DNA from: Ignavibacteria bacterium
Lineage (GTDB): Bacteria > Bacteroidota > Ignavibacteria > Ignavibacteriales > Ignavibacteriaceae
DNA length: 64,000 bases
Direction of reading: 5' to 3'
Assembly: GCA_030684555.1 (NCBI GenBank)
Contig: JAUXVN010000043.1
Span: 1 to 64,000, forward strand
Shown: positions 1-64,000 of the stretch, piece by piece
Layout of the letters: each line of letters starts with the position of its first letter
How positions within the stretch are numbered: the first letter of the stretch is position 1
Position numbers and translations under genes: made by a program
Notes under the pieces: model-generated
The model's database searches: none
What the model was told of the DNA's origin: nothing
What the model saw: only the letters and a program-made list of their open reading frames with translations

Positions 1-335
1 GGGCAAACTCCCGGAAATAAGTAACCTGTCATAACAGGAAAGCGTTAAGCTTATTTTTTCTTTGTAGGTTTCCGTTAATATTTTCATATCCCAAATTTAC
101 TGATTTTTTCCTTTTTGGTTCTGGCTTGTCCAGGTTAGGTAAATATAAACTATTTATTTTCCAATGGACAGATAATCAGGAAATTCATAATAAGTAAGAT
201 TAGACAGAACTATTAATAGTTTGACTAAACGTAATTGCAATTAAATTCCTTTGAAACTCAGGTACATTTACGCTCATTACTTGTGCAAAAGTTGCATTCT
301 CTCTATCCACGCTTTTCTTTCAGAGTGTATAAAAA
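1..335. other. Gene-poor left edge
   Basis: No intact gene is visible. The stretch holds a degraded minus-strand fragment near 60-170 related to the 3' end of the gene at 7189-8058, and a small hairpin near 27-40 (CCTGT/ACAGG). The short plus-strand open frame around 235-453 runs antisense to the DUF3147 remnant and has no ribosome binding site. Confidence 0.5.
60..170 (-). pseudogene. Remnant of the 7189-type gene (3' end)
   Basis: Positions 135-165 repeat 31 bases of the gene at 7265-7295 with one mismatch. Read on the minus strand this gives W-K-I-N-S-x-Y-L-P, the same residues as the C-terminal part of the 289-residue protein encoded at 7189-8058, followed by a shared D-K-P a few codons later. 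Similarity then fades and no start or long frame remains. I take it as a decayed second copy; the exact limits are approximate. Confidence 0.4.
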
Positions 336-461
336 TTACCGATGCTCGGCTCTTAAAATGGAGGCAAATATGCCTCCAACCAGAGAACTTTTTTTTGAGA
401 ACTCAGAAACCGCAACAATAATCACAGCAGAAATCAATACCTTGATTGCATAATAAATCAT
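336..461 (-). pseudogene. Truncated DUF3147-family membrane protein
   Basis: An ATG lies one base after the stop codon of the RND pump gene and opens a frame of 41 codons. Its first 35 residues (MIYYAIKVLISA, then a hydrophobic run and SLVGG) match what I know of the N-terminus of DUF3147 membrane proteins, which are normally about 110-120 residues with four membrane segments. The frame here stops after ILRAEHR, so only the first membrane helix and the conserved Gly-Gly turn survive. A perfect 8-bp hairpin at 359-378 falls where similarity ends. Position directly behind the pump gene suggests it was once the last gene of that operon. Either a decayed gene or a very short derivative. Confidence 0.5.
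359..378 (-). terminator. Possible terminator of the efflux operon
   Basis: Perfect inverted repeat TGGAGGCA/TGCCTCCA with a 4-base loop. Read on the minus strand it is followed by only four T residues, so it would be a weak intrinsic terminator about 85 bases past the pump stop codon. On the plus strand a run of eight T follows, but ten bases away. Confidence 0.3.
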
Positions 462-462
462 T

Positions 463-3400
463 TTATTTCGCCTTTCCAAATTTGTAAAACAGACTTGGGA
501 CAACTATCATATTTAAAGCTGTGGAAGTTATGAGTCCGCCAAGAATTACAATTGCCATTGGCGCTTCAATCTCTTTACCAGGTTCACCACTGCCAAATGC
601 TAGCGGAATAAGAGCAAAGCCCGCAGTAATTGCCGTCATTAATATCGGGTTAAGTCTTTCCAACGACCCTTGTATAATAGCTTGTGTAAAATCTATTCCT
701 TCGTCAAGTAGGTGTTGGAAATGAGAGATCATCAAGATTCCGTTTCTGGTGGCAATTCCAAAAAGGGTTATAAAACCAACAAGTGATGCCACACTTATAA
801 TTCCATCCGTAAAGAATACAGCCCACACTCCGCCAATTAAAGCTAGAGGAAGATTCACTAAAATAAAAAGTGCTGATTTAAAATTACCAAACTGCAAAAA
901 TAAAATTAGGAAGATTGCACCAACAGATACGAAACTAAGCAATGTTATTATACGAGTTGCTTCCTGCTCACTTTCAAACTGTCCGCCAAATTCGACAAAG
1001 TATCCCTGCGGCAATTTTATGTTTTCATCTATCTTTGATTTCATTTCATCAACAACACTTCTTAAATCCCTGCCTGATACATTTGCCTGAACAACAATTT
1101 TTCTCTGAACATTTTCTCTGCTGATGCGGTTTGGTCCTTTTTCATTTACGACTTCGGCTAATTCAGAAAGAGGTATTTTTGCACCCATAGGAGTATCAAA
1201 TAATGCTGACTTGATTTTTTGAATATTACCACGATTATCCTCATTAAATCTTACTATAAGGTTATATGTATTCTGACCTTCCCTTATTTGAGTTGCCACT
1301 TCACCATTGAATGCAATATCAATTGCTTCAGCGAGTTCGCCAATAGTAAGTCCATATCTTGCCATAGCAGTACGATTGAACTTTATTTTTGTTTGGGGCA
1401 CTTCAACTTCCTGGTCAACTGCAACATCAACAGCACCTTCAACACTTACCATTTCATCATTAACCAGTTTAGCAAAGGATCTTAATTGTTGAATATCCGG
1501 ACCAAATATTTTTACTGCTATATTTGCTCTTGTACCTGATAACATATGATCGATCCTGTGCCCGATTGGTTGACCAATCGTAATATTTGTCCCGGGAAGC
1601 ACTGAGAGAGCATTTCTCAGGTCCATGATAAATTCTTCTTTATCTTTTTCATCAAGTTCAAACCTAACATCAAGTTCGGCACCATTTACTCCCTGGGCAT
1701 GTTCATCGAGTTCAGCCCTCCCGGTTCTTCGTGCAGTTGATTTTACTTCCGGAAATGCGAGAATTATATCTTCAGCAAGATTGCCGATTTTATTTGCTTC
1801 CTCTAAAGATGTACCCGGTAAAGTAACAAGACTAAGTGTAAGTGATCCTTCATTAAATTCAGGTAAGAAAGATCTACCGAGAAATGGTATTACAGATATT
1901 GTTATTGCAAATGCAACTACGGAGGCTGTTAAAATTGTCTTTGGGTGTTTTAATGTGAATTTTAAGACACGTTCATAAAGTGTTTTGAGTTTTGTTACAA
2001 CAAATGAATCACCTTCTTTAGACATAAAATTAGCTTTGGGTAAAAGATAATATGCTAAAACCGGCGTAAGTGTTAAAGCAACAAAAAGTGAAGCGAGTAT
2101 TGAAGTAACGTAAGCAATACCCATAGGTCTTAATAACCTGCCTTCGACACCGCTTAAAAAGAATAGTGGCAGAAATACTATAACTATTATAATAGTTGCA
2201 TTAACCATTGGTATACGGATTTCTCTCGAAGCCTCGTAAATAACTGCTAATGGATTTTGTCGTTCAGATTCCGGTTTGTGCCGATTCTCTTTTAATCTTC
2301 TGAAAACATTTTCCACATCGATTATTGCATCATCAACTAAAGCGCCGATTGCAATCGCAATACCACCCAGCGTCATTGTGTTAATCATTATATCAAAAAG
2401 CTGGAAGATCAAAATTGTAATGATTATAGAAAAAGGAATTGCAAGAACAGAAATAAATGTTGTTCTGAAATTCCAGAGAAATAAAAAGATTACAATAATT
2501 ACAAGTACAGCTCCATCACGTAACGCTTGTATAACATTCTCGATTGATGTTGTAATAAAATCTGACTGCTTAAAGATATTTGAGTTTATTACTATACCGG
2601 GAGGAAGTGTTTTTTTAATTTCACTTAAAGTGCTTTCAATATTTTTTGTTAACTCGATTGTATTTGTCTCGGGTTGTTTTTGCACTGTAAGTATAACAGC
2701 AGGATTTGCATTAGCTGAACCATCGCCTATTTTAATTGCAGGGCCAATTTTTATTTCAGCAACATCACGCATATAAACAGGAACACCATTCTTAATCGTT
2801 ACAACACTATTAGCAATATCTTCGATTTTTTCAACTCTGCCTATACCCCGGATTAAGTATTCACTTCCAGCATCCATATAAGCACCACCGGAAGAATTTT
2901 CATTTGTTTCTTCTGCAGCTTTCATAATTTCATTAAGGCTAATATCAAATGCGGCTAATTTTTCCGGTGCAACTAGTATCTGATATTGCTTAACCGCACC
3001 ACCAAGTGGTATAACCTGGGATACTCCGCTTATTGATAACAATCTTCTTCTTATCTCAAAATCAGCGATGGAACGTAAATCCATTTCGTTTAGATTTTGG
3101 GGATTGTTTTTTTCATCAATGCTTAAACTGATCAACATTATCTCACCCATAATTGAGGAGATAGGTGCAAGAGTCGGATTATCTATACCTTTAGGTAATG
3201 TGGGGATTGCATTTTGCATTTTTTCATTTACAATCTGCCGGGCAATAAAGATATCTGTACCCCAATCAAATTCAACCCATACGATTGAAAAGCCTGCTGA
3301 ACTTGATGAACGAACACGCCTGACATCAGTAGCGCCATTTACTGCTGTTTCAATAGGAAATGTTACAAGTGCTTCCACTTCTTCGGCTGCCATACCGTGT

Positions 3401-3558
3401 GCCTCAGTCATTATTGTAACTGTAGGTGCAGTAAGATCAGGAAATATATCAACCGGAAGATCAAGTGTGATGTAAGTACCAGCTATCAAAAGAATAATCG
3501 CTGTGATCAGAACAATCAGTCTTTTATTTAATGCAAACAGGATTAGTTTATCAAACAT
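463..3558 (-). CDS. CzcA/CusA-family heavy-metal efflux RND permease
   Basis: Inner-membrane proton-driven pump of a tripartite metal exporter. The 1031-residue length, the opening segment MFDKLILFALNKR with a membrane helix right after it, and the motif VDDAIIDVENVFRRL near residue 400 in the charged fourth helix region are typical of the CzcA/CusA group. The open frame extends 37 codons further upstream, but a good ribosome binding site (AAGGAG) sits just before the ATG at 3558 and the extension would overlap the adaptor gene, so the shorter start is chosen. It follows the adaptor gene by 16 bases. Metal specificity cannot be read from the sequence; the VDD-type motif differs from CusA's, so copper or silver should not be assumed. 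Zn/Co/Ni/Cd remain possible. Confidence 0.9.
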   Translation of the reverse strand: MFDKLILFALNKRLIVLITAIILLIAGTYITLDLPVDIFPDLTAPTVTIMTEAHGMAAEEVEALVTFPIETAVNGATDVRRVRSSSSAGFSIVWVEFDWGTDIFIARQIVNEKMQNAIPTLPKGIDNPTLAPISSIMGEIMLISLSIDEKNNPQNLNEMDLRSIADFEIRRRLLSISGVSQVIPLGGAVKQYQILVAPEKLAAFDISLNEIMKAAEETNENSSGGAYMDAGSEYLIRGIGRVEKIEDIANSVVTIKNGVPVYMRDVAEIKIGPAIKIGDGSANANPAVILTVQKQPETNTIELTKNIESTLSEIKKTLPPGIVINSNIFKQSDFITTSIENVIQALRDGAVLVIIVIFLFLWNFRTTFISVLAIPFSIIITILIFQLFDIMINTMTLGGIAIAIGALVDDAIIDVENVFRRLKENRHKPESERQNPLAVIYEASREIRIPMVNATIIIVIVFLPLFFLSGVEGRLLRPMGIAYVTSILASLFVALTLTPVLAYYLLPKANFMSKEGDSFVVTKLKTLYERVLKFTLKHPKTILTASVVAFAITISVIPFLGRSFLPEFNEGSLTLSLVTLPGTSLEEANKIGNLAEDIILAFPEVKSTARRTGRAELDEHAQGVNGAELDVRFELDEKDKEEFIMDLRNALSVLPGTNITIGQPIGHRIDHMLSGTRANIAVKIFGPDIQQLRSFAKLVNDEMVSVEGAVDVAVDQEVEVPQTKIKFNRTAMARYGLTIGELAEAIDIAFNGEVATQIREGQNTYNLIVRFNEDNRGNIQKIKSALFDTPMGAKIPLSELAEVVNEKGPNRISRENVQRKIVVQANVSGRDLRSVVDEMKSKIDENIKLPQGYFVEFGGQFESEQEATRIITLLSFVSVGAIFLILFLQFGNFKSALFILVNLPLALIGGVWAVFFTDGIISVASLVGFITLFGIATRNGILMISHFQHLLDEGIDFTQAIIQGSLERLNPILMTAITAGFALIPLAFGSGEPGKEIEAPMAIVILGGLITSTALNMIVVPSLFYKFGKAK

Positions 3559-3574
3559 TTTTTCTCCTTGATAA

Positions 3575-5074
3575 TTAGTGAACGTGACCGTGACCGATTG
3601 CTGATTCTGGTGAAAGGGCTGCAAGACGCACCTGGTAACCACCAATTGTAACAACCCGTTCACCTTCATTTAAGCCTTCAATGACCTGGATATATCCACC
3701 ATCGGTTAATCCTGTCTTAAGTTTTCTTTTTTGAAACGATTCTCCTTCTGCCTGCACATAAGCAGTATGAAGACCATCCTCATCAATTATTGCAGAGATT
3801 GGAATTGACAGATATTTTTCTTTTTCATTAGTCTTAAGAAATACTTCAGCATACATTCCTGCTTTAATAAAATTTTTCGGGTTATTAAATTCAAAGTAAA
3901 CCGGAAGTGTCCTGCTTTTATTATCAAGACTTGAGGCAACGGAAATTTTTCTACCGTTTAGAGAACTGATACTTAATTCATTTTTGTATCCTTCAACTAT
4001 AAACGATGCATCTTTTGTATTGTTAGCAAGTTCAAACTTACTGGCAGGGACGTTAACTTTGAGGATAAGTCTTGATGGATTTATGATACTGAAAAGTTCT
4101 TGTCCACTGTTTATTTGGCTGCCAAGATTGATTAAAATATTTTCAATATAACCGCTGATCGGGGCAACAATTGCATATCCGTTTTCAGTAAATTTTATCT
4201 GATCGATCAAAGCATTGTAGCTTGCCTGCTTAGCTTCAAAATCAAATTTGGTTTCATCTAATCTTTTTTGTGCAACGGCTTTCACATCATAAAGTTTTTT
4301 TACTCTTTCATACTCTGATTTTGCAAGAATAAAATCGCTTTTAATTTTTTCTATGCTGTTATTTACATCTGCTGAGGGTGATATGGTTATTACTAATTCG
4401 CCTTGTTTAACATACATTCCAGGCTTAGGAAAACTTGTATTGATCTTTGGAGTTACAATTCCCGAAACAGGTGAAACTACTTTTGAATAATAATCCGGTT
4501 TGGCAGTTATTTCTCCGCTTGTCTTAAATGATCCCTGCATATCTCTTAATCGCACAACTTCAGTTGCAAAATCGATTTTCCATTGTTGTTCTTTCAGGAA
4601 TCCTATATCTGCAGTACTTTGTTCTTCTTCATGCGGTATGTCATTATCTAATGAATAAACAATTACATTATTTACAATTATATTATCCGAGACCTGTTTT
4701 CCGTTCAGATTCATTGTCATCTTGTAATTGCCTGCATCTTTAAAATTTATAATAGGAATATAAATACCATCACGAGCAGGTTTTTCTTCAGTTACTGAAA
4801 GTTTGTTTCCATTTTCATTTACAAAATCAATTTGCAAAGTCCCTTCAGTAACTGCCTTAAAGTTCTTCATATCCGAGAGATGGATTAAAAATTTTGCATC
4901 ATGTCCGACAACTAACTGCGGATATTCCATAAACAGTTCAGTTGAATCAGACCATAATGTGATAGATATGGCTTCGTGTTCGTGTGTTTCAGTTTCATGT
5001 TCGTGATCATGAGAACAGCTCATAAGTGTTACTAATGCTGTTGCTATAATCAAATTTAAAAATATTCTTTGCAT
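3575..5074 (-). CDS. Periplasmic adaptor of RND metal efflux, His-rich lipoprotein
   Basis: HlyD/CusB/CzcB-type membrane fusion protein linking pump and outer-membrane channel. It has a lipoprotein signal with lipobox LMSC at about residue 20, immediately followed by a His/Glu-rich stretch (SHDHEHE, THEHE), and it ends in GHGHVH, so both termini look metal-binding. Residues about 190-330 carry the biotinyl-lipoyl halves (VVSPVSGIV; IVAPISGYI) flanking an alpha-hairpin, followed by a beta-barrel domain and membrane-proximal region (ERVVTIGGYQVR). An extra N-terminal domain of roughly 130 residues precedes the lipoyl part, as in CzcB-like adaptors. It lies between the TolC-like gene and the pump in one tight operon. 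Confidence 0.88.
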   Translation of the reverse strand: MQRIFLNLIIATALVTLMSCSHDHEHETETHEHEAISITLWSDSTELFMEYPQLVVGHDAKFLIHLSDMKNFKAVTEGTLQIDFVNENGNKLSVTEEKPARDGIYIPIINFKDAGNYKMTMNLNGKQVSDNIIVNNVIVYSLDNDIPHEEEQSTADIGFLKEQQWKIDFATEVVRLRDMQGSFKTSGEITAKPDYYSKVVSPVSGIVTPKINTSFPKPGMYVKQGELVITISPSADVNNSIEKIKSDFILAKSEYERVKKLYDVKAVAQKRLDETKFDFEAKQASYNALIDQIKFTENGYAIVAPISGYIENILINLGSQINSGQELFSIINPSRLILKVNVPASKFELANNTKDASFIVEGYKNELSISSLNGRKISVASSLDNKSRTLPVYFEFNNPKNFIKAGMYAEVFLKTNEKEKYLSIPISAIIDEDGLHTAYVQAEGESFQKRKLKTGLTDGGYIQVIEGLNEGERVVTIGGYQVRLAALSPESAIGHGHVH

Positions 5075-5084
5075 TGTAAGTCCT

Positions 5085-6308
5085 TTAATTTTTTTTAACA
5101 GTTAATGATGTAGCTGTAAATTGTTCAAGTTCATAAAAACTTTTATAAAGATTTAATTGAAGTTTATAGCTGAGGGTCACTCCTTCAACGTAAGCATTTA
5201 GACCGTCAATAAATTCTATAAGAGATAATTCACCAAGTTCGTATGAATAGGATACGGTATTAAACAGATTTTGGTAATCAAATACAGATTGTTCTAATAA
5301 CAGTTCTCGATTATTTTCAAATTTCTCAAAAGCATCTACTACTTCGGCTTTAATTTTTTCTGCCAGGAACAGTTTTTCTTTTTCTAGCAGTTCCATTTGA
5401 ATTTCAGATTGTTTAATATCATATTGATTCCTCCTGAACAAGGGGATCTCAAAATCTACTTGGAAAACTGTTCCGCTCATATTTATATCCTGTTTTTTAT
5501 AACCTGCGGTAAGGTTAATTTCAGGAATTACTTTAAGAATATTGTATGTTTTTGCTGACTGTTCACTTGCAAACAATGCATGTGTTGCAGCAAGGTCATT
5601 TCGATTCTGCAATGCAAGTTTTATTAACTCTTCTAACGTTAAAGTTATTTCTTTTATTGGTTCAGGTTTTTCGGTTAACAGTACAGAATCCAAACTGTAT
5701 CCGATAATAATCTTTAATTCGTTTTCATTGCTACGTTTATTTATCTCCAATTCAGAGATAATTGATTTAAGCCTGGCCAGTTCAATTAAAATTCTCTGCA
5801 CTTCATACTCTGAAATATCGCCCTGTTTAGCTCGATGTTTAGAGATTTCAACAAGTTCATTTATTTTTGAATATGCTAAAATCAGGTGTTTATATACTTC
5901 ACTATATATTGATTGGCGTGCATAAATTTCGCTGACTCTTGAAGTCAGATTAGACTTCAAATGAGAATAGTAAAGTTTTTGTGCTTCGAAAACTTTTTCT
6001 TTTGATTCTATTGCTGACCACCTATCCCAAAGAAAATTTATTGGTAACGAACCCGAAGCTGACCATTCTTTATATTTCATTATATCGTCTTTCAAATTCT
6101 CTCTTGAATATGAGAATAAAGGATTTGGGAGTCTGCCAGAAGCATCTATCTGCAATTCAGATTTCTTTACTTCTGCAAATTGTTTTTTCAAATCAATATT
6201 TCTTTCAAAAGCCATATCTATAGCTTCAGAAAGTGTAATTTTATTTTGTCCGTTGATTGCCAGAGGTATATAAACCATCAATGCAATCAGAAGATAAAAG
6301 AATCTCAC
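5085..6308 (-). CDS. TolC-family outer-membrane efflux channel
   Basis: Outer-membrane component (CusC/CzcC-like) of the tripartite exporter. It has a signal peptide of about 20 residues, then two long helical repeats with the typical layout of OEP proteins: KITLSEAIDMAFERN at the mature N-terminus and the second-repeat equivalent LTLEELIKLALQNRNDL about 200 residues later. The 407-residue length is normal. Its stop codon is 10 bases before the adaptor start, so pump, adaptor and channel form one transcription unit (channel first). No lipobox is evident. Confidence 0.88.
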   Translation of the reverse strand: MRFFYLLIALMVYIPLAINGQNKITLSEAIDMAFERNIDLKKQFAEVKKSELQIDASGRLPNPLFSYSRENLKDDIMKYKEWSASGSLPINFLWDRWSAIESKEKVFEAQKLYYSHLKSNLTSRVSEIYARQSIYSEVYKHLILAYSKINELVEISKHRAKQGDISEYEVQRILIELARLKSIISELEINKRSNENELKIIIGYSLDSVLLTEKPEPIKEITLTLEELIKLALQNRNDLAATHALFASEQSAKTYNILKVIPEINLTAGYKKQDINMSGTVFQVDFEIPLFRRNQYDIKQSEIQMELLEKEKLFLAEKIKAEVVDAFEKFENNRELLLEQSVFDYQNLFNTVSYSYELGELSLIEFIDGLNAYVEGVTLSYKLQLNLYKSFYELEQFTATSLTVKKN

Positions 6309-6351
6309 GATCCCTCCGATTTATTGTTAAAAAATTATATTAAAAGAAAGA

Positions 6352-6780
6352 TTATGCTAGGGGTGGTGAAACGTTTGCTGCCGAGTGGACGTATTTATCC
6401 TGTTGATACTTGATAACAGAGGGTTTTTCAAAATTTTTGGTAATACATTGATTGAGGAATTTATCAGGGATTGAATTAAATGTACTTGTTATGTAATCAG
6501 TGCTTACATAAATGTTTCTAGAAGTAAAGACAAAGCTCTGAATATTTAATTGGTCAAAATGATTATGCTCAGTTTCCGGATTGTCAAGTATTACTCCACT
6601 AGTAATATCAGAATCGTTGGCGCGAGCCTCAAATAAATGTGAATGAAATACAATGTCAAAATGATTTATCAGTTCTTCTGAATGATGGTGATGGAAAAAC
6701 GGAGAAATTAAGAAGAACTTTAGATATATGAATATAAATGCAACTGTGAGTGAAGAATATTTTTGAGATTGGACAATCAT
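6352..6780 (-). CDS. His-rich exported small protein leading the efflux operon
   Basis: A 142-residue protein not assignable to a named family. A hydrophobic segment at residues 12-28 may be a signal anchor and is followed at once by HHHH and then spaced histidines (HSHLFEA, HNHFDQ). The C-terminus, KYVHSAANVSPPLA, is a pattern I associate with small proteins in front of CzcCBA-type operons. It is 43 bases upstream of the channel gene and in the same direction, and a plausible promoter lies in front of it. I infer a periplasmic metal-binding or metal-sensing accessory; no catalytic motif is visible. Confidence 0.6.
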   Translation of the reverse strand: MIVQSQKYSSLTVAFIFIYLKFFLISPFFHHHHSEELINHFDIVFHSHLFEARANDSDITSGVILDNPETEHNHFDQLNIQSFVFTSRNIYVSTDYITSTFNSIPDKFLNQCITKNFEKPSVIKYQQDKYVHSAANVSPPLA

Positions 6781-6853
6781 AATACTTATTTGAATGGTAC
6801 CTTAAAGTCTCGAAATAGATTTAACATTAATAATAATACTCGATTTAATTGTG

Positions 6854-6887
6854 CAAAAATATAATACCTGATACGAATAAATGCAAT
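6854..6887 (-). promoter_or_regulatory. Candidate promoter of the efflux operon
   Basis: On the minus strand the -7 element TATTTTTG (6854-6861) matches the Bacteroidota consensus TAnnTTTG; ATTG lies 22 bases upstream instead of TTTG. The start would fall about 65 bases before the His-rich gene. Spacing is slightly long, so this is tentative. Confidence 0.35.
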
Positions 6888-7002
6888 GACATAAAATAAA
6901 AGTTTTGAGAGACACATTGCGCCAAAAATAATATCACCCAATGGAATGGGAAAAAAGGACGTTGCGCCATAATATATGTAACCCAAATAATTGAGGTTAT
7001 CC

Positions 7003-7155
7003 ATGAGCGGAAAAGCTAAAAGTGAGTATTTAGATGAAATCAAGAAACGGTATTTTACATCTACGAAATTAGGAAAGGGGTAAATCCTCGATGAGTTCTG
7101 TACGAACTGTTCCTACAACAGAAAATAAGCAATAAGATGAATCCACAAGAAAAAA
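7003..7155 (+). pseudogene. N-terminal remnant of an rve-type transposase
   Basis: Starting from ATG at 7003 the frame reads MSGKAKSEYLDEIKKRY, a stop, ILDEFC, then SYNRK, stop, AIR, stop, and a lysine run. This matches, with three in-frame stops, the N-terminal region I know from a widespread integrase-core transposase group (EYL..I.KRY, KILDEFC, YNRKYAIRLL). Similarity ends near 7155. It is a dead insertion-sequence fragment. Upstream there are two copies of TTGCGCCA (6917 and 6962) that may derive from the element's end. Confidence 0.6.
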
Positions 7156-7188
7156 TTACCAAAGTTGGGCGTATTCTTTATTTGTCTT

Positions 7189-8058
7189 TCAATTCATTAG
7201 CTTTTCGATTTCATAACTAATCCACAAACCTGGTTTTTTTGGTTTATCAAATTGAATCCAGCATTTAGGTAAATATGAACTATTTATTTTCCAATATCCA
7301 TTCTTTTGCTTTTTTGTTTGAAGGTACTCTTTCGCCAAATCGCAACGTGAATCTGAATCCAAATTATTATCTTTTAATAATCTGAGTATCTCAATCACGT
7401 TTGTTTTATACGAAAACGGATAAGTCAGTTTAGTTATGTCTTTCGTAATCGGTTGCCCATTCGATTGTCGCAGATAAATTTGATGGTCAAGAATATACTC
7501 CAATCCGGTTTCTAATTTATTTTCAATTTTGTTATTGGTTAAGTAATCAAAACGTTTTTTATAATCGGAAAGTGCTATCATAGCTTTTACAATCCCTATA
7601 TAACAGGGAGTTGTCTTCATGCAGCCGCCATATTTTAAAATCCGCGAACCGATCCAGTTATTTTTTACACCACGATCAACATTTTGATAATTTACGATCC
7701 ATTCGATTCCTTTATCAATGCGGGCTTTGTCAGAATAATTCATTCGTATCAAAATACTTGTTATCATTGAATTATAGCACGACAATATATCATCACTTTT
7801 TCCTGTAATTGAGAACCCATCATCACAGAAAGACAAATCAGCAAGTTTATTAATCCATTTTTGAACTCTCTCAAGTCGATATGCAAAAGGTATTTCTGTA
7901 ATTTCAGTTAATCTGTTGAGAAGGTTTAAAATATCAAAGTCAAAATCGGTCAACAAATCTTTCACAATCTCTGATTTGTCAAGATAATCAGATGCTTGAT
8001 CGAAATCTTTAATTTCTCCGGAGTCAACTTTTTGTTTTAAAATCAGTGCTGTATCCAT
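7189..8058 (-). CDS. Predicted alpha/alpha-toroid protein (prenyltransferase/terpenoid-cyclase-like fold)
   Basis: A 289-residue cytoplasmic protein of unknown role. Spaced motifs such as GIEWIVNYQNVDRG, GLEYILDHQIYLRQ and the final KEYLQTKKQKNGYWKINS resemble the repeats of squalene-cyclase/prenyltransferase beta-subunit-like proteins (helix pairs closed by QxxxGxW-like turns). The acidic DCTA or DxDD cyclase motifs are not visible, so no terpene chemistry should be assumed. It is the first complete gene of the cassette-like block; an attC-like spacer ends 26 bases upstream of its start. A decayed copy of its 3' end lies at 60-170. Confidence 0.5.
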   Translation of the reverse strand: MDTALILKQKVDSGEIKDFDQASDYLDKSEIVKDLLTDFDFDILNLLNRLTEITEIPFAYRLERVQKWINKLADLSFCDDGFSITGKSDDILSCYNSMITSILIRMNYSDKARIDKGIEWIVNYQNVDRGVKNNWIGSRILKYGGCMKTTPCYIGIVKAMIALSDYKKRFDYLTNNKIENKLETGLEYILDHQIYLRQSNGQPITKDITKLTYPFSYKTNVIEILRLLKDNNLDSDSRCDLAKEYLQTKKQKNGYWKINSSYLPKCWIQFDKPKKPGLWISYEIEKLMN

Positions 8059-8083
8059 GTCTGTTTCATTCTCCTAATATTAT

Positions 8084-8214
8084 GCACAACGGTTTCGGTT
8101 TTGTTTTGCGCGGGATTACGGGTCGAAAACTTATCAGTATACACCGGCTTTTTTTACAAGCCACTAACGCTCGCAAACCTCTGTAACCCGCATGCACTAT
8201 ACCATTTGTTAGCG
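8084..8214 (-). repeat. attC-like spacer 1
   Basis: A 131-base spacer bounded, on the minus strand, by CGCTAAC at the gene-3' side and GTTGTGC at the gene-5' side, in the positions of the attC R-double-prime and R-prime core sites (consensus RYYYAAC and GTTRRRY). The TAA stop of the neighbouring gene lies inside the first core, as is common in cassettes. Its middle part (about 8123-8205) is clearly homologous to spacer 3 at 12620-12695. Strand and pairing are inferred. Confidence 0.45.
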
Positions 8215-8739
8215 ATTCGTTGTTCTTTCTTTTAATTCTGCATGACTATTGATATAAATTTTACCTTTTTTAGGATGCGTGAATTTCAATGCAGACCAAG
8301 TTTTGTTTATACTCAAACATGTACTTTCTACCAAGCCAAACGAATAACCAATTTTAATTACTACCGGTAAAGTTAAGTCAGTATCAAGCTGTTTGTTTTT
8401 GGGCCACGATACCCAAAGTTTACCATCAAGTTTAGAGCCTGTGTGATAATTCAATTTTTTAAGAAATAAGTTTTGATTTTAGCTCATAATCAAAGCCAAA
8501 ATCAACTTGACACCCTATTTTCACACAGCCTCTTTAAGATGTGATTTTAGCTTCGAGAATAATTCTTCCTGCGTTTTTTTGTTGATAACAAATAGGTGTA
8601 TGTAGTCAAACTCACCGTGCAAAGTGGTTTGGTTGTTTATTTCGGGTAGATTAATATCTGCCATAACTTCGGCTGGTGAATTTATAAGAATACTTCGACT
8701 GCATTCTTTAATTCCCATTTTTTGAGCTACTGTTTTCAT
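8209..8739 (-). pseudogene. DUF3052-family gene interrupted by a 99-bp MITE
   Basis: Two frames, 8521-8739 (MKTVAQKMGIKECSRSIL, GEFDYIHLFV) and 8209-8454 (LWVSWPKNKQ, TWSALKFTHP), are the N- and C-terminal halves of one DUF3052-type protein. They are in the same phase and separated by 102 bases that carry stop codons. Removing the 99-bp element at 8435-8533 plus one copy of a TTA target duplication rejoins them exactly in frame as SHLKLDGKLWVSW, the expected continuous sequence. The intact protein would be about 145 residues. DUF3052 has no established biochemical role. It sits in the cassette-like block, with an attC-like spacer overlapping its stop codon. Confidence 0.8.
8435..8533. mobile_element. 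99-bp MITE inside the DUF3052 gene
   Basis: The ends form imperfect inverted repeats, AGAGCCTGTGTG and CACACAGCCTCT (one mismatch over 12), followed by AAAAT-like sequence as in several IS families. The element is flanked by TTA on both sides, contains an inner palindrome (GTTTTGATTTTAGCT against GTTGATTTTGGCT) and has no coding capacity. Exact in-frame restoration of the host gene on excision supports these boundaries to within a base or two. Confidence 0.7.
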
Positions 8740-9058
8740 CTTTTTAGTGATTTATGTATTTCAAGATAATGAGGGTTGTATAAAATTCCAATTAACTTTT
8801 CCGAAAATCTAAACTGACCCATTACTTAAAACAGAAACTGACTTACTAAAAGAGTATGAGTAAAATTATGGCTTTATCCGCATTCTTATTAATCTATTTG
8901 TCGCATTGCAGCGACACGATTTTAATGTTTAATGTAGGCGTACGGCAACAAACAAAATAATACCAAATCATTCTTGCTGAATTATGAGACATTAACTCTT
9001 CCGAGTGTTGGCACTATTTATGAATATTTATCTTTGTCAATCAAAAAAAGAGGGTATT
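8740..9058. other. Intergenic stretch
   Basis: No gene is recognised. There is a small hairpin at about 8900-8917 (TGTCGC/GCGACA) and AT-rich sequence before the plus-strand gene at 9059. Unlike other spacers in the block I find no convincing attC-like core pair here. Confidence 0.4.
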
Positions 9059-10162
9059 ATGAAAACAGAAGCTACATCAAAAAAAATTTTCAAGATTCTC
9101 ATTCTTGGTTTATTTTTTTTAACCGGGGTTTCTTACTCCCAAATAATGTTTGGTAGTGATTCAATTATGACTCAACCAACGGCGACCTACTTTGATTTTA
9201 GCGCCGGACATGGTTCGAACGATTCCACCGGTACAAATTTTCTCGCAGACTTTAGAGGTACTTCAAACGAAGGGACCAACTTCGGTGCAGAGAATACACA
9301 AATTCCCGGAAATAGATATTTACGTTTTTCTACAAATGGAAATCTTGATACGGTAACAACTGTCCCTCTTTGTACCAACACTGCTCCCTGGGTTTCAGTT
9401 TCTTGGGATTGGCCAAATGGGACTTCCGGTTATCCTGTGAAAGCCGGAGAACTTTGGGTTGTGTACACCCGCGAAGGTCATTATGCATGTATGCAAATAA
9501 CTTATGCGGATACAAGTTCAGATGGAACTCCGGGTTTTGGAAACTACTTCAAATTTAATTATAAATATCAACCGAATGGTTCGAATGATATTACGGGTGT
9601 AATACCTGTTGAACTTACTTCCTTCACCGCTTCGACGATCGGTAATTATGTTGAACTGAAATGGTCGACTGCTACAGAAACAAATAACAAAGGATTTGAA
9701 ATAGAGCGCGCTTCTCTAAACAATTTTAAGTCAGTTGGTTTTATAGAAGGAAATGCAACTTCAACAACACCGCAAAGTTATTCTTTCACTGACGAAAATC
9801 TGAGTGCGGGCAAGTACAATTACCGTATTAAACAAATTGATTTCGACGGCACATTCAAATATTTCAATTTAAGTGAAGTTGTTGAAGTAGGTGCCCCGGA
9901 TAATTTTTCACTCTCACAAAATTATCCGAATCCATTCAACCCTAATACAATCATCAGTTGGCAGTTGCCTGTTAAAAGTTATGTAACATTAAGGGTATAT
10001 GATGTGCTTGGAAAAGAGGTGGCGCTTCTTGTTAATGAAGAGCAAGAAGCCGGCAGTTACAAAGTTGATTTTTCTTCATCAAACCTGGCAGGCGGCATCT
10101 ACTTTTATAGTTTGCAAGTTGGGCAGTTTGTTCAAACAAAGAAAATGGTAATTCTAAAGTAA
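9059..10162 (+). CDS. Secreted protein with T9SS C-terminal sorting domain
   Basis: The start is placed at ATG 9059, preceded by an AAAGAGGG-type ribosome binding site; the longer frame from 9005 has none. A signal peptide (KILILGLFFLTGVSYS) leads a 367-residue protein. The N-terminal 170 residues are unrecognised; from about residue 185 comes the IPVELTSFTAS fibronectin-like segment common in Bacteroidota surface proteins, then NYPNPFNPNT and a roughly 80-residue type IX secretion sorting domain (YDVLGKEV, GIYFYSL, KKMVILK). It is exported and probably surface-attached. It is the only plus-strand gene within the minus-strand cassette-like block, with its own terminator. Confidence 0.8.
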   Translation: MKTEATSKKIFKILILGLFFLTGVSYSQIMFGSDSIMTQPTATYFDFSAGHGSNDSTGTNFLADFRGTSNEGTNFGAENTQIPGNRYLRFSTNGNLDTVTTVPLCTNTAPWVSVSWDWPNGTSGYPVKAGELWVVYTREGHYACMQITYADTSSDGTPGFGNYFKFNYKYQPNGSNDITGVIPVELTSFTASTIGNYVELKWSTATETNNKGFEIERASLNNFKSVGFIEGNATSTTPQSYSFTDENLSAGKYNYRIKQIDFDGTFKYFNLSEVVEVGAPDNFSLSQNYPNPFNPNTIISWQLPVKSYVTLRVYDVLGKEVALLVNEEQEAGSYKVDFSSSNLAGGIYFYSLQVGQFVQTKKMVILK

Positions 10163-10181
10163 TTTTTCCATTGTAACAATT

Positions 10182-10213
10182 AAAGGGAGGTGGTTATCCA
10201 TCTCCCTTTTTAA
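10182..10213 (+). terminator. Intrinsic terminator
   Basis: Stem AAAGGGAGGTGG / CCATCTCCCTTT with a TTAT loop and one G-T-type mismatch, followed by TTTT, 20 bases past the T9SS protein gene. Also usable in the opposite direction for the PaiB-like gene. Confidence 0.75.
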
Positions 10214-10254
10214 ATATCCTGACTTCTGACGGGAATTTGTTTTTATGTTTATTG

Positions 10255-10923
10255 TTATGAATCAAATTTTGAACCGTCCCATTCAACTCCGGGAGGAAAT
10301 AATTCTGTTTTTCTTTTTTTCATTTCTAATGCAATTAAGGCACTGCTTCCACCTTGCTCTTCAAGTTTTGAGATAATATTTAGATAACTTTTTTTATCTC
10401 TATTTTGACTCAGTTTAAAAACATTCTCAATTTTTTCTGCTTTAATTTCAAAACCAACAATTGCAGGCATCATTTTATTTAAAAATTCATCCGGAAGATT
10501 GTCGTAAGTAGTTAGTGATTCTGTATTCCCATTTTCAAATTTTAATGTCAATTTTCGCATAAACTGAATTAATTCATCTTTTGACATAAAATTCATTTTT
10601 CCGTTTATATGAACACTCATATAATTCCAGGTTGACCCAATTTGTGGATTACTATACCAGGACGCACTTACATAAGAATTTGAGCCGGTAAATACAACCA
10701 AGGCTTTAGGGTTTTCAATGAAGGCTTTATGATGATCAGTGTTTCGCATAATATGCCCTTGTATAAATAATTCTCCATGCCTAACCTCAATGAGAATCGG
10801 AATTTGTGTTGCTACTTGTTCACCGGATAAATTGCTGCCAGTTAAAAAAGCAAAGGGATTTTCTTCTATAAAATCCAAAATTGTTTGCTTGTCTTTTTCT
10901 TTGAAATATGAAAAATTATACAT
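10255..10923 (-). CDS. PaiB-like FMN-binding protein
   Basis: A 222-residue protein of the PaiB/FMN-binding split-barrel family (FMN_bind_2). Diagnostic segments are the N-terminal YNFSYFKEKD, PFAFLTGSNLSGEQVATQIP, GHIMRNTDHH and SASWYSNPQIGSTWNYMSVHINGK-type core (split here: ASWYSNP, TWNYMSVHI), and GFEIKAEKIENVFKLSQNRD near the C-terminus. PaiB-type proteins are described as regulators of degradative enzyme and sporulation genes in Bacillus, but most homologues are uncharacterised flavin-binding proteins. Minus strand; an attC-like spacer lies upstream. GTTATGA overlaps the stop, resembling a cassette core. Confidence 0.85.
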   Translation of the reverse strand: MYNFSYFKEKDKQTILDFIEENPFAFLTGSNLSGEQVATQIPILIEVRHGELFIQGHIMRNTDHHKAFIENPKALVVFTGSNSYVSASWYSNPQIGSTWNYMSVHINGKMNFMSKDELIQFMRKLTLKFENGNTESLTTYDNLPDEFLNKMMPAIVGFEIKAEKIENVFKLSQNRDKKSYLNIISKLEEQGGSSALIALEMKKRKTELFPPGVEWDGSKFDS

Positions 10924-10969
10924 TTCTAATTCCTTGAAATTAGTGCAGCCATTGGTTCTGTCTGCGAGT

Positions 10970-11175
10970 GTTTAACAGTTGCAATTGACTTTGATATTGT
11001 TTCCACTTGACTATGTCGGTTGTGTTAGCTATTCACAATGACCGAAAACGTTTCGGGGGTTTGATTTGTTGCTGAATGCTGGGTACTTTCCTGTAGAAAA
11101 ACACCGAGGCTGATGCGCGGCAATACCCTTGATTATCAGGATGAAAACCGCAATTAATTATATACGCTGTTATGC
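10970..11175 (-). repeat. attC-like spacer 2 (long)
   Basis: Spacer between two minus-strand genes. On the minus strand it begins 14 bases after a stop codon with GCATAAC and ends 47 bases before the next start with GTTAAAC, both perfect matches to RYYYAAC and GTTRRRY. At 206 bases it is longer than classical attC sites, and an inner CTAACAC at about 11023 could mark two merged spacers. Candidate only. Confidence 0.35.
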
Positions 11176-11188
11176 CGTGGTGGTTTAA

Positions 11189-11458
11189 TTAGTTTTGAAA
11201 TATTATCCCGTTTTTATAATACCATTTAGCCATCTTACCATATACATCAGATACTGAATTTCCTTTAAATTCCTTTTTATCTTCCATAAATTCTCCGATG
11301 AATGTATCATAAATTTCGCTTTTTAGTTTTAATACAATCGGATTTGTCTTTCTGTCATAAATAATCAACTTCCCAGAATACATTACCCACTCTTTTGATC
11401 GAAGGTGTTTTCCAATTACCTCTTGGTCTGATTGATATATTATTACGTCTTTGGGCAT
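11189..11458 (-). CDS. Small uncharacterised protein
   Basis: 89 residues, no recognised domain, no signal peptide or membrane helix. It is 6 bases downstream of the Cys-rich gene at 11465 and in the same direction, so they are probably co-transcribed as one two-gene cassette. Basic/aromatic composition with a beta-rich look (VMYSGKLIIYD). Its stop is followed by an attC-like core. Confidence 0.45.
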   Translation of the reverse strand: MPKDVIIYQSDQEVIGKHLRSKEWVMYSGKLIIYDRKTNPIVLKLKSEIYDTFIGEFMEDKKEFKGNSVSDVYGKMAKWYYKNGIIFQN

Positions 11459-11464
11459 TGTCTT

Positions 11465-11953
11465 TTAAAAATCTATTTTTTTATACGCAAAGCAATTAAA
11501 TTCCTGCTCGCTTTGTTGGTCAAATCTATTCAGATTACAAAGCAATTCTTCATTTGGGTCATCATTATGGAGACAGGTTAAACACAAGGATGGCTTTTTA
11601 ATCAAGTCGATATTTATCTCGTACCCATCATCATCAAATAATCCATGAATCTCATTTGGATTAATATCATCGATATGTCTTTGCCCTTTTCTATTTTCTC
11701 GTTTTTTAATTGCATCTTCAATCTCATAATCATCTGTCGGCGAACTTTCTCCTGTAATACAAGTAAAACAGCTATTTCCAACCGAGGCAGAACCAATCAC
11801 CCAGATATCATTACCACAGGAACATTTTACTCTATTTTTATAATCTTTCAAGGCACTTAAAAGTCTTCTCTCCAAATCCGCTTTATTCTCGGTAGGATTG
11901 TTCTTTAAGTGTAGTTCAATATAATTATCAATCGATATTTTCTTAAATCCCAT
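11465..11953 (-). CDS. Cys-rich putative zinc-binding protein
   Basis: 162 residues. Two pairs of cysteines around residue 44-67 (CSCGNDIWVIGS, then CFTCITGE) form a likely zinc knuckle; a second set near the C-terminus (CLTCLHND, LCNLNRF, FNCFAYKKI) forms another. The CSCGNxIWVIGSA / CFTCITGE pattern is familiar from uncharacterised proteins in Bacteroidota accessory regions. No catalytic site is visible. It starts 3 bases after the stop of the frameshifted gene at 11957. Confidence 0.55.
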   Translation of the reverse strand: MGFKKISIDNYIELHLKNNPTENKADLERRLLSALKDYKNRVKCSCGNDIWVIGSASVGNSCFTCITGESSPTDDYEIEDAIKKRENRKGQRHIDDINPNEIHGLFDDDGYEINIDLIKKPSLCLTCLHNDDPNEELLCNLNRFDQQSEQEFNCFAYKKIDF

Positions 11954-11956
11954 AAT

Positions 11957-12215
11957 CTATTTTGCCTGCACAAACTGAGAACGAGCACTGCCATCATTTT
12001 TTATCCCTCTCAGTTTGCAATGTTCTATTAATTCATCCATATTTACAACAATGTCAATTACTTCAAAACCTTGATTTATCAAACCCCGTTTTGTTGTTTC
12101 AAAAGCTTTGTGCCAATCATACCAAGTATCATGCATACTTTTCCCGGTCATCAATTATTTTGATGAATCTTTTCCAATCTTTCTTTTGATAATATGCTAA
12201 TTTAATTCCTATCAT
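11957..12215 (-). pseudogene. Frameshifted small conserved gene
   Basis: An ATG at 12215 opens MIGIKLAYYQKKDWKRF and runs to IIDDREKYA-stop; the second part continues in a shifted frame as SMHDTWYDWHKAF to SRSQFVQAK (ending at 11957). Joined across a single-base indel near 12133-12145 the two parts give one protein of about 85 residues, with the continuous IIDDRESMHDTW expected of this family. It is conserved but uncharacterised in my memory. It is either a real pseudogene or an assembly indel at GGGAAAAG. Confidence 0.6.
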
Positions 12216-12317
12216 GTTGCTTTCTTTGTTAGCATGCTGCTAACCTCTCAATAAACGCATTACGTTTATCAAGTCTATAAGCTAATTATATACAAGTTTA
12301 TTACGAAAATTACTTGA

Positions 12318-12545
12318 TTAAGTATGAAAGAGCAAGATAATAGTTGGCCGGAATTGAGCAATCATTTTAGAAATTGCTCTAATTTCTTTTTGGGAATTTT
12401 CATCTTCTTCATCAAAGTCAGTTTTATTGGCATTAGAAGTATATCCAAAATGAAAAGTTCCAAAGTTTAGGACTTTAATTTTGTCAGTTCTGGTATGGCA
12501 ACTAAGTAAAAATAATGTGCATAAAAGTAAAATTGTTTGTTTCAT
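12318..12545 (-). pseudogene. 3'-truncated lipoprotein gene (DUF5694-like)
   Basis: Start chosen at ATG 12545, giving MKQTILLLCTLFLLSC with a lipobox; the longer frame reads through the upstream spacer. The mature part KVLNFGTFHFG-x5-NKTDFDEE and MIAQFRPTI matches the first ~70 residues of DUF5694/TraB-like proteins, normally about 250 residues or more, then ends abruptly (LLFHT-stop). The missing remainder includes all of the later conserved region, so this is a truncated, probably non-functional gene. Confidence 0.55.
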
Positions 12546-12562
12546 TTTTGTTTTATTAAATT

Positions 12563-12700
12563 GGCTGCAATTGTTGATCGCATTGTGTCGTGTGTGGGAG
12601 TACGAAGCGATTTCCAATCAAGATACACTGAACTTTTTTACGAGCCACTAATCTCTGAAAATATCTGTGACTTGCATGCACTATAACCATGTGTCGCAGC
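12563..12700 (-). repeat. attC-like spacer 3 (homologous to spacer 1)
   Basis: Aligns to spacer 1 over about 80 bases with roughly three quarters identity, including the shared run GCATGCACTATA and TACxAGCCACTAA. The outer core sites are worn (GTCGCAG in place of GTTAGCG; ATTGCAG in place of GTTGTGC). As a result the kinase gene at 12681 now reads past its former stop into the spacer. Confidence 0.45.
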
Positions 12701-13256
12701 TGGCAATATTTATAGTCTTTTGTAATTCTTTAATTATCAAATTTGGTATATCGTTAAGGTAAATATTTTTAATGTCAATTTTAAAGTCTGCTCGATTATA
12801 TGAATTTCTAAAATAGTTATAGTCTTCTTTGATTTGTTTTAAATATCTCTTTTTCTTTGATTCATCTAATCTTTCTTTAACAGGATTTGAATCTTTGTCA
12901 TAAAACGTTAATCTGTCTAATATATTCTCAAACGAATCATTTATATAAATTGAATATAACTCTTTGTTTAATTTGTGTTTTTTATACACTTGAAGATATG
13001 AAAATTTTAATCCGGATGGCGGTGCAGAAATTACAGAATCAATGTTTTTGGAAAACAGATTATCTAAAACAATACTGGCTTTTTCTCTGTAACCGTTCCT
13101 TGTAAAGCACTCATCTTGAATTCTCTCAATAGGTTTTTTGTAATAATTCTGAATTTCTTCATCCAGGTCAAAGAATGAAAAGCCAATTTTTTCAGCCAGC
13201 ATTTTTCCAATTGTCGTTTTCCCGACACAACTAATACCAACTAAATAGAAAATCAT
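12681..13256 (-). CDS. Shikimate-kinase-like P-loop kinase
   Basis: 191 residues, opening with MIFYLVGISCVGKTTIGKML: a Walker A loop (GISCVGKT, residues 7-14) directly at the N-terminus, then FFDLDEEI in the position of the shikimate-kinase DxD motif, and a Lid-like Arg-rich segment (KERLDESKKKRYLKQ). It belongs to the broad AAA_33/SKI nucleotide kinase group; the substrate is unknown and an aroK role is unlikely in this accessory setting. The last ten residues are encoded by the attC-like spacer, a sign that the original stop was lost. Confidence 0.6.
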   Translation of the reverse strand: MIFYLVGISCVGKTTIGKMLAEKIGFSFFDLDEEIQNYYKKPIERIQDECFTRNGYREKASIVLDNLFSKNIDSVISAPPSGLKFSYLQVYKKHKLNKELYSIYINDSFENILDRLTFYDKDSNPVKERLDESKKKRYLKQIKEDYNYFRNSYNRADFKIDIKNIYLNDIPNLIIKELQKTINIASCDTWL

Positions 13257-13308
13257 AAAAATTTTAGTGATGTTTAAAAATCATAACCATGTATTGTGCC
13301 TTCGTACT

Positions 13309-13647
13309 TTATTTTAAACTATTTGGAAGCATTTCTAAAAATCCTAAACATTTGTCATAATTCAATTCGTAATAATTTACTCCCAAATTTATTGTCTCAT
13401 AGTATCTGGCTTGGTTTACTTTATAATATTCCTCTGACGATATTTTCCAAAAATCACGTCCCAATTTTTCTGTAATAAACCACTTTTCAAGCAATCGAGC
13501 AGCTATTCTGTTCCCATCTCGAAAAGGATGAATATGTGTAAATCTTAAATGAATCAACGAAGCAAAATAAAAAACTTCTTCTTCGTTTAGGTCTGAAGGA
13601 ATCAGTTCTTCAATATCATTGAAAGCAGATGAGTTTATTGAAACCAA
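13309..13647 (-). pseudogene. 5'-truncated Fic-domain protein
   Basis: 112 codons from a TTG that directly follows an in-frame stop, so the N-terminal half of a Fic protein is missing. The catalytic loop reads HPFRDGNRIAARLLEKW; the canonical motif is HPFxDGNGR, so the second Gly is absent. Fic enzymes transfer AMP or other phosphates to target hydroxyls. The inhibitory-helix region and flap are not seen. The 5' breakpoint lies 35 bases from the 65-bp direct repeat at 13684, which suggests a rearrangement removed the start. Confidence 0.6.
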
Positions 13648-13683
13648 TTATCAAGAAAAACATAATATTGATCAAATTGCTGC

Positions 13684-13748
13684 TCATCCCGTAATTATCA
13701 CATTTACTCCCACGTTAATAACTATCCGTTATTGGTATATAGTTTTTT
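13684..13748 (+). repeat. Direct repeat copy A (upstream region of the LytS gene)
   Basis: 65 bases that match 16720-16784 with about five mismatches, same orientation, 3036 bases apart. Both copies hold the palindrome AATAAC-N5-GTTATT. Just after copy A, AGATCATATTTTCCCT resembles the early coding sequence of the LytS gene at 16917-16931, as if a decayed copy of that locus with an internal deletion lay here. Confidence 0.65.
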
Positions 13749-13863
13749 TTAAGATCATATTTTCCCTTATGTTGTATAAGCACAGTTGCGCTGTGCAGTA
13801 TTCCATTTCCAAAATACCACACAGACGCAATGATAACCCAGTGTATTGAAAATAACCAGTTCA

Positions 13864-14517
13864 TCAGCTTACGATTTTTATGTTGAATGCTCCGTTATTG
13901 GTTGCACCATAAATACTCAACCAAATCGGCAAATACATTTCAGTTCCTCTTGCTTTTGTAATGTCGCCAAGGTCAAGAATATTTTTATCATTCCATCCGA
14001 ACGATTTTAAAATCTCCTTCACCTCCTCCTTAGCAGAAGCATCATTACCGCTTACAAAAACATTGTGGTCGCCTCCGTTAATCATGAGGGGATTTACCAT
14101 GAGACCGCACCACATGGTGTTTAAAGTTTTTACCACTTTGGTTTGTGGAAATGTTTTCTGAATTTCTTCACCAAGCGAATTAGTATTCACGATCGCAAGC
14201 GATGGAGGCATTCCTTTTGAAAAGTCAAGCGGATTGGCAATGTCCACAATGATTTTTCCATTCAGGTCTTTCTCTACTGCCATTTTTAATGCATCAATTG
14301 AACCAACGCCTGCGGTGCAATTAAAAATGATTTCTCCGAATGCTGCCGCATCAGCAAATGTTCCAACACTTGCTTTACCATTGTGTTTTGCAACGAATGC
14401 TTTTGCTTTTTCGTTGTCTGCTGTTCTGGAACCCATCATTACCGGGTGTCCCAATTCAATTAATTTTGAACCGATTGTATCTCCAACCATTCCTGTTCCA
14501 AATACTGCTATCTTCAT
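13864..14517 (-). CDS. NADP-binding oxidoreductase (F420-dependent reductase-like)
   Basis: 217 residues with an N-terminal Rossmann motif (KIAVFGTGMVGDTIGSKL, GxGxxG) and MGSRT after the second strand, as in the NADPH:F420 reductase/NpdG-like family (F420_oxidored). KTLNTMWCGLMVNP in the middle is typical of the family members found in non-F420 organisms, so F420 use should not be assumed; NADP(H) is likely. Cytoplasmic. An AraC regulator gene lies 91 bases upstream on the same strand and may control it. Confidence 0.75.
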   Translation of the reverse strand: MKIAVFGTGMVGDTIGSKLIELGHPVMMGSRTADNEKAKAFVAKHNGKASVGTFADAAAFGEIIFNCTAGVGSIDALKMAVEKDLNGKIIVDIANPLDFSKGMPPSLAIVNTNSLGEEIQKTFPQTKVVKTLNTMWCGLMVNPLMINGGDHNVFVSGNDASAKEEVKEILKSFGWNDKNILDLGDITKARGTEMYLPIWLSIYGATNNGAFNIKIVS

Positions 14518-14608
14518 TATGTTGTCTCCTATTTGTTAAAATTTACGTTATAAAGATGATGACAACTATTCGAAGTGGAAAGGTCAATAAGTTGGTTGTA
14601 ATGGTAAA

Positions 14609-15520
14609 TTATTTTTTACCTGCCTGCTTTCTGAATTCAATTGGTGTCTGGTCGGTGTGCTTCTTGAAGAACTTTCCAAAATTAGCTGGGTCTGAAAAAT
14701 TTAGCTGATAAGCTATTTCAGCAATGTCAAAATCGGTAAACAGAATTAATGATTTTGCTTCTACTAAAACCCTTTCGTTGATGTAACTCAATGCTTTTTT
14801 ATCAGTTGCAGATTTAACAGATTGAGAAAGATGATTTGGCGTAACATTCAGCATTTCCGCGTAATCTTCAATCGTTCTTTTTTCTATGTAGAAGTTGTTC
14901 ACCAACTGAATGAATTTTTTAAATAAAACCCGCTGCGGTGTTGTAAATCCTTCTTCCCACTGTTTGAATGCATTTGTAAATTCTTTCATCTGATATAGCA
15001 AAGCAAGGAATTTTATAGATGCGACCTTATGTTGATTGTCACTTGCATTTTCGTAGGCAGTAAACACCTCTTCAAAATGAGGAGCAAATTCCTGAAACTT
15101 TGCTTCGTTAAGTTTGAAAAAGTTTGTGTGTAAAATATTAAAGAATGGGAACTCTTTTTCAAAGTCGGGCTTAAAAAATGATAAACATTCTTTCTTGAAG
15201 TAAATTAAATAGCCGTATGCAGAGTTGTCTCTGTAAAAACTATAAATCAGTCCCGGAGATTGGAAAACCAAAAACGAATTAAGTTTAGTAACATTCGTGT
15301 TGTCATATGTTATTCTGGTCTTACCAGCGTTTGATACTAAAGCAATGAAATAAAAGTCCTTACGAAATGGCGGCTTGTAATTGTTTAAAGATACTTCGTT
15401 TTCCTTTAACCGTAAACAAAAGAAATTCGGATTTTTTGTCTCATAGTCCGATTGGATTGATTTTAAAAAATCATTAATATCCTTGTAATATGGTATGTTA
15501 GATTTAAACTCGGTCATCAA
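14609..15520 (-). CDS. AraC-family transcriptional regulator
   Basis: 303 residues: a cupin-like N-terminal half and two helix-turn-helix motifs at about residues 200-300 (IEDYAEMLNVTPNHLSQSVKSATDKK and the signature DFDIAEIAYQLNFSDPANFGKFFKKHTDQTPIEFR, here quoted in parts: ADIAY-type core EIAYQLNF, SDPANFGKFFK). It is placed directly upstream of the oxidoreductase gene on the same strand and separated from the toxin-antitoxin pair by attC-like spacer 4. The effector is unknown. Confidence 0.88.
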   Translation of the reverse strand: MMTEFKSNIPYYKDINDFLKSIQSDYETKNPNFFCLRLKENEVSLNNYKPPFRKDFYFIALVSNAGKTRITYDNTNVTKLNSFLVFQSPGLIYSFYRDNSAYGYLIYFKKECLSFFKPDFEKEFPFFNILHTNFFKLNEAKFQEFAPHFEEVFTAYENASDNQHKVASIKFLALLYQMKEFTNAFKQWEEGFTTPQRVLFKKFIQLVNNFYIEKRTIEDYAEMLNVTPNHLSQSVKSATDKKALSYINERVLVEAKSLILFTDFDIAEIAYQLNFSDPANFGKFFKKHTDQTPIEFRKQAGKK

Positions 15521-15565
15521 ATGTTTTTTAATTTATTTTAAGTTATCGGGTTCGTCTTTACGCTT

Positions 15566-15703
15566 GCACATAACGTTTTGCTGCTTGGTGAAGTGACTGA
15601 CTTAGAAGCACAAATGTTCATTTGGAGAACTGTACATTCTGTAACCACAAAATTGTCTGAGGAGCACGAAACCCCGCACTTAATAACATAAACTGTTAAC
15701 GCC
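15566..15703 (-). repeat. attC-like spacer 4 (best example)
   Basis: 138 bases, within the normal attC size range. On the minus strand it opens with GGCGTTAAC 15 bases after the antitoxin stop and closes with GTTATGTGC 46 bases before the AraC start. Position, length and cores fit an attC recombination site; the inner L-box pairing is not obvious by eye. Confidence 0.5.
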
Positions 15704-15718
15704 AGGTCTCAATTGTCT

Positions 15719-16045
15719 TTATGCAAGATTTACTTTCTGATTTAGCATCTCAACATTGAAATTAACCTTGGCATTCAGTGCTTTGAAAACCTTTATTATT
15801 GTTTCAAACCTTGCATCAGTTAGGCTATTCTCAATTTTTGAAATCTGAGCTTTTTTGACACCTACAAGTTCTCCGAGTTGTTCTTGAGTTAAATTTCTCT
15901 CTTTTCTTGCATGCTTTATTGCCTCTCCAAGTAAATCGAGCCGAAGTTCATTTTCAAAAGTATCTCGTTTTGGGGTACCAACTTTTCCGATATACTTATC
16001 TGTAATTTCGTCTAAGCTATACGATTTTAGTTCTTTGTTTTTCAT
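15719..16045 (-). CDS. XRE-family antitoxin (HigA-like)
   Basis: 108 residues with one helix-turn-helix of the Cro/C1 type at about 48-95 (ARKERNLTQEQLGELVGVKKAQISKIE split here: LTQEQLGELVGV, QISKIENS). Its start overlaps the toxin stop by 4 bases (ATGA), giving the toxin-first order of higBA modules. It presumably neutralises the toxin and represses the pair's promoter. Confidence 0.85.
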   Translation of the reverse strand: MKNKELKSYSLDEITDKYIGKVGTPKRDTFENELRLDLLGEAIKHARKERNLTQEQLGELVGVKKAQISKIENSLTDARFETIIKVFKALNAKVNFNVEMLNQKVNLA

Positions 16046-16389
16046 TTCCTCAGCCTTTTAAGTTTAAAATAATGATTCCGTATCCGTTCTGCTTTATCAA
16101 TCTCACTTTGTGGTACTTTACCGGTTTTTTTTACAAATCCGTGTGTTGTAACCACTATGGTTTGAATTTCATTTGTCTTGTCCCAAAATGCTAATAGTCG
16201 ATAATGGGTTTTGTTGAACAAAGTACGAAATTCCCAAATCTCTCCTTTGAGTTTTTTGGATAACTCCCTGTCTGTTGAAAATTCAGCTTTCTTGATATTG
16301 TAAATAACTTTGTCTCTTGATTTTTCATCAAGTTTATCAAGAAAAGCAGCTGCTTCTTCTAAAATTTCAATCTTAAATCTTTTGACCAT
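16042..16389 (-). CDS. RelE/HigB-type toxin (phage Gp49-like)
   Basis: 115 residues of the HigB/Gp49 branch of the RelE superfamily: FLDKLDEKSRDKVIYNI, LSKKLKGEIWEFRTLF, YRLLAFWDK and VVTTHGFVKKTGKVPQSEI, with the usual C-terminal basic tail. It is likely a ribosome-dependent mRNA interferase. Co-transcribed with the antitoxin. Toxin-antitoxin pairs commonly stabilise integron cassette arrays, in keeping with the flanking spacers. Confidence 0.85.
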   Translation of the reverse strand: MVKRFKIEILEEAAAFLDKLDEKSRDKVIYNIKKAEFSTDRELSKKLKGEIWEFRTLFNKTHYRLLAFWDKTNEIQTIVVTTHGFVKKTGKVPQSEIDKAERIRNHYFKLKRLRK

Positions 16390-16719
16390 TATCTCTTTTT
16401 ATTGGCAAAGATAAATGTTTCTTTATTGGGAAACAAATCTAAATGTTAGGATGCAAAATAAACTTGGTGTTAACGGTTCGGGGCTTTGCGTTATTGAGGG
16501 TTTGTAAACTTTTAGTAGATGCGTGGGGGTATATTTCAGTAGTTCTGCTGTCCTAAAGGGATCCCTTCGGGACTTCTGTGCCCCAATAATTCTTGTGTGT
16601 AACGCAAGTCAGTAACGGCTTCTAAAGAAGTAAGCCAGAGAAAAGGAATGTTTATAATTAGTCCGGTTGTTATAATTAATGATGATTGATAATGAATGAT
16701 TCCAGAAATTATAAACAGT
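16390..16719. other. Spacer with partial attC-like features
   Basis: No gene. On the minus strand GTTAACACC at 16466-16474 upstream of the toxin gene resembles the closing core of an attC site and is followed outward by the GC-richer CGAACC/GGGGC stretch. A matching opening core is not clear near 16600. A hairpin (GGGATCCCTTCGGGACTTC region, 16558-16576) lies inside. Confidence 0.3.
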
Positions 16720-16784
16720 TCATCACGTAATTATCACAGCTTCTCCCATGTTAATAACTATCCGTTATTGGTATATAGTTTTTT
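16720..16784 (+). repeat. Direct repeat copy B, upstream of LytS gene
   Basis: Partner of 13684-13748. It contains the palindrome AATAAC-N5-GTTATT (16753-16769) about 90 bases before the LytS start, so it may be a binding site for the LytTR regulator or simply part of the promoter region that was duplicated. Confidence 0.6.
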
Positions 16785-16858
16785 ATTTAACTTAACATTA
16801 TTTTTCCTGCCAATAATGTAAAATGATCAAATAATTTACACACATTTTTATAAATCGG

Positions 16859-17953
16859 TTGCAAAGTAAAACACTTTTTTTAATTTTTCTATTTTTATTA
16901 GGTTATGGTTTTTTTGAGATCATATCTTCCCTGGTTTACTATACCGAAAGCGGTGTTGTCTTTAGCTGGAGTGATAAATTTATTTCGCGACTTCCAATTT
17001 ATTTAACCTGGATTCTTTTCATTCCATTTATTTATGTTTTTGTTATTAAGCATAGAATTGAAAAACCTAATGTTCTTACTAAAATAATATTAATTGGTTT
17101 ACCTGGAATTTTAATTGCGGCACTTCATCGAACAATTGCAGAAATAATAATTGAACTTTTACAAGGATTGTTTTTTGGATTACCGATTGACTTAAAGGAA
17201 ATTCTGATTACAAAAAAATATTTTCTTTTTGCTTATATGTTCGATAGTTATTTGATGTACTGGATGATTGTTGCTGTTATTTTTACTTTTGATTATTACA
17301 AAAAGTTTAATGAAAACCGTTTGATTGCATCGCAATTGCAATCAAAACTTTCACTCGCTGAATTGAACATGTTAAAGATGCAGATACATCCACACTTTTT
17401 GTTTAACACACTTAATACAATTTCTGCACTAGTTCACAAAAATCCGGATGATGCAGATAAAATGATCTCACGGCTTAGTGATCTGCTAAGAACTTCGCTT
17501 GAATATTCTGGTAAACATTTTGTAACGTTAAAAGAGGAAACCGATTTTTTAAATCTTTATCTGGAAATTCAGAAAGTAAGATTTAAGGAAAGATTAAACG
17601 TGGTTTTTAATCTTGATCCATTTTCGCTTGATATTTTAGTTCCCGCCATTATTTTGCAGCCGATTGTTGAAAATTCAATTAAGCATGTTTTGGAAAAAAC
17701 TAAAGATGTTTGTGAAATCAAAATCAGCTCATCACTAAATAATAATATATTAACTCTTGAAGTTATCGATAATGGTCCCGGAATATTGGAAGCTAATTAC
17801 ATGAATAAAGATGGTGTTGGATTAAGCAATGTTAAATCAAGACTTTCCCAGATTTACAGTAATGAGCAATCGTTAAAGATAAAGAATTTGGAAAACCGGG
17901 GATTGTTGGTCTCAATTGAGATTCCCATACAAACAAACAGGAATTTGGAATGA
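16859..17953 (+). CDS. LytS-type sensor histidine kinase
   Basis: 364 residues. About four or five membrane helices occupy the first 150 residues, with no periplasmic sensor domain. The His_kinase (PF06580) box QIHPHFLFNTLNT lies at about 176-189, and an HATPase domain with N-box (QPIVENSIKHV) and G-box (DNGPGI, GVGLSNVKSRL) follows. The start is a TTG at 16859; no in-frame ATG is available upstream before a stop. The stop overlaps the next ATG by 4 bases, so kinase and response regulator are translationally coupled. Signal unknown. Confidence 0.85.
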   Translation: MQSKTLFLIFLFLLGYGFFEIISSLVYYTESGVVFSWSDKFISRLPIYLTWILFIPFIYVFVIKHRIEKPNVLTKIILIGLPGILIAALHRTIAEIIIELLQGLFFGLPIDLKEILITKKYFLFAYMFDSYLMYWMIVAVIFTFDYYKKFNENRLIASQLQSKLSLAELNMLKMQIHPHFLFNTLNTISALVHKNPDDADKMISRLSDLLRTSLEYSGKHFVTLKEETDFLNLYLEIQKVRFKERLNVVFNLDPFSLDILVPAIILQPIVENSIKHVLEKTKDVCEIKISSSLNNNILTLEVIDNGPGILEANYMNKDGVGLSNVKSRLSQIYSNEQSLKIKNLENRGLLVSIEIPIQTNRNLE

Positions 17954-18714
17954 TAAAAACATTAATAGTTGATGATGAATCACTTGCACGTGAGAGAATA
18001 ATATCACTTCTTAAAAAAGAAAATGATATTGAAGTTGTTGGTGAGTGTTCTGATGGTGAAGAAGCACTGCAGAAAATTAATTCCCTAAAACCCGATCTTG
18101 TTTTTCTTGATATTCAAATGCCTTTAATAAATGGTATTGAGGTAATAAAAAGTTTTAACAAATTTATACCGCAAGTTATTTTTGTTACAGCTTATGATGA
18201 ATATGCAGTTGAAGCATTTGAGATGAATGCTCTTGATTATCTCTTGAAACCTTTTGATCAAGAGAGATTTTCTAAAACATTGGATAGGGCAAGACAAAGA
18301 TTATTGGCTAACAGTACTAAAGAAATATCAGAAAAACTTAATAATCTTATTTTGACATTCTCTCAAAATAAACCTGATGAAAAACACCTCACAAAATTTG
18401 TTATTAAATCTGCGGGTAAAATATCTTTTATAAATGTAGATGAGATAAACTACATTGAAGCCGAAGGAAACTATCTGATTCTTCACACATCAAATAGCAA
18501 AAATCTTTATCGAGATACTATTACAAACATTTCTCAAAATCTTAATCCCGAAATATTTATACGTATCCATAGATCTTACATTGTTAAAATCGAAAATATA
18601 AAAGAAATGCAAAGTCATTTTAACAGTGAATATATTATTACTCTGAAAGACAATACAAAAATTAAATCCGGCAGAAGTTATAAAGCCGAAGTTGAAAGGC
18701 TGCTGAAACATTAA
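17950..18714 (+). CDS. LytTR-family response regulator
   Basis: 254 residues: receiver domain (DDES near the N-terminus, phosphoacceptor Asp in VFLDIQMP at about 54, YLLKPFD with the conserved Lys) and a C-terminal LytTR DNA-binding domain (EAEGNYLILHT, FIRIHRSYIVKIENI). It pairs with the kinase just upstream. The only obvious downstream gene in the same direction is the FG-GAP secreted protein, a possible target. LytTR dimers usually bind two short direct repeats; I could not assign these with confidence. Confidence 0.9.
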   Translation: MIKTLIVDDESLARERIISLLKKENDIEVVGECSDGEEALQKINSLKPDLVFLDIQMPLINGIEVIKSFNKFIPQVIFVTAYDEYAVEAFEMNALDYLLKPFDQERFSKTLDRARQRLLANSTKEISEKLNNLILTFSQNKPDEKHLTKFVIKSAGKISFINVDEINYIEAEGNYLILHTSNSKNLYRDTITNISQNLNPEIFIRIHRSYIVKIENIKEMQSHFNSEYIITLKDNTKIKSGRSYKAEVERLLKH

Positions 18715-18822
18715 ATCATCACAACGATAATTCATTTCAAAACTCATTTTAATCGTTTAGGCACTTTTTGATTTTCTGCGTTTAACTGTAAATATATATT
18801 GCTAATAAAAAAGGTACATTTT

Positions 18823-20571
18823 ATGAAAGCGTTATTAATTCTATTCACTTGTTTGTTATTTGGTTTTGAATCATTCACACAGCAATTTGTAAAAATTACA
18901 GATGGGCCACACGTAAATGATGGAGGAGACTCACGTTCTGTAAACTGGATTGACTATAATGGTGATGGCTGGCTTGATCTTTTTGTAAGTAATGGTCCAA
19001 ATGGCGGACAAAATAATTTTCTGTATAAAAATAATGGGGATGGAACCTTTACAAAAATTACAGGCATTGCCATAACCTCAGATAACCGCTCATCAGATGG
19101 AAGCACGTGGGGAGATTTTGATAATGACGGGGACTTAGATTTATTTGTTGCAAACTGGTATAATCAAAATAATCTTCTCTATAAAAATAATGGTGATGGA
19201 ACTTTTGAACTTCTTTCAGGTTCGATTGTTGCAAGCGATGGAGGGTATTCCGAAGCCGGGAGCTGGGGAGATTACAATAATGATGGACTTATAGATCTTT
19301 ACGTTTGCAACAGTGATGGAAATAAAAGAAATTTTTTTTACAAGAATAATGGTGACGGAACGTTTACTAAAATATCAACCGGCCAACAATCAACGGACGC
19401 TTTTTATTCGCGAAATGCAGATTGGATTGATATAAATAACGATGGTTATGTTGATTTATTTGTTGCAAATGAAGCAAATCAAAATGAAAATTTTTATAAG
19501 AATAATGGAGATGAAACATTTACATCATTACAAATGCCAAATCTTCTAACTTCAAATGGCAATTCCACCAGCAGCAGTTGGGAAGATATTGATAACGATG
19601 GCGACTTTGATCTATTCATTGCGAACTGGGGAAGTCAGAATAATTTTCTTTTCATTAACAATGGAGATGGAACATTTAACAAAATTACTACTGATCCTGT
19701 TAGTATAGATATTGGTAATTCTTTCGGAAGTGCTTTTGGTGATTTTGATAATGATGGTGATCTTGATTTGTTTGTTACAAATGCATTTACATCAGGAAGG
19801 ACAAAAAACTATTTTTACCTAAACAATGGTGATGGAACGTTTGTAAAAGATTCGACCTTTGAGTTAGATCTCGGCTGGGCTTACGGTTGTGCTTTTGGTG
19901 ATTACAATAAAGATGGTTACTTAGATCTTTTTATCGCAAAATGTTATGGTGCAACTGAAAATAACTCACTGTACAAAAACAGAGGAGGAAACAATAATTG
20001 GTTAAGTCTTGATCTTGAAGGCATCATTTCAAACAAATCTGCAATTGGTGCTGTAATAAAAGTAAAAGCAAATGTTTTTGGTAATTCTATTTGGCAGATG
20101 AGAAGAGTAGCGGGTCAAACAGGTTACTGCGGGCAAACACTTCAGCAGCATTTTGGACTTGGAGATGCAAGTTTAATTGATTCAATGATAATTGAATGGC
20201 CGTCTGGTATTAAACAGCTTTTGCAAAATGTTAATGTAAATAATCATTTAACATTTATTGAAGACACAACATTAACTTCAGTAGAAGCTGGAGAAGTCTT
20301 ACCGAAAGAATTTATGTTATACCAAAACTATCCCAATCCATTTAACCCGAGCACAAAAATTAGCTGGCAGTCTAATGTTAGTGGCTGGCACTCTATAAAA
20401 TTATTTGATGTTCTTGGAAACGAAGTAGAGACAATTATTAATGAATATAAAGAAGCCGGTTATCATTCGACTTCTTACATTGTAAATCCCGAATTACCAA
20501 GCGGAATATATTTCTATCAATTAAGAATAAATGCAAATTCAGAAACAAAAAAGATGATTGTATTAAGATAG
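18823..20571 (+). CDS. Secreted FG-GAP/ASPIC-UnbV repeat protein with T9SS domain
   Basis: The ATG at 18823 (AAAAAAGG upstream) is chosen over the longer frame because it starts a signal peptide (MKALLILFTCLLFGFESFTQ). The body is built of about seven FG-GAP/VCBS repeats, each with a calcium-loop-like DxDxDGxxDLF motif (e.g. DFDNDGDLDLFVANW), predicting a beta-propeller. An ASPIC/UnbV segment follows (GQTGYCGQTLQQHFGLG, WPSGIKQ), then NYPNPFNPSTKISW and the sorting domain. Surface or extracellular; adhesion or polymer binding is plausible but not shown. Confidence 0.85.
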   Translation: MKALLILFTCLLFGFESFTQQFVKITDGPHVNDGGDSRSVNWIDYNGDGWLDLFVSNGPNGGQNNFLYKNNGDGTFTKITGIAITSDNRSSDGSTWGDFDNDGDLDLFVANWYNQNNLLYKNNGDGTFELLSGSIVASDGGYSEAGSWGDYNNDGLIDLYVCNSDGNKRNFFYKNNGDGTFTKISTGQQSTDAFYSRNADWIDINNDGYVDLFVANEANQNENFYKNNGDETFTSLQMPNLLTSNGNSTSSSWEDIDNDGDFDLFIANWGSQNNFLFINNGDGTFNKITTDPVSIDIGNSFGSAFGDFDNDGDLDLFVTNAFTSGRTKNYFYLNNGDGTFVKDSTFELDLGWAYGCAFGDYNKDGYLDLFIAKCYGATENNSLYKNRGGNNNWLSLDLEGIISNKSAIGAVIKVKANVFGNSIWQMRRVAGQTGYCGQTLQQHFGLGDASLIDSMIIEWPSGIKQLLQNVNVNNHLTFIEDTTLTSVEAGEVLPKEFMLYQNYPNPFNPSTKISWQSNVSGWHSIKLFDVLGNEVETIINEYKEAGYHSTSYIVNPELPSGIYFYQLRINANSETKKMIVLR

Positions 20572-20668
20572 TTTCATTGCCATAAGTTTAATGTTTTATT
20601 ACTAAAATCTATTTCTATGGCGTTAAAGCGATTAAAAAAATCATTCCAGGTAATGCAGAAATATTTTG

Positions 20669-20880
20669 TTATCCATATGATTGCAGAGCTGAAATAGGCT
20701 TTCCATTAAATAATGTTACTTCATTAAATAAAATATTTGTCTCATTTCTATTGACAAGTTCCGCATCCCTAAGTAAATAAAGTTTTTCATAATTGTTAAT
20801 CTTCCTCAATTGAGCTTCTGTTTCTATCAATGCCATTGATATCCATCTGGCCAACATGTCAGGTGACTGCCAGTGTTTGA
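20669..20880 (-). pseudogene. Possible transposase C-terminal fragment
   Basis: The segment HWQSPDMLARWISMALIE followed by LRKINNYEKLYLLRDA resembles the C-terminal RW..A.L..E...R.I..Y pattern of mutator/IS256-type transposases. The upstream part of the open frame (to 21004) is hydrophobic and does not match, so the reading frame as a whole is probably not a gene. No inverted repeats were found around it. Confidence 0.35.
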
Positions 20881-21150
20881 TCTTTCTTAAATAACCACTT
20901 AATTTTGAATTTATATTCACCATTAAAAATGAATATAGACCCCCTATGGATTTATTGATAGATATAAATATGGATAAGCAAATTAAAATTATTCTAATTG
21001 TCATTAAGTTTCTCCGAAAGTTGAAACCAAAAAATGTATATCTGAAATTTATTCTCTTATTTCCAATTGAACAAACAAAATTTTGTTAGATTGAAAATTA
21101 CTTTTATAGAGGGATTATTAGGATCAAAGAAAAGGGAAGGATTTGCTTTA

Positions 21151-21208
21151 CCCATAATATTTAGATGCTGACCCGCCTGGGGCGGGCAAGCATGACATCT
21201 GCGTAAGG
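21151..21208. repeat. Partial copy of the 129-bp palindromic element
   Basis: 58 bases identical but for one position to the right half of the element at 28635-28763, including the inner ACCCGCC...GGCGGGC hairpin and the end TCTGCGTAAGG. The left half is missing. It lies beyond the 3' end of the rnf cluster, while the full copy lies beyond its 5' end. Confidence 0.75.
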
Positions 21209-21225
21209 GGAGTTAATAAATCGTT

Positions 21226-21693
21226 TTAATTAGTTGATTGATTATAAACGTTTGTATCGGTTTCAATAAATTTTTTAACTGAGATAATAACGGGGAGAAT
21301 AGAAACATCATCCCTTCTAAAAATGAAATGAAAAGAGAAATATAAACCGGCAAATGAAACTCCGGTCAGGAATGAAAAAAGTTCTTTCAATTCAAAGTGT
21401 TGAAAGATAGAATATCCGGCGAGTATTCCAGCAATAAATAATACCAATGGCACTAAATATAATTGACTGCTCGCTTTTAATATATTCCCCCCATTAACTG
21501 AAAAGCGAACAATGTCCCCCGGAGCAACTCCAAAAGGATCAACTACTTCAATACTATTTTCAAAATCTGAAGATGGTTTACAGAAAAGTTTTGCTGAGCA
21601 TTCTTTACATTCGTCTTTATTGGTGATAATAACTTCCGCATATTTCCCATTAATTTTTCTGACGATACCTTCTTCAATAAATACTTCGTTCAT
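21226..21693 (-). CDS. rseC: RseC/MucC-like SoxR-reducing system protein
   Basis: 155 residues with the RseC layout: an N-terminal beta-rich domain with CKECSAKLFCKP (cysteines typical of the family), VAPGDIVRFSVNGG, then two membrane helices at about 72-115. Last gene of the rnf transcription unit, 7 bases after rnfB. RseC accompanies Rnf/Rsx complexes and is thought to help reduce or maintain their iron-sulphur centres. Confidence 0.85.
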   Translation of the reverse strand: MNEVFIEEGIVRKINGKYAEVIITNKDECKECSAKLFCKPSSDFENSIEVVDPFGVAPGDIVRFSVNGGNILKASSQLYLVPLVLFIAGILAGYSIFQHFELKELFSFLTGVSFAGLYFSFHFIFRRDDVSILPVIISVKKFIETDTNVYNQSTN

Positions 21694-21700
21694 ATTAATT

Positions 21701-22510
21701 CTAATTTTTAGAGAAGTTTTGTTTACGGATTACCTTTGTACTACATTTATCAAATGGAATTTTGGTTTCATCAAATTTTTCGTAATCGATAACAGCAAGA
21801 TAATTATCCATTACAACGCCGCCGTCAGATTTTCTTGCGCAAATTCCGCATCCCATACAAGAGACATGACAAACATTTTTTGATGTTTTCGGGTCATCAT
21901 GATTTTTGCAGAAGACAAATACTTCGCGGTCTTCGGGATGCATTTCAATAATGTTGCGTGGACAAGCTTTAACGCACATTCCGCAGCCGGTACAAAGTTC
22001 ATCAATTACTTCAGGCAACCCATGTTCATTCATTACCATTGCATCAAATGGACATGCGACGACACAATCAGCGCCACCGAGACATCCGTATAAACATAGT
22101 TTATCGCCGCCTGAAATTTGTGCCATAGCTGAACATGAAAGCGGTCCATAATACGAAGTCATTTTTTTAACAGCTTCTTCATTATCGCCACAGCATAAAA
22201 TTCTGGGTAACATTCTTACAGATGTTGATGCATCAATACCCATTAGTGTCGCAACGTCGATTGCTGTATCTTGTCCTCCAACGGGGCATCCTGTAACGGG
22301 AGTTTTTCCGGCAACTACGTTTACTGAAAAATCGTAACATCCGGCATAACCGCATCCACCGCAATTTGCGCCTGGAAGAACTTCATTAACTTGAGCAATT
22401 AAAGGATTTTCTTCAACGCGAAGTTTTTTATCAGCAACGGCGAGCGCTCCGGCAAATATGAATCCGAGTCCTCCCATTGTTGCTACTGCGATTAAAATTT
22501 CTAATTCCAT
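21701..22510 (-). CDS. rnfB: Rnf complex subunit RnfB (iron-sulphur protein)
   Basis: 269 residues: an N-terminal membrane anchor (LIAVATMGGLGFIFAGALAV), the [4Fe-4S] site of the 4Fe-4S domain (GANCGGCGYAGC at about 48-59, with CPVGG later), then ferredoxin-type motifs (CLGGADCVVACPFDAM; CTGCGMCVKACPRN) and a further set CHVSCMGCGICARK near the C-terminus. It passes electrons from soluble ferredoxin into the Rnf pump. It starts 3 bases after apbE. Confidence 0.93.
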   Translation of the reverse strand: MELEILIAVATMGGLGFIFAGALAVADKKLRVEENPLIAQVNEVLPGANCGGCGYAGCYDFSVNVVAGKTPVTGCPVGGQDTAIDVATLMGIDASTSVRMLPRILCCGDNEEAVKKMTSYYGPLSCSAMAQISGGDKLCLYGCLGGADCVVACPFDAMVMNEHGLPEVIDELCTGCGMCVKACPRNIIEMHPEDREVFVFCKNHDDPKTSKNVCHVSCMGCGICARKSDGGVVMDNYLAVIDYEKFDETKIPFDKCSTKVIRKQNFSKN

Positions 22511-22513
22511 TAA

Positions 22514-23506
22514 TTATCTCCAAACATATTTGTTAAATCCCGATGATAAAAAGATCTCACCGGAGTCACTGATAATCATTCCTTCAATCGAAGTTTTACT
22601 TTCGATTAATTCCATTCCATTTTTAACACCCATAACAAAAACACCGGTTGCATATGCATCTGCCGTTAAATCATCATCTGCAATAATAGTAACGCTTTGA
22701 CAACCGTTTGCCGGATATCCGTTAGCGGGATTTATTATATGATGATAACGTTTTCCGTCAATTTCAAAGTACTGTTCATAATCGCCCGACGTTGCAACCG
22801 AAATATTTTCGATCATTAAAGTTTTAAGAATCTCATTTGTTTTTCGTGGATGCTGAATTCCAATTTTCCAATTTTTACCTGAAGTTCTAATTTCACCGCC
22901 GGCATTAATTAAATATTCTGTTATGTTTAAGTCACTCAATACTTTAGCCGCACAATCAACGGCGTAACCTTTTGCAATTGCTCCAAAATTAAATGAAACG
23001 TTTTTCTTTTTGATTAAGATTGAATCGTTTTTAAGTTCAACATTTTTCCAACCTGAATTACTTAAACTTACTGCCAAACTAGAGTCATTTGGAATTGCCG
23101 GATTCACCGCAGCAAAATCCCAAAGTTTAATAATATTTCCGGTTGAAACATCAAACGCACCGTTTGTGGTTTTATATATTTCATCACACTTTGAAAGAAC
23201 AAAATAGATTTCCGGTGTAATTACAATTTCTTCACTTAAATTTTTATTAATAGTATAAACATTACTTATGTCATTGTAAGAAGAAAAGATGTTATCGATT
23301 CGACTTATCTCATCAAATGCTTTGTTGATTGCTTCATTAGCTTCCAACTCCGGAACATCTCGAATAATTATTTCGACCACAGTCCCCATCAGAATTCTTT
23401 CCCGCTTAACAGAATTACTGTTTGAACCAAAGTCATAATTCCCTATAAAATAGCCGACAACAAAGAAGAAAAGAAAAATCAGACCGGCTGTAATAAAGTT
23501 TTTCAA
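22514..23506 (-). CDS. apbE: ApbE-family FAD:protein FMN transferase
   Basis: 330 residues: N-terminal membrane anchor/signal (GLIFLFFFVVGYFIG), then the ApbE fold with MGTVVEI, SYNDISNVY, FNFGAIAKGYAVD, YLINAGGEIRTSGK, ISVATSGDYEQ and the metal-binding DDLTADAYATGVFVMG. It covalently attaches FMN to a threonine in RnfG and RnfD, both encoded upstream in the same cluster. The start overlaps the preceding gene's stop by 4 bases. Confidence 0.92.
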   Translation of the reverse strand: MKNFITAGLIFLFFFVVGYFIGNYDFGSNSNSVKRERILMGTVVEIIIRDVPELEANEAINKAFDEISRIDNIFSSYNDISNVYTINKNLSEEIVITPEIYFVLSKCDEIYKTTNGAFDVSTGNIIKLWDFAAVNPAIPNDSSLAVSLSNSGWKNVELKNDSILIKKKNVSFNFGAIAKGYAVDCAAKVLSDLNITEYLINAGGEIRTSGKNWKIGIQHPRKTNEILKTLMIENISVATSGDYEQYFEIDGKRYHHIINPANGYPANGCQSVTIIADDDLTADAYATGVFVMGVKNGMELIESKTSIEGMIISDSGEIFLSSGFNKYVWR

Positions 23507-24246
23507 GCTTGTTCAATCCTTAATATAATTTTATTCGGTGCACATGCTATAAAGTCTCTGTTAGAAATAGCTCTTCCGCTTTGTTTGCATAATTGATGCT
23601 TGCAAGATGAAGAATGAACATGTGCAAATCCGTCACCAATATTAAATACAACTTTCCCTAAACTTCCGTTTACAGAATAAGTAACCGTTTTTCTATCAAG
23701 TGAAATTTTCTCTGCTATCCCTTTTTCATTTTCAATAACTGCAACTTTATTGTTGCTTCTAAATAAATCGAATAACGAATTTTCTTTAATTTCAGCTTGA
23801 AGAAGATAAACCCCATCTTGTCCGGAAAATGAATTTCTTATATCAATAAATCTTTGCGAAAAATCCGATTCGGGAGAATAGATATTGGAATTACTTTCTT
23901 TAAGCAGAATATCTGCCGGTAAAGGGGAATTGAGTTTGCTGATATTCACTATAACTTTGTTTCCGGAAATGATATTATTACCGTTGCTAAGAATTCTTGA
24001 TTTAATTACGGAAGCTAAATAATGATCGCCTTTTACAGATAGTTCAAACGGAGTATTTCTAAGGGTTGAATCTATAAATGAATCCAACAAAGTTATTATG
24101 CTTTCTTTATCCCCCGGGACAAACCCGCAAAGAATCAGATTTTTGTTTGTTGAATTATTTGAAACAAATTTCCCGACCGTTAATCCGCCACCTAAAGAAA
24201 CGGCAGCTAATCCTGATAACTTTAAAAATGATCTTCTAGAAATCAT
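23503..24246 (-). CDS. Tat-exported protein with C-terminal NusG_II domain
   Basis: 247 residues. The N-terminus RRSFLKLSGLAAVSLGGG is a twin-arginine signal. Residues about 35-155 are unrecognised. The C-terminal ~90 residues match the NusG domain II-like module of Rnf-associated proteins: VNGSLGKVVFNIGDGFAHV, then SCKHQLCKQSG and FIACAPNKIILRIE, with the usual spaced cysteines. Stand-alone NusG_II lipoproteins are frequent beside rnf genes but are much shorter; the long Tat-leader domain is unusual. Probably periplasmic, acting with ApbE/RnfG flavinylation or redox assembly; the role is inferred from context only. Confidence 0.7.
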   Translation of the reverse strand: MISRRSFLKLSGLAAVSLGGGLTVGKFVSNNSTNKNLILCGFVPGDKESIITLLDSFIDSTLRNTPFELSVKGDHYLASVIKSRILSNGNNIISGNKVIVNISKLNSPLPADILLKESNSNIYSPESDFSQRFIDIRNSFSGQDGVYLLQAEIKENSLFDLFRSNNKVAVIENEKGIAEKISLDRKTVTYSVNGSLGKVVFNIGDGFAHVHSSSCKHQLCKQSGRAISNRDFIACAPNKIILRIEQA

Positions 24247-24269
24247 TGAATTTATTCCTTATAAAAAAA

Positions 24270-24845
24270 TTATGAAATCATTCCAGCAAAACCCATAAAA
24301 GCAAGCGCAAGTAAACCCGCAACAATAAGAGTTATCGGTGCGCCTCTAAAGGGTTTGGGAACATCAGCCAGTTCGAGTTCTTCACGAATTCCGGCCATAA
24401 TTATCAATGCTAAAGTGAATCCGGCACCTGCTCCAAGTCCGAAGAAAATTCCTTCAAGAAAAGAATAATCTTTCATCGATATAAGCAGTGCTAAACCTAA
24501 AATTGCGCAATTAGTTGTAATCAGCGGAAGAAAAATTCCGAGTGCGCGATAAATCGGCTGACTAACTTTTTTAATAAACATTTCTACAAATTGAACTAAA
24601 GAAGCTATTACAAGAATAAATGCGGGAATTTGTAAAAACTCAAGATTATTCGGAACAAGCACTAAAAACCAAATCAGCCAACTGACAACAGATGTAATTA
24701 CCATTACAAATGTTGTTGCCATTCCCATTGATAAAGCCGAAGAAAATTTATTTGATACACCGATAAAAGGGCAAATGCCGAGGAACATCGAAAGAACAAA
24801 GTTGTTAATTATTGCCGCTGATATAAATAATAAAAAGAGTTCCAT
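24270..24845 (-). CDS. rnfA: Rnf complex subunit RnfA
   Basis: 191-residue integral membrane protein with six predicted helices. Signature pieces: NNFVLSMFLGICPFIGVS at the N-terminus, ITTNCAILGLALL in the centre (the Cys near the shared iron-sulphur centre with RnfE) and GAGAGFTLALIIMAGIREELE. RnfA and RnfE are inverted homologues forming the membrane electron path. It follows rnfE by one base. Confidence 0.93.
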   Translation of the reverse strand: MELFLLFISAAIINNFVLSMFLGICPFIGVSNKFSSALSMGMATTFVMVITSVVSWLIWFLVLVPNNLEFLQIPAFILVIASLVQFVEMFIKKVSQPIYRALGIFLPLITTNCAILGLALLISMKDYSFLEGIFFGLGAGAGFTLALIIMAGIREELELADVPKPFRGAPITLIVAGLLALAFMGFAGMIS

Positions 24846-24846
24846 C

Positions 24847-25524
24847 TTAAACCCCCGGCTCTGTTAATTGTACTTGTTTGCTCGAACGGTATTTCTGAAT
24901 AATGCTTTCACGCTCTTTCGATTTTTTACTTTCGACATAAAAATTTGCTAATCCCATTAAGAGTCCAAGCGTTAAAAATGCGCCTGCGGGAAGAATCATT
25001 ATCAACCATGGTTCAAAAACTTGCGGCATAATTTGAAATCCAAGAAGTGTTCCGCTGCCTATAATTTCTCTTATTCCGCCAATAATAAATAATACGATTA
25101 AGAAACCGGTACCGTTACCAAGTGAATCCATCAATGCGCGAATCGGAGTATTCTTTGATGCGAATGCTTCTGCACGTCCAAGTATTAAACAATTCACTAC
25201 AATCAACGGAATAAATGGTCCAAGTGCTTTACTTAATTCGGGGAATTGCGCTTTCATTACTAAATCTGCAATGGTTACAAATGTTGCAATTATAACTATG
25301 TAAGAAGCAATGCGTACTTGTGGAGGAATTAATTTTCTGATTAACGAAATAATTAAATTGGAAAGGACAAGTACAAACGTAGTCGCAAGAGCCATCGCAA
25401 TACCATTAATTGCGCTTACCGTAACGGCTAATGTCGGACACATCCCAAGTACTTGTTTAAAAACGGGATTTATTTCCCACAAACCTTTTGTATATTCTTT
25501 TAAGAGAGTTACCTGTTTTTTCAT
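24847..25524 (-). CDS. rnfE: Rnf complex subunit RnfE
   Basis: 225 residues with six membrane helices: NPVFKQVLGMCPTLAVT, IPLIVVNCLILGRAEAFA and GNGTGFLIVLFIIGGIREI are diagnostic of RnfE/NqrD. The C-terminal tail after the last helix is charged and about 30 residues long. Start overlaps the rnfG stop by 4 bases. Confidence 0.93.
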   Translation of the reverse strand: MKKQVTLLKEYTKGLWEINPVFKQVLGMCPTLAVTVSAINGIAMALATTFVLVLSNLIISLIRKLIPPQVRIASYIVIIATFVTIADLVMKAQFPELSKALGPFIPLIVVNCLILGRAEAFASKNTPIRALMDSLGNGTGFLIVLFIIGGIREIIGSGTLLGFQIMPQVFEPWLIMILPAGAFLTLGLLMGLANFYVESKKSKERESIIQKYRSSKQVQLTEPGV

Positions 25525-26090
25525 AGACTGCTCCCTTCCTTTGCTTCTGCTTTTCGAAGCGCTTCAATTCCATTATTGATAATAGCAACAACGGCTTTTG
25601 AAGAGATCGTCGCACCGGTTATCGCTTGAATCTCATTATCCTTTGTCGGAGGTGCCCCTTTAACCCATTCTATTGGTGAGGAGGTATTTAATTTATTAAA
25701 CTGACTTTTAAACGGCTCTTCTAAAATTTTTGTGCCGAGTCCGGGCGTTTCAATTTGGTCAAGTACTTCCATCGCAAGAATAGAGTCTAGATCAGGTTTC
25801 AATCCAACCATTAATCTGATTTTACCCTGAAATCCGTTTCCTTCATAAGGGAGTGAATAACCGATGAAATTTTTCTCTTTATCGAAAACTTTATAAGCTT
25901 CAAAATTTACTGAAGTCATTTTTTCATAAGAAGAAGCATCAGGCTGAACAAGAAAAATAGCCCGTTCGGTTTCAGCCTTTTGGTTAGCGGCGATAAGTGG
26001 TGTTGCCCAGCTATTAACAAAAGATAAAGCTCCGCCGGCAACTATTCCGATAAATCCAAGAGTGATTATCATTTTTGCTGTATTATTCAT
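25521..26090 (-). CDS. rnfG: Rnf complex subunit RnfG (flavoprotein)
   Basis: 189 residues: one N-terminal membrane helix and a periplasmic FMN-binding domain. The flavinylation site ITGATISSKAV lies at about 157-166, with Thr of the SGAT-type motif as FMN acceptor for the ApbE encoded downstream. LVGLKPDLDSILAMEVLDQIETPGLG (split: VLDQIETPGLGTKI) is the other conserved block. Start overlaps rnfD by 4 bases. Confidence 0.93.
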   Translation of the reverse strand: MNNTAKMIITLGFIGIVAGGALSFVNSWATPLIAANQKAETERAIFLVQPDASSYEKMTSVNFEAYKVFDKEKNFIGYSLPYEGNGFQGKIRLMVGLKPDLDSILAMEVLDQIETPGLGTKILEEPFKSQFNKLNTSSPIEWVKGAPPTKDNEIQAITGATISSKAVVAIINNGIEALRKAEAKEGSSL

Positions 26091-27052
26091 TTTACCGCTC
26101 CGAAAGTTTTTGGTTGTGTGAAGCGATTAATTAAAGGAACAAATCCATTCATAAAAAGAATTGAGAACATTACTCCTTCAGGAAGTCCGCCGTAAACTCT
26201 TATCAAAACTACAAGGAGTGAAATCCCCATTCCGAAAATCCACATTCCCTTTGCGGTTATCGGAGAAGTTACCCAGTCGGTTGCCATGAAGAACATTCCG
26301 AATAAAAATCCTCCCGCAAAAATATGGAAGAAGGGATCGGGATTTTTTACGGGATCTACAAACCAAAGTATTCCGCCGAATAGTATCATCCCCAATATCA
26401 TTGAAACGGGAATTCTCCAATTAACAACGCCGATTGCAATCAGAAAAACTCCGCCGATAATAACAGCTAATACAGAAGTTTCCCCGATCGATCCACCTAT
26501 ATTTCCCCAAAAGAAAGGGGATAATGATGTATGAATTTGATCAAATTTCATTGATGCGAGCGGAGTTGCTTTTGTTGTTGCATCTAATGCAAAATTCGGG
26601 ATTGTCCATGTCGTCATTGCAACAGGAAAAGAGGCTTGTAAAAAAGCTCTCCCTGCTAAAGCGGGATTAAAAATATTATATCCTAATCCGCCGAAAACTT
26701 CTTTGCCGATTCCGATTGCAATAACCGCACCGATTACCGTTCCGAATAAAGAAAAATTAGGAGGAAGTATAAGAGCTAAAAGTAAACCGGTTATTACTCC
26801 GCTCCCGTCACTAATAGTAATTTTTCTTTTTCTGATATATTTGATTAACGCTTCTGTTCCTAAAGCTGTGCCGATACTAAATCCGATGATAACAAGTTGA
26901 TACCATCCGAAAAAAAGTACAGCCGAAACAACCGAAGGAATTAATGCTCCTACTACAAGCCACATTGCATATTGAGTCGACCAGCGCGAATGAATATGCG
27001 GGGAACTTGTGAGTTCTAATTTGTATGAAGGATTTTCTGTAACTGTTTCCAT
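26087..27052 (-). CDS. rnfD: Rnf complex subunit RnfD (flavoprotein)
   Basis: 321 residues, eight to ten membrane helices. ALLLALILPP-like GLLLALILPPNFSLF, VFGGLGYNIFNPALAGRAFL and MATDWVTSPIT are characteristic. DATTKATPLASM at about 160 is the expected second FMN-threonine site, though with Lys in place of the usual Gly before the last AT. rnfD follows rnfC after 60 bases. Confidence 0.93.
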   Translation of the reverse strand: METVTENPSYKLELTSSPHIHSRWSTQYAMWLVVGALIPSVVSAVLFFGWYQLVIIGFSIGTALGTEALIKYIRKRKITISDGSGVITGLLLALILPPNFSLFGTVIGAVIAIGIGKEVFGGLGYNIFNPALAGRAFLQASFPVAMTTWTIPNFALDATTKATPLASMKFDQIHTSLSPFFWGNIGGSIGETSVLAVIIGGVFLIAIGVVNWRIPVSMILGMILFGGILWFVDPVKNPDPFFHIFAGGFLFGMFFMATDWVTSPITAKGMWIFGMGISLLVVLIRVYGGLPEGVMFSILFMNGFVPLINRFTQPKTFGAVK

Positions 27053-27112
27053 TTATTACTTTATTGATTCAAAAAGTTTTGCAATTGTGATCACGCTTCT
27101 TTTATAAGCGGA

Positions 27113-28438
27113 TTATTTTACTTTCTCCATAACTTTCTTTTTCCCAAGTCTTATCCATTGAACAAGCGGAATATTTGCGGGACAAGTATATGCACATGTA
27201 CCGCATTCCATACAAACACGAATATCAAGAGCCTCAGCCTCTTCAATTTTACCAAGCTGGCTGTAACGTGCTAATTTTGTTGGGATAAGATTAACTGGAC
27301 AAGCTTCAACACATTTACCGCATCTTAAACAGGGAGTTTCCGGTTTTTCGGCAACTTCTTGTTTTGTTAGAACAAGTATTCCTGATGTAGCCTTCATAAC
27401 CGGAGCAGAAAAATCGTATTGAGAAACTCCCATCATCGGACCGCCAACTACTACTTTTATTGCATCATTTGTAACTCCGCCGCAATAGTTTAGAACTTCA
27501 TCAATCGGGGTACCGACACGGACAATCAAATTTTTACTCTCTTTAATTCCATTTCCCGTTATTGTAAGTGCGGCTGTTATAGAAGGCTCCCCTTTAACCA
27601 CTGCTACATAAATTGAAACGGCTGTTCCGATATTTTGAACAATTATTCCGGAGTCCAACGGCAATTTACCGGGAGGAACTTCTCGTCCGTTTAATGCTTT
27701 AATCAACATTTTCTCGGCGCCTTGCGGATATTTAGTTTCAACTGCTTCAACTGAAATATTGTTAAAAGTTTTAGCCGCTTTTTTCATTGATTCGATAGCG
27801 AGCGGTTTGTTGTCTTCAATTCCGACAATTCCTTTATCAACTCCGGTAGCTTTCATAATAAGTTGAAGTCCCGCCAACACCGCTTCAGGCTGTTCGAGCA
27901 TGTAGCGGTAATCTCTTGTAAGATAAGGCTCGCATTCGCATCCGTTTAAAATTATGTAATCAATCTTTTTATCTTTTGGAGGAGATAGTTTAACTGATGC
28001 GGGGAATGCAGCCCCTCCTTGCCCAACAATTCCGGCAAGCCGAACACGTTCAATTATTTCTTCAGCAGAAATAGTTTCACAGTTTAACGTGGGAAGAAAA
28101 TCAAATTCTTCAATCTCTGAAGGTTCAATAATTATAGATTCTTTTGGAAATCCGGATGTATTAACAGTCGTTGTTACTGCAGTTACTTTTCCGGTTACGG
28201 GACTGTGAATTGGTGATGAAACTACTCCCTGAGCCTCTGCGATTACCGATCCAGTTTTAACCTCACTCCCTTTTTTTACTAAAGATAAAGCAGGTTTACC
28301 AAGATGCTGTGATAATGGAACGATAATCCTCTTCGGAAGGGGCATTATTTCAAAAGGTTTATCTTTTGATGGGTGTTTATATTCGGGCGGATGTACACCG
28401 CCTCTAAATGTTTTATGCTTTGATAAAGAAAACATCAT
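27113..28438 (-). CDS. rnfC: Rnf complex subunit RnfC (NADH-binding, iron-sulphur)
   Basis: 441 residues, first gene of the cluster. N-terminal GGVHPPEYK-type segment; the NADH/FMN-binding Rossmann-like part includes VGQGGAAFPASVK and NGCECEPYLTRDY; SLBB domain around 260-340; two [4Fe-4S] motifs CLRCGKCVEACPVN and CMECGTCAYTCPANI near the C-terminus. Electrons from ferredoxin are used to reduce NAD+ (or the reverse) with ion pumping. The gene order C-D-G-E-A-(NusG_II)-apbE-B-rseC is the Rnf type. Confidence 0.93.
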   Translation of the reverse strand: MMFSLSKHKTFRGGVHPPEYKHPSKDKPFEIMPLPKRIIVPLSQHLGKPALSLVKKGSEVKTGSVIAEAQGVVSSPIHSPVTGKVTAVTTTVNTSGFPKESIIIEPSEIEEFDFLPTLNCETISAEEIIERVRLAGIVGQGGAAFPASVKLSPPKDKKIDYIILNGCECEPYLTRDYRYMLEQPEAVLAGLQLIMKATGVDKGIVGIEDNKPLAIESMKKAAKTFNNISVEAVETKYPQGAEKMLIKALNGREVPPGKLPLDSGIIVQNIGTAVSIYVAVVKGEPSITAALTITGNGIKESKNLIVRVGTPIDEVLNYCGGVTNDAIKVVVGGPMMGVSQYDFSAPVMKATSGILVLTKQEVAEKPETPCLRCGKCVEACPVNLIPTKLARYSQLGKIEEAEALDIRVCMECGTCAYTCPANIPLVQWIRLGKKKVMEKVK

Positions 28439-28935
28439 TTTATCCGATATTCATTAATAGCGCCCTATGTAGCCATAAACTATGCCAATTTACAAGAGAA
28501 AAATGTTTTGTTTTTAGTGAAATTTCAAAAAAAAGATAGAAGACTTTTCAATTATGAAAAATCTTTTTTCCATAGAATGGAAAGGAAAAGATTGCGTTTT
28601 ATCAATGATAACTAATAGACAAATAACTAACTGACCTTACGCAGAAGATATGGAAAAAACACTACTTGTCATCCCGCCCGACTTAGGCGGGTCGGGATCT
28701 GTTTTCCCATAATATTTAGATGCTGACCCGCCTGAGGCGGGCAAGCATGACATCTGCGTAAGGTGACTAACTAAATTCGATTTGCTTTTGCAGGAAATGT
28801 AAATGTTGAAACGATGTCAGCAAAAACATCCGCAAAGTTTTAAAGACTACTTTTCTTTTTCGTTTTTTTGATTTTGTATATTTGGAATGTGCACATAATA
28901 ATCTTTGCATTTTTATATTAACTCAATAGGGGATT
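28439..28935. other. Intergenic region with palindromic element
   Basis: Upstream of rnfC (minus) and of the lipoproteins (plus). It holds a weak hairpin at about 28543-28566 (GACTTTTCA/TGAAAAATC), the 129-bp palindromic element and, on the plus strand, TATATTTG at 28877-28884, a possible -7 element for the genes at 28936 onward without a good -33 box. Confidence 0.45.
28635..28763. mobile_element. 129-bp palindromic MITE-like element
   Basis: Terminal inverted repeats CCTTACGCAGA / TCTGCGTAAGG (perfect, 11 bp). Inside are two GC-rich hairpins (CCCGCCCGACTTAGGCGGG and ACCCGCCTGAGGCGGG). No coding capacity. A half copy with one mismatch in 58 bases is at 21151-21208. GC content is far above that of its surroundings. 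Confidence 0.7.
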
Positions 28936-29082
28936 ATGTCCTTAAACTTGATAACAAAACTATTAGTTATAATATTACTCCCGTTACTCTTTACTGCGGT
29001 GAGTTGTAATAAGCCAACCGAGCCGCCGCCACCCGAGAAGTATTTTTTAGAAATTAATGGAGCAGATGCTAATATAAAATGA
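28936..29082 (+). pseudogene. Truncated lipoprotein gene
   Basis: 48 codons: MSLNLITKLLVIILLPLLF, then a lipobox (AVSC) and NKPTEPPPPEKYFLEING. The opening matches the leader and proline-rich linker of larger Ignavibacteria-type lipoproteins, but the frame ends 25 residues after the lipobox. Its stop overlaps the next start (ATGA). It could be a short lipopeptide or, more likely, the 5' remnant of a longer gene. Confidence 0.45.
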
Positions 29083-30251
29083 AAGAATTTAGGATGAATA
29101 GAAGAATAAGTCTATTGCTGATATTAGTCACTATTTTATTAATTGCATCGTTTAGTTGTAAAAATAATCCTTCCCAACCTCCGGAAAAGGAAACGGATTG
29201 CTCCTTCCCGCCCGGAAACAGAAATTTTTCCTGGCATGCCGATACTGTTGCCATCTTCCCTTCATTTATGGGTGGTGTTTGGGCTTTTTCAGACTCAGAT
29301 GCTTATGTTATGGGTTCTATTTTTTTAAGAGATGATGATGGTAATTTGCAAGGATATTTTGGTTTACATTGGAATGGAACGAAATGGGATAAAAATATTA
29401 ATGGTACTGTTTTCGAAATTAACCATGACAGTAGAGATGTTACTGGAGATGATTTTTACATGGTATCAGTGGGAATGTTAGGTTATAATAATCCCAGAGC
29501 AGCTATAGGTGAGTTTGACAACAAAACTAAAAAATGGAAAAGTTTTTTGTTTGAAACTGCCGGGGAATTATACTCAGTATGGACAGACAAAAATGGCTAT
29601 TTTATTGCCGGCGGAAGTAACGGAATGGTTTATATTAAGGATGGTTACTCAGCATCGTGGAATTATATTAAAGCTCCAACCGATTTCAGTTTTTTCGACA
29701 TTGATGGAATAAACAAAAATGAAATTTATTTATTGGGTTATAAAAACTATGTCACAGGTGAAGGTCATCGCCAATTATGGAAATATTATAACGAAAATTG
29801 GATCAAACTCATCGATACCGAGGATACCCTTAGTTCATTCATTAATTTTCAAGGTGTTTCATATGATATAAATGATATTGCTGCTTTAAGATGTGAAATT
29901 ACTGATTCATTATATTTATTCCTGATTGGGAATGAATCCTTTCGATTAAATTCTTACAAACACACTACGAATTATTTTACTGTAAATCTTAAAGAATTTG
30001 GTTTGCCAAATTTTTCTTCGGCTGTAGATATACGACTCTTTTCATTAAATGATTTTTTTGTCGGAGGTTATTATTTCACTTTATATCATTGGAATGGTTT
30101 TGATTTCAAAAAGATTGAACCTTTACCATACTTTTCAAATAGTAACCAAAAGGGTAGGATTGTAAAAATAACCAAAAGCAGTTCCGGTAAAATCTGGATA
30201 CTAATTGAAACAACTTCACAAACTTTTCAAATATTGCAAGGAGAAATATGA
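29079..30251 (+). CDS. Lipoprotein, predicted beta-propeller-like
   Basis: 390 residues from ATG 29079 (an alternative ATG at 29094 gives MNRRISLLLILV, a better signal start). Lipobox SFSC, Pro-rich linker, then a beta-rich body with repeated W-x-G-x-x-W motifs (HWNGTKWDKN, KYYNENWIKL, HWNGFDFKKI) and GVWAFSDSDAYVMGS, suggesting a propeller of sialidase/YCF48-like type. No catalytic motif recognised. Outer-membrane or surface lipoprotein of unknown role. Confidence 0.6.
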   Translation: MKEFRMNRRISLLLILVTILLIASFSCKNNPSQPPEKETDCSFPPGNRNFSWHADTVAIFPSFMGGVWAFSDSDAYVMGSIFLRDDDGNLQGYFGLHWNGTKWDKNINGTVFEINHDSRDVTGDDFYMVSVGMLGYNNPRAAIGEFDNKTKKWKSFLFETAGELYSVWTDKNGYFIAGGSNGMVYIKDGYSASWNYIKAPTDFSFFDIDGINKNEIYLLGYKNYVTGEGHRQLWKYYNENWIKLIDTEDTLSSFINFQGVSYDINDIAALRCEITDSLYLFLIGNESFRLNSYKHTTNYFTVNLKEFGLPNFSSAVDIRLFSLNDFFVGGYYFTLYHWNGFDFKKIEPLPYFSNSNQKGRIVKITKSSSGKIWILIETTSQTFQILQGEI

Positions 30252-30367
30252 TATGAAATGGAAAAAAAACTTTCCCCTCCGGCTGTCGAGAACCACTTCC
30301 CGACAGAGGATGCAATGTTTTTATTAAAAAATAATGTTTATTACCCAAAACCAATTAGAAAGAAATT

Positions 30368-30907
30368 ATGAAAGTCATTTTCACAATAATTATAACATTA
30401 CTGACATTGATGCCTGTATATAGTATGGAAAACGAACCCGAAAAATTTGAGAATATTACATTTGTAAATGACTCAACCGAAGTAAAACAGGAAAATATCC
30501 GTACAGTCTTTGTTTCGTTACTCGGGTTGGGATTCTCTGATTTTATGTTCGTTCGTTTAGGCTACCAAATTAACAAGAAATGGAGTTTCGCATTAAAAGG
30601 GAATATCTTTTTGTGGAAGTATACAGAGAGATATGTTAGACCAGCTTATGGTGTTGGGACACGAGTAACATATTATCTTAGTTCTAATATATTGGGTATT
30701 GTAAATAATTATTCGGGTGAAATAGTTTTGACACCTGCTATGGGAAAAATTAGAGCCGGCATGATAGAAGCAAATGCAGGATATGAAAATGTTCGAGATC
30801 GATTAGTAACATTTTACTACGCAATAGGAGTATATTTTATATCATTGGACGGGAGGTCCCCTTATCTATCACCCGGTTTTAAATTTGGTATGAATATTAA
30901 CTTTTAA
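30368..30907 (+). CDS. Small exported protein, possibly outer-membrane barrel
   Basis: 179 residues with a signal peptide (MKVIFTIIITLLTLMPVYS). The mature part alternates aromatic and small residues (GLGFSDFMFVRLGYQINKKW, GVGTRVTYYL) and ends in FKFGMNINF, the Phe terminus typical of outer-membrane barrel proteins. Too short for a large barrel; an 8-strand porin-like protein is plausible. It is followed at once by an intrinsic terminator. Confidence 0.55.
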   Translation: MKVIFTIIITLLTLMPVYSMENEPEKFENITFVNDSTEVKQENIRTVFVSLLGLGFSDFMFVRLGYQINKKWSFALKGNIFLWKYTERYVRPAYGVGTRVTYYLSSNILGIVNNYSGEIVLTPAMGKIRAGMIEANAGYENVRDRLVTFYYAIGVYFISLDGRSPYLSPGFKFGMNINF

Positions 30908-30912
30908 TTGTG

Positions 30913-30933
30913 AACCGGAACCTTCTGGTTTTT
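30913..30933 (+). terminator. Intrinsic terminator
   Basis: AACCGGAA / TTCTGGTT stem with a CC loop and one G-T pair, followed by TTTGATTTTT, directly after the gene ending at 30907. Confidence 0.6.
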
Positions 30934-30997
30934 GATTTTTAAATTATACCCATCAAATCAAAGAAATTATTACTGATGAAGTAGAGACTTAAAAATA

Positions 30998-31032
30998 AAA
31001 AACCTCCGAGGTTTTTAAAACCTCGGAGGTTT
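30998..31032. terminator. Strong perfect hairpin, likely bidirectional terminator
   Basis: Near-perfect palindrome AAACCTCCGAGGTTTT / AAAACCTCGGAGGTTT between convergent transcription units (plus-strand gene ending at 30907, minus-strand receptor gene ending at 31194). The arms carry A and T runs on the outside, as expected for use from either side. Confidence 0.65.
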
Positions 31033-31193
31033 GGGATTTCAGAATCCATCCAATGTCAAATGAAGTTTGGGAATTCCCGTACCGCAATTAAAAATACCGG
31101 CGAGGACTCTGAATATGCTGCATTTTTAATTTCATTCTATGATAATTCTATTTTATATCGAATAATTCTTCCATCAAAATATGTCTTAAGCCG

Positions 31194-33416
31194 TTAAACA
31201 CCGCCAATATTTATCATCGCTCCGATTACTACCATTCTTCTCCCGAAATAACTTTCTATATCCTCTCTTTTGGAATAATCAGGAGTATAAGTATAACCGA
31301 AAATATTATTTATGTTAAATATGTTTAGCCCTTCAATATAGGCTATAACCGGATAGTCGAATACCTGATCAAAGTAAGTTAGGCGAATATCGAGACGTTT
31401 ATAATCCGGATATCGCGCCGAATTAGTCAAGCCGTAAATCGGTTCAAACAAATTATTAGCGGCATTAAAAACCGAACCGTTAATCGGTGTGAATGGTCTT
31501 CCTGTAGCATATTTAGCATTCATACCAATCTGAAAGCTGTTGGTAATATTATATTTTGCAACAAGAGTAATATTATGAGTTATATCAAAAGAGCTGTTTA
31601 CATCTTTATCAAAGTCCATCCAATTACGTTTTGTGTCGATATATCCGTATGAAATCCATCCGTCAATTCCGGCGATATTTGATTTAAGAATAAGGTCAAT
31701 ACCGTTGGCAAAACCGAATCCGCTGTTATCAAAATTTACGAGACTGTTTTCCTTCGGTAAATCTTTATATTTCTTATGATACACTTCAACTCTGAATGAA
31801 TTGAAATCAGAAAAGTTTTTGTCGAATGATAAAATAAAATGCTCTGCATTCATTGCTCTTAAATTTGGATTGCCATCATCACTTCTAAATAATTTTGGGT
31901 CCGGGAGCTGATGATAAATTCCCCAGCCAAACCTTACTGAAGATGATTCATTTATTTTGTAAGCAATGGCAGCACGCGGGTCAATCCAATTTACTTTTAA
32001 TTGAGTAATAACATCATATCTCACTCCACCGGTAAATGAGACATCACTTAAACCAAAAATTGCACCGGATATAAGCTCGCTGTAAAATCCGAAACGACTG
32101 CCGGAAAATCCCGCATTAATAACCTGAATATTTCCTTCGGGACGAATGTCATACTCCTCTTGCGGAATTACACCCACGAAATTTGTATTTCGAAATTCAG
32201 CATCAATTCCGGCATGCAAACCATAAACCGGTGAGAGTGTAAATTCAAAATCATGTCGGGTTGAATATACTTTTTCGGTTTTTTCTAAATCAAGTGAGCC
32301 TAACCTCCAACTGTTTGAATAAGTATTATAAGCGACGCTGCTTTTAGTCATTATATTTTCTGTTAAAAGATTTGAGTGAGTTAGATTAAGAAAATAATTC
32401 TTTGTATTTCCGTTAAAGATACCATTATATTCAGCACGTTCTACCTTTACACCTTGTTCATCTTTTGAGGCAATACCAAAGAGTTTGAAACGTCCGGTAT
32501 TTGAATAAGAATAAACCAGACCTCCTGTAGCATTACCCGAAATTGGAGCAACAACCATTCTATCGTTTCCACCGTTTAACCAGAATATCGGTTTAGTAAA
32601 ACTTTGTCTCACATCAAGATAAGCCCCCAATTTATTGCTTATCAAAGGTAATTCGGTTGTCAAAGAAATATTAGCCATGGAAATACCGATTTGGTGTTTT
32701 GTGTTTTCGGTTTGATTTTTTGTTTCAATATCGAGTACGCCGGAGAGAGCGTTTCCGTATTTGGTTGAAAATCCACCGCTTGAGAAATACATTCCTTTCA
32801 CAACACTTTGACTCAGATTAGAAAAAAGTCCTCCGTATGCCGACTCAAAAGTAAACGGATGATAAAGTGCAGCACCGTCAATCATTGTTACCGTTTCTAT
32901 CGGATCTCCGCCGCGGACATAAAGTTCTGCACTTTCAGAAACCTGGGTTAGTCCCGGTAAAGTTTTTAATGCTTGATAAATATCTGCAGCACCGCCCGGA
33001 GTAGTGACAATATCAATCCTCGAAATAACTAATCCTTTTTCCTTTTCGGAACCGAATGAACTTCCGGTAACAACTAACTCTTTGAGCTTGATCGGAATTT
33101 CTTTCAATACTATTTTCAACTCAATTTTATCACCGTTAAGAATCAACTTCTTTTCCTGTTTTTCATAACCGACACTACTCGCCATAAGAATTACTTCCCC
33201 CCTTGCGGTAGTTCTGAAGAAAAAACTACCATCATCATCTGAAGTAGAACCTTCATTTTTATCAAGTAGAAAAATATTAACATAAGGAATCGGGTTTCCT
33301 GAACTATTTATTACAGTCCCTTCAATTATCGTCTTTTGCTGTGAGATGATTTGCATAGATGCTGAAAAAAAGAATAACAAAACAACAATAAATATTTTTG
33401 AGAGAGAAATTTTCAT
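31194..33416 (-). CDS. TonB-dependent outer-membrane receptor
   Basis: Start set at ATG 33416, which begins a signal peptide (MKISLSKIFIVVLLFFF) two bases after the stop of the TPR gene; the upstream extension of the frame lies inside that gene. 740 residues: CarboxypepD_reg-like domain (EGTVINSSGNPIPYVNIFL), plug (ISRIDIVTTPGGAADIYQAL, LYVRGGDPIETVTMIDGA), then a beta-barrel. The ligand is not evident. Translationally coupled to the TPR gene and under a palindromic operator shared with the regulator operon upstream. Confidence 0.85.
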   Translation of the reverse strand: MKISLSKIFIVVLLFFFSASMQIISQQKTIIEGTVINSSGNPIPYVNIFLLDKNEGSTSDDDGSFFFRTTARGEVILMASSVGYEKQEKKLILNGDKIELKIVLKEIPIKLKELVVTGSSFGSEKEKGLVISRIDIVTTPGGAADIYQALKTLPGLTQVSESAELYVRGGDPIETVTMIDGAALYHPFTFESAYGGLFSNLSQSVVKGMYFSSGGFSTKYGNALSGVLDIETKNQTENTKHQIGISMANISLTTELPLISNKLGAYLDVRQSFTKPIFWLNGGNDRMVVAPISGNATGGLVYSYSNTGRFKLFGIASKDEQGVKVERAEYNGIFNGNTKNYFLNLTHSNLLTENIMTKSSVAYNTYSNSWRLGSLDLEKTEKVYSTRHDFEFTLSPVYGLHAGIDAEFRNTNFVGVIPQEEYDIRPEGNIQVINAGFSGSRFGFYSELISGAIFGLSDVSFTGGVRYDVITQLKVNWIDPRAAIAYKINESSSVRFGWGIYHQLPDPKLFRSDDGNPNLRAMNAEHFILSFDKNFSDFNSFRVEVYHKKYKDLPKENSLVNFDNSGFGFANGIDLILKSNIAGIDGWISYGYIDTKRNWMDFDKDVNSSFDITHNITLVAKYNITNSFQIGMNAKYATGRPFTPINGSVFNAANNLFEPIYGLTNSARYPDYKRLDIRLTYFDQVFDYPVIAYIEGLNIFNINNIFGYTYTPDYSKREDIESYFGRRMVVIGAMINIGGV

Positions 33417-33418
33417 AT

Positions 33419-34204
33419 TTATTTTCCGTTCATTTTTTTCTGAAGATTTGGCAGAAGGTTCATTTTGACCCACATAAAATTTGGTTCTACATTCAAAGCT
33501 TTTTTGTAAGCGTATAGAGCAGTTTCATAATTCTCTAAAGCTGTGTTAACTCTGCCAAGCCATGCTAATGATTCTAAATATCCCCAATTTGGAGCAGTAG
33601 AATCAACAATTTCTTCACGCTCAAAAATGGAGATTGCTTTATTGAAATTTTTCATTGCATCTTCTTTGCTTCCACCAAACATTGAAGGAGTATTAAATTT
33701 CATAATCCCGCGGATTATATATGACCTTGGATTCTTTGGTTGTAGTTTTTGTGCATCATCAAGCAGATCGTGAACTGTGCCTGAAAGTGTTACCGCTGAG
33801 AAAGGGGAGTTTGCAATTTTCATCATGTAAATAGCGGCGAGTAAAGTTTTCCCTTCAGAAGAAAGAATTTTATCTGATGAAATTTGTTCCGCATGTTTTA
33901 CACTTTTTTCATAATACTTATCGAATAAATCCTCATTCCCTTTACTTAAGCTAATCTCAAGTAATCGATATTCGGTAAACGTAAGATGGTATAATGCAAT
34001 TTTATTTGAAGGCTCGTTTTTAAGCAGTGATTCAAAAGAATTTGCAGCTTGTTCAAACATCTCTCTATCGTAATACAAATTTGCTTTGATGGTTAATGCG
34101 ACAGCATCTTTTAATGTTTGTGTGGTTTCATCTTTACTTCCGGCTATGTTTAGTGAGACGAATATAAATGTGAAAAGAATTGTAACAGTGATTAAATGTT
34201 TCAT
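33419..34204 (-). CDS. Exported TPR-repeat protein
   Basis: 261 residues, signal peptide (LITVTILFTFIFVSLNIAGS) and several tetratricopeptide-like repeats (DREMFEQAANSFESLLKNEP; YIIRGIMKFNTPSMFGG; ENYETALYAYKKALNVEP). The FNTPSMFGGSKEDAMKNF segment is familiar from TPR proteins that precede TonB receptors. First gene of a two-gene operon with the receptor; presumably a periplasmic partner or scaffold. Confidence 0.75.
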   Translation of the reverse strand: MKHLITVTILFTFIFVSLNIAGSKDETTQTLKDAVALTIKANLYYDREMFEQAANSFESLLKNEPSNKIALYHLTFTEYRLLEISLSKGNEDLFDKYYEKSVKHAEQISSDKILSSEGKTLLAAIYMMKIANSPFSAVTLSGTVHDLLDDAQKLQPKNPRSYIIRGIMKFNTPSMFGGSKEDAMKNFNKAISIFEREEIVDSTAPNWGYLESLAWLGRVNTALENYETALYAYKKALNVEPNFMWVKMNLLPNLQKKMNGK

Positions 34205-34236
34205 AACGGATTCCTATTATTTGTTTATATGTAAAG

Positions 34237-34255
34237 TACTTTGAATAACAAAGTA
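34237..34255 (-). promoter_or_regulatory. Palindromic operator, site 1
   Basis: TACTTTG-AATAA-CAAAGTA, a perfect 7-bp inverted repeat, 33 bases upstream of the TPR-receptor operon. The same motif occurs upstream of the winged-helix regulator operon at 35182-35200. Likely the regulator's binding site. Confidence 0.65.
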
Positions 34256-34270
34256 ATTAAGCAAAAAAAA

Positions 34271-34567
34271 TCATTTTTTAATTAAGTTTTCAAGACTAAT
34301 GAGATATTGGTTAAACGCTGTTTTTCCGGTTTTGGTAAGAGTGTACATTGTTTTCGGTTTTCTGTCGATAAATTCCTTCTTTACAGAAATATATTCAGCC
34401 TCTTCGAGTTTTTTCAGATGGACACTCAAATTACCGTCGGTTGCTTTAACTTTTTCTTTTAGATAATTAAATTCAGCTTCTTCAACAGAGATGAGCAGAG
34501 CCATAACAGCAAGCCTTATTCTGGAATGAATAATTTCATCAAGAAGCTGATAATTAAAGTCGTTCAC
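34271..34567 (-). CDS. Winged-helix transcriptional regulator
   Basis: 98 residues, a single winged helix of the HTH_34/MarR-like kind: LLDEIIHSRIRLAVMALL, recognition region LKEKVKATDGNLSVHLKKLEE, wing and YTLTKTGKTAF. These compact regulators typically sit with a membrane protein gene, as here (its start overlaps the stop of 34567 by one base). I infer it represses its own operon and the receptor operon through the TACTTTG-N5-CAAAGTA sites. Confidence 0.85.
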   Translation of the reverse strand: MNDFNYQLLDEIIHSRIRLAVMALLISVEEAEFNYLKEKVKATDGNLSVHLKKLEEAEYISVKKEFIDRKPKTMYTLTKTGKTAFNQYLISLENLIKK

Positions 34568-35160
34568 TATTGAGCCTTCTCTTTTTTATACTTTTTATAA
34601 AGTAGAATTCCGGGAACAACTTGCAAAAAGATCATCATTAAACCCATCATCAGCATTGTGTACAATCCGGGATAGTAAAACATAATTGTTGCACCAACCC
34701 ACCACAATATTGCAATCCAGATCATCCATTTTTCATCATGAATATAGCTGGAAATAAAATATGCCATACCGAGTACTGTTGAAATAGCAGGTGATACGTA
34801 TATTCCGCCGAGCGCTCCTGCTGTTGTAGCAATAAAACCGAACATCGACATAGCTATTCCGGCAGACATCCAGATTGCACCGAGAAGTTTTCCGGCAAAT
34901 GTAGAAACACTTCTCTTTCTGCCCTTTGAATAATGCTCATAAAAAGTATAACTCCAACCAGAACCAATTAATACAATCCAAAGGTAAAGTGCATTTATTC
35001 CAAACCCCAGCAAAAAATTGAAATACATAAAGAACAACCCCAGTGAAACTAAAATGCCCCAATAAATGTAATCTTTGCCGTTACTTACAACCGTTGCACG
35101 GCTTTCTGACATCAATTTTCGAATGAACTGAAGTTCATCAAGAGCGGTTTCTTTATCCAT
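34567..35160 (-). CDS. Multi-pass membrane protein paired with the regulator
   Basis: 197 residues with about five to six membrane helices after a 25-residue soluble N-terminus (ALDELQFIRKLMSESRATV). No known transport motif. It is the first gene of the regulator operon. Similar membrane proteins accompany HTH_34-type regulators in Bacteroidota, so it may sense or transmit a membrane signal; the function is unknown. Confidence 0.65.
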   Translation of the reverse strand: MDKETALDELQFIRKLMSESRATVVSNGKDYIYWGILVSLGLFFMYFNFLLGFGINALYLWIVLIGSGWSYTFYEHYSKGRKRSVSTFAGKLLGAIWMSAGIAMSMFGFIATTAGALGGIYVSPAISTVLGMAYFISSYIHDEKWMIWIAILWWVGATIMFYYPGLYTMLMMGLMMIFLQVVPGILLYKKYKKEKAQ

Positions 35161-35181
35161 TTGAATATCCTTTTTATAAAG

Positions 35182-35200
35182 TACTTTGTTTTACAAAGCA
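35182..35200 (-). promoter_or_regulatory. Palindromic operator, site 2
   Basis: TACTTTG-TTTTA-CAAAGCA, matching site 1 in both arms except one base. It lies directly downstream of the -10 element of the promoter at 35201-35229 and so would cover the transcription start, the usual position for repression. Confidence 0.65.
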
Positions 35201-35229
35201 AACATAAAACAAAAATTGAATCTTGTCAA
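35201..35229 (-). promoter_or_regulatory. Promoter of the regulator operon
   Basis: On the minus strand TTGACA, 17 bases, TATGTT: a canonical sigma-70-like promoter. Transcription would start about 7 bases later, inside the palindromic operator. Confidence 0.55.
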
Positions 35230-35276
35230 GTGATTTTTTACATCAAGCCACTTTTTAATATGGTGACCCCCTTTCA

Positions 35277-35882
35277 TTACGAATCTTTATGATAATAAAT
35301 AAATGTTAGGACTTCACCAATATCATCATATTTCTCAATACCGGTCTCAATACAAATTATCTTTGGAAACATGATTTCGGTACAAGCAGATTCAGTCATT
35401 AAAATATATTCATTTTCTTTTACGGAATTTTTTAACAACCGATGAACAATAATTACATCAATTCCTGAAAGCTCAGTAAAACTCCCAATCTTAACAAGCT
35501 CAGCAAATCCCGAATGAACTATAACTTTAAGTTTCAGTGTTTCTATCGCAATACAAATATCACCGTCACAAAACACAGAATTTCTTAATTCGTTTATCTT
35601 CTGAGTGAAGACGTCAAAAAAAGTTATCAACCTCGAACCGATATTTTTTCTTAACATCTCCCACTCTGTATCGCCATCACCTTTAAGCGCAAAAAGGAAA
35701 ACAGCATCCCCCTCAATTTTAGCAACTTCAAGCGGGAGTTCTATATGCTTTATGATCGTGTTTATAAGTTCAATAATTATCTTATGACTTTTGGAGATTG
35801 TGTTTCGGTTTGCCAGCATAAACTTAGTATAGCCGCTGATATCGGCAATAAGTAGAATTACCTTGCTCTGATTAGTGTTCAT
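35277..35882 (-). CDS. DUF2652 protein (nucleotide-cyclase-like)
   Basis: 201 residues. Opening LLIADISGYTKFM is the hallmark of DUF2652, a family related to class III adenylyl/guanylyl cyclase domains; AKIEGDAVFLFA is the second metal-binding-like segment. Whether it makes a cyclic nucleotide is unproven, as several catalytic residues of true cyclases are not recognisable. Monocistronic. Confidence 0.75.
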   Translation of the reverse strand: MNTNQSKVILLIADISGYTKFMLANRNTISKSHKIIIELINTIIKHIELPLEVAKIEGDAVFLFALKGDGDTEWEMLRKNIGSRLITFFDVFTQKINELRNSVFCDGDICIAIETLKLKVIVHSGFAELVKIGSFTELSGIDVIIVHRLLKNSVKENEYILMTESACTEIMFPKIICIETGIEKYDDIGEVLTFIYYHKDS

Positions 35883-36205
35883 TTTATACTTTTTTTGTTT
35901 TCACAAAATTATCCTAAATATAAACGAACGACAACTACAAATCATATTCGTAGAAATAGATGAACTAATATTTTCGAAAAAAAAAGAATCAACTAAACCG
36001 CATTACTAAATCTTACCATCAAATATTTAAGTAAATGTTTAAGTGGATATTACAATCAAAGTGATTTAGTATTCCAAGATTATTCCCATGTGAACAACAA
36101 ATTCACCATCATTCATCAATTCATAAGTTTGTTTTAAACTTATAGTTATAGCAAAATCCGGGCAATTTTAATAACTCCCATTACGTAAAAATTGTGATTG
36201 ATTAA

Positions 36206-36339
36206 CCACGTCCTTCAGGACGTGGACTAATCAACCTTACAAATACAGGCTTTAGCCACAAAAATGAGTTGTTTTGTGGCTTAAGCCTGGGTTTTCTGTC
36301 TCTTTTTCTCCACGACTTAATTCGCCGAGGCGAATCGTG
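36206..36339. repeat. Composite three-hairpin repeat (IS200/IS605- or REP-like)
   Basis: Three successive palindromes: CCACGTCC-TTCA-GGACGTGG (36206-36225, perfect), CAGGCTT.AGCCACAAAA against TTTTGTGGCT.AAGCCTG (36246-36299), and CACGA..TTCGCC-GAG-GGCGAA-TCGTG (36311-36339). Such hairpin strings are typical of REP-type elements mobilised by Y1 transposases; no transposase is in the window. Confidence 0.6.
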
Positions 36340-36433
36340 ATTATATAAAGTATTATTCTGCATAATGTGAATTTAATAAGATACTACTAAGATGTCTGCT
36401 GGATTATTAATATAAGGGCATAAATAAATCGAT

Positions 36434-36464
36434 TTTGGTTTATACTATTTTGTATTTATATTTG
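36434..36464 (+). promoter_or_regulatory. Bacteroidota-type promoter
   Basis: TTTG, exactly 19 bases, TATATTTG: a perfect match to the -33/-7 consensus (TTTG, TAnnTTTG). Drives the VIT/vWA gene at 36609 with a leader of about 140 bases. Confidence 0.65.
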
Positions 36465-36475
36465 TTTTACAATTT

Positions 36476-36540
36476 AGGGGAATTATTTCGATTTTGTTTT
36501 CGTAATTAATAAAAACGATTGAAATAAAAATAATTCTCCT
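36476..36540 (+). other. Leader hairpin of the vWA gene
   Basis: AGGGGAATTATTT (36476-36488) pairs with AAATAATTCTCCT (36528-36540) with one mismatch in 13, enclosing about 39 bases. It starts within 10 bases of the predicted transcript start, so it would cap the mRNA with a long stem; a stabilising or control role is possible. Confidence 0.5.
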
Positions 36541-36608
36541 CAACGTAGTCTACTCAAACAAAACTTAGACTGAATAATATCAATCTAAGGCAAACAACAG
36601 AGGTTGTT

Positions 36609-38681
36609 ATGAAAACGTTTCTCTCCCTTCTACTTTTCTTAGTAATTTTCTCATCGTCAATTTATTCGAATGGTGTTGCAATCATAAATGCACAAAATGC
36701 TGTCTACTTAAGATTAGATTCAACAGTAGTTAAGGTTTCAGTTCAAAGCCAAATTTCAGTTACAACTACAATACAATATTTTACAAACATCTATTCCGCA
36801 AACATGGTAAAATATGGTTTCCCGTTACCTGAGCAGGCAAGTGCAACTCAATTGAGATGGCAAGTAAATGGAGAGTGGTATACTGCCTCGGTTGTCGGGA
36901 CAAGTCAAGATACAACATTACCCGGTGGAGGAACCCCTCATCCAGATCTTGTAACATACCTTGGTCAAACACCACTCTATTTTAATATTCCTCAGCAAGT
37001 CGGAAGCGATTCAACTCTCGCTGTAGAATTGACTTATGTTGAGTTGTTGCCATATGCTTTCGGAAATGTAAATTATGTTTATCCAAGTGATTATCATTTA
37101 ATTCAATCAAGTGTAATAAATCTTCAGAGACTTGAATTTGAATTAACATCACTTAGATTAATCGACAGTATAAGCGTACTCAGTAACCATCCCGTTGAAC
37201 AGATAACTAACAATGGAAATATTGCGAATGTACTAATAAAAATATACGAGCTTCAGGTAAATCAAAATTATTCGATTCAATATACATTGAACGCTAATCA
37301 ACTTGGGTTGTTTACTTATAGCACACTTCAGCCGGACAGCCTTGTCCCCGATGCTTTGGGAAGAGGATTTCTTACTTTCATTGCAGAACCAGACCCGGGT
37401 GCCACAACGGCTACGATTGCAAAAGTTTTTACTCTCATTATCGACAGATCCGGAAGCATGTACGGATCTAAAATCGTCCAGGCAAGAGATGCTGCTTCTT
37501 TTATCGTTAACAATCTAAATCCGGGAGACAGATTCAATTTAATTGACTTTGACGATGTCATAACATCATTTCGTCCGGCTCATGTTCCATACACAACACA
37601 GGCGAGAGATTCAGCACTTTCTTATATCAGCACACTGACAGCCCGTGGTATGACTAACATCTCAGGAGCATTTTCAGCGGCGGTTCCTCAATTTGCAGCG
37701 GCAAATTATAGTACCGCTAACATTATTATTTTTCTTACAGATGGTCAGGCAACAGTAGGAATAACAAATACTGAAGACTTAGTTCAACACATAAATACAC
37801 TTATACTTACAACTGAAACAAATATTTCCTTGTTTAGTTTTGGTATCGGAAATTATGTCGATCAGCAGTTGTTAACCCTTATCTCAGCAAATAATAAGGG
37901 CTTTGCGGAGTTCCTCGGAAACGATGAACTTTATTCTCGAATAACTAACTTTTACATGTCAATCAGAAATCCGGTTTTACTAAATAGCCAAATTAGTTTT
38001 GATCCGCCAATAGTGAGTCAGATTTATCCTGATTCATTACCGAATCTCTACAAAGGTAAACAAATGATTGTCGCAGGTAGATACCAGGAGCCGGCACCGG
38101 TTCAAATAACTTTAAGTGGAATTGCTTTCGGTAATCCGGTAAGTTATTCATACAATCTTCAATTGAGTAATATTACAGAACCAGGTTATCAGTTTCTGCC
38201 AAAAATTTGGGCAAAGAAAAAGATTGAATCATTGATGATACATTATTATTCACTAAATCCAACTTCCCCCGAAGCAATAGCTATTAAAAATCAGATAATT
38301 GAAATTAGCCGTTTGTATGGTGTTATTAGTCAATTCACAAGCTTTACAGGGGTAAATAATATCGAGGAAGAAAAAAATGAAAATAATACTTCTCCCGTCG
38401 ATTTTGAATTATTGGGTAATTATCCTAATCCATTTAATCCGTCAACTACAATACAAATTCGTGTAAATACAGAATTTGTGGGACAACTTGAGATTCGAAT
38501 TTATAATATTCTTGGACAGATTGTTAGAGTGCTATATATTCAAGTTAATGGAAGCGGTTTATACAATATTATGTGGGATGGTTTTGGAATGGGTGGTAGT
38601 TCCTTGTCAAGCGGTATTTATTTCTATGGGATAGAATTAAATAACACAGTTCTTGTCGGGAAGATGAATTTGATGAAATAA
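36609..38681 (+). CDS. VIT/vWA-domain surface protein with T9SS domain
   Basis: 690 residues: signal peptide, a VIT-like beta domain (about 25-240; MVKYGFPLPEQASATQLRW is typical), then a von Willebrand A domain with an intact MIDAS start DRSGSM at about 279-284 and GMTNISGAF plus FLTDGQ later, resembling inter-alpha-trypsin-inhibitor heavy chains. The C-terminal ~85 residues form a sorting domain (NYPNPFNPSTTIQI, SGIYFYGIELN). Probably a surface adhesion protein. Confidence 0.85.
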   Translation: MKTFLSLLLFLVIFSSSIYSNGVAIINAQNAVYLRLDSTVVKVSVQSQISVTTTIQYFTNIYSANMVKYGFPLPEQASATQLRWQVNGEWYTASVVGTSQDTTLPGGGTPHPDLVTYLGQTPLYFNIPQQVGSDSTLAVELTYVELLPYAFGNVNYVYPSDYHLIQSSVINLQRLEFELTSLRLIDSISVLSNHPVEQITNNGNIANVLIKIYELQVNQNYSIQYTLNANQLGLFTYSTLQPDSLVPDALGRGFLTFIAEPDPGATTATIAKVFTLIIDRSGSMYGSKIVQARDAASFIVNNLNPGDRFNLIDFDDVITSFRPAHVPYTTQARDSALSYISTLTARGMTNISGAFSAAVPQFAAANYSTANIIIFLTDGQATVGITNTEDLVQHINTLILTTETNISLFSFGIGNYVDQQLLTLISANNKGFAEFLGNDELYSRITNFYMSIRNPVLLNSQISFDPPIVSQIYPDSLPNLYKGKQMIVAGRYQEPAPVQITLSGIAFGNPVSYSYNLQLSNITEPGYQFLPKIWAKKKIESLMIHYYSLNPTSPEAIAIKNQIIEISRLYGVISQFTSFTGVNNIEEEKNENNTSPVDFELLGNYPNPFNPSTTIQIRVNTEFVGQLEIRIYNILGQIVRVLYIQVNGSGLYNIMWDGFGMGGSSLSSGIYFYGIELNNTVLVGKMNLMK

Positions 38682-38747
38682 TTAACGTAAATGTCCGAGT
38701 AAAATTAATATTTCACTGAAACTAAATTTGAGGAATAAAATAATAAC

Positions 38748-39997
38748 ATGAGAACAACACTTATTCTAATCTTTATAGCTTTATTAATACAGCCGTTAAA
38801 AGCTCAAGGTGAAGCTGCAGTTCCGTTTTTAACCTTACAACAATCACCTCTTTTATTTGGCGCAGGTTCAGTTGGAACTGCAATTTCGACAAATCATCCT
38901 TTCGGATTTTATTACAATCCGGCACAACTTGGAAACTCTTCCCGGGAAAATAATATCTCAATTTTCTTTATGCCGGAGAAATCAAAATGGCTTGAAAGAA
39001 TTTGGTCGAATCTAACATTTCAAACCAGTGGGTTTCAGTCGGTTATAATTTTAAAACTGAAGAGGGCGGTCTACCATTATCAATAGGGTTAGGGTATCTT
39101 GAAAATAAGTTTGATTATGGGAAATTCGTTGTAACTGGATCTGACAGACCTGAACCTATAGGTGAATATAACCCGTACGAACAGTTCAAATCTATTAGTA
39201 TCGGGGCGAGTTATGATTATTATCTTCTCTTCAATTTGGGATTCTCCATTAAAATGTATAAATCAAAACTTGGAAAATATTTTGTAGACAATAGAATTGA
39301 AGAATCAATAGCTACGGGGACAGCATTTGATTTGGGATTGATGGTAACAACTCCGATTACAAAACTTGTTTTTAATGATTACAAGATTAATTTAAATACA
39401 AATTCGAGTCTTAAACCGAATTTCGATTTCACACTTGGTTACTCTTTATCGAACCTCGGGAAAGAAGTTATATATAGTGACCCGGCGCAAGCTGACCCGC
39501 TTCCAAGAATGGCAAGACTTGGTTACTCGTTTAATTTTTCATTGGAATTTTCTAATACTAAAGTAGAGAAGTTCAGTTTTATTGATTATTCATTTACAGC
39601 CGAATCAGATGACTTTCTTATCAATAGGAATACAACGGGTAAATATGAATATCAAAATCCATTTGGTGGTATAAAACCCGTAAAGCATTTAATTGAGTTG
39701 AAAGGAGATGACTATGTTATTGTACATAAAGGTCATATTCTGCGGTTATTTGAAACTCTGACACTTGTTTCAGGTCGTTTTAATGGGCGTGGTTATGATC
39801 ATCGTAAAACTTCAGGAATCGGGGTTTCTTCGGAAGGGTTATTCAAATTATTAAATAGCGCATTTGATGTTCCCGGTCTCAATTATTTCACCAAGCATTT
39901 TGTGTGTGAATATTATGAAACAATTATTTTTAAGGAATCAATCTTAGAAACCAGAATGAATGGGATTGTACTTAGTTATAAAGGATTTTTTTTCTAA
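38748..39997 (+). pseudogene. Frameshifted PorV/PorQ-like outer-membrane barrel
   Basis: The first frame (38748 onward) has a signal peptide and the block LLFGAGSVGTAISTNHPFGFYYNPAQLG, quoted in parts as GSVGTAIS and FYYNPAQLG, typical of PorV/FadL-like proteins associated with type IX secretion; it runs off frame near 39000-39030. The next frame (to 39997) carries the rest of the barrel (WVSVGYNFKTEEGGLPLSIG to GYSFNFSLEF). Together about 415 residues. A single-base loss explains it; an assembly error is as likely as a true mutation. Confidence 0.6.
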
Positions 39998-40111
39998 ATA
40001 CAAAAGCTGGTGCGTAAAACAACAGCTCCAATTAATATTGCTGATTTGCTAAAAAGTGTTTTTATTGATAAATAGAAAAGTGATAATTTTACATTTTATA
40101 CAGAGGATAAA

Positions 40112-40558
40112 ATGATAAAGCTAATATTTAATTCCAGTTTCTTAAGAAAAAGTTTTTTCTTTATGATAGCGGTAATTCTGGCTATCGTTAACATTGGATG
40201 TGAAGAAAAAGTAACGACAACCGAAGAAGCTAAAATTTCATTCAACGAATTTTATATCGAAAAAGGGAATGATATTGATACAACCTTCATTTCCTTCAAA
40301 GGAACGATTAAAAATTCAAATACTCTCGAAATTGAAGCAACCAGTTGGGGAGTTTGGGAGTATGGACTTTCTCTCAATCGTTCAAATCTGAACAAAGAAA
40401 TTATGTTCGTTTTGATGGGGTATTGCGGAACAGTCTCTTCTCAAACTTATGCAAAGGTTACGTTTACAAGCTCAATCTCGGCTGCGGAAACAGATACATT
40501 AGAAAGAATTAGTTTTTCTACTTCTAAAGATACAATTACAGTAAGAAAACCAAACTAA
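40112..40558 (+). CDS. Hypothetical lipoprotein
   Basis: 148 residues. A long leader ends in a lipobox (NIGC at about 29-32); the mature domain is small and beta-rich (ISFNEFYIEKGND, FISFKGTIKN, AKVTFTSSIS) and has one extra Cys. No recognised family. It lies between the barrel pseudogene and the DUF4476 gene in the same direction. Confidence 0.55.
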   Translation: MIKLIFNSSFLRKSFFFMIAVILAIVNIGCEEKVTTTEEAKISFNEFYIEKGNDIDTTFISFKGTIKNSNTLEIEATSWGVWEYGLSLNRSNLNKEIMFVLMGYCGTVSSQTYAKVTFTSSISAAETDTLERISFSTSKDTITVRKPN

Positions 40559-40630
40559 AGATTTGTTTTCGGTTTGTTCGGAGAAGTTAATTTACGTAAA
40601 AAATTATTTCACCTTTAGCTTAAGGTGATT

Positions 40631-41172
40631 ATGCGTTTTCTTCTTGTTATTTTATTTTTCTCAATTTCAGTTTCAGCACAAACTGATGAAAATTCTAAAA
40701 ATTACAATCAAAATAGTAATCCTCAAGAGACGATTGATTTAATCATCAAGAAGTTTATGCAACTTGAACAAGATTATTTGATTAAATTAAATCATAAAGA
40801 TTATACACGCTCGAAGAGAATTATAAGTGAGGTTGAAGAACTGATTAAAAGCCTCCCTTTGCATGAAGAAATTATACCCGGGATTTCGCCAATAAGCGAT
40901 AACGATTTTAAAAGACTTTTTGATGAAATTAAAGTTGAAACTTTTGAATCCGATCAACTTATAATAATACAAACAGCCGGACTTTATCAGTTTTTACTGT
41001 TCTTCAAATGAGTGAGTTGTTAGATTTATTTAGTTTCCCTTCGGGAAAAATAGAAGCGGTTAAAGCCCTTTATCCAAATATAATTGATAAACAAAACTCC
41101 CATCTCATTATCGGGAAATTCAATCATTCATCGGATAAAGAAACGGTTAGGAAATTGATTTCGTCGTTTTGA
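40631..41172 (+). pseudogene. DUF4476-family exported protein, frameshifted
   Basis: ATG 40631 gives a signal peptide (MRFLLVILFFSISVSAQ); the frame from GTG 40625 is only slightly longer. Around 40988 a run of five T puts the frame out (YQFLLFFK-stop); one more T would restore YQFFTVLQMSELLDLFSFP and continue to ALYPNI and the stop at 41170-41172. The joined protein of about 180 residues matches DUF4476, including the DNDFKRLFDEIK and LDLFSF..K..A...LYP blocks. Homopolymer position makes a sequencing error quite possible. Confidence 0.65.
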
Positions 41173-41181
41173 TTTAAACTC

Positions 41182-41823
41182 TTATAAAATCTCTTTTAGT
41201 TGAAGAATTGAATTGATAAGATAATCGGGATTTTCTTTTTCTAATTGTGACTCTGTCCTATATCCATAACTAACACCGCAAGTTAGCGCATAAGCTGATT
41301 TACCGCATTGAATATCAAGTTCAGTATCCCCAACCATCAAAGTTTCTTCCGGTTTTATATTGAGAGTTTCAGCAATTATTAACAGCGGCTCGGGTGAAGG
41401 TTTATGTTTAATATCCGGTCTTCTTCCCATTATATAATCAAAGTATTCAGTTAATTTGAAGTGCTCTAAAATTAATTCAGCCTGACCCTGCGCTTTTGTG
41501 GTCAGTAAGGCGATTTTGTAATTATTGTGATGGAGATACTCTAATAATTCAATTACTCCCGGATATAATGTTGAATCACTTATAAAATCAAAATAGATAG
41601 TTTTATAGACTTTTATAAAATATTCCAGATCATCAACTTGAATATTCAAATCATTAAATATGTCAGCGAAATGAGCACCAATTCTTTTATCTAATTCATC
41701 TTTTGGCAGATTAACTTTCATCCCGAGTTTTTCAAAAGTAGCGATTGTAGCTTTGTATATTGTGCTTCCAGAATCAACAAGTGTTCCATCCAGATCGAAC
41801 GTAACGAGTTTAATTTTATTCAT
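41182..41823 (-). CDS. HAD hydrolase, phosphoglycolate-phosphatase-like
   Basis: Start at ATG 41823, giving MNKIKLVTFDLDGTLVDS; the upstream extension overlaps the zinc-ribbon gene. 213 residues with all HAD motifs: DLDGTLVDS (nucleophile Asp), LLTTKAQ (motif II Thr), KPSPEP (motif III Lys) and MVGDTELDIQCGK (motif IV). Gph/PpaX subfamily by length and cap; the substrate is not decided by sequence. Overlaps the upstream gene by 8 bases. Confidence 0.88.
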   Translation of the reverse strand: MNKIKLVTFDLDGTLVDSGSTIYKATIATFEKLGMKVNLPKDELDKRIGAHFADIFNDLNIQVDDLEYFIKVYKTIYFDFISDSTLYPGVIELLEYLHHNNYKIALLTTKAQGQAELILEHFKLTEYFDYIMGRRPDIKHKPSPEPLLIIAETLNIKPEETLMVGDTELDIQCGKSAYALTCGVSYGYRTESQLEKENPDYLINSILQLKEIL

Positions 41824-42025
41824 ATTTCTCTTTGTTTGTCTCTTTTTCATTATCAACATTGGATGAGCTTGTAGTTTCACCGCTACAGCACTCATCTATA
41901 TTTGTGCGGCAGTAAGCACATTGTCCGTGTCCGTGAACCCAAATCACTTCAGTAACATTTCCGCAATATTGACACTGAAATAAGTTTTTAGAATTTTTAA
42001 TTATCATACATCTGTAGTTATTCAT
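41816..42025 (-). CDS. Small zinc-ribbon protein
   Basis: 69 residues with FQCQYCGNVTEVIWVHGHGQCAYC, quoted in parts: CQYCG and CAYC 17 residues apart, forming a four-Cys zinc ribbon, plus a CC pair near ECCSG. The C-terminal third is acidic and disordered. Sits between DUF2203 and the HAD gene with overlaps on both sides, so all three are one operon. Confidence 0.65.
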   Translation of the reverse strand: MNNYRCMIIKNSKNLFQCQYCGNVTEVIWVHGHGQCAYCRTNIDECCSGETTSSSNVDNEKETNKEKYE

Positions 42026-42405
42026 AACAGATAATATTCCTCGGGAATAAGTTTTCTTGAGGCAAATCCCCCCTCAATCGGGTGATAATAAAGTAGCGTT
42101 TCCTCATCGCTTTTCCAGCATAACAAAACTTCTTTATCATTTATTATGGCAGGGAAGTCGACTAATCCTACTTCAAAGTTCCAATCCTTAAAGTAACAAC
42201 CAATTTCTGCAAGCTCATCAGTGTAATTTTGAATTTTGTGTAATGAGTTTTGAATCGCCATATCATTACTGTCTGCACTTAGGATTTCACTTTGATATGA
42301 TTTAATAATCTCGCCTTCCTTAAGAATATCACTTACAATTTTCTTAACGAGCGGAAGCGTTTTTTTCGCCGAAGCCGGAGTAAAATATATTTTATTACTG
42401 ACCAT
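42022..42405 (-). CDS. DUF2203 family protein
   Basis: 127 residues. YFTPASAKKTLPLVKKIVSDI at the N-terminus and the C-terminal VGLVDFPAIINDKEVLLCWK and FASRKLIPEE match DUF2203, a small helical family with a conserved DFP segment and no known function. First gene of a three-gene operon. Confidence 0.8.
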   Translation of the reverse strand: MVSNKIYFTPASAKKTLPLVKKIVSDILKEGEIIKSYQSEILSADSNDMAIQNSLHKIQNYTDELAEIGCYFKDWNFEVGLVDFPAIINDKEVLLCWKSDEETLLYYHPIEGGFASRKLIPEEYYLL

Positions 42406-42683
42406 CTGATTTTATTTCTCTGGTAAAATTTAAACTCAATTTCTTAAAATGGTTTTATCGATTATTATTAATGAATTAAACCTGATTTGAAGATTTTCTT
42501 GTAATTAAAGAAATGACCAATATACCTTATCTAACTGAATATTGAAAATATACCGAAATCAAATCATTTGTTGCAAATACATGGTGAATTACATAATGAT
42601 GAAAGAAGGCAAGCCTCTGAAACCAAATATTATTTTTAACGTCAAATAGTGAAACAAAGCGAAGATTTTGGTGTTCGATTTAT
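42406..42683. other. AT-rich intergenic region
   Basis: Divergent spacer between the DUF2203 operon and htpX. I see no gene, repeat or strong hairpin; the htpX promoter lies at its right end. Confidence 0.5.
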
Positions 42684-42715
42684 GTTGTTTGAAGAAACCA
42701 TTTTTTTTAGCTTTG
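42684..42715 (+). promoter_or_regulatory. Promoter of htpX
   Basis: GTTG, 20 bases, TAGCTTTG: -7 element perfect for TAnnTTTG, -33 box with three of four matches. Transcription from about 42722 leaves a leader of about 29 bases with GGAGG (42741-42745) before the GTG start. Confidence 0.5.
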
Positions 42716-42750
42716 ACAGTTAGTAAACAAAAATAATTATGGAGGTTTAT

Positions 42751-43599
42751 GTGAATACGCTTAAAACCGTATTCTTGATGACGCTGATGATGGTTCTGTT
42801 CCTCTTTGTTGGAAATCTGCTTGGGGGACAAACAGGATTGATGATCGCTTTTATATTTGCACTTTTGATGAATTTTGGCTCTTACTGGTTTTCGGATAAA
42901 ATTGTTCTTGCGATGTATAAAGCAAGACAGGTTGATGCTCAAGCAGCTCCAAAATTGTATGGAATGGTTGAAGAACTTTCGCAGCGTGCAGCATTACCGA
43001 TGCCGAAAGTGTATGTTATTGATAATCCGACTCCAAACGCTTTTGCAACAGGAAGAAATCCTCAAAATGCTGCGGTTGCAGTTACAACCGGCATACTTAA
43101 AATTTTAAACAATGATGAGCTTGCAGGTGTTATTGCTCATGAACTTGCTCATATTAAACATAGAGATATTTTAATAGGGACAATAACGGCAACACTTGTT
43201 GGAACGATTACTTACCTTGCGCAAATGGCAAGCTGGGCAATGATGTTCGGCGGTAGAAGCGATGATCGTGAAGAAGGAAGTCCGATTGCTTCACTTGTGA
43301 TGATAATATTAGCCCCAATTGCTGCTACAATTTTGCAGCTGGCAATCTCAAGATCGCGTGAGTTTATAGCCGATGAAGGGGGCGCACAAATGACCGGTAA
43401 TCCGTTAAGTCTTGCTTCCGCATTAACTAAACTAGTTCAAGCAAATGAAGTTAGACCGATAGAAAATGCAAAACCGGCAACAGCTCATATGTTTATTGTT
43501 AATCCTCTGTTCGGTGGTGGGGTTACTAAGCTTTTTTCAACGCATCCGCCTATTGAAGAGAGAGTAAATCGATTAAGAATGCTTGCACAAAAAATCTAA
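42751..43599 (+). CDS. htpX: Membrane zinc metalloprotease HtpX
   Basis: The start is assigned to GTG 42751 because GGAGG lies 5 bases before it, and the in-frame ATG at 42739 would place that ribosome site inside the gene; it also gives the family N-terminus MNTLKTVFLM. 282 residues: two N-terminal membrane helices, HELAH zinc motif at about 130 with the third ligand Glu in SREFIADE, two more membrane helices between, and the C-terminal STHPPIEERVNRL. Quality control of membrane proteins with FtsH. Monocistronic, own promoter and terminator. Confidence 0.92.
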   Translation: MNTLKTVFLMTLMMVLFLFVGNLLGGQTGLMIAFIFALLMNFGSYWFSDKIVLAMYKARQVDAQAAPKLYGMVEELSQRAALPMPKVYVIDNPTPNAFATGRNPQNAAVAVTTGILKILNNDELAGVIAHELAHIKHRDILIGTITATLVGTITYLAQMASWAMMFGGRSDDREEGSPIASLVMIILAPIAATILQLAISRSREFIADEGGAQMTGNPLSLASALTKLVQANEVRPIENAKPATAHMFIVNPLFGGGVTKLFSTHPPIEERVNRLRMLAQKI

Positions 43600-43645
43600 A
43601 GTTATTGTAATCTCTCTTTTTGTAAAAGATATTTAATGTTAATTT

Positions 43646-43680
43646 ACCCTTGAAGTTTGGCAAAAACTTCAAGGGTTTTC
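43646..43680 (+). terminator. Terminator of htpX
   Basis: ACCCTTGAAGTTT / AAACTTCAAGGGT, a perfect 13-bp stem with a five-base loop, followed by TTTC and TTTT. Very strong. Confidence 0.85.
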
Positions 43681-43707
43681 TTTTAATATTGTAGAAATTA
43701 AAAATCT

Positions 43708-44310
43708 ATGAAGTCATTTCCTTTATACTTGCTTCTTCTTTTAACCGTAATGGGATTTACACTCATTGCACAGACAGATTCTGCTCCCAAAACAAACCTG
43801 ACGATTTGTTTTGAAATGATTGATTCTATTATCATCGGGCATGTCTCTAATATTGATAAATCAGAGGTTAAAACATTTTCTTCTAACTTAGTCTCAGACT
43901 ATTCGATATTCACCAATTTTGTTTCGGATAAATTTGCCAAATTGAATTTTAGTCGAATAGATGAAACCCCGATAACTTCTAATATTAATTTCGTAATTTC
44001 AAATATTAAAGTAAGCTATAGCAAACCAAAAAAAATGAGTTTCTTTGGTGACTATTCAGTCGAACGAAATATTTTAATTGAAGGAAGTTTTTTATTTACA
44101 GGAACTAAGAGTGATTTAATTAGTTTTGATAAAACTTATTCCGATGTTATCACTTATAATTCAATTAAAGAGGTTGAAGATATGTCACTCCCATTTACAA
44201 AGGGAGAAATTCCGGAAGTTCCCTTATTTTCATCAATTTTAGAACCTGCAATAGTTGTAGGTTCAGCCGCATTAATTGTTTATCTCTTCTTTTCTGTTAG
44301 AGGTAAGTAG
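43708..44310 (+). CDS. Hypothetical exported, membrane-anchored protein
   Basis: 200 residues with an N-terminal signal (MKSFPLYLLLLLTVMGFTLIA) and a C-terminal membrane helix (EPAIVVGSAALIVYLFFSV) ending in RGK. The central ~130 residues are beta-rich with no recognised motif. First gene of a long plus-strand run that continues with bamD, 72 bases on. Envelope role likely from context. Confidence 0.5.
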   Translation: MKSFPLYLLLLLTVMGFTLIAQTDSAPKTNLTICFEMIDSIIIGHVSNIDKSEVKTFSSNLVSDYSIFTNFVSDKFAKLNFSRIDETPITSNINFVISNIKVSYSKPKKMSFFGDYSVERNILIEGSFLFTGTKSDLISFDKTYSDVITYNSIKEVEDMSLPFTKGEIPEVPLFSSILEPAIVVGSAALIVYLFFSVRGK

Positions 44311-44382
44311 CAAAATTTACCTTTGAGAAGGGGACATATTTAATTATTTTTCCAAACTTATTTGAATAACAGAATTTAAAAC

Positions 44383-45135
44383 ATGAAAAAAATATTAATA
44401 GTACTTATTAGCGGTATAATTTTTTACGGCTGCTCCGCTTCAGTTGATACTTCAAACATGACAGCAGAACAGCGGTTACAATATGCCATTTCATTATTCA
44501 ACGATGAAACTTATGATGTCGCTATTCCCGAGCTTGAATCCATTTTGTTGCAATTCCCCGGAAGTGAAGTAGTTGATGATGCCCAGTTTTATCTTGCTAA
44601 AACCAGACTGAACCGAAAAGAATATATCATGGCGGCTTTTGAGTTCAGTCGTTTGATTAAAAGTATGCCGGCAAGTGAGTTCGTCATCGAGTCACAATAC
44701 CTGCTTGCTGACTCTTATTATAGATTATCCCCCGATTATACTCTCGACCAAAGATATACTAAAAAGAGCATAGAAGAGTTTCAGGCATTTATTGACTTTT
44801 TCCCGACTGATCCAAGAGTAACCGGAGCTGAACAAAAAATTTCTGAAATGAATACTAAACTTGCTCAAAAGGAATTTACAAGCGCCGTCATCTATGAAAA
44901 ACTTGAATACTACACCGCAGCAATTAAATACTACAGTAATGTTGTGGAAGTTTTTCACGATACCGAATTTGCTCCAAAAGCATCCTACAATAAAATTAAA
45001 CTTCTTGTTCAACGTGAACGAAAAAAGGAAGCATTATTAGAAGTAAATTCATTTCTTACAAAATATCCGCAAGACAAAGCATACAGCGATGTATTGAAAA
45101 TAAAGGATGATCTTTCTCAAATAAGTATTATGTAA
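44383..45135 (+). CDS. bamD: Outer-membrane assembly lipoprotein BamD
   Basis: 250 residues: lipobox FYGC after MKKILIVLISGII, then about five TPR-like repeats (AEQRLQYAISLFNDETYDVA; VVDDAQFYLAKTRLNRKEYIMAAFEF; QYLLADSYY..SPDY.LDQRYT..SIEEFQAFIDFFP) with the BamD hallmark of a loop containing SPDYTLDQ. Part of the BAM complex that folds outer-membrane proteins. Its stop overlaps the next start by one base (TAATG). Confidence 0.88.
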   Translation: MKKILIVLISGIIFYGCSASVDTSNMTAEQRLQYAISLFNDETYDVAIPELESILLQFPGSEVVDDAQFYLAKTRLNRKEYIMAAFEFSRLIKSMPASEFVIESQYLLADSYYRLSPDYTLDQRYTKKSIEEFQAFIDFFPTDPRVTGAEQKISEMNTKLAQKEFTSAVIYEKLEYYTAAIKYYSNVVEVFHDTEFAPKASYNKIKLLVQRERKKEALLEVNSFLTKYPQDKAYSDVLKIKDDLSQISIM

Positions 45136-45617
45136 TGGAATTGATTTTAGAAAAAAAAGTAAGTGCCTCCACAATAATAATGACAGAGTTGGTATTGCCC
45201 CAGCATACCAACCAACTCGGAAACTTACTTGGTGGACAGTTAATGCATTGGATTGATATTTGTGCTGCATTATGTGCAGCTAAACACTCTCAGCGGATTT
45301 GTGTAACCGCTTCAGTTGATAAAATAGACTTCCATCATCCTATAAAATTGGGGGAAGTTGTATCTTTAACAGCATCCTTAAACAGAGTATTTAATACTTC
45401 AATTGAAGTAGGAGTTAAGGTATTTGGAGAATCATATAAAACCGGAAAACGAATTCACACAAACACAGCATATCTTACTTTTGTCGGTGTTGATGAAGAA
45501 GGCAGACCGGTAAAAGCACCTCAAGCAATTCCCGAAACGGAAGATGAAAAAAGACGATTTGAAGAAGCATTACAAAGAAGAGAAAACAGACTCAAGTTCA
45601 GAAGAAAAGATATTTAA
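45135..45617 (+). CDS. Acyl-CoA thioesterase (hot-dog fold, YciA-like)
   Basis: 160 residues of the BFIT/BACH-like branch: TELVLPQHTNQLGNLLGGQLMHWID carries the conserved NxxGxxxGGxxMxxxD pattern with the catalytic Asp, followed by VTASVDKIDFHHPIKLGEVV. Hydrolyses acyl-CoA; the chain length is unknown. Embedded in an envelope/cytochrome operon, so perhaps linked to lipid turnover. Confidence 0.85.
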   Translation: MELILEKKVSASTIIMTELVLPQHTNQLGNLLGGQLMHWIDICAALCAAKHSQRICVTASVDKIDFHHPIKLGEVVSLTASLNRVFNTSIEVGVKVFGESYKTGKRIHTNTAYLTFVGVDEEGRPVKAPQAIPETEDEKRRFEEALQRRENRLKFRRKDI

Positions 45618-47700
45618 ATTTTTCTTTTGGATATTATTATTGCTGCCGCATAATGTATCCCCTCAATTCTATTTAAACGGTTTTTGTAAATATGATTCTT
45701 TTCAAATCCCTTCGGAAGGCGAATCTTTTTTTGCATTAAACTTTAACGGCGATTCTTTTAACGATTTTCTGATTTTAGCCAATTCAAAAAAAACAGCTTC
45801 AACTTTAATTGGTGAAAATGAAGGGAAGTTCAAGAATGGTTATAACAATTTTTCTTTTCCACCAATCAATTCATTATCTCCCATTTACGATTTTTATGCA
45901 AAAGCACAATCACATGTATACTCTTTGAGAGCATCCAATACAGTCGGCTTTGTGCGGTTTAGGGGGAATGGAAATCCGACATTTAGCAAGAAGTTTAAAT
46001 TTAATTCATACCCCGAAAAAATTTCTACTGCAGATATTGATAAAAACGGGCGCACCGAAATACTTGTAAGCGGAGCTTCTTTTGAAGGCTTATCAATTCT
46101 TTATCAGACCGAAAAAGGTTTGGCCGAAAAAAAGATTTATTCGAAAGAGTCGTTTTCACAATCTGTTTTTATTGACTTGAATGATGATGGTTATGCAGAT
46201 ATTGTAGCTTTCGAATTATCAACTTATTCGCTTTACTATTTTTACAATAACACCCGTGGCGGTTTCAGATTGGAGAGAAAAGTTGTAGTTCAGCAACCTA
46301 TTTTTAATCTGCAGACAGTTGATTTTAATCTTGATTCATACCCGGATTTGTTATTCACAACCGGGAAATCAATTATTATAAATTACGGCGACCCGATATC
46401 TTCATTTGAGAAGCAAACGATCATTAAAGTCAAACATAATCCATCTAAATTAATTTACGGTGATTTTAACAGAGACGGGCGAATAGGTTTAGTTTATCTG
46501 AGCAAAGAAAATTCATCGATCTCTATTCTATTCAAAAAAGATGATGAAACTTTGCAGGATGAAACTGTTTATTTTACAGAAAAAGGATTAGTTGATTTAA
46601 TTCCATTTTATAGCCGTTTCATCGATGGCTTTGCTGCCCTCAGCAAGGATGGTAAGATTCATCTTTTTTCAAAACTGATTTCGTTCTCAAATTATGCAAA
46701 ACTCTATTTTGGCGGTAAAGCTGATAAGATTGTAAGTTTCGATTATTCTGATAACGGTATTTATGATATTTCTTTTATCAATACAGACAATAACACTTTT
46801 AATTTAGTTTTAAGAAATAATTCAGGTATTCCAATAATACTTTATTCAATACCCGCCTATCTGAATTATCAAAATTATACTGTTGATGACAGGCAGCCGT
46901 TTGTGAAAACATTCTATTTCTATAATGAATTTGACCGCGTTATAGAATTACTTGAAGTTGATCTTAAAGCATTTTCATACAAACGAAATTATATCTATAC
47001 GGATGGTTCAATATTAGATTTAAGAATAATCAATAATCCCGAGGAACAAAAAAGCAGCATTCATGTTGTACACCTAAAAGAGGCTGTGTTAAGTTCATCA
47101 CTTTATACTTATAAAGATTTTCGTTATAGTGCGGTGACCTCTTCAAATCTTGCAGCAAATGTAATAACCGCAAAAACAAGCGGGAGTTCTTTTATCTATT
47201 ATTGGCAAAAGGAGGATGATAAAAACTCACTTTTCGTATTATCGCCAACCGAAAAATTGAAATCGACAAAAATTTTTTCGTACAAAGCCGGAAAGACACT
47301 TCCCGAAATCCGAATTTTATTTGACATCTTCAATTCAGAAAAAGAAGTGTTGGTAACAACGGTTATTAATGATGGAGAATCTGCTGCCCTATTCGCCAAG
47401 GAAGATTTTACCGGATTGGTGAAATTTGATGATGAGAATAAAGATTTTTTCTCTAAAAACGGTATGTTGTATGGGGGTGACTTTAAACCTAATTCGTTGA
47501 ATAAATTATTTTTATATTTACCGGATAAAAAAAGTCTGAATTCCGTGCAATATCTGAAGAAGAAAAATCGTCTTGTAATCTCCAGGATTCATACGATTAA
47601 GGATTTACACAGTTTCATTGTACAAAAATTCAGCGCAAATAATTATTATGTAATTTACAGTCTTTCCGAGGAGAAGTGCTTAATATTCGAACGATTATAG
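45544..47700 (+). CDS. Exported FG-GAP/VCBS-like repeat protein
   Basis: 718 residues. The start overlaps the thioesterase gene by 74 bases; the first 22 residues are charged and a hydrophobic signal (FKFFFWILLLLPHNVSP) follows, so the start may be a little later, but no ATG is available. Several degenerate FG-GAP repeats with Asp-rich loops (ALNFNGDSFNDFLIL; DIDKNGRTEILV; DLNDDGYADIVAF; DFNRDGRIGLVYL) predict a beta-propeller. No sorting domain at the end, so probably periplasmic. Confidence 0.65.
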   Translation: MKKDDLKKHYKEEKTDSSSEEKIFKFFFWILLLLPHNVSPQFYLNGFCKYDSFQIPSEGESFFALNFNGDSFNDFLILANSKKTASTLIGENEGKFKNGYNNFSFPPINSLSPIYDFYAKAQSHVYSLRASNTVGFVRFRGNGNPTFSKKFKFNSYPEKISTADIDKNGRTEILVSGASFEGLSILYQTEKGLAEKKIYSKESFSQSVFIDLNDDGYADIVAFELSTYSLYYFYNNTRGGFRLERKVVVQQPIFNLQTVDFNLDSYPDLLFTTGKSIIINYGDPISSFEKQTIIKVKHNPSKLIYGDFNRDGRIGLVYLSKENSSISILFKKDDETLQDETVYFTEKGLVDLIPFYSRFIDGFAALSKDGKIHLFSKLISFSNYAKLYFGGKADKIVSFDYSDNGIYDISFINTDNNTFNLVLRNNSGIPIILYSIPAYLNYQNYTVDDRQPFVKTFYFYNEFDRVIELLEVDLKAFSYKRNYIYTDGSILDLRIINNPEEQKSSIHVVHLKEAVLSSSLYTYKDFRYSAVTSSNLAANVITAKTSGSSFIYYWQKEDDKNSLFVLSPTEKLKSTKIFSYKAGKTLPEIRILFDIFNSEKEVLVTTVINDGESAALFAKEDFTGLVKFDDENKDFFSKNGMLYGGDFKPNSLNKLFLYLPDKKSLNSVQYLKKKNRLVISRIHTIKDLHSFIVQKFSANNYYVIYSLSEEKCLIFERL

Positions 47701-49370
47701 TTTTAGTTACTATTTATATTTTTATTCCTTTGAATTTTGTATCAGTTGCACAGAATAATTCTGCTCTTGATTCGCTAACTACATTTTTCTTAAATGCACA
47801 CAATATTTCAGTTGCCGGGGATGTTAATATTCCATCTACTAAGGACTCCACCATTCACAAATGCGGATTTGCTGCTGCTGCTGTACTTCAATTAAATTTT
47901 AATAATCTGTCAGAGACCAATCAAAAATTATTAAAACCAGTATTGAACCGCCCGAACTTAGATACAAGTATAGTTTCGCCGGGAAATTTTTTTCGAATTC
48001 ATTTTAGAAAATCTGGAACATCCGTTCCGCAGTATGATGTAAATGAATTTGCAAAGGCTTGCGATTCCTCTTTCAATTTTGAAGTAAATTATCTCGGTTA
48101 TCCCCCGCCGCCTTCTGATAATGGTCTTGGCGGAGATGATAAATATGACATCTACATTCTTGATTTATCCGGACTTTACGGATACACACAACCGGAGAGT
48201 GAAGTTAGTCCGGGAGCAAAAAAATTCACAAGTTATATTGTAGTCGATAATGATTTTCTCGGTTATTACACCACCGGAATAAATGCCGCCCGTGTAACAA
48301 TTGCACACGAATTTCATCACGCAATTCAGATGGGGAATTATATTGTGCGGGAAGAAAACTCAGAAATTATTGATGGGTTTTTCTATGAACTCACATCAAC
48401 AGCAATGGAGGAGTTTGTTTACGACTCGATTAATGATTATTACGCCTATATGAGTGATAATACCGGAATATATTTTAATTATACCGATAGAGCTTTCAGC
48501 AAAAACGATGGTTATAATCTCGCTGTATGGAATATCTTTTTGAAAGACAATTTCGGGTTTGATATACTAAAAAGCCAATGGGAATTTCTGCGTGATGGTT
48601 CGCGCGCTCTTTTTGCAATTGATAAAAGTCTTAACGAAATAAATTCTAATTACAGATTTGCAGAGGCACTTAACACTTTTAATATCTGGACATTCTTTTC
48701 GGGACACAGAACGATTCCGGGTAAGTATTTTGAAGAGGCTTCTTCATATCCGCAAATAAAAATTAAAATGTCTACTGTTCTTTCAGGTTCGGAGAAATCA
48801 ATTTCATTAAATGTGAACCCGACAGGAAGTACATTTATTAATTTCGTTAACAGTTCTACATTAGATTCGATTGTTGTTGCAATAACAAATTCAGATTTAA
48901 TCGCAGGTATTGATGCTCCTACTAGCAGTGCAAATATTAAATACATACTTTGCCATTATAAAGCAGATGGAACTTTCAGATTAACTGACAATTATTTCGC
49001 TAAATTTGAAGTTGTGCAGCCTTCATTTTGGAGTACAGCAGAATTCATTAATAATGATTTGGCAAAAGAAGGAAACTTCGCTTCATTGGAGATAGAAACT
49101 CCCTATCCCTCACCATTTTTTTATGGTAAATCAGGATATTTGAATTTCCCGATCAAGGATTTCAAATCAGATATTTCAGAATTATATATATATTCAACTT
49201 CAATGAGGTTAGTTTATAATTCCATTGTAAATGTTGATGCGGCAAAAAAACGAATTAGATGGGATGGTAAAGATTACAACGGCAATAAACTTGCATCCGG
49301 TGTTTATATTTATGTGATAAATATTAATAATACATTACACAAAGGGAAATTGGTAATAATTAATGAATAA
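47676..49370 (+). CDS. MXAN_6640-like putative metalloprotease with C-terminal FlgD/T9SS-like domain
   Basis: GTG start at 47676 preceded by an excellent GAGGAGAA site inside the end of the previous gene. 564 residues: signal peptide, GLGGDDKYDIYILDL, then the zinc motif HEFHHAIQMG at about 211 (HExxH) with Glu-rich downstream region (ELTSTAMEEFVYD). The family is known as MXAN_6640-type putative metalloproteases. The last ~80 residues form a FlgD-like or sorting domain (WDGKDYNGNKLASGVYIY). Likely secreted. Overlaps ccmA by 8 bases. Confidence 0.75.
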   Translation: MLNIRTIIVLVTIYIFIPLNFVSVAQNNSALDSLTTFFLNAHNISVAGDVNIPSTKDSTIHKCGFAAAAVLQLNFNNLSETNQKLLKPVLNRPNLDTSIVSPGNFFRIHFRKSGTSVPQYDVNEFAKACDSSFNFEVNYLGYPPPPSDNGLGGDDKYDIYILDLSGLYGYTQPESEVSPGAKKFTSYIVVDNDFLGYYTTGINAARVTIAHEFHHAIQMGNYIVREENSEIIDGFFYELTSTAMEEFVYDSINDYYAYMSDNTGIYFNYTDRAFSKNDGYNLAVWNIFLKDNFGFDILKSQWEFLRDGSRALFAIDKSLNEINSNYRFAEALNTFNIWTFFSGHRTIPGKYFEEASSYPQIKIKMSTVLSGSEKSISLNVNPTGSTFINFVNSSTLDSIVVAITNSDLIAGIDAPTSSANIKYILCHYKADGTFRLTDNYFAKFEVVQPSFWSTAEFINNDLAKEGNFASLEIETPYPSPFFYGKSGYLNFPIKDFKSDISELYIYSTSMRLVYNSIVNVDAAKKRIRWDGKDYNGNKLASGVYIYVININNTLHKGKLVIINE

Positions 49371-49998
49371 CTATTCCTTGACAATTGATTCAATTACCAA
49401 AACTTTCGGGAGAAGATTAATATTTAAGAATGTTATCTTGAAATGTGAAGAAAATGGTATTTGGGGAATTGCCGGACCAAATGGTTCAGGTAAATCAACT
49501 TTTGTGAAATGTTTGTGCGGAATAATTTCCCCTACGAGAGGAAAAGTTATTCATTCACTAAACAATAAAGAGATTGAGCCTGAAAAACTTCATAATCACA
49601 TCGGATTTGTCTCTCCTTACCTCGTTTTATATGATGAGTTTTCAGCGGAAGAAAATTTACATTACTTTGCGGAAATAAGAGGAGTGAAATACAATAAAGA
49701 AAAAATTGATTATCTTCTAAACGAATTTTTATTGTATGACAGAAGAAGCGATTTTGTAAAAGCATATTCATCGGGAATGAAACAACGACTTAAATTTATT
49801 TTTGCTCTGATGCACTCCCCTGAATTGGTAATTCTTGACGAACCGATTTCGAATTTAGATAATTCCGGTAAAGAAAAAGTCTACAAAATTGTGAACGAAG
49901 AAGCAAAAAATTCGGTTATAATTATAGCGTCAAACGATGATAGTGATTTGGCTCTCTGTTCATCAATCCTTGATCTTAACAATTATAAAAACGACTAA
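49363..49998 (+). CDS. ccmA: Haem-export ABC transporter ATPase CcmA
   Basis: 211-residue ABC ATPase: Walker A GPNGSGKST, signature YSSGMKQRLKF, Walker B LVILDEPISNLD. Assigned as CcmA because ccmB, ccmC, ccmD, ccmE and ccmF follow directly. With CcmB (and CcmC/D) it drives haem handling in System I cytochrome c maturation, releasing holo-CcmE. Confidence 0.85.
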   Translation: MNNYSLTIDSITKTFGRRLIFKNVILKCEENGIWGIAGPNGSGKSTFVKCLCGIISPTRGKVIHSLNNKEIEPEKLHNHIGFVSPYLVLYDEFSAEENLHYFAEIRGVKYNKEKIDYLLNEFLLYDRRSDFVKAYSSGMKQRLKFIFALMHSPELVILDEPISNLDNSGKEKVYKIVNEEAKNSVIIIASNDDSDLALCSSILDLNNYKND

Positions 49999-50017
49999 AG
50001 GCAGTGCAAAAATAAAA

Positions 50018-50677
50018 ATGACTTCAACAGCATTATTCAGAAAAGATTTAGCTTCAGAAATAAGAACGCGTTATGCTATCAACTCACTTGTAATGTTTAT
50101 TATAGTAACAATTAGTGTCATTCTTTTTTCTATCGGAAATGAAAAGATAAGCGATTATCTTTCGGGCGGTCTCTTTTGGGTCGTAGTCTTTTTTACGGCA
50201 ATGTCGGGACTATCAAGAGCATTTGTTTCGGAAGAAGAAAGAGGGACATCATTACTTCTTCAATTGATAGCTTCACCATCTACAGTTTTTTCGGGTAAGC
50301 TTATATTTAATTTGATATTAGTTTTTTCAATGAATGTCGTAATAGCAAATTTGTACACGGCACTTTTTGAAGCCTTCGTTATAAAAAATCTTCTTCTCTT
50401 TTCAGCAGCTTTTTTATTCGGAAGTATTGGAATTGCAATTTCATCAACTGTAATTGCTGCAATAATAGCGAAAGCAGGCTCAAAAGGAACTTTATATCCG
50501 GTTTTATCGTTCCCAATTTTATTACCGTTAATTTTAATATTAATCGAATTAACAAAAATGTCGATGGATGGCACAACATTTGAAGAAGGTATGATTGAAG
50601 TTGCAGTACTTATATGTTACGATGTGATAATGATTTCAGCCTCTTATTTATTATTTGATTTTATATGGAAAGATTAG
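50018..50677 (+). CDS. ccmB: CcmB haem-export permease
   Basis: Start at ATG 50018 (MTSTALFRKDLASEIRTRYA) rather than the overlapping longer frame. 219 residues, six membrane helices; the opening KDLASEIRTRYAINS and GLSRAFVSEEERGTS are diagnostic of CcmB. Partner of CcmA. Confidence 0.9.
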   Translation: MTSTALFRKDLASEIRTRYAINSLVMFIIVTISVILFSIGNEKISDYLSGGLFWVVVFFTAMSGLSRAFVSEEERGTSLLLQLIASPSTVFSGKLIFNLILVFSMNVVIANLYTALFEAFVIKNLLLFSAAFLFGSIGIAISSTVIAAIIAKAGSKGTLYPVLSFPILLPLILILIELTKMSMDGTTFEEGMIEVAVLICYDVIMISASYLLFDFIWKD

Positions 50678-50707
50678 CAATTTTCAACAATTAACAACTA
50701 AAAATTT

Positions 50708-51406
50708 ATGATCTGGCAAATACTACTTTTTTTTATTATAGCGTTCGTTTCAGTGGCGGGAATAGCCTTTCCTATTGTAGAGAATCCGATTCATTGGTAT
50801 GAATTCCCTTTGATTCCAGGACTTGAAGAAAATGCAAAAATAATTTTCTTTCATGTACCAACATCATGGTTGACGGTTATAGCGTTTTTTATGTCAACAA
50901 TATTCAGTATAAAATATCTTCGCAAAAAAGATTTAGTAGATGATGCAAAAGCTCATACAGCTGCACAACTCGGGATGATTTTCTGTATACTTGCAACGGT
51001 TACCGGTGCGGTATGGGCAAAATTTGCATGGGGTTCATTCTGGAGCTGGGATCCACGTCAAACAAGTATTTTTGCTTTACTTTTAATTTATGGAGCATTA
51101 TTCGCACTTCGTTCAGCGGTTGAGCAGGAAGAAAAAAGAGCAACTCTTGCTTCTGTATATTCGATAATTGCATTTGTTACAGTACCGTTTTTTATTTTCA
51201 TCATGCCGAGAATTATGAAAGGTCTCCATCCAGGCTCTGCTGACGATACACATTCCGGTCCGGTTGTAGATTTCAAAATGAATTCGAATATGTTATTAAT
51301 ATTTTATTTATCGCTCTTTGGTTTTACCATCCTTTACTACTGGATGTGGAAGGTTGGTTATAAATCATTGATTTACAAAGACAAGTTGGACAAACAAATT
51401 AAATAG
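50708..51406 (+). CDS. ccmC: Haem handling protein CcmC
   Basis: 232 residues, six membrane helices, with the tryptophan-rich WWD motif WGSFWSWDPRQTS at about 107-119 and flanking conserved histidines (FFHVPTSW; LHPGSADDTHSG). Delivers haem to CcmE. Confidence 0.92.
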   Translation: MIWQILLFFIIAFVSVAGIAFPIVENPIHWYEFPLIPGLEENAKIIFFHVPTSWLTVIAFFMSTIFSIKYLRKKDLVDDAKAHTAAQLGMIFCILATVTGAVWAKFAWGSFWSWDPRQTSIFALLLIYGALFALRSAVEQEEKRATLASVYSIIAFVTVPFFIFIMPRIMKGLHPGSADDTHSGPVVDFKMNSNMLLIFYLSLFGFTILYYWMWKVGYKSLIYKDKLDKQIK

Positions 51407-51414
51407 AGGTTATT

Positions 51415-51567
51415 TTGGAAGGTTTATCATCATTTTTGGCAACTAACGCAATCTATGTGGTTTTAATTATTGTTTTGATTGTATGGGCCGGTGTGTTTGG
51501 TTATTTATATATGCTTGATAAAAGATTGAAAAATATAGAAGATGAAATGAAAGGAGAAAAAAAATGA
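51415..51567 (+). CDS. ccmD: CcmD-like small membrane protein
   Basis: 50 codons from TTG 51415 (GAGG 6 bases upstream) to a TGA that overlaps the ccmE start. One membrane helix (YVVLIIVLIVWAGVFGYLYM) followed by a charged tail (LDKRLKNIEDEMKGEKK). Size, topology and place between ccmC and ccmE are those of CcmD, which helps release haem-loaded CcmE. Too short for the usual ORF cut-offs. Confidence 0.75.
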   Translation: MEGLSSFLATNAIYVVLIIVLIVWAGVFGYLYMLDKRLKNIEDEMKGEKK

Positions 51568-51953
51568 AAAGTAAATATATATTCGGTGGAGTTATAGTAA
51601 CTGTTTTTTTATCGCTAATGATTTATTTGTTTACACAAAGCAACATCCAGTATGAAAGTGACTTTCAAAAAATAATGGAAAAAGAACGTGTTGTAAAAGC
51701 AACCGGCAGCTGGGTTAAAGAAAAAAGTTATAAAATCGATAACGAAAATAGAACATTCACATTTTATTTAACCGATGACAAGGGTCATCAAATGAAAGTT
51801 GTCTATGATGGTTCTATTCCAAATAATTTCGAAATAGCAACCAGCATGGTTGTAACCGGACAATATAAAGACGGTTATTTTCATGCGAAAGACATTTTAA
51901 CAAAATGCCCATCCAAATATCAAGATCAACCATCAGAATCAGCCTCTTCATAA
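51564..51953 (+). CDS. ccmE: Haem chaperone CcmE, CxxxY variant
   Basis: 129 residues: N-terminal membrane helix and an OB-fold domain (YDGSIPNNFEIATSMVVTGQY, AKDILTKCPSKY). In classical CcmE the haem is bound covalently by His in HxxxY; here the aligned residues are C115-P-S-K-Y119, i.e. the CxxxY variant known from archaea and sulphate reducers, which is linked to a System I without CcmH. Consistently, no ccmH or ccmG follows ccmF. Confidence 0.88.
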   Translation: MKSKYIFGGVIVTVFLSLMIYLFTQSNIQYESDFQKIMEKERVVKATGSWVKEKSYKIDNENRTFTFYLTDDKGHQMKVVYDGSIPNNFEIATSMVVTGQYKDGYFHAKDILTKCPSKYQDQPSESASS

Positions 51954-51990
51954 TAGATGCTGAATAATATAAATTGGAGGAGTTTCAATA

Positions 51991-54393
51991 ATGGCAGGTA
52001 GTATTCTACTAACTTTAGCGTTGGTGTTTAGCCTCTTCTCGATGATAATGTATTTTTTTACATTTAGAGGATCGAAAAACACTATAAATCTTGCGCGCAT
52101 TTCTTATCATGGAATGGCTATGCTTGTAATAGTAGCATCGGCATATCTATTGTATCTAATATTATCACATCAATATCAGTTTAAATATGTTTATAGTTAC
52201 AGCAACAGCGATCTTCCTCTTGGATTTTTAATCTCTACTTTCTGGGCCGGACAAGAAGGAAGTTTCATGCTTTGGTTGTTGTTGACTTCGATAATCGGAG
52301 TTTTTCTTCAATCATATACTTCAAAACGAGGCGACCTCGAACAGCGGGTAATGTCAGTTTTTGCTTTGGCAACAACATTTCTTTTGGCAATGGTTTCGCC
52401 GGTTCTTAAAAACCCTTTTGAATATATTTGGATTCATCCAATATTTCTTGATATAAAAAGTATAGCACCGGCTTTCCTAAACTTACCGTTTATTCAAAAT
52501 TTCTTATTCAGTGATCCATCAAGCGGACAAAATTTTGTTAAAATGAATACTGACTTATATTCAGCATTAACAACTGCAGGAATATCGGTTAACGATTTTA
52601 TTATTCACGGTAAAGGATTAAATCCGCTACTCCAAAATTTCTGGATGCAAATTCATCCTCCTATTTTGTTTATCGGTTTTTCTATGGCAACTGTTCCTTT
52701 CGCATTTGCTATCGCCGCTTTGATGAAAGACGATTATAAAGATTGGGTACGCCAATCCTTCCCTTGGGTTGCGGCAGGTGCCGGTATTCTTGGACTTGGA
52801 ATTATGCTTGGTGGTTACTGGGCTTATGGAATCCTTGGATGGGGTGGTTATTGGGCTTGGGATCCGGTTGAAAATTCAAGTCTTGTTCCATGGATTGTGA
52901 GTGTAGCCGCCATTCATACAATGCTTGTTCAAAGAAAAACTCAAGCAAAAGGAGATGGAATCGGTAAGTTTGCTAAAACGAATTTGATACTTTCAATAAT
53001 GGTCTATGTACTTGTTATTTACAGTACATTTTTGACAAGAAGCGGGATATTAGGCGATGCTTCCGTTCACTCTTTCGTTGATCCCGGAACTGTGGTTTAT
53101 CTCTTTTTAGTAATCTTCATCTCTACATTTATTTTATTAGGCGTTGGAATGATAGCCTTCAGATGGAAATCTCTTAATGAACAGAGTGATTATCAGGAGG
53201 GATTGCTATCGAGAGAGTTAGCATTATTTACCGCCTCAGTTGCACTTGGTGCCTCGGCAATAATTGTTTTGGTTGGAACGTCAGCTCCGATTTTCCATCA
53301 ATCAGTTGATACAGTTTTCTATAATGAAATGCATGTTCCGTTAGCAATAATAATCGGTCTATTAAATGGTCTTAGTCTACTATTAAAATGGAAACATACT
53401 GAGGGAAATGAGATAATAAAAAAATCACGTTTTTCAATTATTGCAACTGTTCTTTTTACTCTGTTAGTTGTTGTTTTTGGAGAAGTGCACAATATAATGA
53501 TGATTTTGTTAGCCTTCTCTGCTGCATTCACATTATTTGTTAATGGTGAAATTGCATATAAAATAATTCGCGGTAACAGAAAAATGCTTGGGGCATATAT
53601 AACTCACATGGCATTTGCGATATTTATTCTTGGTGTAATCGGTTCATCTGCATATAGTGAGCAAAAAGATATTAATCTTATTAAAGGTGAAACTCAGGAA
53701 CTTTTCGGTTATAAAATTAAATTTACCGGTTATCAGCCTTTTCAAAATGACAAAAAATATTATTTTAATATTGATGTTGAAGATGGTGGTAAAGAATATC
53801 AAATTAGACCTGTCATGTATGTTAGTGATTTTAACATGGGATTAATGAGAGAACCTGATATTCTTAATGGCTGGATTCGCGATTTCTATATTTCTCCTTC
53901 AGGTTATGAAGATGGTTCTCAGGCAGACGGAGGACATTCCGATGTTATCTCTCTCGGTGAAGGTGAAGTTGCTGATTTCCATGGCGCAAAAATAATGTAT
54001 AAGGAATTTACCAAACCCGACATGCAGGCAATGATGGCGGGTAACGATTTCAAAATGGGAGCTAATTTAGTTGTTGAAAAAGATGGTAAAACTTATCAAA
54101 CAGAATCATATATGCAGAGTGTAGGTGGTCAGATAAGTTATGTAGAAGCTGACATAAAAGAAATTGGAATCAAATTAGTTATTGGTAAAATTGACCCGAT
54201 GAGCCGTAAAGCGGAATTTACAGTAACTGAGGCTGAGGATGGTGTCAGCCATTCAGTTAAACCGGCGAAAGAAGTTCTCTCAGTTACAGCAAGCATCAAA
54301 CCGTTTGTAAATTTAGTATGGATTGGTGTTCTCGGTATGTTTGTTGGATTTGTTTTATCTACAATGAGACGATTGAAAGAATCAAGTCTCTAA
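51991..54393 (+). CDS. ccmF: Cytochrome c haem lyase subunit CcmF
   Basis: 800 residues, about 14-15 membrane helices, with the WWD domain WGGYWAWDPVENSSLVPW at about 280-297, conserved HPPILF and the GxGMxAFRW region. Longer than typical CcmF (~650) because of a periplasmic C-terminal domain of about 230 residues (after YSEQKDINLIKG) before the last helix. Attaches haem to apocytochromes. GGAGG site upstream of ATG 51991. Confidence 0.92.
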   Translation: MAGSILLTLALVFSLFSMIMYFFTFRGSKNTINLARISYHGMAMLVIVASAYLLYLILSHQYQFKYVYSYSNSDLPLGFLISTFWAGQEGSFMLWLLLTSIIGVFLQSYTSKRGDLEQRVMSVFALATTFLLAMVSPVLKNPFEYIWIHPIFLDIKSIAPAFLNLPFIQNFLFSDPSSGQNFVKMNTDLYSALTTAGISVNDFIIHGKGLNPLLQNFWMQIHPPILFIGFSMATVPFAFAIAALMKDDYKDWVRQSFPWVAAGAGILGLGIMLGGYWAYGILGWGGYWAWDPVENSSLVPWIVSVAAIHTMLVQRKTQAKGDGIGKFAKTNLILSIMVYVLVIYSTFLTRSGILGDASVHSFVDPGTVVYLFLVIFISTFILLGVGMIAFRWKSLNEQSDYQEGLLSRELALFTASVALGASAIIVLVGTSAPIFHQSVDTVFYNEMHVPLAIIIGLLNGLSLLLKWKHTEGNEIIKKSRFSIIATVLFTLLVVVFGEVHNIMMILLAFSAAFTLFVNGEIAYKIIRGNRKMLGAYITHMAFAIFILGVIGSSAYSEQKDINLIKGETQELFGYKIKFTGYQPFQNDKKYYFNIDVEDGGKEYQIRPVMYVSDFNMGLMREPDILNGWIRDFYISPSGYEDGSQADGGHSDVISLGEGEVADFHGAKIMYKEFTKPDMQAMMAGNDFKMGANLVVEKDGKTYQTESYMQSVGGQISYVEADIKEIGIKLVIGKIDPMSRKAEFTVTEAEDGVSHSVKPAKEVLSVTASIKPFVNLVWIGVLGMFVGFVLSTMRRLKESSL

Positions 54394-54421
54394 GAACGGT
54401 AACATGAATTGTTTATATAAA

Positions 54422-54444
54422 CCCGCAGTTATTGCGGGTTTTTT
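54422..54444 (+). terminator. Terminator of the ccm operon
   Basis: CCCGCA-GTTAT-TGCGGG followed by six T, 28 bases after ccmF. It ends the long unit that begins near 43708. Confidence 0.85.
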
Positions 54445-54520
54445 ATTTTCATCCTTAATTTGGTATTATATTTTTCACTATTTTTGGATGCAAATTTTAA
54501 TAAATAAAACAGAAATAGTT

Positions 54521-55138
54521 ATGTTTAGCAAACTGCTCCCTAAAGAAGAAAAATATTTTGATGATTTTAATGATATGATTGGAGTCTGTCAAAATATGGC
54601 TTCGATTACTCATGAATTATTTTCTAACACACTTTATGACCCCTTACTTTTACTAAAGCTTAAACCATTCGAAAATCGGGGAGATGAAATTTCTTTCCGT
54701 GTGGTTAAACGTCTTAACAAATCATTTATTACTCCCTTCGACAGGGAAGACATTTTTACACTGATAAAAAAACTTGACGATATTTGTGATATTTTGTTAG
54801 CCGCTGCGATACGTCTTGAGGTTTTTAACATCACCGAAAAAGTGCCGATGGCAGACGGCATTACTTCAATAATAGTTGCTCAAATAAAGGAACTCGAAAT
54901 CGCAATAACAGATTTGAGGAGTAAAGATTCAAAGTTTAACGAATGTAAAGCGGTAAAAGATTTAGAATCCGAAGCAGATAATCTTTATCGACAAGGGTTA
55001 ACATTTATTTTCAACGAAGAAAAAGATGTTTTAAAAGTTATCAAGTATAAAGAAATTCTTGATCTGTTAGAAAATGTATCTGATAAATGTCAGGCAGTAG
55101 CAAATGTAATAATCTCGATATTTTTAAAATCATCTTAA
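54521..55138 (+). CDS. PhoU-like DUF47 protein, partner of PiT transporter
   Basis: Start at ATG 54521; the upstream frame crosses the terminator. 205 residues, all-helical, DUF47 type (FSKLLPKEEKYFDDFN, NRGDEISFRVVKRLNKSFITPFDREDIF split here: DEISFRVVKRL, TPFDREDIF, LDDICDIL). These proteins modulate the PiT transporter encoded 4 bases downstream. Confidence 0.88.
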   Translation: MFSKLLPKEEKYFDDFNDMIGVCQNMASITHELFSNTLYDPLLLLKLKPFENRGDEISFRVVKRLNKSFITPFDREDIFTLIKKLDDICDILLAAAIRLEVFNITEKVPMADGITSIIVAQIKELEIAITDLRSKDSKFNECKAVKDLESEADNLYRQGLTFIFNEEKDVLKVIKYKEILDLLENVSDKCQAVANVIISIFLKSS

Positions 55139-55142
55139 TTCT

Positions 55143-56156
55143 ATGGATTACCAGATTTTTATTTTCCCTGTAATAATTATCACATTTGCCCTGATTTTTG
55201 ACTTTTATAACGGGATGAATGATGCCGCAAATGCAATAGCAACAGTTGTTTCAACCAAAGTTCTTACTCCTTTGCAAGCAGTTACTTTCGCAGCTTTTTT
55301 TAATTTTGTTGCTGCATTTCTTTTCCCTGCCGCTGTAGCATTAACAATCGGGAAAGGTTTAGTTGATGTAAGAATTGTGGATAACATTATGATAATGTCC
55401 GGGCTTATTGGTGCCATAGTAGTAACGGGAGGGGCAACTCATTTTGGTATGCCTATAAGTGCTTCACATGCAATTATCGGCGGTTATGTTGGTGCCGCAT
55501 TTACAAAAGCAGGACTTCCTGCAATTATTCTAAGTGGATTTGTTAAAATTTCCATCTTTATTTTCGTAGCACCACTTCTTGGATTTTTATTTGCATACAT
55601 TTTTTCGGTAATTACCCTTTGGGTTGTAAAAGATAAACAACCGAGAAAAGTAGACAAACAGTTTAGAAAACTTCAATTAGTTTCAGCAGCTGCATATAGT
55701 TTGAGTCATGGTTCAAATGATGCTCAGAAAACAATGGGAATTATCACTGCTATTTTAATTGCAAATCAATTCATACCGTCAGATATTTCTCGTCCCCCGT
55801 ATTGGGTAATTTTAGCGAGTCACTCTATGATAGCAATCGGTACACTTCTTGGCGGTTGGAAAGTTATTAAAACTTTGGGAATGAAAATGACAAAAATCAC
55901 TCCCTTTGGTGGATTTAGTGCTGAAACCTCTGCAGGTTTAACTATCATAACTGCAACAATTTTAGGAATTCCTGTTAGTACAACTCATACCATAACAGGA
56001 GCAATAATTGGCGTAGGGTCAATAAAGGGACTTTCTGCAGTTAGATGGGGTGTTGCTAAAAACATTTTGTGGGCATGGATATTAACCATTCCACTTTCAG
56101 GTTTTGCAGCAGCAGTTACCTACTTAATTTCTTCGTACATAGTTACGATAATATAA
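55143..56156 (+). CDS. PiT-family inorganic phosphate transporter
   Basis: 337 residues, about ten membrane helices, with the two PiT signatures: YNGMNDAANAIATVVST near the N-terminus and SHGSNDAQKTMG in the second half. Proton- or sodium-coupled phosphate (or metal-phosphate) uptake. Operon with the DUF47 gene. Confidence 0.92.
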   Translation: MDYQIFIFPVIIITFALIFDFYNGMNDAANAIATVVSTKVLTPLQAVTFAAFFNFVAAFLFPAAVALTIGKGLVDVRIVDNIMIMSGLIGAIVVTGGATHFGMPISASHAIIGGYVGAAFTKAGLPAIILSGFVKISIFIFVAPLLGFLFAYIFSVITLWVVKDKQPRKVDKQFRKLQLVSAAAYSLSHGSNDAQKTMGIITAILIANQFIPSDISRPPYWVILASHSMIAIGTLLGGWKVIKTLGMKMTKITPFGGFSAETSAGLTIITATILGIPVSTTHTITGAIIGVGSIKGLSAVRWGVAKNILWAWILTIPLSGFAAAVTYLISSYIVTII

Positions 56157-56191
56157 TTAAAAATAATTTTACATATTTTATTAGAATTCAA

Positions 56192-57586
56192 ATGAGATTA
56201 CAATTAATTAGTTTTTACCTGCTTGTCATTATTGGGGTAGCGTTCCCCAATAGTATAAATATAAAATCAATCGAAATAAATAAGAAAGAAGTTTCTGTTA
56301 ATGATTGGAAATCACTTTCTCTAACTGTTCAAGATGAAATTACTTTTTTTATTGATTTATCGATGATTGAAAATAGAGATGCAGTTCAATTCAAAGTTTA
56401 TCTTAATGCCTTACCTATTCCAAATGAAGTTGATGTTAACGGAGATGCCAGCGTTAGATTTAATTCTCTTACCGAAGATGTTTATATCTTTAAGGTAGTT
56501 GCTTATTTGAATAACGGAAATGAGATTGAAACTCCGGCAATCAAGTTTATAGTTACAGATAAACCAATCAACAAACCGGTGAGTGCTTCCGACTCGAATA
56601 ATTCAAATTACATCTACGTGTTTGGGGTTATTATTATCTTAATCTTTTTGGCTGTATGGTTTTTATTAAAAGCGCGTAAAGCAGATGTTAAAATTGCAAA
56701 CGTCAGAAATGAGAAAGATGAGGTAGATAAAAGAATATCTTCATTGTATAGCGAACTTAAAAAGGAAAAAGATGAGAACCACTTTTTACAAAAACAGATT
56801 CTTGACCTAAAATCAGACATCGAGAACCTAGAGAAATCAAATGAAGAACTTTTAGTCCAAAATGAACGATTAGAAAACAGTAAACAGCAATTAAGTGAAT
56901 TGCAGGCAGAAAAAGAAAAACTGTTTGCTATAACTTTACACGATATAAAAAATCCCGCATCAGCAATTAACGGTTATATAGATTTGCTAAATAGATATGA
57001 TTTTAATGCAATTGAACAACAGGATATTCTGCAATCATTAGCTGCAAGTTCGATGCAAATTATAAGTCTCTCGCAAAAAATGAGTCGTGTTTTAGTTGCA
57101 AAGAAAAAAGAAGAGGCAGATGAATTAAATTTAAACAGTGCTTCATTAAAAGTAATTATTGATCAAGTATGTAAGCGCAATTATGCTTATGCCAAGAATA
57201 AAAATGTTGAGTTAATTAATAATGCATCACTCCATACACCTGATATTAATGTTGATCCACTCAAAATCGATGAGGCTCTTGATAACTATGTAAGTAATGC
57301 AATTAAGTTTTCTCCTGAAAATGCAGTTGTTAAAGTAAGTTCTTATTTTAGTGAGAAAAAAGTTTTTGTGGAAGTTACAGATAATGGTCCCGGTTTAACT
57401 AAGTGGGATTCAGAAAATGCTTTTCAAAAAGGAAAAACATTAAGCGCTAAACCAACCGGTGGTGAATCAAGTACAGGTATGGGGCTCTGGATTGTTAAAC
57501 AAATTGTTGAACAACATGAAGGGGAAGTTTGGGTCAAAAGTAAAGTCGGTTATGGAGCCACTTTCGGATTCAATCTGCCAATCTAA
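56192..57586 (+). CDS. Sensor histidine kinase with periplasmic beta domain and coiled coil
   Basis: Start at ATG 56192, which begins a signal peptide; the longer frame overlaps the PiT gene. 464 residues: signal, ~110-residue periplasmic beta domain (SIEINKKEVSVNDW, Y_Y_Y-like), one membrane helix at about 140-160, a long coiled coil (175-245), HisKA with TLHDIKNPASAINGYIDLL and HATPase (DNYVSNAIKFSP, DNGPGL, GMGLWIVKQIVEQHEG). No response regulator is adjacent. It may sense an envelope signal. Confidence 0.85.
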   Translation: MRLQLISFYLLVIIGVAFPNSINIKSIEINKKEVSVNDWKSLSLTVQDEITFFIDLSMIENRDAVQFKVYLNALPIPNEVDVNGDASVRFNSLTEDVYIFKVVAYLNNGNEIETPAIKFIVTDKPINKPVSASDSNNSNYIYVFGVIIILIFLAVWFLLKARKADVKIANVRNEKDEVDKRISSLYSELKKEKDENHFLQKQILDLKSDIENLEKSNEELLVQNERLENSKQQLSELQAEKEKLFAITLHDIKNPASAINGYIDLLNRYDFNAIEQQDILQSLAASSMQIISLSQKMSRVLVAKKKEEADELNLNSASLKVIIDQVCKRNYAYAKNKNVELINNASLHTPDINVDPLKIDEALDNYVSNAIKFSPENAVVKVSSYFSEKKVFVEVTDNGPGLTKWDSENAFQKGKTLSAKPTGGESSTGMGLWIVKQIVEQHEGEVWVKSKVGYGATFGFNLPI

Positions 57587-57763
57587 CTCTTCAGAAAATA
57601 TTTAGAATAAGAAAGGGGAGTCACAGTCAAAAATTCCGGTATAAGGGATAACTAAAGTATTTATTAATAATTTTTGTGGAGTTACCCCATTAAAGCCAGA
57701 AAGAATTTTCGCTACGCACTTTGTGACTTTACGGTTATTTAAACAGCCAAGCAACGCTAAGTT

Positions 57764-58516
57764 TTATTTCAAACCCACTCTACGAGTTCTACTTTTAGGA
57801 TATTCATCCCATACCCGCCCTTCAAACAAACGACCGTTAACTTTCTTATTTCTCTTAACCTCATCAGCCCCCCAGGTTCCCCACTGCTTAAAGAAGAACG
57901 CCACTTTTTGTTCCTTACATTGTTGAAATATTCCATCAACCCATTCCTTTTTGATTGGTCTGGCTTGCCGTCCCGATTCTCCCCCGACAATAGCCCAATG
58001 AATACCGCCTAGATTAACTTCTCCAACATCACCTATTAACGGCTCGAATGAAATAAACCTGATATTCGTTTTAATTTTCCTCAAAGTAGAAATTCTTTTC
58101 TTGAATGTTGCGCTCTCAACACTTACCCCAAGCCAAACATTTTTCGGGGCTTCATTCTTAGAAAAATAGTCCAACATATTTTTATCTCTTTTAGTAAGAA
58201 TTTGATAAATATGATGCGGAGTTTTTCTTATAACATCAAATACCATATCAAGATATTCATATGGCATCTCCTCATGAAATAAGTCGCTCATTGAATTAAC
58301 AAAAAACTTAGTCGGCTTTTTAATTTTTAGTGGCTCTTCAAGTCGGTGTGGTAAAATCTTAAACAGAAATCCATCCTTATAATCAGCAGTCCCCATTGCC
58401 TTTAACCGTCTCGCAAAGCTTTCCGCATAACAAAATTTACATCCCGAGGAAACTTTGTCACACCCGATACTCGGATTCCAAACTTTTTCTGTCCACTCTA
58501 TTTTTGATTGTTTCAT
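57764..58516 (-). CDS. Phage Gp37/Gp68-family protein (DUF5131)
   Basis: 250 residues beginning IEWTEKVWNPSIGCDKVSSGCKFCYAE (quoted in parts: WNPSIGC and SGCKFCYAE), with the family's C-x6-C-x2-C cluster at C19, C26, C29 and the later WLGVSVES and WAIVGGESG blocks. The Cys pattern suggests an iron-sulphur cluster and a radical-SAM-like barrel. Often found with three-Cys-motif partner (TcmP) genes in accessory islands; here the neighbour is a DUF3800 gene and a small RNA. Function unknown. Confidence 0.85.
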   Translation of the reverse strand: MKQSKIEWTEKVWNPSIGCDKVSSGCKFCYAESFARRLKAMGTADYKDGFLFKILPHRLEEPLKIKKPTKFFVNSMSDLFHEEMPYEYLDMVFDVIRKTPHHIYQILTKRDKNMLDYFSKNEAPKNVWLGVSVESATFKKRISTLRKIKTNIRFISFEPLIGDVGEVNLGGIHWAIVGGESGRQARPIKKEWVDGIFQQCKEQKVAFFFKQWGTWGADEVKRNKKVNGRLFEGRVWDEYPKSRTRRVGLK

Positions 58517-58524
58517 TTAGAATA

Positions 58525-58555
58525 TTTGATTTGTAAAGTAATTTATTTATTTTTG
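58525..58555 (+). promoter_or_regulatory. Promoter of small RNA A
   Basis: TTTG (58525-58528), exactly 19 bases, TATTTTTG (58548-58555): perfect Bacteroidota consensus on the plus strand, reading into the hairpin-rich segment that follows. Confidence 0.6.
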
Positions 58556-58560
58556 TAACA

Positions 58561-58624
58561 ATCCAGTTCATCTGGAGGTGGAAGGACGCATGTGCCTTTG
58601 CCCCGAGCAATCGGGGTTTTTCTT
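58561..58624 (+). ncRNA. Candidate small RNA A (DUF3800-associated)
   Basis: About 62-64 nt from the predicted start to the T-tract. Three consecutive hairpins: TCCAG/CTGGA (58562-58576), AAGGAC-GCAT-GT(G)CCTT (58582-58598), and the terminator CCCCGA-GCAA-TCGGGG (58601-58616) with a GNRA-type loop and TTTTTCTTTTT after it. The T-tract enters the stop codon of the convergent DUF3800 gene. No open frame. Several RNA motifs named after DUF3800 have been described by comparative genomics; I cannot tell which, if any, this is. Confidence 0.6.
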
Positions 58625-58625
58625 T

Positions 58626-59408
58626 TTATGGAAGTAATTTTATTCCATATCCTTCAATCCCGTTTTTCCCTCTATAATATTTTTTTTCTATCACATCAAT
58701 TATTTTGTCACCGAAAGCGAACTCAATTCCAACATTGATTCCATACTTTCGAAACATGAATCTTCTTGAAGGATGAGCGACTAAATCAGTTAATTGCAAG
58801 CACGCGATGTTTAACATTTTCGGTTTTACTTTTAACTCACAACTTGTCAAACGCTTCTTTAATCTTTCTGTTTCAATAAATTGTGTTCCGGTTTGGTATA
58901 TTCTTGAATATGACTTCTTTAAGCGTATGTCTTCTTTCCCACCCCTTGATTCTATCATTACATCACCAACCGAATCGACCGATTCAAGGAAGAAAAAAAA
59001 TCTTTCGATGATTATTTCCATACAGTAATGATATGGATCATACTTCCATGTTTGATATTTAGTCTTATGCTCCATTTTATCAACTAAAACCGAGACGACT
59101 ACATACTTCAAATCAGTCAATAACTTTAGTAGTTGCGAGTTAAACTCATCTTCAATTTTGGGGTCTTTTAATGCACCGAACGGAAACTTTTTATTTACTA
59201 ATTCTTTTCTGTGGAGTATTACCGGTTCGTCAGGATGATAAGGGAAGTACTTCTGTTTCAAATTTTCTAGTGATGGATTTACAATTTCTTTCACATAATT
59301 TAATTCAAATATCAATCCTGTTAAACTCAAATACCGGTGGTTTGGGTTAACGGAACTATTCAAATCATTGTTCCCGACTTCATCAATGTAAATTCGATAT
59401 TTATTCAT
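58626..59408 (-). CDS. DUF3800-family protein (A)
   Basis: 260 residues with the family's N-terminal strand and acidic pair YIDEVGNND and the C-terminal block ACLQLTDLVAHPSRRF, in which the Asp aligns with the conserved LQ..D motif. The DEsGd/LQ..D arrangement suggests a metal-dependent RNase-H-like nuclease fold, though activity is unproven. Intact, unlike copy B. Its stop codon abuts small RNA A on the opposite strand; the phage-like Gp37/68 gene follows 109 bases on. Confidence 0.85.
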   Translation of the reverse strand: MNKYRIYIDEVGNNDLNSSVNPNHRYLSLTGLIFELNYVKEIVNPSLENLKQKYFPYHPDEPVILHRKELVNKKFPFGALKDPKIEDEFNSQLLKLLTDLKYVVVSVLVDKMEHKTKYQTWKYDPYHYCMEIIIERFFFFLESVDSVGDVMIESRGGKEDIRLKKSYSRIYQTGTQFIETERLKKRLTSCELKVKPKMLNIACLQLTDLVAHPSRRFMFRKYGINVGIEFAFGDKIIDVIEKKYYRGKNGIEGYGIKLLP

Positions 59409-59562
59409 TTTAATTAAAACTATTAGTTTATGGAAAGTTCATATTGCTTTTCAAAGCATAAAATTTTTTATTTATCGTTTTCAGCAAATTCATTTTGTCT
59501 TCCTTTACGCCCTATGCACCTCTGCGAGAAATTGTTTTTATCGTTAAGTAATTGCAATAAAG

Positions 59563-59669
59563 TTAAGGGTAACTCTAAAAACTTTATTTAGCTCTCTTCG
59601 AAAATCCGGTTTGGCAGCATATACCTGTTATCCGCTAGTCTACGGATTAGTTTTTAGAGGAGCCCTTAA
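59563..59669. mobile_element. 107-bp MITE-like element
   Basis: Terminal inverted repeats of 21 bp, TTAAGGGTAACTCTAAAAACT at 59563-59583 against 59649-59669 with three mismatches. No coding capacity. Ends lie 10 bases from the corA stop codon. The outer TTAA may be part of a target duplication. Confidence 0.6.
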
Positions 59670-59678
59670 GTAACCAAC

Positions 59679-60566
59679 TCACATAATCTTTTTTCTTTTA
59701 AACCAAATAAAAATTGTAAGTGCAACAGATACCATAACTCCTAAAATTATAAAGTAACCACTTTTCCATTCCAATTCAGGCATAAACTCAAAGTTCATTC
59801 CATAGATTCCCGCTATGAATGTCAAAGGCAAAAAGAAAGCTGAAAATATTGTTAATAGTTTCATCACTTCATTACTTCTTTGAGCGGTAACAGAAATGTA
59901 AGAGTTTAAGATTGTTGTTGCATCCTCCAATACTTCATCATAATGTAATAGAAACCTTATAGTTGTTTCTCTCAAGTCCTGTAAAGTCGAATTCAGTTCG
60001 GGTTTTACAGTGATAAGATTTAATACGTTTTGGGTTAAGTGTAATATCTTTTTGGAGATCCTGGCTTTTGATTTTTGATAATAGAGTGATTCAATTGAAA
60101 TCGATCCACCACTTTTAAGGAAAATCTCTCCTTCGAATTTATCCATCTTATCGCTTTGAAACTGCAGTGGTTCTTCAAATGTTAAAAGCATACTATTAAT
60201 GATACTCAACATTACTGATTCGCTGCTGTTAAACTCACCTGTCAGATTTTTTAAGAAGTCGAAAGATGCTCTATGGATAGTAATAAGTCTCTCTTCATTT
60301 ATAAAAAAAGCAATTTTATTTGAAAGCTCTCCTATAGTTGTAACATTGTCGGTTAAGTTGGCGGAATAAGCTCTTAAAATTATAAACGTATAATTATTTA
60401 CATTTTCAATTTTAGGTAAATGTCCATATTGTAAAGTATCGATAATCAGATTAATATCGATATTAAACGGTTCGATAACAGTATGTAATTCTTCTTTGTC
60501 CGGATTTTCAAGATCAATCCATTCAAAATTGCTATAAGTTTTAACTACTTTGCTCATATTCACCAA
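59679..60566 (-). CDS. corA: CorA-family magnesium/divalent cation transporter
   Basis: 295 residues: acidic N-terminal domain (FEWIDLENPDKEEL), long helix and two C-terminal membrane helices joined by the GMN motif (IYGMNFEFMPEL), ending in the basic tail WFKRKKIM. Mg2+ (or Co/Ni) channel. An earlier ATG three codons upstream (MVNMSKV) is used in the listed start; MSKV is equally possible. Confidence 0.9.
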   Translation of the reverse strand: MVNMSKVVKTYSNFEWIDLENPDKEELHTVIEPFNIDINLIIDTLQYGHLPKIENVNNYTFIILRAYSANLTDNVTTIGELSNKIAFFINEERLITIHRASFDFLKNLTGEFNSSESVMLSIINSMLLTFEEPLQFQSDKMDKFEGEIFLKSGGSISIESLYYQKSKARISKKILHLTQNVLNLITVKPELNSTLQDLRETTIRFLLHYDEVLEDATTILNSYISVTAQRSNEVMKLLTIFSAFFLPLTFIAGIYGMNFEFMPELEWKSGYFIILGVMVSVALTIFIWFKRKKIM

Positions 60567-60664
60567 AAGGTTTTATTGTTCGATTTAGAAATAGCGACTC
60601 TATAATTCTTCTCGTAATATTGTGAAAAATTTACTTCCTCATTTGGTTTTGCATTTGAGATGTT

Positions 60665-61105
60665 CTAATTCTTCTTAAACTCCAAATATTTATCTCCACA
60701 ATCAAGGAAGTAGTGGAAGTTATTCATTGTGTTACCGGTATTCTGGATTGTGATAGAGTTATCCTTATACTGTCCCATAACGGTTTTGGGCGGAGTATTT
60801 CCGATAGGACCATCGAAAGTTACATAATAAATATCCTCTTCAACATGAACAATTGCAATTCCTTCCAAATCAAGATGTTCGCCTTTAAAGTAATACTTTA
60901 AAAGACCATTTTCCTTTACTATGGTAAGTGCAATATTGCATCCCAACTCGGGTAATTGATAATAACCGGTAACATCGGGCATATCAGTTTTTGAATTTTG
61001 CAAATTGATGTCTTGCTCTTTGCTTGAGTCATTATTATTGTCCGCATTTTTACATGAAAAGCCTAAAGTAACCATCAGAATAACTATAAAAAACTTCCGG
61101 TACAT
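60665..61105 (-). CDS. Hypothetical lipoprotein
   Basis: 146 residues, lipobox GFSC after MYRKFFIVILMVTL, Asn/Asp-rich linker, then a small beta-rich domain (VTGYYQLPELGCNIALTI, YYFKGEHLDLEG, FHYFLDCG) with two conserved-looking cysteines that could form a disulphide. No known family. Own transcription unit. Confidence 0.55.
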   Translation of the reverse strand: MYRKFFIVILMVTLGFSCKNADNNNDSSKEQDINLQNSKTDMPDVTGYYQLPELGCNIALTIVKENGLLKYYFKGEHLDLEGIAIVHVEEDIYYVTFDGPIGNTPPKTVMGQYKDNSITIQNTGNTMNNFHYFLDCGDKYLEFKKN

Positions 61106-61220
61106 TTTCTTTATCCCTAATATTAAATAATGAAACTAAACTTAATTAAATGTTATAGTACGACAAAAATAAATTCAGAGAATTCAATCGACTCAATATT
61201 CCCATTTGTTAAATGATATT

Positions 61221-61244
61221 TACCTTTGCGTTCTCAGCGAGAGA
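61221..61244. repeat. Short dispersed repeat, copy 1
   Basis: CCTTTGCGTTCTCAGCGAGAGA here and CCTTTGCGTTCACTGCGAGAGA-type sequence at 61882-61903 agree in 20 of 22 bases; a more degenerate form is near 59498-59525. The first copy continues into a GCGAGA/TCTCGC hairpin. Intergenic relic of unknown origin. Confidence 0.45.
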
Positions 61245-61346
61245 AAATTATTTCTCGCAAGATGGAATCTTCTAACTTAATAATCATCCGCACAAAGTAA
61301 TATGAAATCAAAACCATCTATCGATAATTATCATTGAAATTTCATT

Positions 61347-61778
61347 TTATCGCTTTTCTATTGTTCCATCAGAATAACGGGCACTTTTACCCCCTTGTTT
61401 TAAGCGTTCGTCATCAAGGGCAAAACCTTTGACAATATATTCTTTTAACCGTTGTGTTGCCCAGATACGAAACTGGGTACCACGTTGTGATTTTACCCGG
61501 TAACCTACCGAAATTATCACATCAAGATTATAGTACTGGGTGTCGTAGTTTTTGCCATCATCTGCAGTATGTCGGAAATTCCGACATACTGAAGTTTCCC
61601 CCAGCTCCCCCTCTGTAAAGATGTTTTTAATGTGTTCTGTAACAGTAACACGGCTTTTATCGAACAATTCAGCAATTTGCTTTTGAGTTAACCATACGGT
61701 TTCGTCTTCAAGCTTTACCTGAAGTTTTATTTTTCCGTCATCGGCGGTATAAAACAATATTTCCGATTGATTTCCCAT
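61347..61778 (-). pseudogene. C-terminally truncated RhuM-family protein
   Basis: Start at ATG 61778 (MGNQSEILFYTADDGKIKLQV). RhuM features: WLTQKQIAELFDKSRVTVTEHI, YNLDVIISVGYRVKS, GTQFRIWATQRLKEYIVKGFALDDERL. Full RhuM proteins run to about 330 residues; this one ends at 143 shortly after DDERLKQGG, in unrelated residues. Probably a broken gene. The family is of unknown function, common in accessory islands. Confidence 0.75.
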
Positions 61779-61955
61779 AACTTTTACCCTCACATGTACC
61801 CATCGTAACAGATTCCTTTTCTCGCCAAGCCGCTAAGAATTTACTTCAATTATTCTTACTTAATCAATTGCCGTTTGACTTCCTTTGCGTTCACTGCGAG
61901 AGATATTCTTCATTATAGATAATAGACCGGGTAATGAATTGTATATATTTTATAC

Positions 61956-61984
61956 TTGACAAGTGCATAATAGTTGTGTTAAAT
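61956..61984 (+). promoter_or_regulatory. Promoter of small RNA B
   Basis: TTGACA (61956-61961), 17 bases, TTAAAT (61979-61984). Also readable as a Bacteroidota-like CTTG..TAAATTG. Reads into the hairpin at 62004. Confidence 0.5.
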
Positions 61985-61991
61985 TGACATC

Positions 61992-62060
61992 AAACAAATA
62001 AATCCTTATGCGTGGGCTGCCGGAATGGTTGCTCCTAAATAGCGCATAAGGTTTTGTTTT
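61992..62060 (+). ncRNA. Candidate small RNA B (DUF3800-associated)
   Basis: About 70 nt. A perfect 9-bp stem CCTTATGCG (62004-62012) / CGCATAAGG (62043-62051) encloses 30 bases that can form a further small stem (GCC-GGAAT-GGT), then TTTTGTTTTTT. The T-tract runs into the stop codon of the convergent DUF3800 gene B, exactly as RNA A does with gene A. No open frame. Structure differs from A in detail but gene layout, size and promoter-to-terminator plan are the same. Confidence 0.55.
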
Positions 62061-62699
62061 TTAAACGAACAATCCATTCTCTTCAACAATTTTACTTTTT
62101 ATTAAGTCGTAATAAGACTCATCACCATATTCATATTTTCTGAAAACAGCCCAACTTATAAAATCAACTGCTTGTAAAGATTTTTCTTCCGCCGGAGTTT
62201 TTATTTCTGTTTTAAGTTCAAGTCAAAAGTTATTTTTTATTTGACCTGAAAGGTATTCTTTAAAGTTCTGATTGAGAAATTTGTTCGTTTCTTTTCGCGA
62301 GGCAATTAAATGAATCTCTTTATCAATCGGAATCAATTTTTTTGTATAGACTCTATCGAGCAAAATATTTGTAACAAAGTTATATAACACTTCTTTTTGG
62401 TTTTGGAGTTTTGTATAAACCTTGTTTTTATTAAGGTAGATAACCATAACAGAAATATCTTTTTCTGATAGGGAACTTAGCATGCGGTTTTTCGTTACAG
62501 GTTTTTCTTTATTTGCATGCAGTGAATTTATTTTGTGTTTGTATGTTTTTGAAAGTCCTAAGTGAGTTTTTTTGACTACCTTTTCTATTGGTTTCTTTGC
62601 CGTCGCAAAGAGGAGTGTAATAATAAAATATTTTGTCGTTTTCTTTTTGGAAAAATCGAAACCAAGATCACCACTTTCGTCTAAAAAGATAAATGCCAC
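62061..62699 (-). pseudogene. DUF3800-family gene (B) with in-frame TGA
   Basis: GTG start at 62699. The frame carries FIFLDESGDLGFDFS (the DESGD acidic motif) and runs to NNF, then a TGA at 62223-62225; beyond it the same frame continues without interruption as LELKTEIKTPAEEKSLQAVDFISWAVFRK to a TAA at 62061-62063 (quoted in parts: KSLQAVDFISWAVFRK). The C-terminal LQ..D block therefore lies after the stop. A nonsense mutation in an otherwise intact 212-residue gene is the simplest reading. Confidence 0.75.
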
Positions 62700-62777
62700 T
62701 TAAGCCTCATTGCTAACAATGATGGTATCCAAAAAATTTGGCATCTCAATTATTTTCACTTCTTCAACTTTTTTCAT
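62700..62777 (-). CDS. Tiny ORF upstream of DUF3800 B
   Basis: 25 residues, MKKVEEVKIIEMPNFLDTII, whose TAA is directly followed by the GTG of the DUF3800 gene. Could be a leader peptide, the tail of a lost gene or chance. Confidence 0.2.
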   Translation of the reverse strand: MKKVEEVKIIEMPNFLDTIIVSNEA

Positions 62778-62871
62778 TTTTTGTTTTCCAAATTATTCAT
62801 TCAAAATGCCTCAAGATTTTCTATTTCCTTCTTTTTTCTTTTATGAACTCCATTACGTAATGAATGAAAGT

Positions 62872-64000
62872 TTAGGTTTTAACAATACCAAATTCCGCAA
62901 GAATTTCTTTTACCATTCTCTCAGCAATAGCCCAATCATGAAGTTTTTCTTTAGCATTTGCCTCAAGATGTTCTTTTAGTTTCTGAATATACTTATCATA
63001 ATTTTTTAATGTCTGATCAACAACTTTTTCATCGACTGGAATTTTAATTTGATATGTGGGTTTTCGAGAAATTAATTCAGCAAATTCGGCTTTACTTTCA
63101 CTATCTAACTTAAAAAGAGTTTCCCCATCCTCGGTTTTCATTTGAAAATGATTAAAAAATGAATCTGAATTAAGGGGTTTGCCGTTTGTCGGAAATGAAA
63201 CAAATTCTAATTCGTTGTAATTACCTTTCGTATAAAAATCTTGTGGGAATTGCCTTATGCCATTCGGCAAACATTCTTCAATTGCAGCTTCTTTAATTTT
63301 ACCGAAAGCAAATTTTATTTCATCCTTTTGTTTCTTTTTGCGCATCTTTGGTAATTCAAGGCGTTCTTTTACAAGCTCGCACAAGCTATCATAAATTTTT
63401 GGCAAATAGATTTTAGAATCTAAACCAAGAGCTTCTAAGATTTTTTTGTCGAGTTCTATTCTGTCTTTTTGTTTTACTTCAATAGGAACGGATTTAATTT
63501 CACGAACTAAAAGTTTAGCAAAATGGTTTTTTGAAAAAGAGAGCATTTTTTTAGGGACTAGCATATTCTCAACTTCATAAACTGGTGTTTTTAATACACC
63601 ATCCCCAAGTGATTGGAATGCTGTTATTTCTCTAAATAGATTTACTAAAGTTGAATTTAAGTATATCCCATAGTTGTGATTGTCTTTTGTTTCTATAGCG
63701 TAAAACTTATCACTCTCAAGCATTTCTTCATCTGTTAATAATGTTCTGAAAGAATCGAAATACATTTCAGTCCACAAGATTTTCGGAAAGCTCCTAAAGT
63801 TAATTCCCCACCAATATTTTCTTCCTTTAACTGAAGGGACATCGGGCCAATTAACATTTTCTTTTGTGCTTTGTTTTTCACCCCACTCAATATACTTAAG
63901 TGCGTACTTATCACCCTTTTTACGCAGTTCACTTTTGCTTTCGTTACACAGAAAGATTTTAAATTTAAGTTTAGCGGGATCAATAGTAATACTTTCCGAT
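62872..64000 (-). CDS. C-terminal part of an N6-adenine DNA methyltransferase/restriction enzyme (cut by window end)
   Basis: The frame stays open to the window edge; the N-terminal catalytic part with the NPPY motif would lie outside. What is seen, FLCNESKSELRKKGDKYALKY, YIEWGE, KGRKYWWGIN, FPKILWTEMYF, followed by a target-recognition-like region, matches the C-terminus of Eco57I-like/type IIG or BREX PglX-like methyltransferases. The internal Met at 63777 is not the true start. It suggests that a restriction or phage-defence locus begins to the right of the window. Confidence 0.65.
   Translation of the reverse strand, partial: SESITIDPAKLKFKIFLCNESKSELRKKGDKYALKYIEWGEKQSTKENVNWPDVPSVKGRKYWWGINFRSFPKILWTEMYFDSFRTLLTDEEMLESDKFYAIETKDNHNYGIYLNSTLVNLFREITAFQSLGDGVLKTPVYEVENMLVPKKMLSFSKNHFAKLLVREIKSVPIEVKQKDRIELDKKILEALGLDSKIYLPKIYDSLCELVKERLELPKMRKKKQKDEIKFAFGKIKEAAIEECLPNGIRQFPQDFYTKGNYNELEFVSFPTNGKPLNSDSFFNHFQMKTEDGETLFKLDSESKAEFAELISRKPTYQIKIPVDEKVVDQTLKNYDKYIQKLKEHLEANAKEKLHDWAIAERMVKEILAEFGIVKT

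Follow-up and report, generated by a model that had tools for sequence, protein, structure and literature searches.

Among described systems, the one closest to the locus reported here is the HAAS-PadR dyad, in which a HAAS-domain membrane protein is paired with a standalone PadR-like winged-helix protein (PMC11237479), as in LltR-Lmo0600 of Listeria (PMC6624303). The membrane protein is thought to relay a membrane signal to the regulator (PMC11237479, PMC6624303). Repressor sites within operons are also known. In the intergenic region of Chlamydia trpRBA, a YtgR site stops transcripts that originate at the upstream promoter (PMC6504234), and the block of read-through by LacI has been reviewed (PMC10310618). 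For the winged-helix family HTH_34 (PF13601), represented by the solved structure 1ub9 (PH1061 of Pyrococcus horikoshii), the literature searched yielded neither an operator nor a function. Queries with PF13601/HTH_34, PH1061, AAAGTACTTT and CreD control in Bacteroidetes found no description of the operator reported here, nor any mention of the accession PF13601 in the literature searched.

The locus analyzed here lies in a 64,000-nucleotide stretch of an Ignavibacteria genome (the window). In minus-strand order, it comprises a promoter, an upstream (UP) operator, the genes of a membrane protein (MEM) and an HTH_34 regulator (REG), a T-tract, a downstream (DN) operator, and the genes of a TPR protein and a TonB-dependent receptor. 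It resembles the HAAS-PadR dyad in that a small, standalone winged-helix regulator is encoded next to a protein with several membrane spans, the operon includes envelope genes and, as predicted here, the regulator controls its own expression. However, MEM-REG is not a member of that group, because MEM lacks a HAAS-related profile (no match to DUF1700, DUF1129 or DUF1048) and REG scores below the PadR cut-off (PF03551, 22.4 bits against 27). The HAAS-PadR membrane part is preceded by three helices with a GxP kink, whereas the MEM model has one helix, and a paired three-half-site operator has not been described for that dyad. By analogy, MEM-REG may well work like it. With YtgR, the locus shares a putative repressor site inside an operon, predicted here to stop transcripts that started ahead of the regulator gene, but YtgR is iron dependent, belongs to another family, acts on the operon of another regulator and has a second promoter behind its site. 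With 1ub9, REG shares fold and family, and for this family we now propose both an operator and a regulon. In our reading, which we hold to be likely, MEM and REG form an autorepressing pair that controls envelope genes through binding of REG to a three-half-site operator.

Genes and candidate operators of the locus

The original prediction described a palindrome in front of each of two adjacent minus-strand operons, and both copies are real and placed as claimed: TACTTTGAATAACAAAGTA at 34237-34255 is a perfect palindrome and TACTTTGTTTTACAAAGCA at 35182-35200 has one mismatch. They are spaced by 945 bp with the regulator gene between them, and each lies 5' of a gene. What the prediction overlooked, in reading the operator as two half-sites, is a third half-site, ACTTT, common to both copies (plus strand TAAAGTACTTTG-N5-CAAAG at 34232-34255 and 35177-35200). 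The putative operator is thus T-ACTTTG-N5-CAAAGT-ACTTT, and this extended version is the form conserved in other genomes. The UP operator (TGCTTTGTAAAACAAAGTACTTTA, 35177-35200, minus strand) has the promoter on one side and MEM on the other and is kept in 67 non-redundant loci; the DN operator (TACTTTGTTATTCAAAGTACTTTA, 34232-34255, minus strand) occupies the REG/TPR intergenic region, as it does in 54 non-redundant loci. Directly before the UP site, as predicted, stands TTGACA-N17-TATGTT (35201-35229, minus strand), a sigma-70-like promoter with 10 of 12 consensus matches whose -10 hexamer abuts the operator.

MEM (34567-35160, minus strand) encodes a 197-aa membrane protein, modeled by AlphaFold (pLDDT 86) as a single N-terminal helix (residues 3-23) ahead of six membrane helices. 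It belongs to no Pfam or NCBIfam family, and three diverse MEM relatives likewise lack a Pfam family. A Foldseek comparison of the model with the PDB returned no significant match; the best was the urea channel 3ux4 (E 0.1, TM 0.44), and since that match is insignificant we do not propose that MEM is a channel. REG (34271-34567, minus strand) shares 1 nt with the stop codon of MEM and encodes a 98-aa protein that matches PF13601 over residues 17-96 (110.5 bits, cut-off 27). Its AlphaFold model (pLDDT 93) shows the winged-helix fold of the closest solved structure, family member 1ub9 (TM-score 0.84, rmsd 1.2), and its recognition helix spans residues 44-56, beginning with Asp44.

Behind the REG stop, the T-tract TTTTTTTTG (34262-34270, minus strand) is followed by six bases (34261-34256) and the DN operator. 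The TPR gene (33419-34204, minus strand) encodes 261 aa with a signal-like N-terminus. For the TonB-dependent receptor gene (31194-33416, minus strand) the likely start is ATG 33416, 2 nt behind the TPR stop, which opens a signal-peptide-like sequence (MKISLSKIFI...); a start at GTG 33473, inside the TPR gene, was rejected. The receptor matches CarbopepD_reg_2 (61.5 bits), falls just under the cut-off for Plug PF07715 (22.0 against 23.9 bits) and far from that for SusC/RagA TIGR04056 (43.6 against 368), and its N-terminal 153 residues match PDB 9gbc, a TonB-linked receptor. Farther upstream, at 35277-35882 of the same strand, is a gene for a DUF2652 protein (PF10851, 95 bits), which is not a recurring neighbor of the module.

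A pattern search of the 4.34-Mb genome, one of the checks proposed with the original prediction, found exactly two copies of the palindrome with at most one mismatch, both at this locus. A first-order Markov model gives 0.035 exact copies and 1.7 copies with at most one mismatch per genome, and the count of one-mismatch copies alone is therefore as expected. The relaxed pattern is by itself unremarkable: with up to three mismatches the window holds 22 matches against 19.8 expected, i.e., background, and copies with two mismatches across the genome are likewise at background level. What was unexpected is that the only two such copies in the genome flank one regulator gene within less than a kilobase. 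Since the pattern search revealed no further site, the regulon in this genome is probably confined to this local pair.

Conservation of the sites and covariation with the regulator

Using an alignment of the regulator as query, we collected 80 named loci by REG protein sequence, from Ignavibacteria, other Bacteroidota and Alphaproteobacteria, and from one genome each of a Spirochaete, WOR-3 and Hydrogenedentota; the MEM sequence alone, used as query against the genome contigs, gave no match. In many of these loci the three-half-site element stands before MEM and often also behind REG, and it accompanies the regulator family as far as Flavobacteriia, Alphaproteobacteria and a Spirochaete. MEM is encoded in 15 of 97 related genomes, and several genera of two families share the arrangement [site]-MEM-REG-[site]-TPR-TonB. 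In Ignavibacteria the site pair, the regulator and the TPR-TonB genes are kept together, the motif being neither missing upstream of orthologous operons nor scattered at random. Two loci (L028 and L032) carry variant sites, ACTTTA...TAAAG, recognizable though missed by the strict pattern. Neighbors at 106 non-redundant loci include 52 MEM-type, 33 TPR and 31 TonB relatives, and in most loci MEM runs directly into REG, either overlapping or abutting it. When only loci found by protein search were considered, 72 of 89 non-redundant Asp-type regulators had a site, and the relaxed motif occurred away from the regulator twice in 356 kb. No site was detected at the other 17, including several of Bacteroidota family f26, whose regulators share the TDGNLS helix, yet mostly come without a detected site.

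Some loci depart from the common layout. One (L027:8780-9830) keeps MEM-REG, both perfect operators and the T-tract; its downstream site seems orphaned, because the TPR-TonB genes are missing and the following gene is convergent. At another (L035:9409-9964, genome G080), an in-frame TAA apparently breaks MEM, and REG, the sites, TPR and TonB persist. Four Bacteroidota HTH_34 proteins (L235, L238, L250 and L255) lie in long open frames of 273 to 348 aa, possibly as fusions to a second domain.

A census of 395 Bacteroidota genomes located the exact 22-bp core, ACTTTG-N5-CAAAGTACTTT, in 79 of them, at 133 distinct sites against 0.6 expected and none for the reversed control. Ninety-nine of them fall at an HTH_34 regulator or MEM locus (44 right behind the regulator, 45 before MEM-REG, 10 otherwise near the regulator), and 34 lie away from any HTH_34 gene. 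HTH_34 matches as such were present in 13 of 14 control genomes. The distant sites would suit a motif that belongs to another regulator and lies near HTH_34 genes through chance or shared ancestry, an explanation that we consider very improbable given the 99 sites at HTH_34 or MEM genes, an association that crosses phyla, and the half-site change that goes with a change in the recognition helix (see below). Many of the regulator-distant sites precede membrane-protein genes, as judged by sequence. The genes found there are CreD-like, DUF4153-like, DoxX-like, COQ4-like, of a family of about 190 residues, or of a lipoprotein-like hydrolase family; among representatives behind regulators, Pfam identified CreD (506.7 bits), DUF4153 (116 bits) and Coq4 (36 bits). 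Judging from the genes at these sites, regulators of this type seem to act on envelope genes across many hosts. In one Bacteroidota group (L148, L175, L176, L184, L186 and L190), a conserved site with T-tract precedes a gene of about 224 aa, lipoprotein-like or cysteine-hydrolase-like, with the regulator far off.

Half-site letters vary with the regulator. In the AlphaFold model, residue 44 falls in the opening turn of the recognition helix, and regulators with Lys44 (TKGNLS) carry GGTTTA-N5-YAAACC-RGTTTA in unchanged geometry, one of the five (L090) with the inverted pair only. All five K-type loci have GGTTT-type sites and none has ACTTT; among 153 Asp-type loci, many of them retrieved by motif, 130 have ACTTT and none GGTTT. 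Across 146 genomes, the GGTTT pattern was found in four (control, 0), in three of them before known K-type regulators (G027, G065 and G072); the fourth is G502. The K type is a single clade (support 100/100), and other residues changed on that branch too. The Asp/Lys association with the half-site therefore counts once, as what its phylogeny indicates to be one evolutionary switch, and for the same reason a Fisher test of the association was not taken as proof.

This covariation also bears on whether the inverted repeats might work as RNA hairpins (attenuators) rather than as protein-bound DNA. The repeat could fold as a 7-bp stem, but it has no Rfam match, changes at the inner pair break the pairing (A with C in the ACTTTA...CAAAG variants), no terminator-like hairpin was found at the locus, and the half-site letters track the recognition helix of the regulator, all of which makes an RNA element scarcely credible here.

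Promoter and T-tract contexts of the two sites

The two operators differ in what surrounds them. Most Ignavibacteria loci have TTGACA ahead of the upstream site, generally at -29 or -30, and the promoters there have 9 to 12 of 12 consensus matches in most orthologues. Of the upstream sites of the census, which come mostly from other Bacteroidota, 23 of 45 contain TAnnTTTG, brought to completion by the first half-site; in Flavobacterium psychrophilum, this sequence has been reported as the sigma-A -7 box (PMC9723704). The upstream site thus covers the promoter start, and both promoter positions fit repression of initiation. If REG were instead an activator and the sites its boxes, the lack of a recognizable promoter at the downstream site would make sense as a poor promoter in need of help. 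Nonetheless, activator boxes usually lie upstream of the -35 element, the UP site sits at the -10/start region, a location in which a bound protein normally keeps polymerase out, and the promoters before upstream sites are already near consensus, both in the window and in most orthologues. We consider activation unlikely.

Across the 54 downstream sites, no conserved -35/-10 element or TAnnTTTG was found in register, and the best promoter scores are scattered. What these sites have is a T-tract at -13 to -8, with two positions invariably T (100% in 54 loci). The tract keeps register with the operator and not with the stop codon: it does not shift although the distance from stop to operator varies from 14 to 32 nt (97 in one locus). 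In the census, a T-tract lies ahead of 40 of 44 downstream sites, against 5 of 41 upstream sites; among 83 ordinary same-strand gaps of these loci, 7 contain one. Regulator-distant sites with a T-tract number 10 with a same-strand upstream gene and 2 without; for those lacking a T-tract the figures are 6 and 16, respectively, all of these counts being partly dependent as related sites are included. That T-tracts accompany same-strand upstream genes suggests a role against read-through.

In seven relatives (L059, L063, L065, L068, L070, L075 and L078), REG and TonB are separated by a pterin-4a-carbinolamine dehydratase gene (PF01329, assigned from the L063 copy), and only the upstream site was detected, with no downstream site. 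In this subgroup, except for L078, the upstream operator consists of four half-sites, AAAGCACTTT-N7-AAAGTACTTT. Because these relatives keep their TonB genes in the same run with no downstream site detected, transcription started at the upstream promoter must be able to reach them.

The original prediction of two adjacent operons therefore stands as to a site in front of each gene pair but is weakened as to their separateness: since the downstream site has a fixed T-tract and no recognizable promoter, the four genes may be transcribed together, as a single unit interrupted by an internal block. The DN site could alternatively govern an ordinary TPR-TonB promoter, with the T-tract as its upstream A/T element. 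A weak TTCAAA-N18-AATAAT (34245-34216, 9 of 12 matches) overlaps the DN site, and some regulator-distant T-tract sites have a start codon at a similar distance. Against such a promoter stand the missing conserved element in register at 54 sites and the dehydratase relatives, in which TonB stays in the same run with no DN site detected. We regard a separate promoter as rather less likely than not.

A predicted switch for envelope genes

In the arrangement that we favor, autorepression by the MEM-REG pair, a REG dimer would bind the inverted repeat of T-ACTTTG-N5-CAAAGT-ACTTT, and the third half-site would provide an extra contact or accommodate a second dimer. At the UP site, REG would sit over the -10/start region and repress its own operon. 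At the DN site it would lower TPR-TonB expression, either by standing in the way of polymerase that started at the UP promoter or by masking a weak promoter. The conserved co-occurrence of site and regulator across genomes supports the earlier proposals that REG is the ligand of the sites and that the TonB receptor is co-controlled, and from the placement of the sites we infer repression rather than activation. By analogy with the HAAS-PadR dyad, control of the regulator by MEM is most likely: the co-translated six-helix protein would sense an envelope condition and control REG, and the TPR and TonB genes would be induced under that condition.

A bolder version can be offered only tentatively, and we are inclined to doubt it as a whole. 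In this version, the T-tract and the promoterless DN operator together would constitute a built-in protein-dependent terminator, one protein would govern both initiation and read-through in an operon design widespread in Bacteroidota, and Asp or Lys at residue 44 would be a code for ACTTT or GGTTT.

To conclude, our analysis provides a predicted operator, a predicted regulon and a candidate recognition residue for the widespread HTH_34 family. The pairing of sites, one at a promoter and the other at a T-tract, poses a precise question on the control of elongation. Orphan envelope genes, among them a TonB receptor with its TPR protein, CreD, DUF4153 and others, would thereby be placed under one type of switch.
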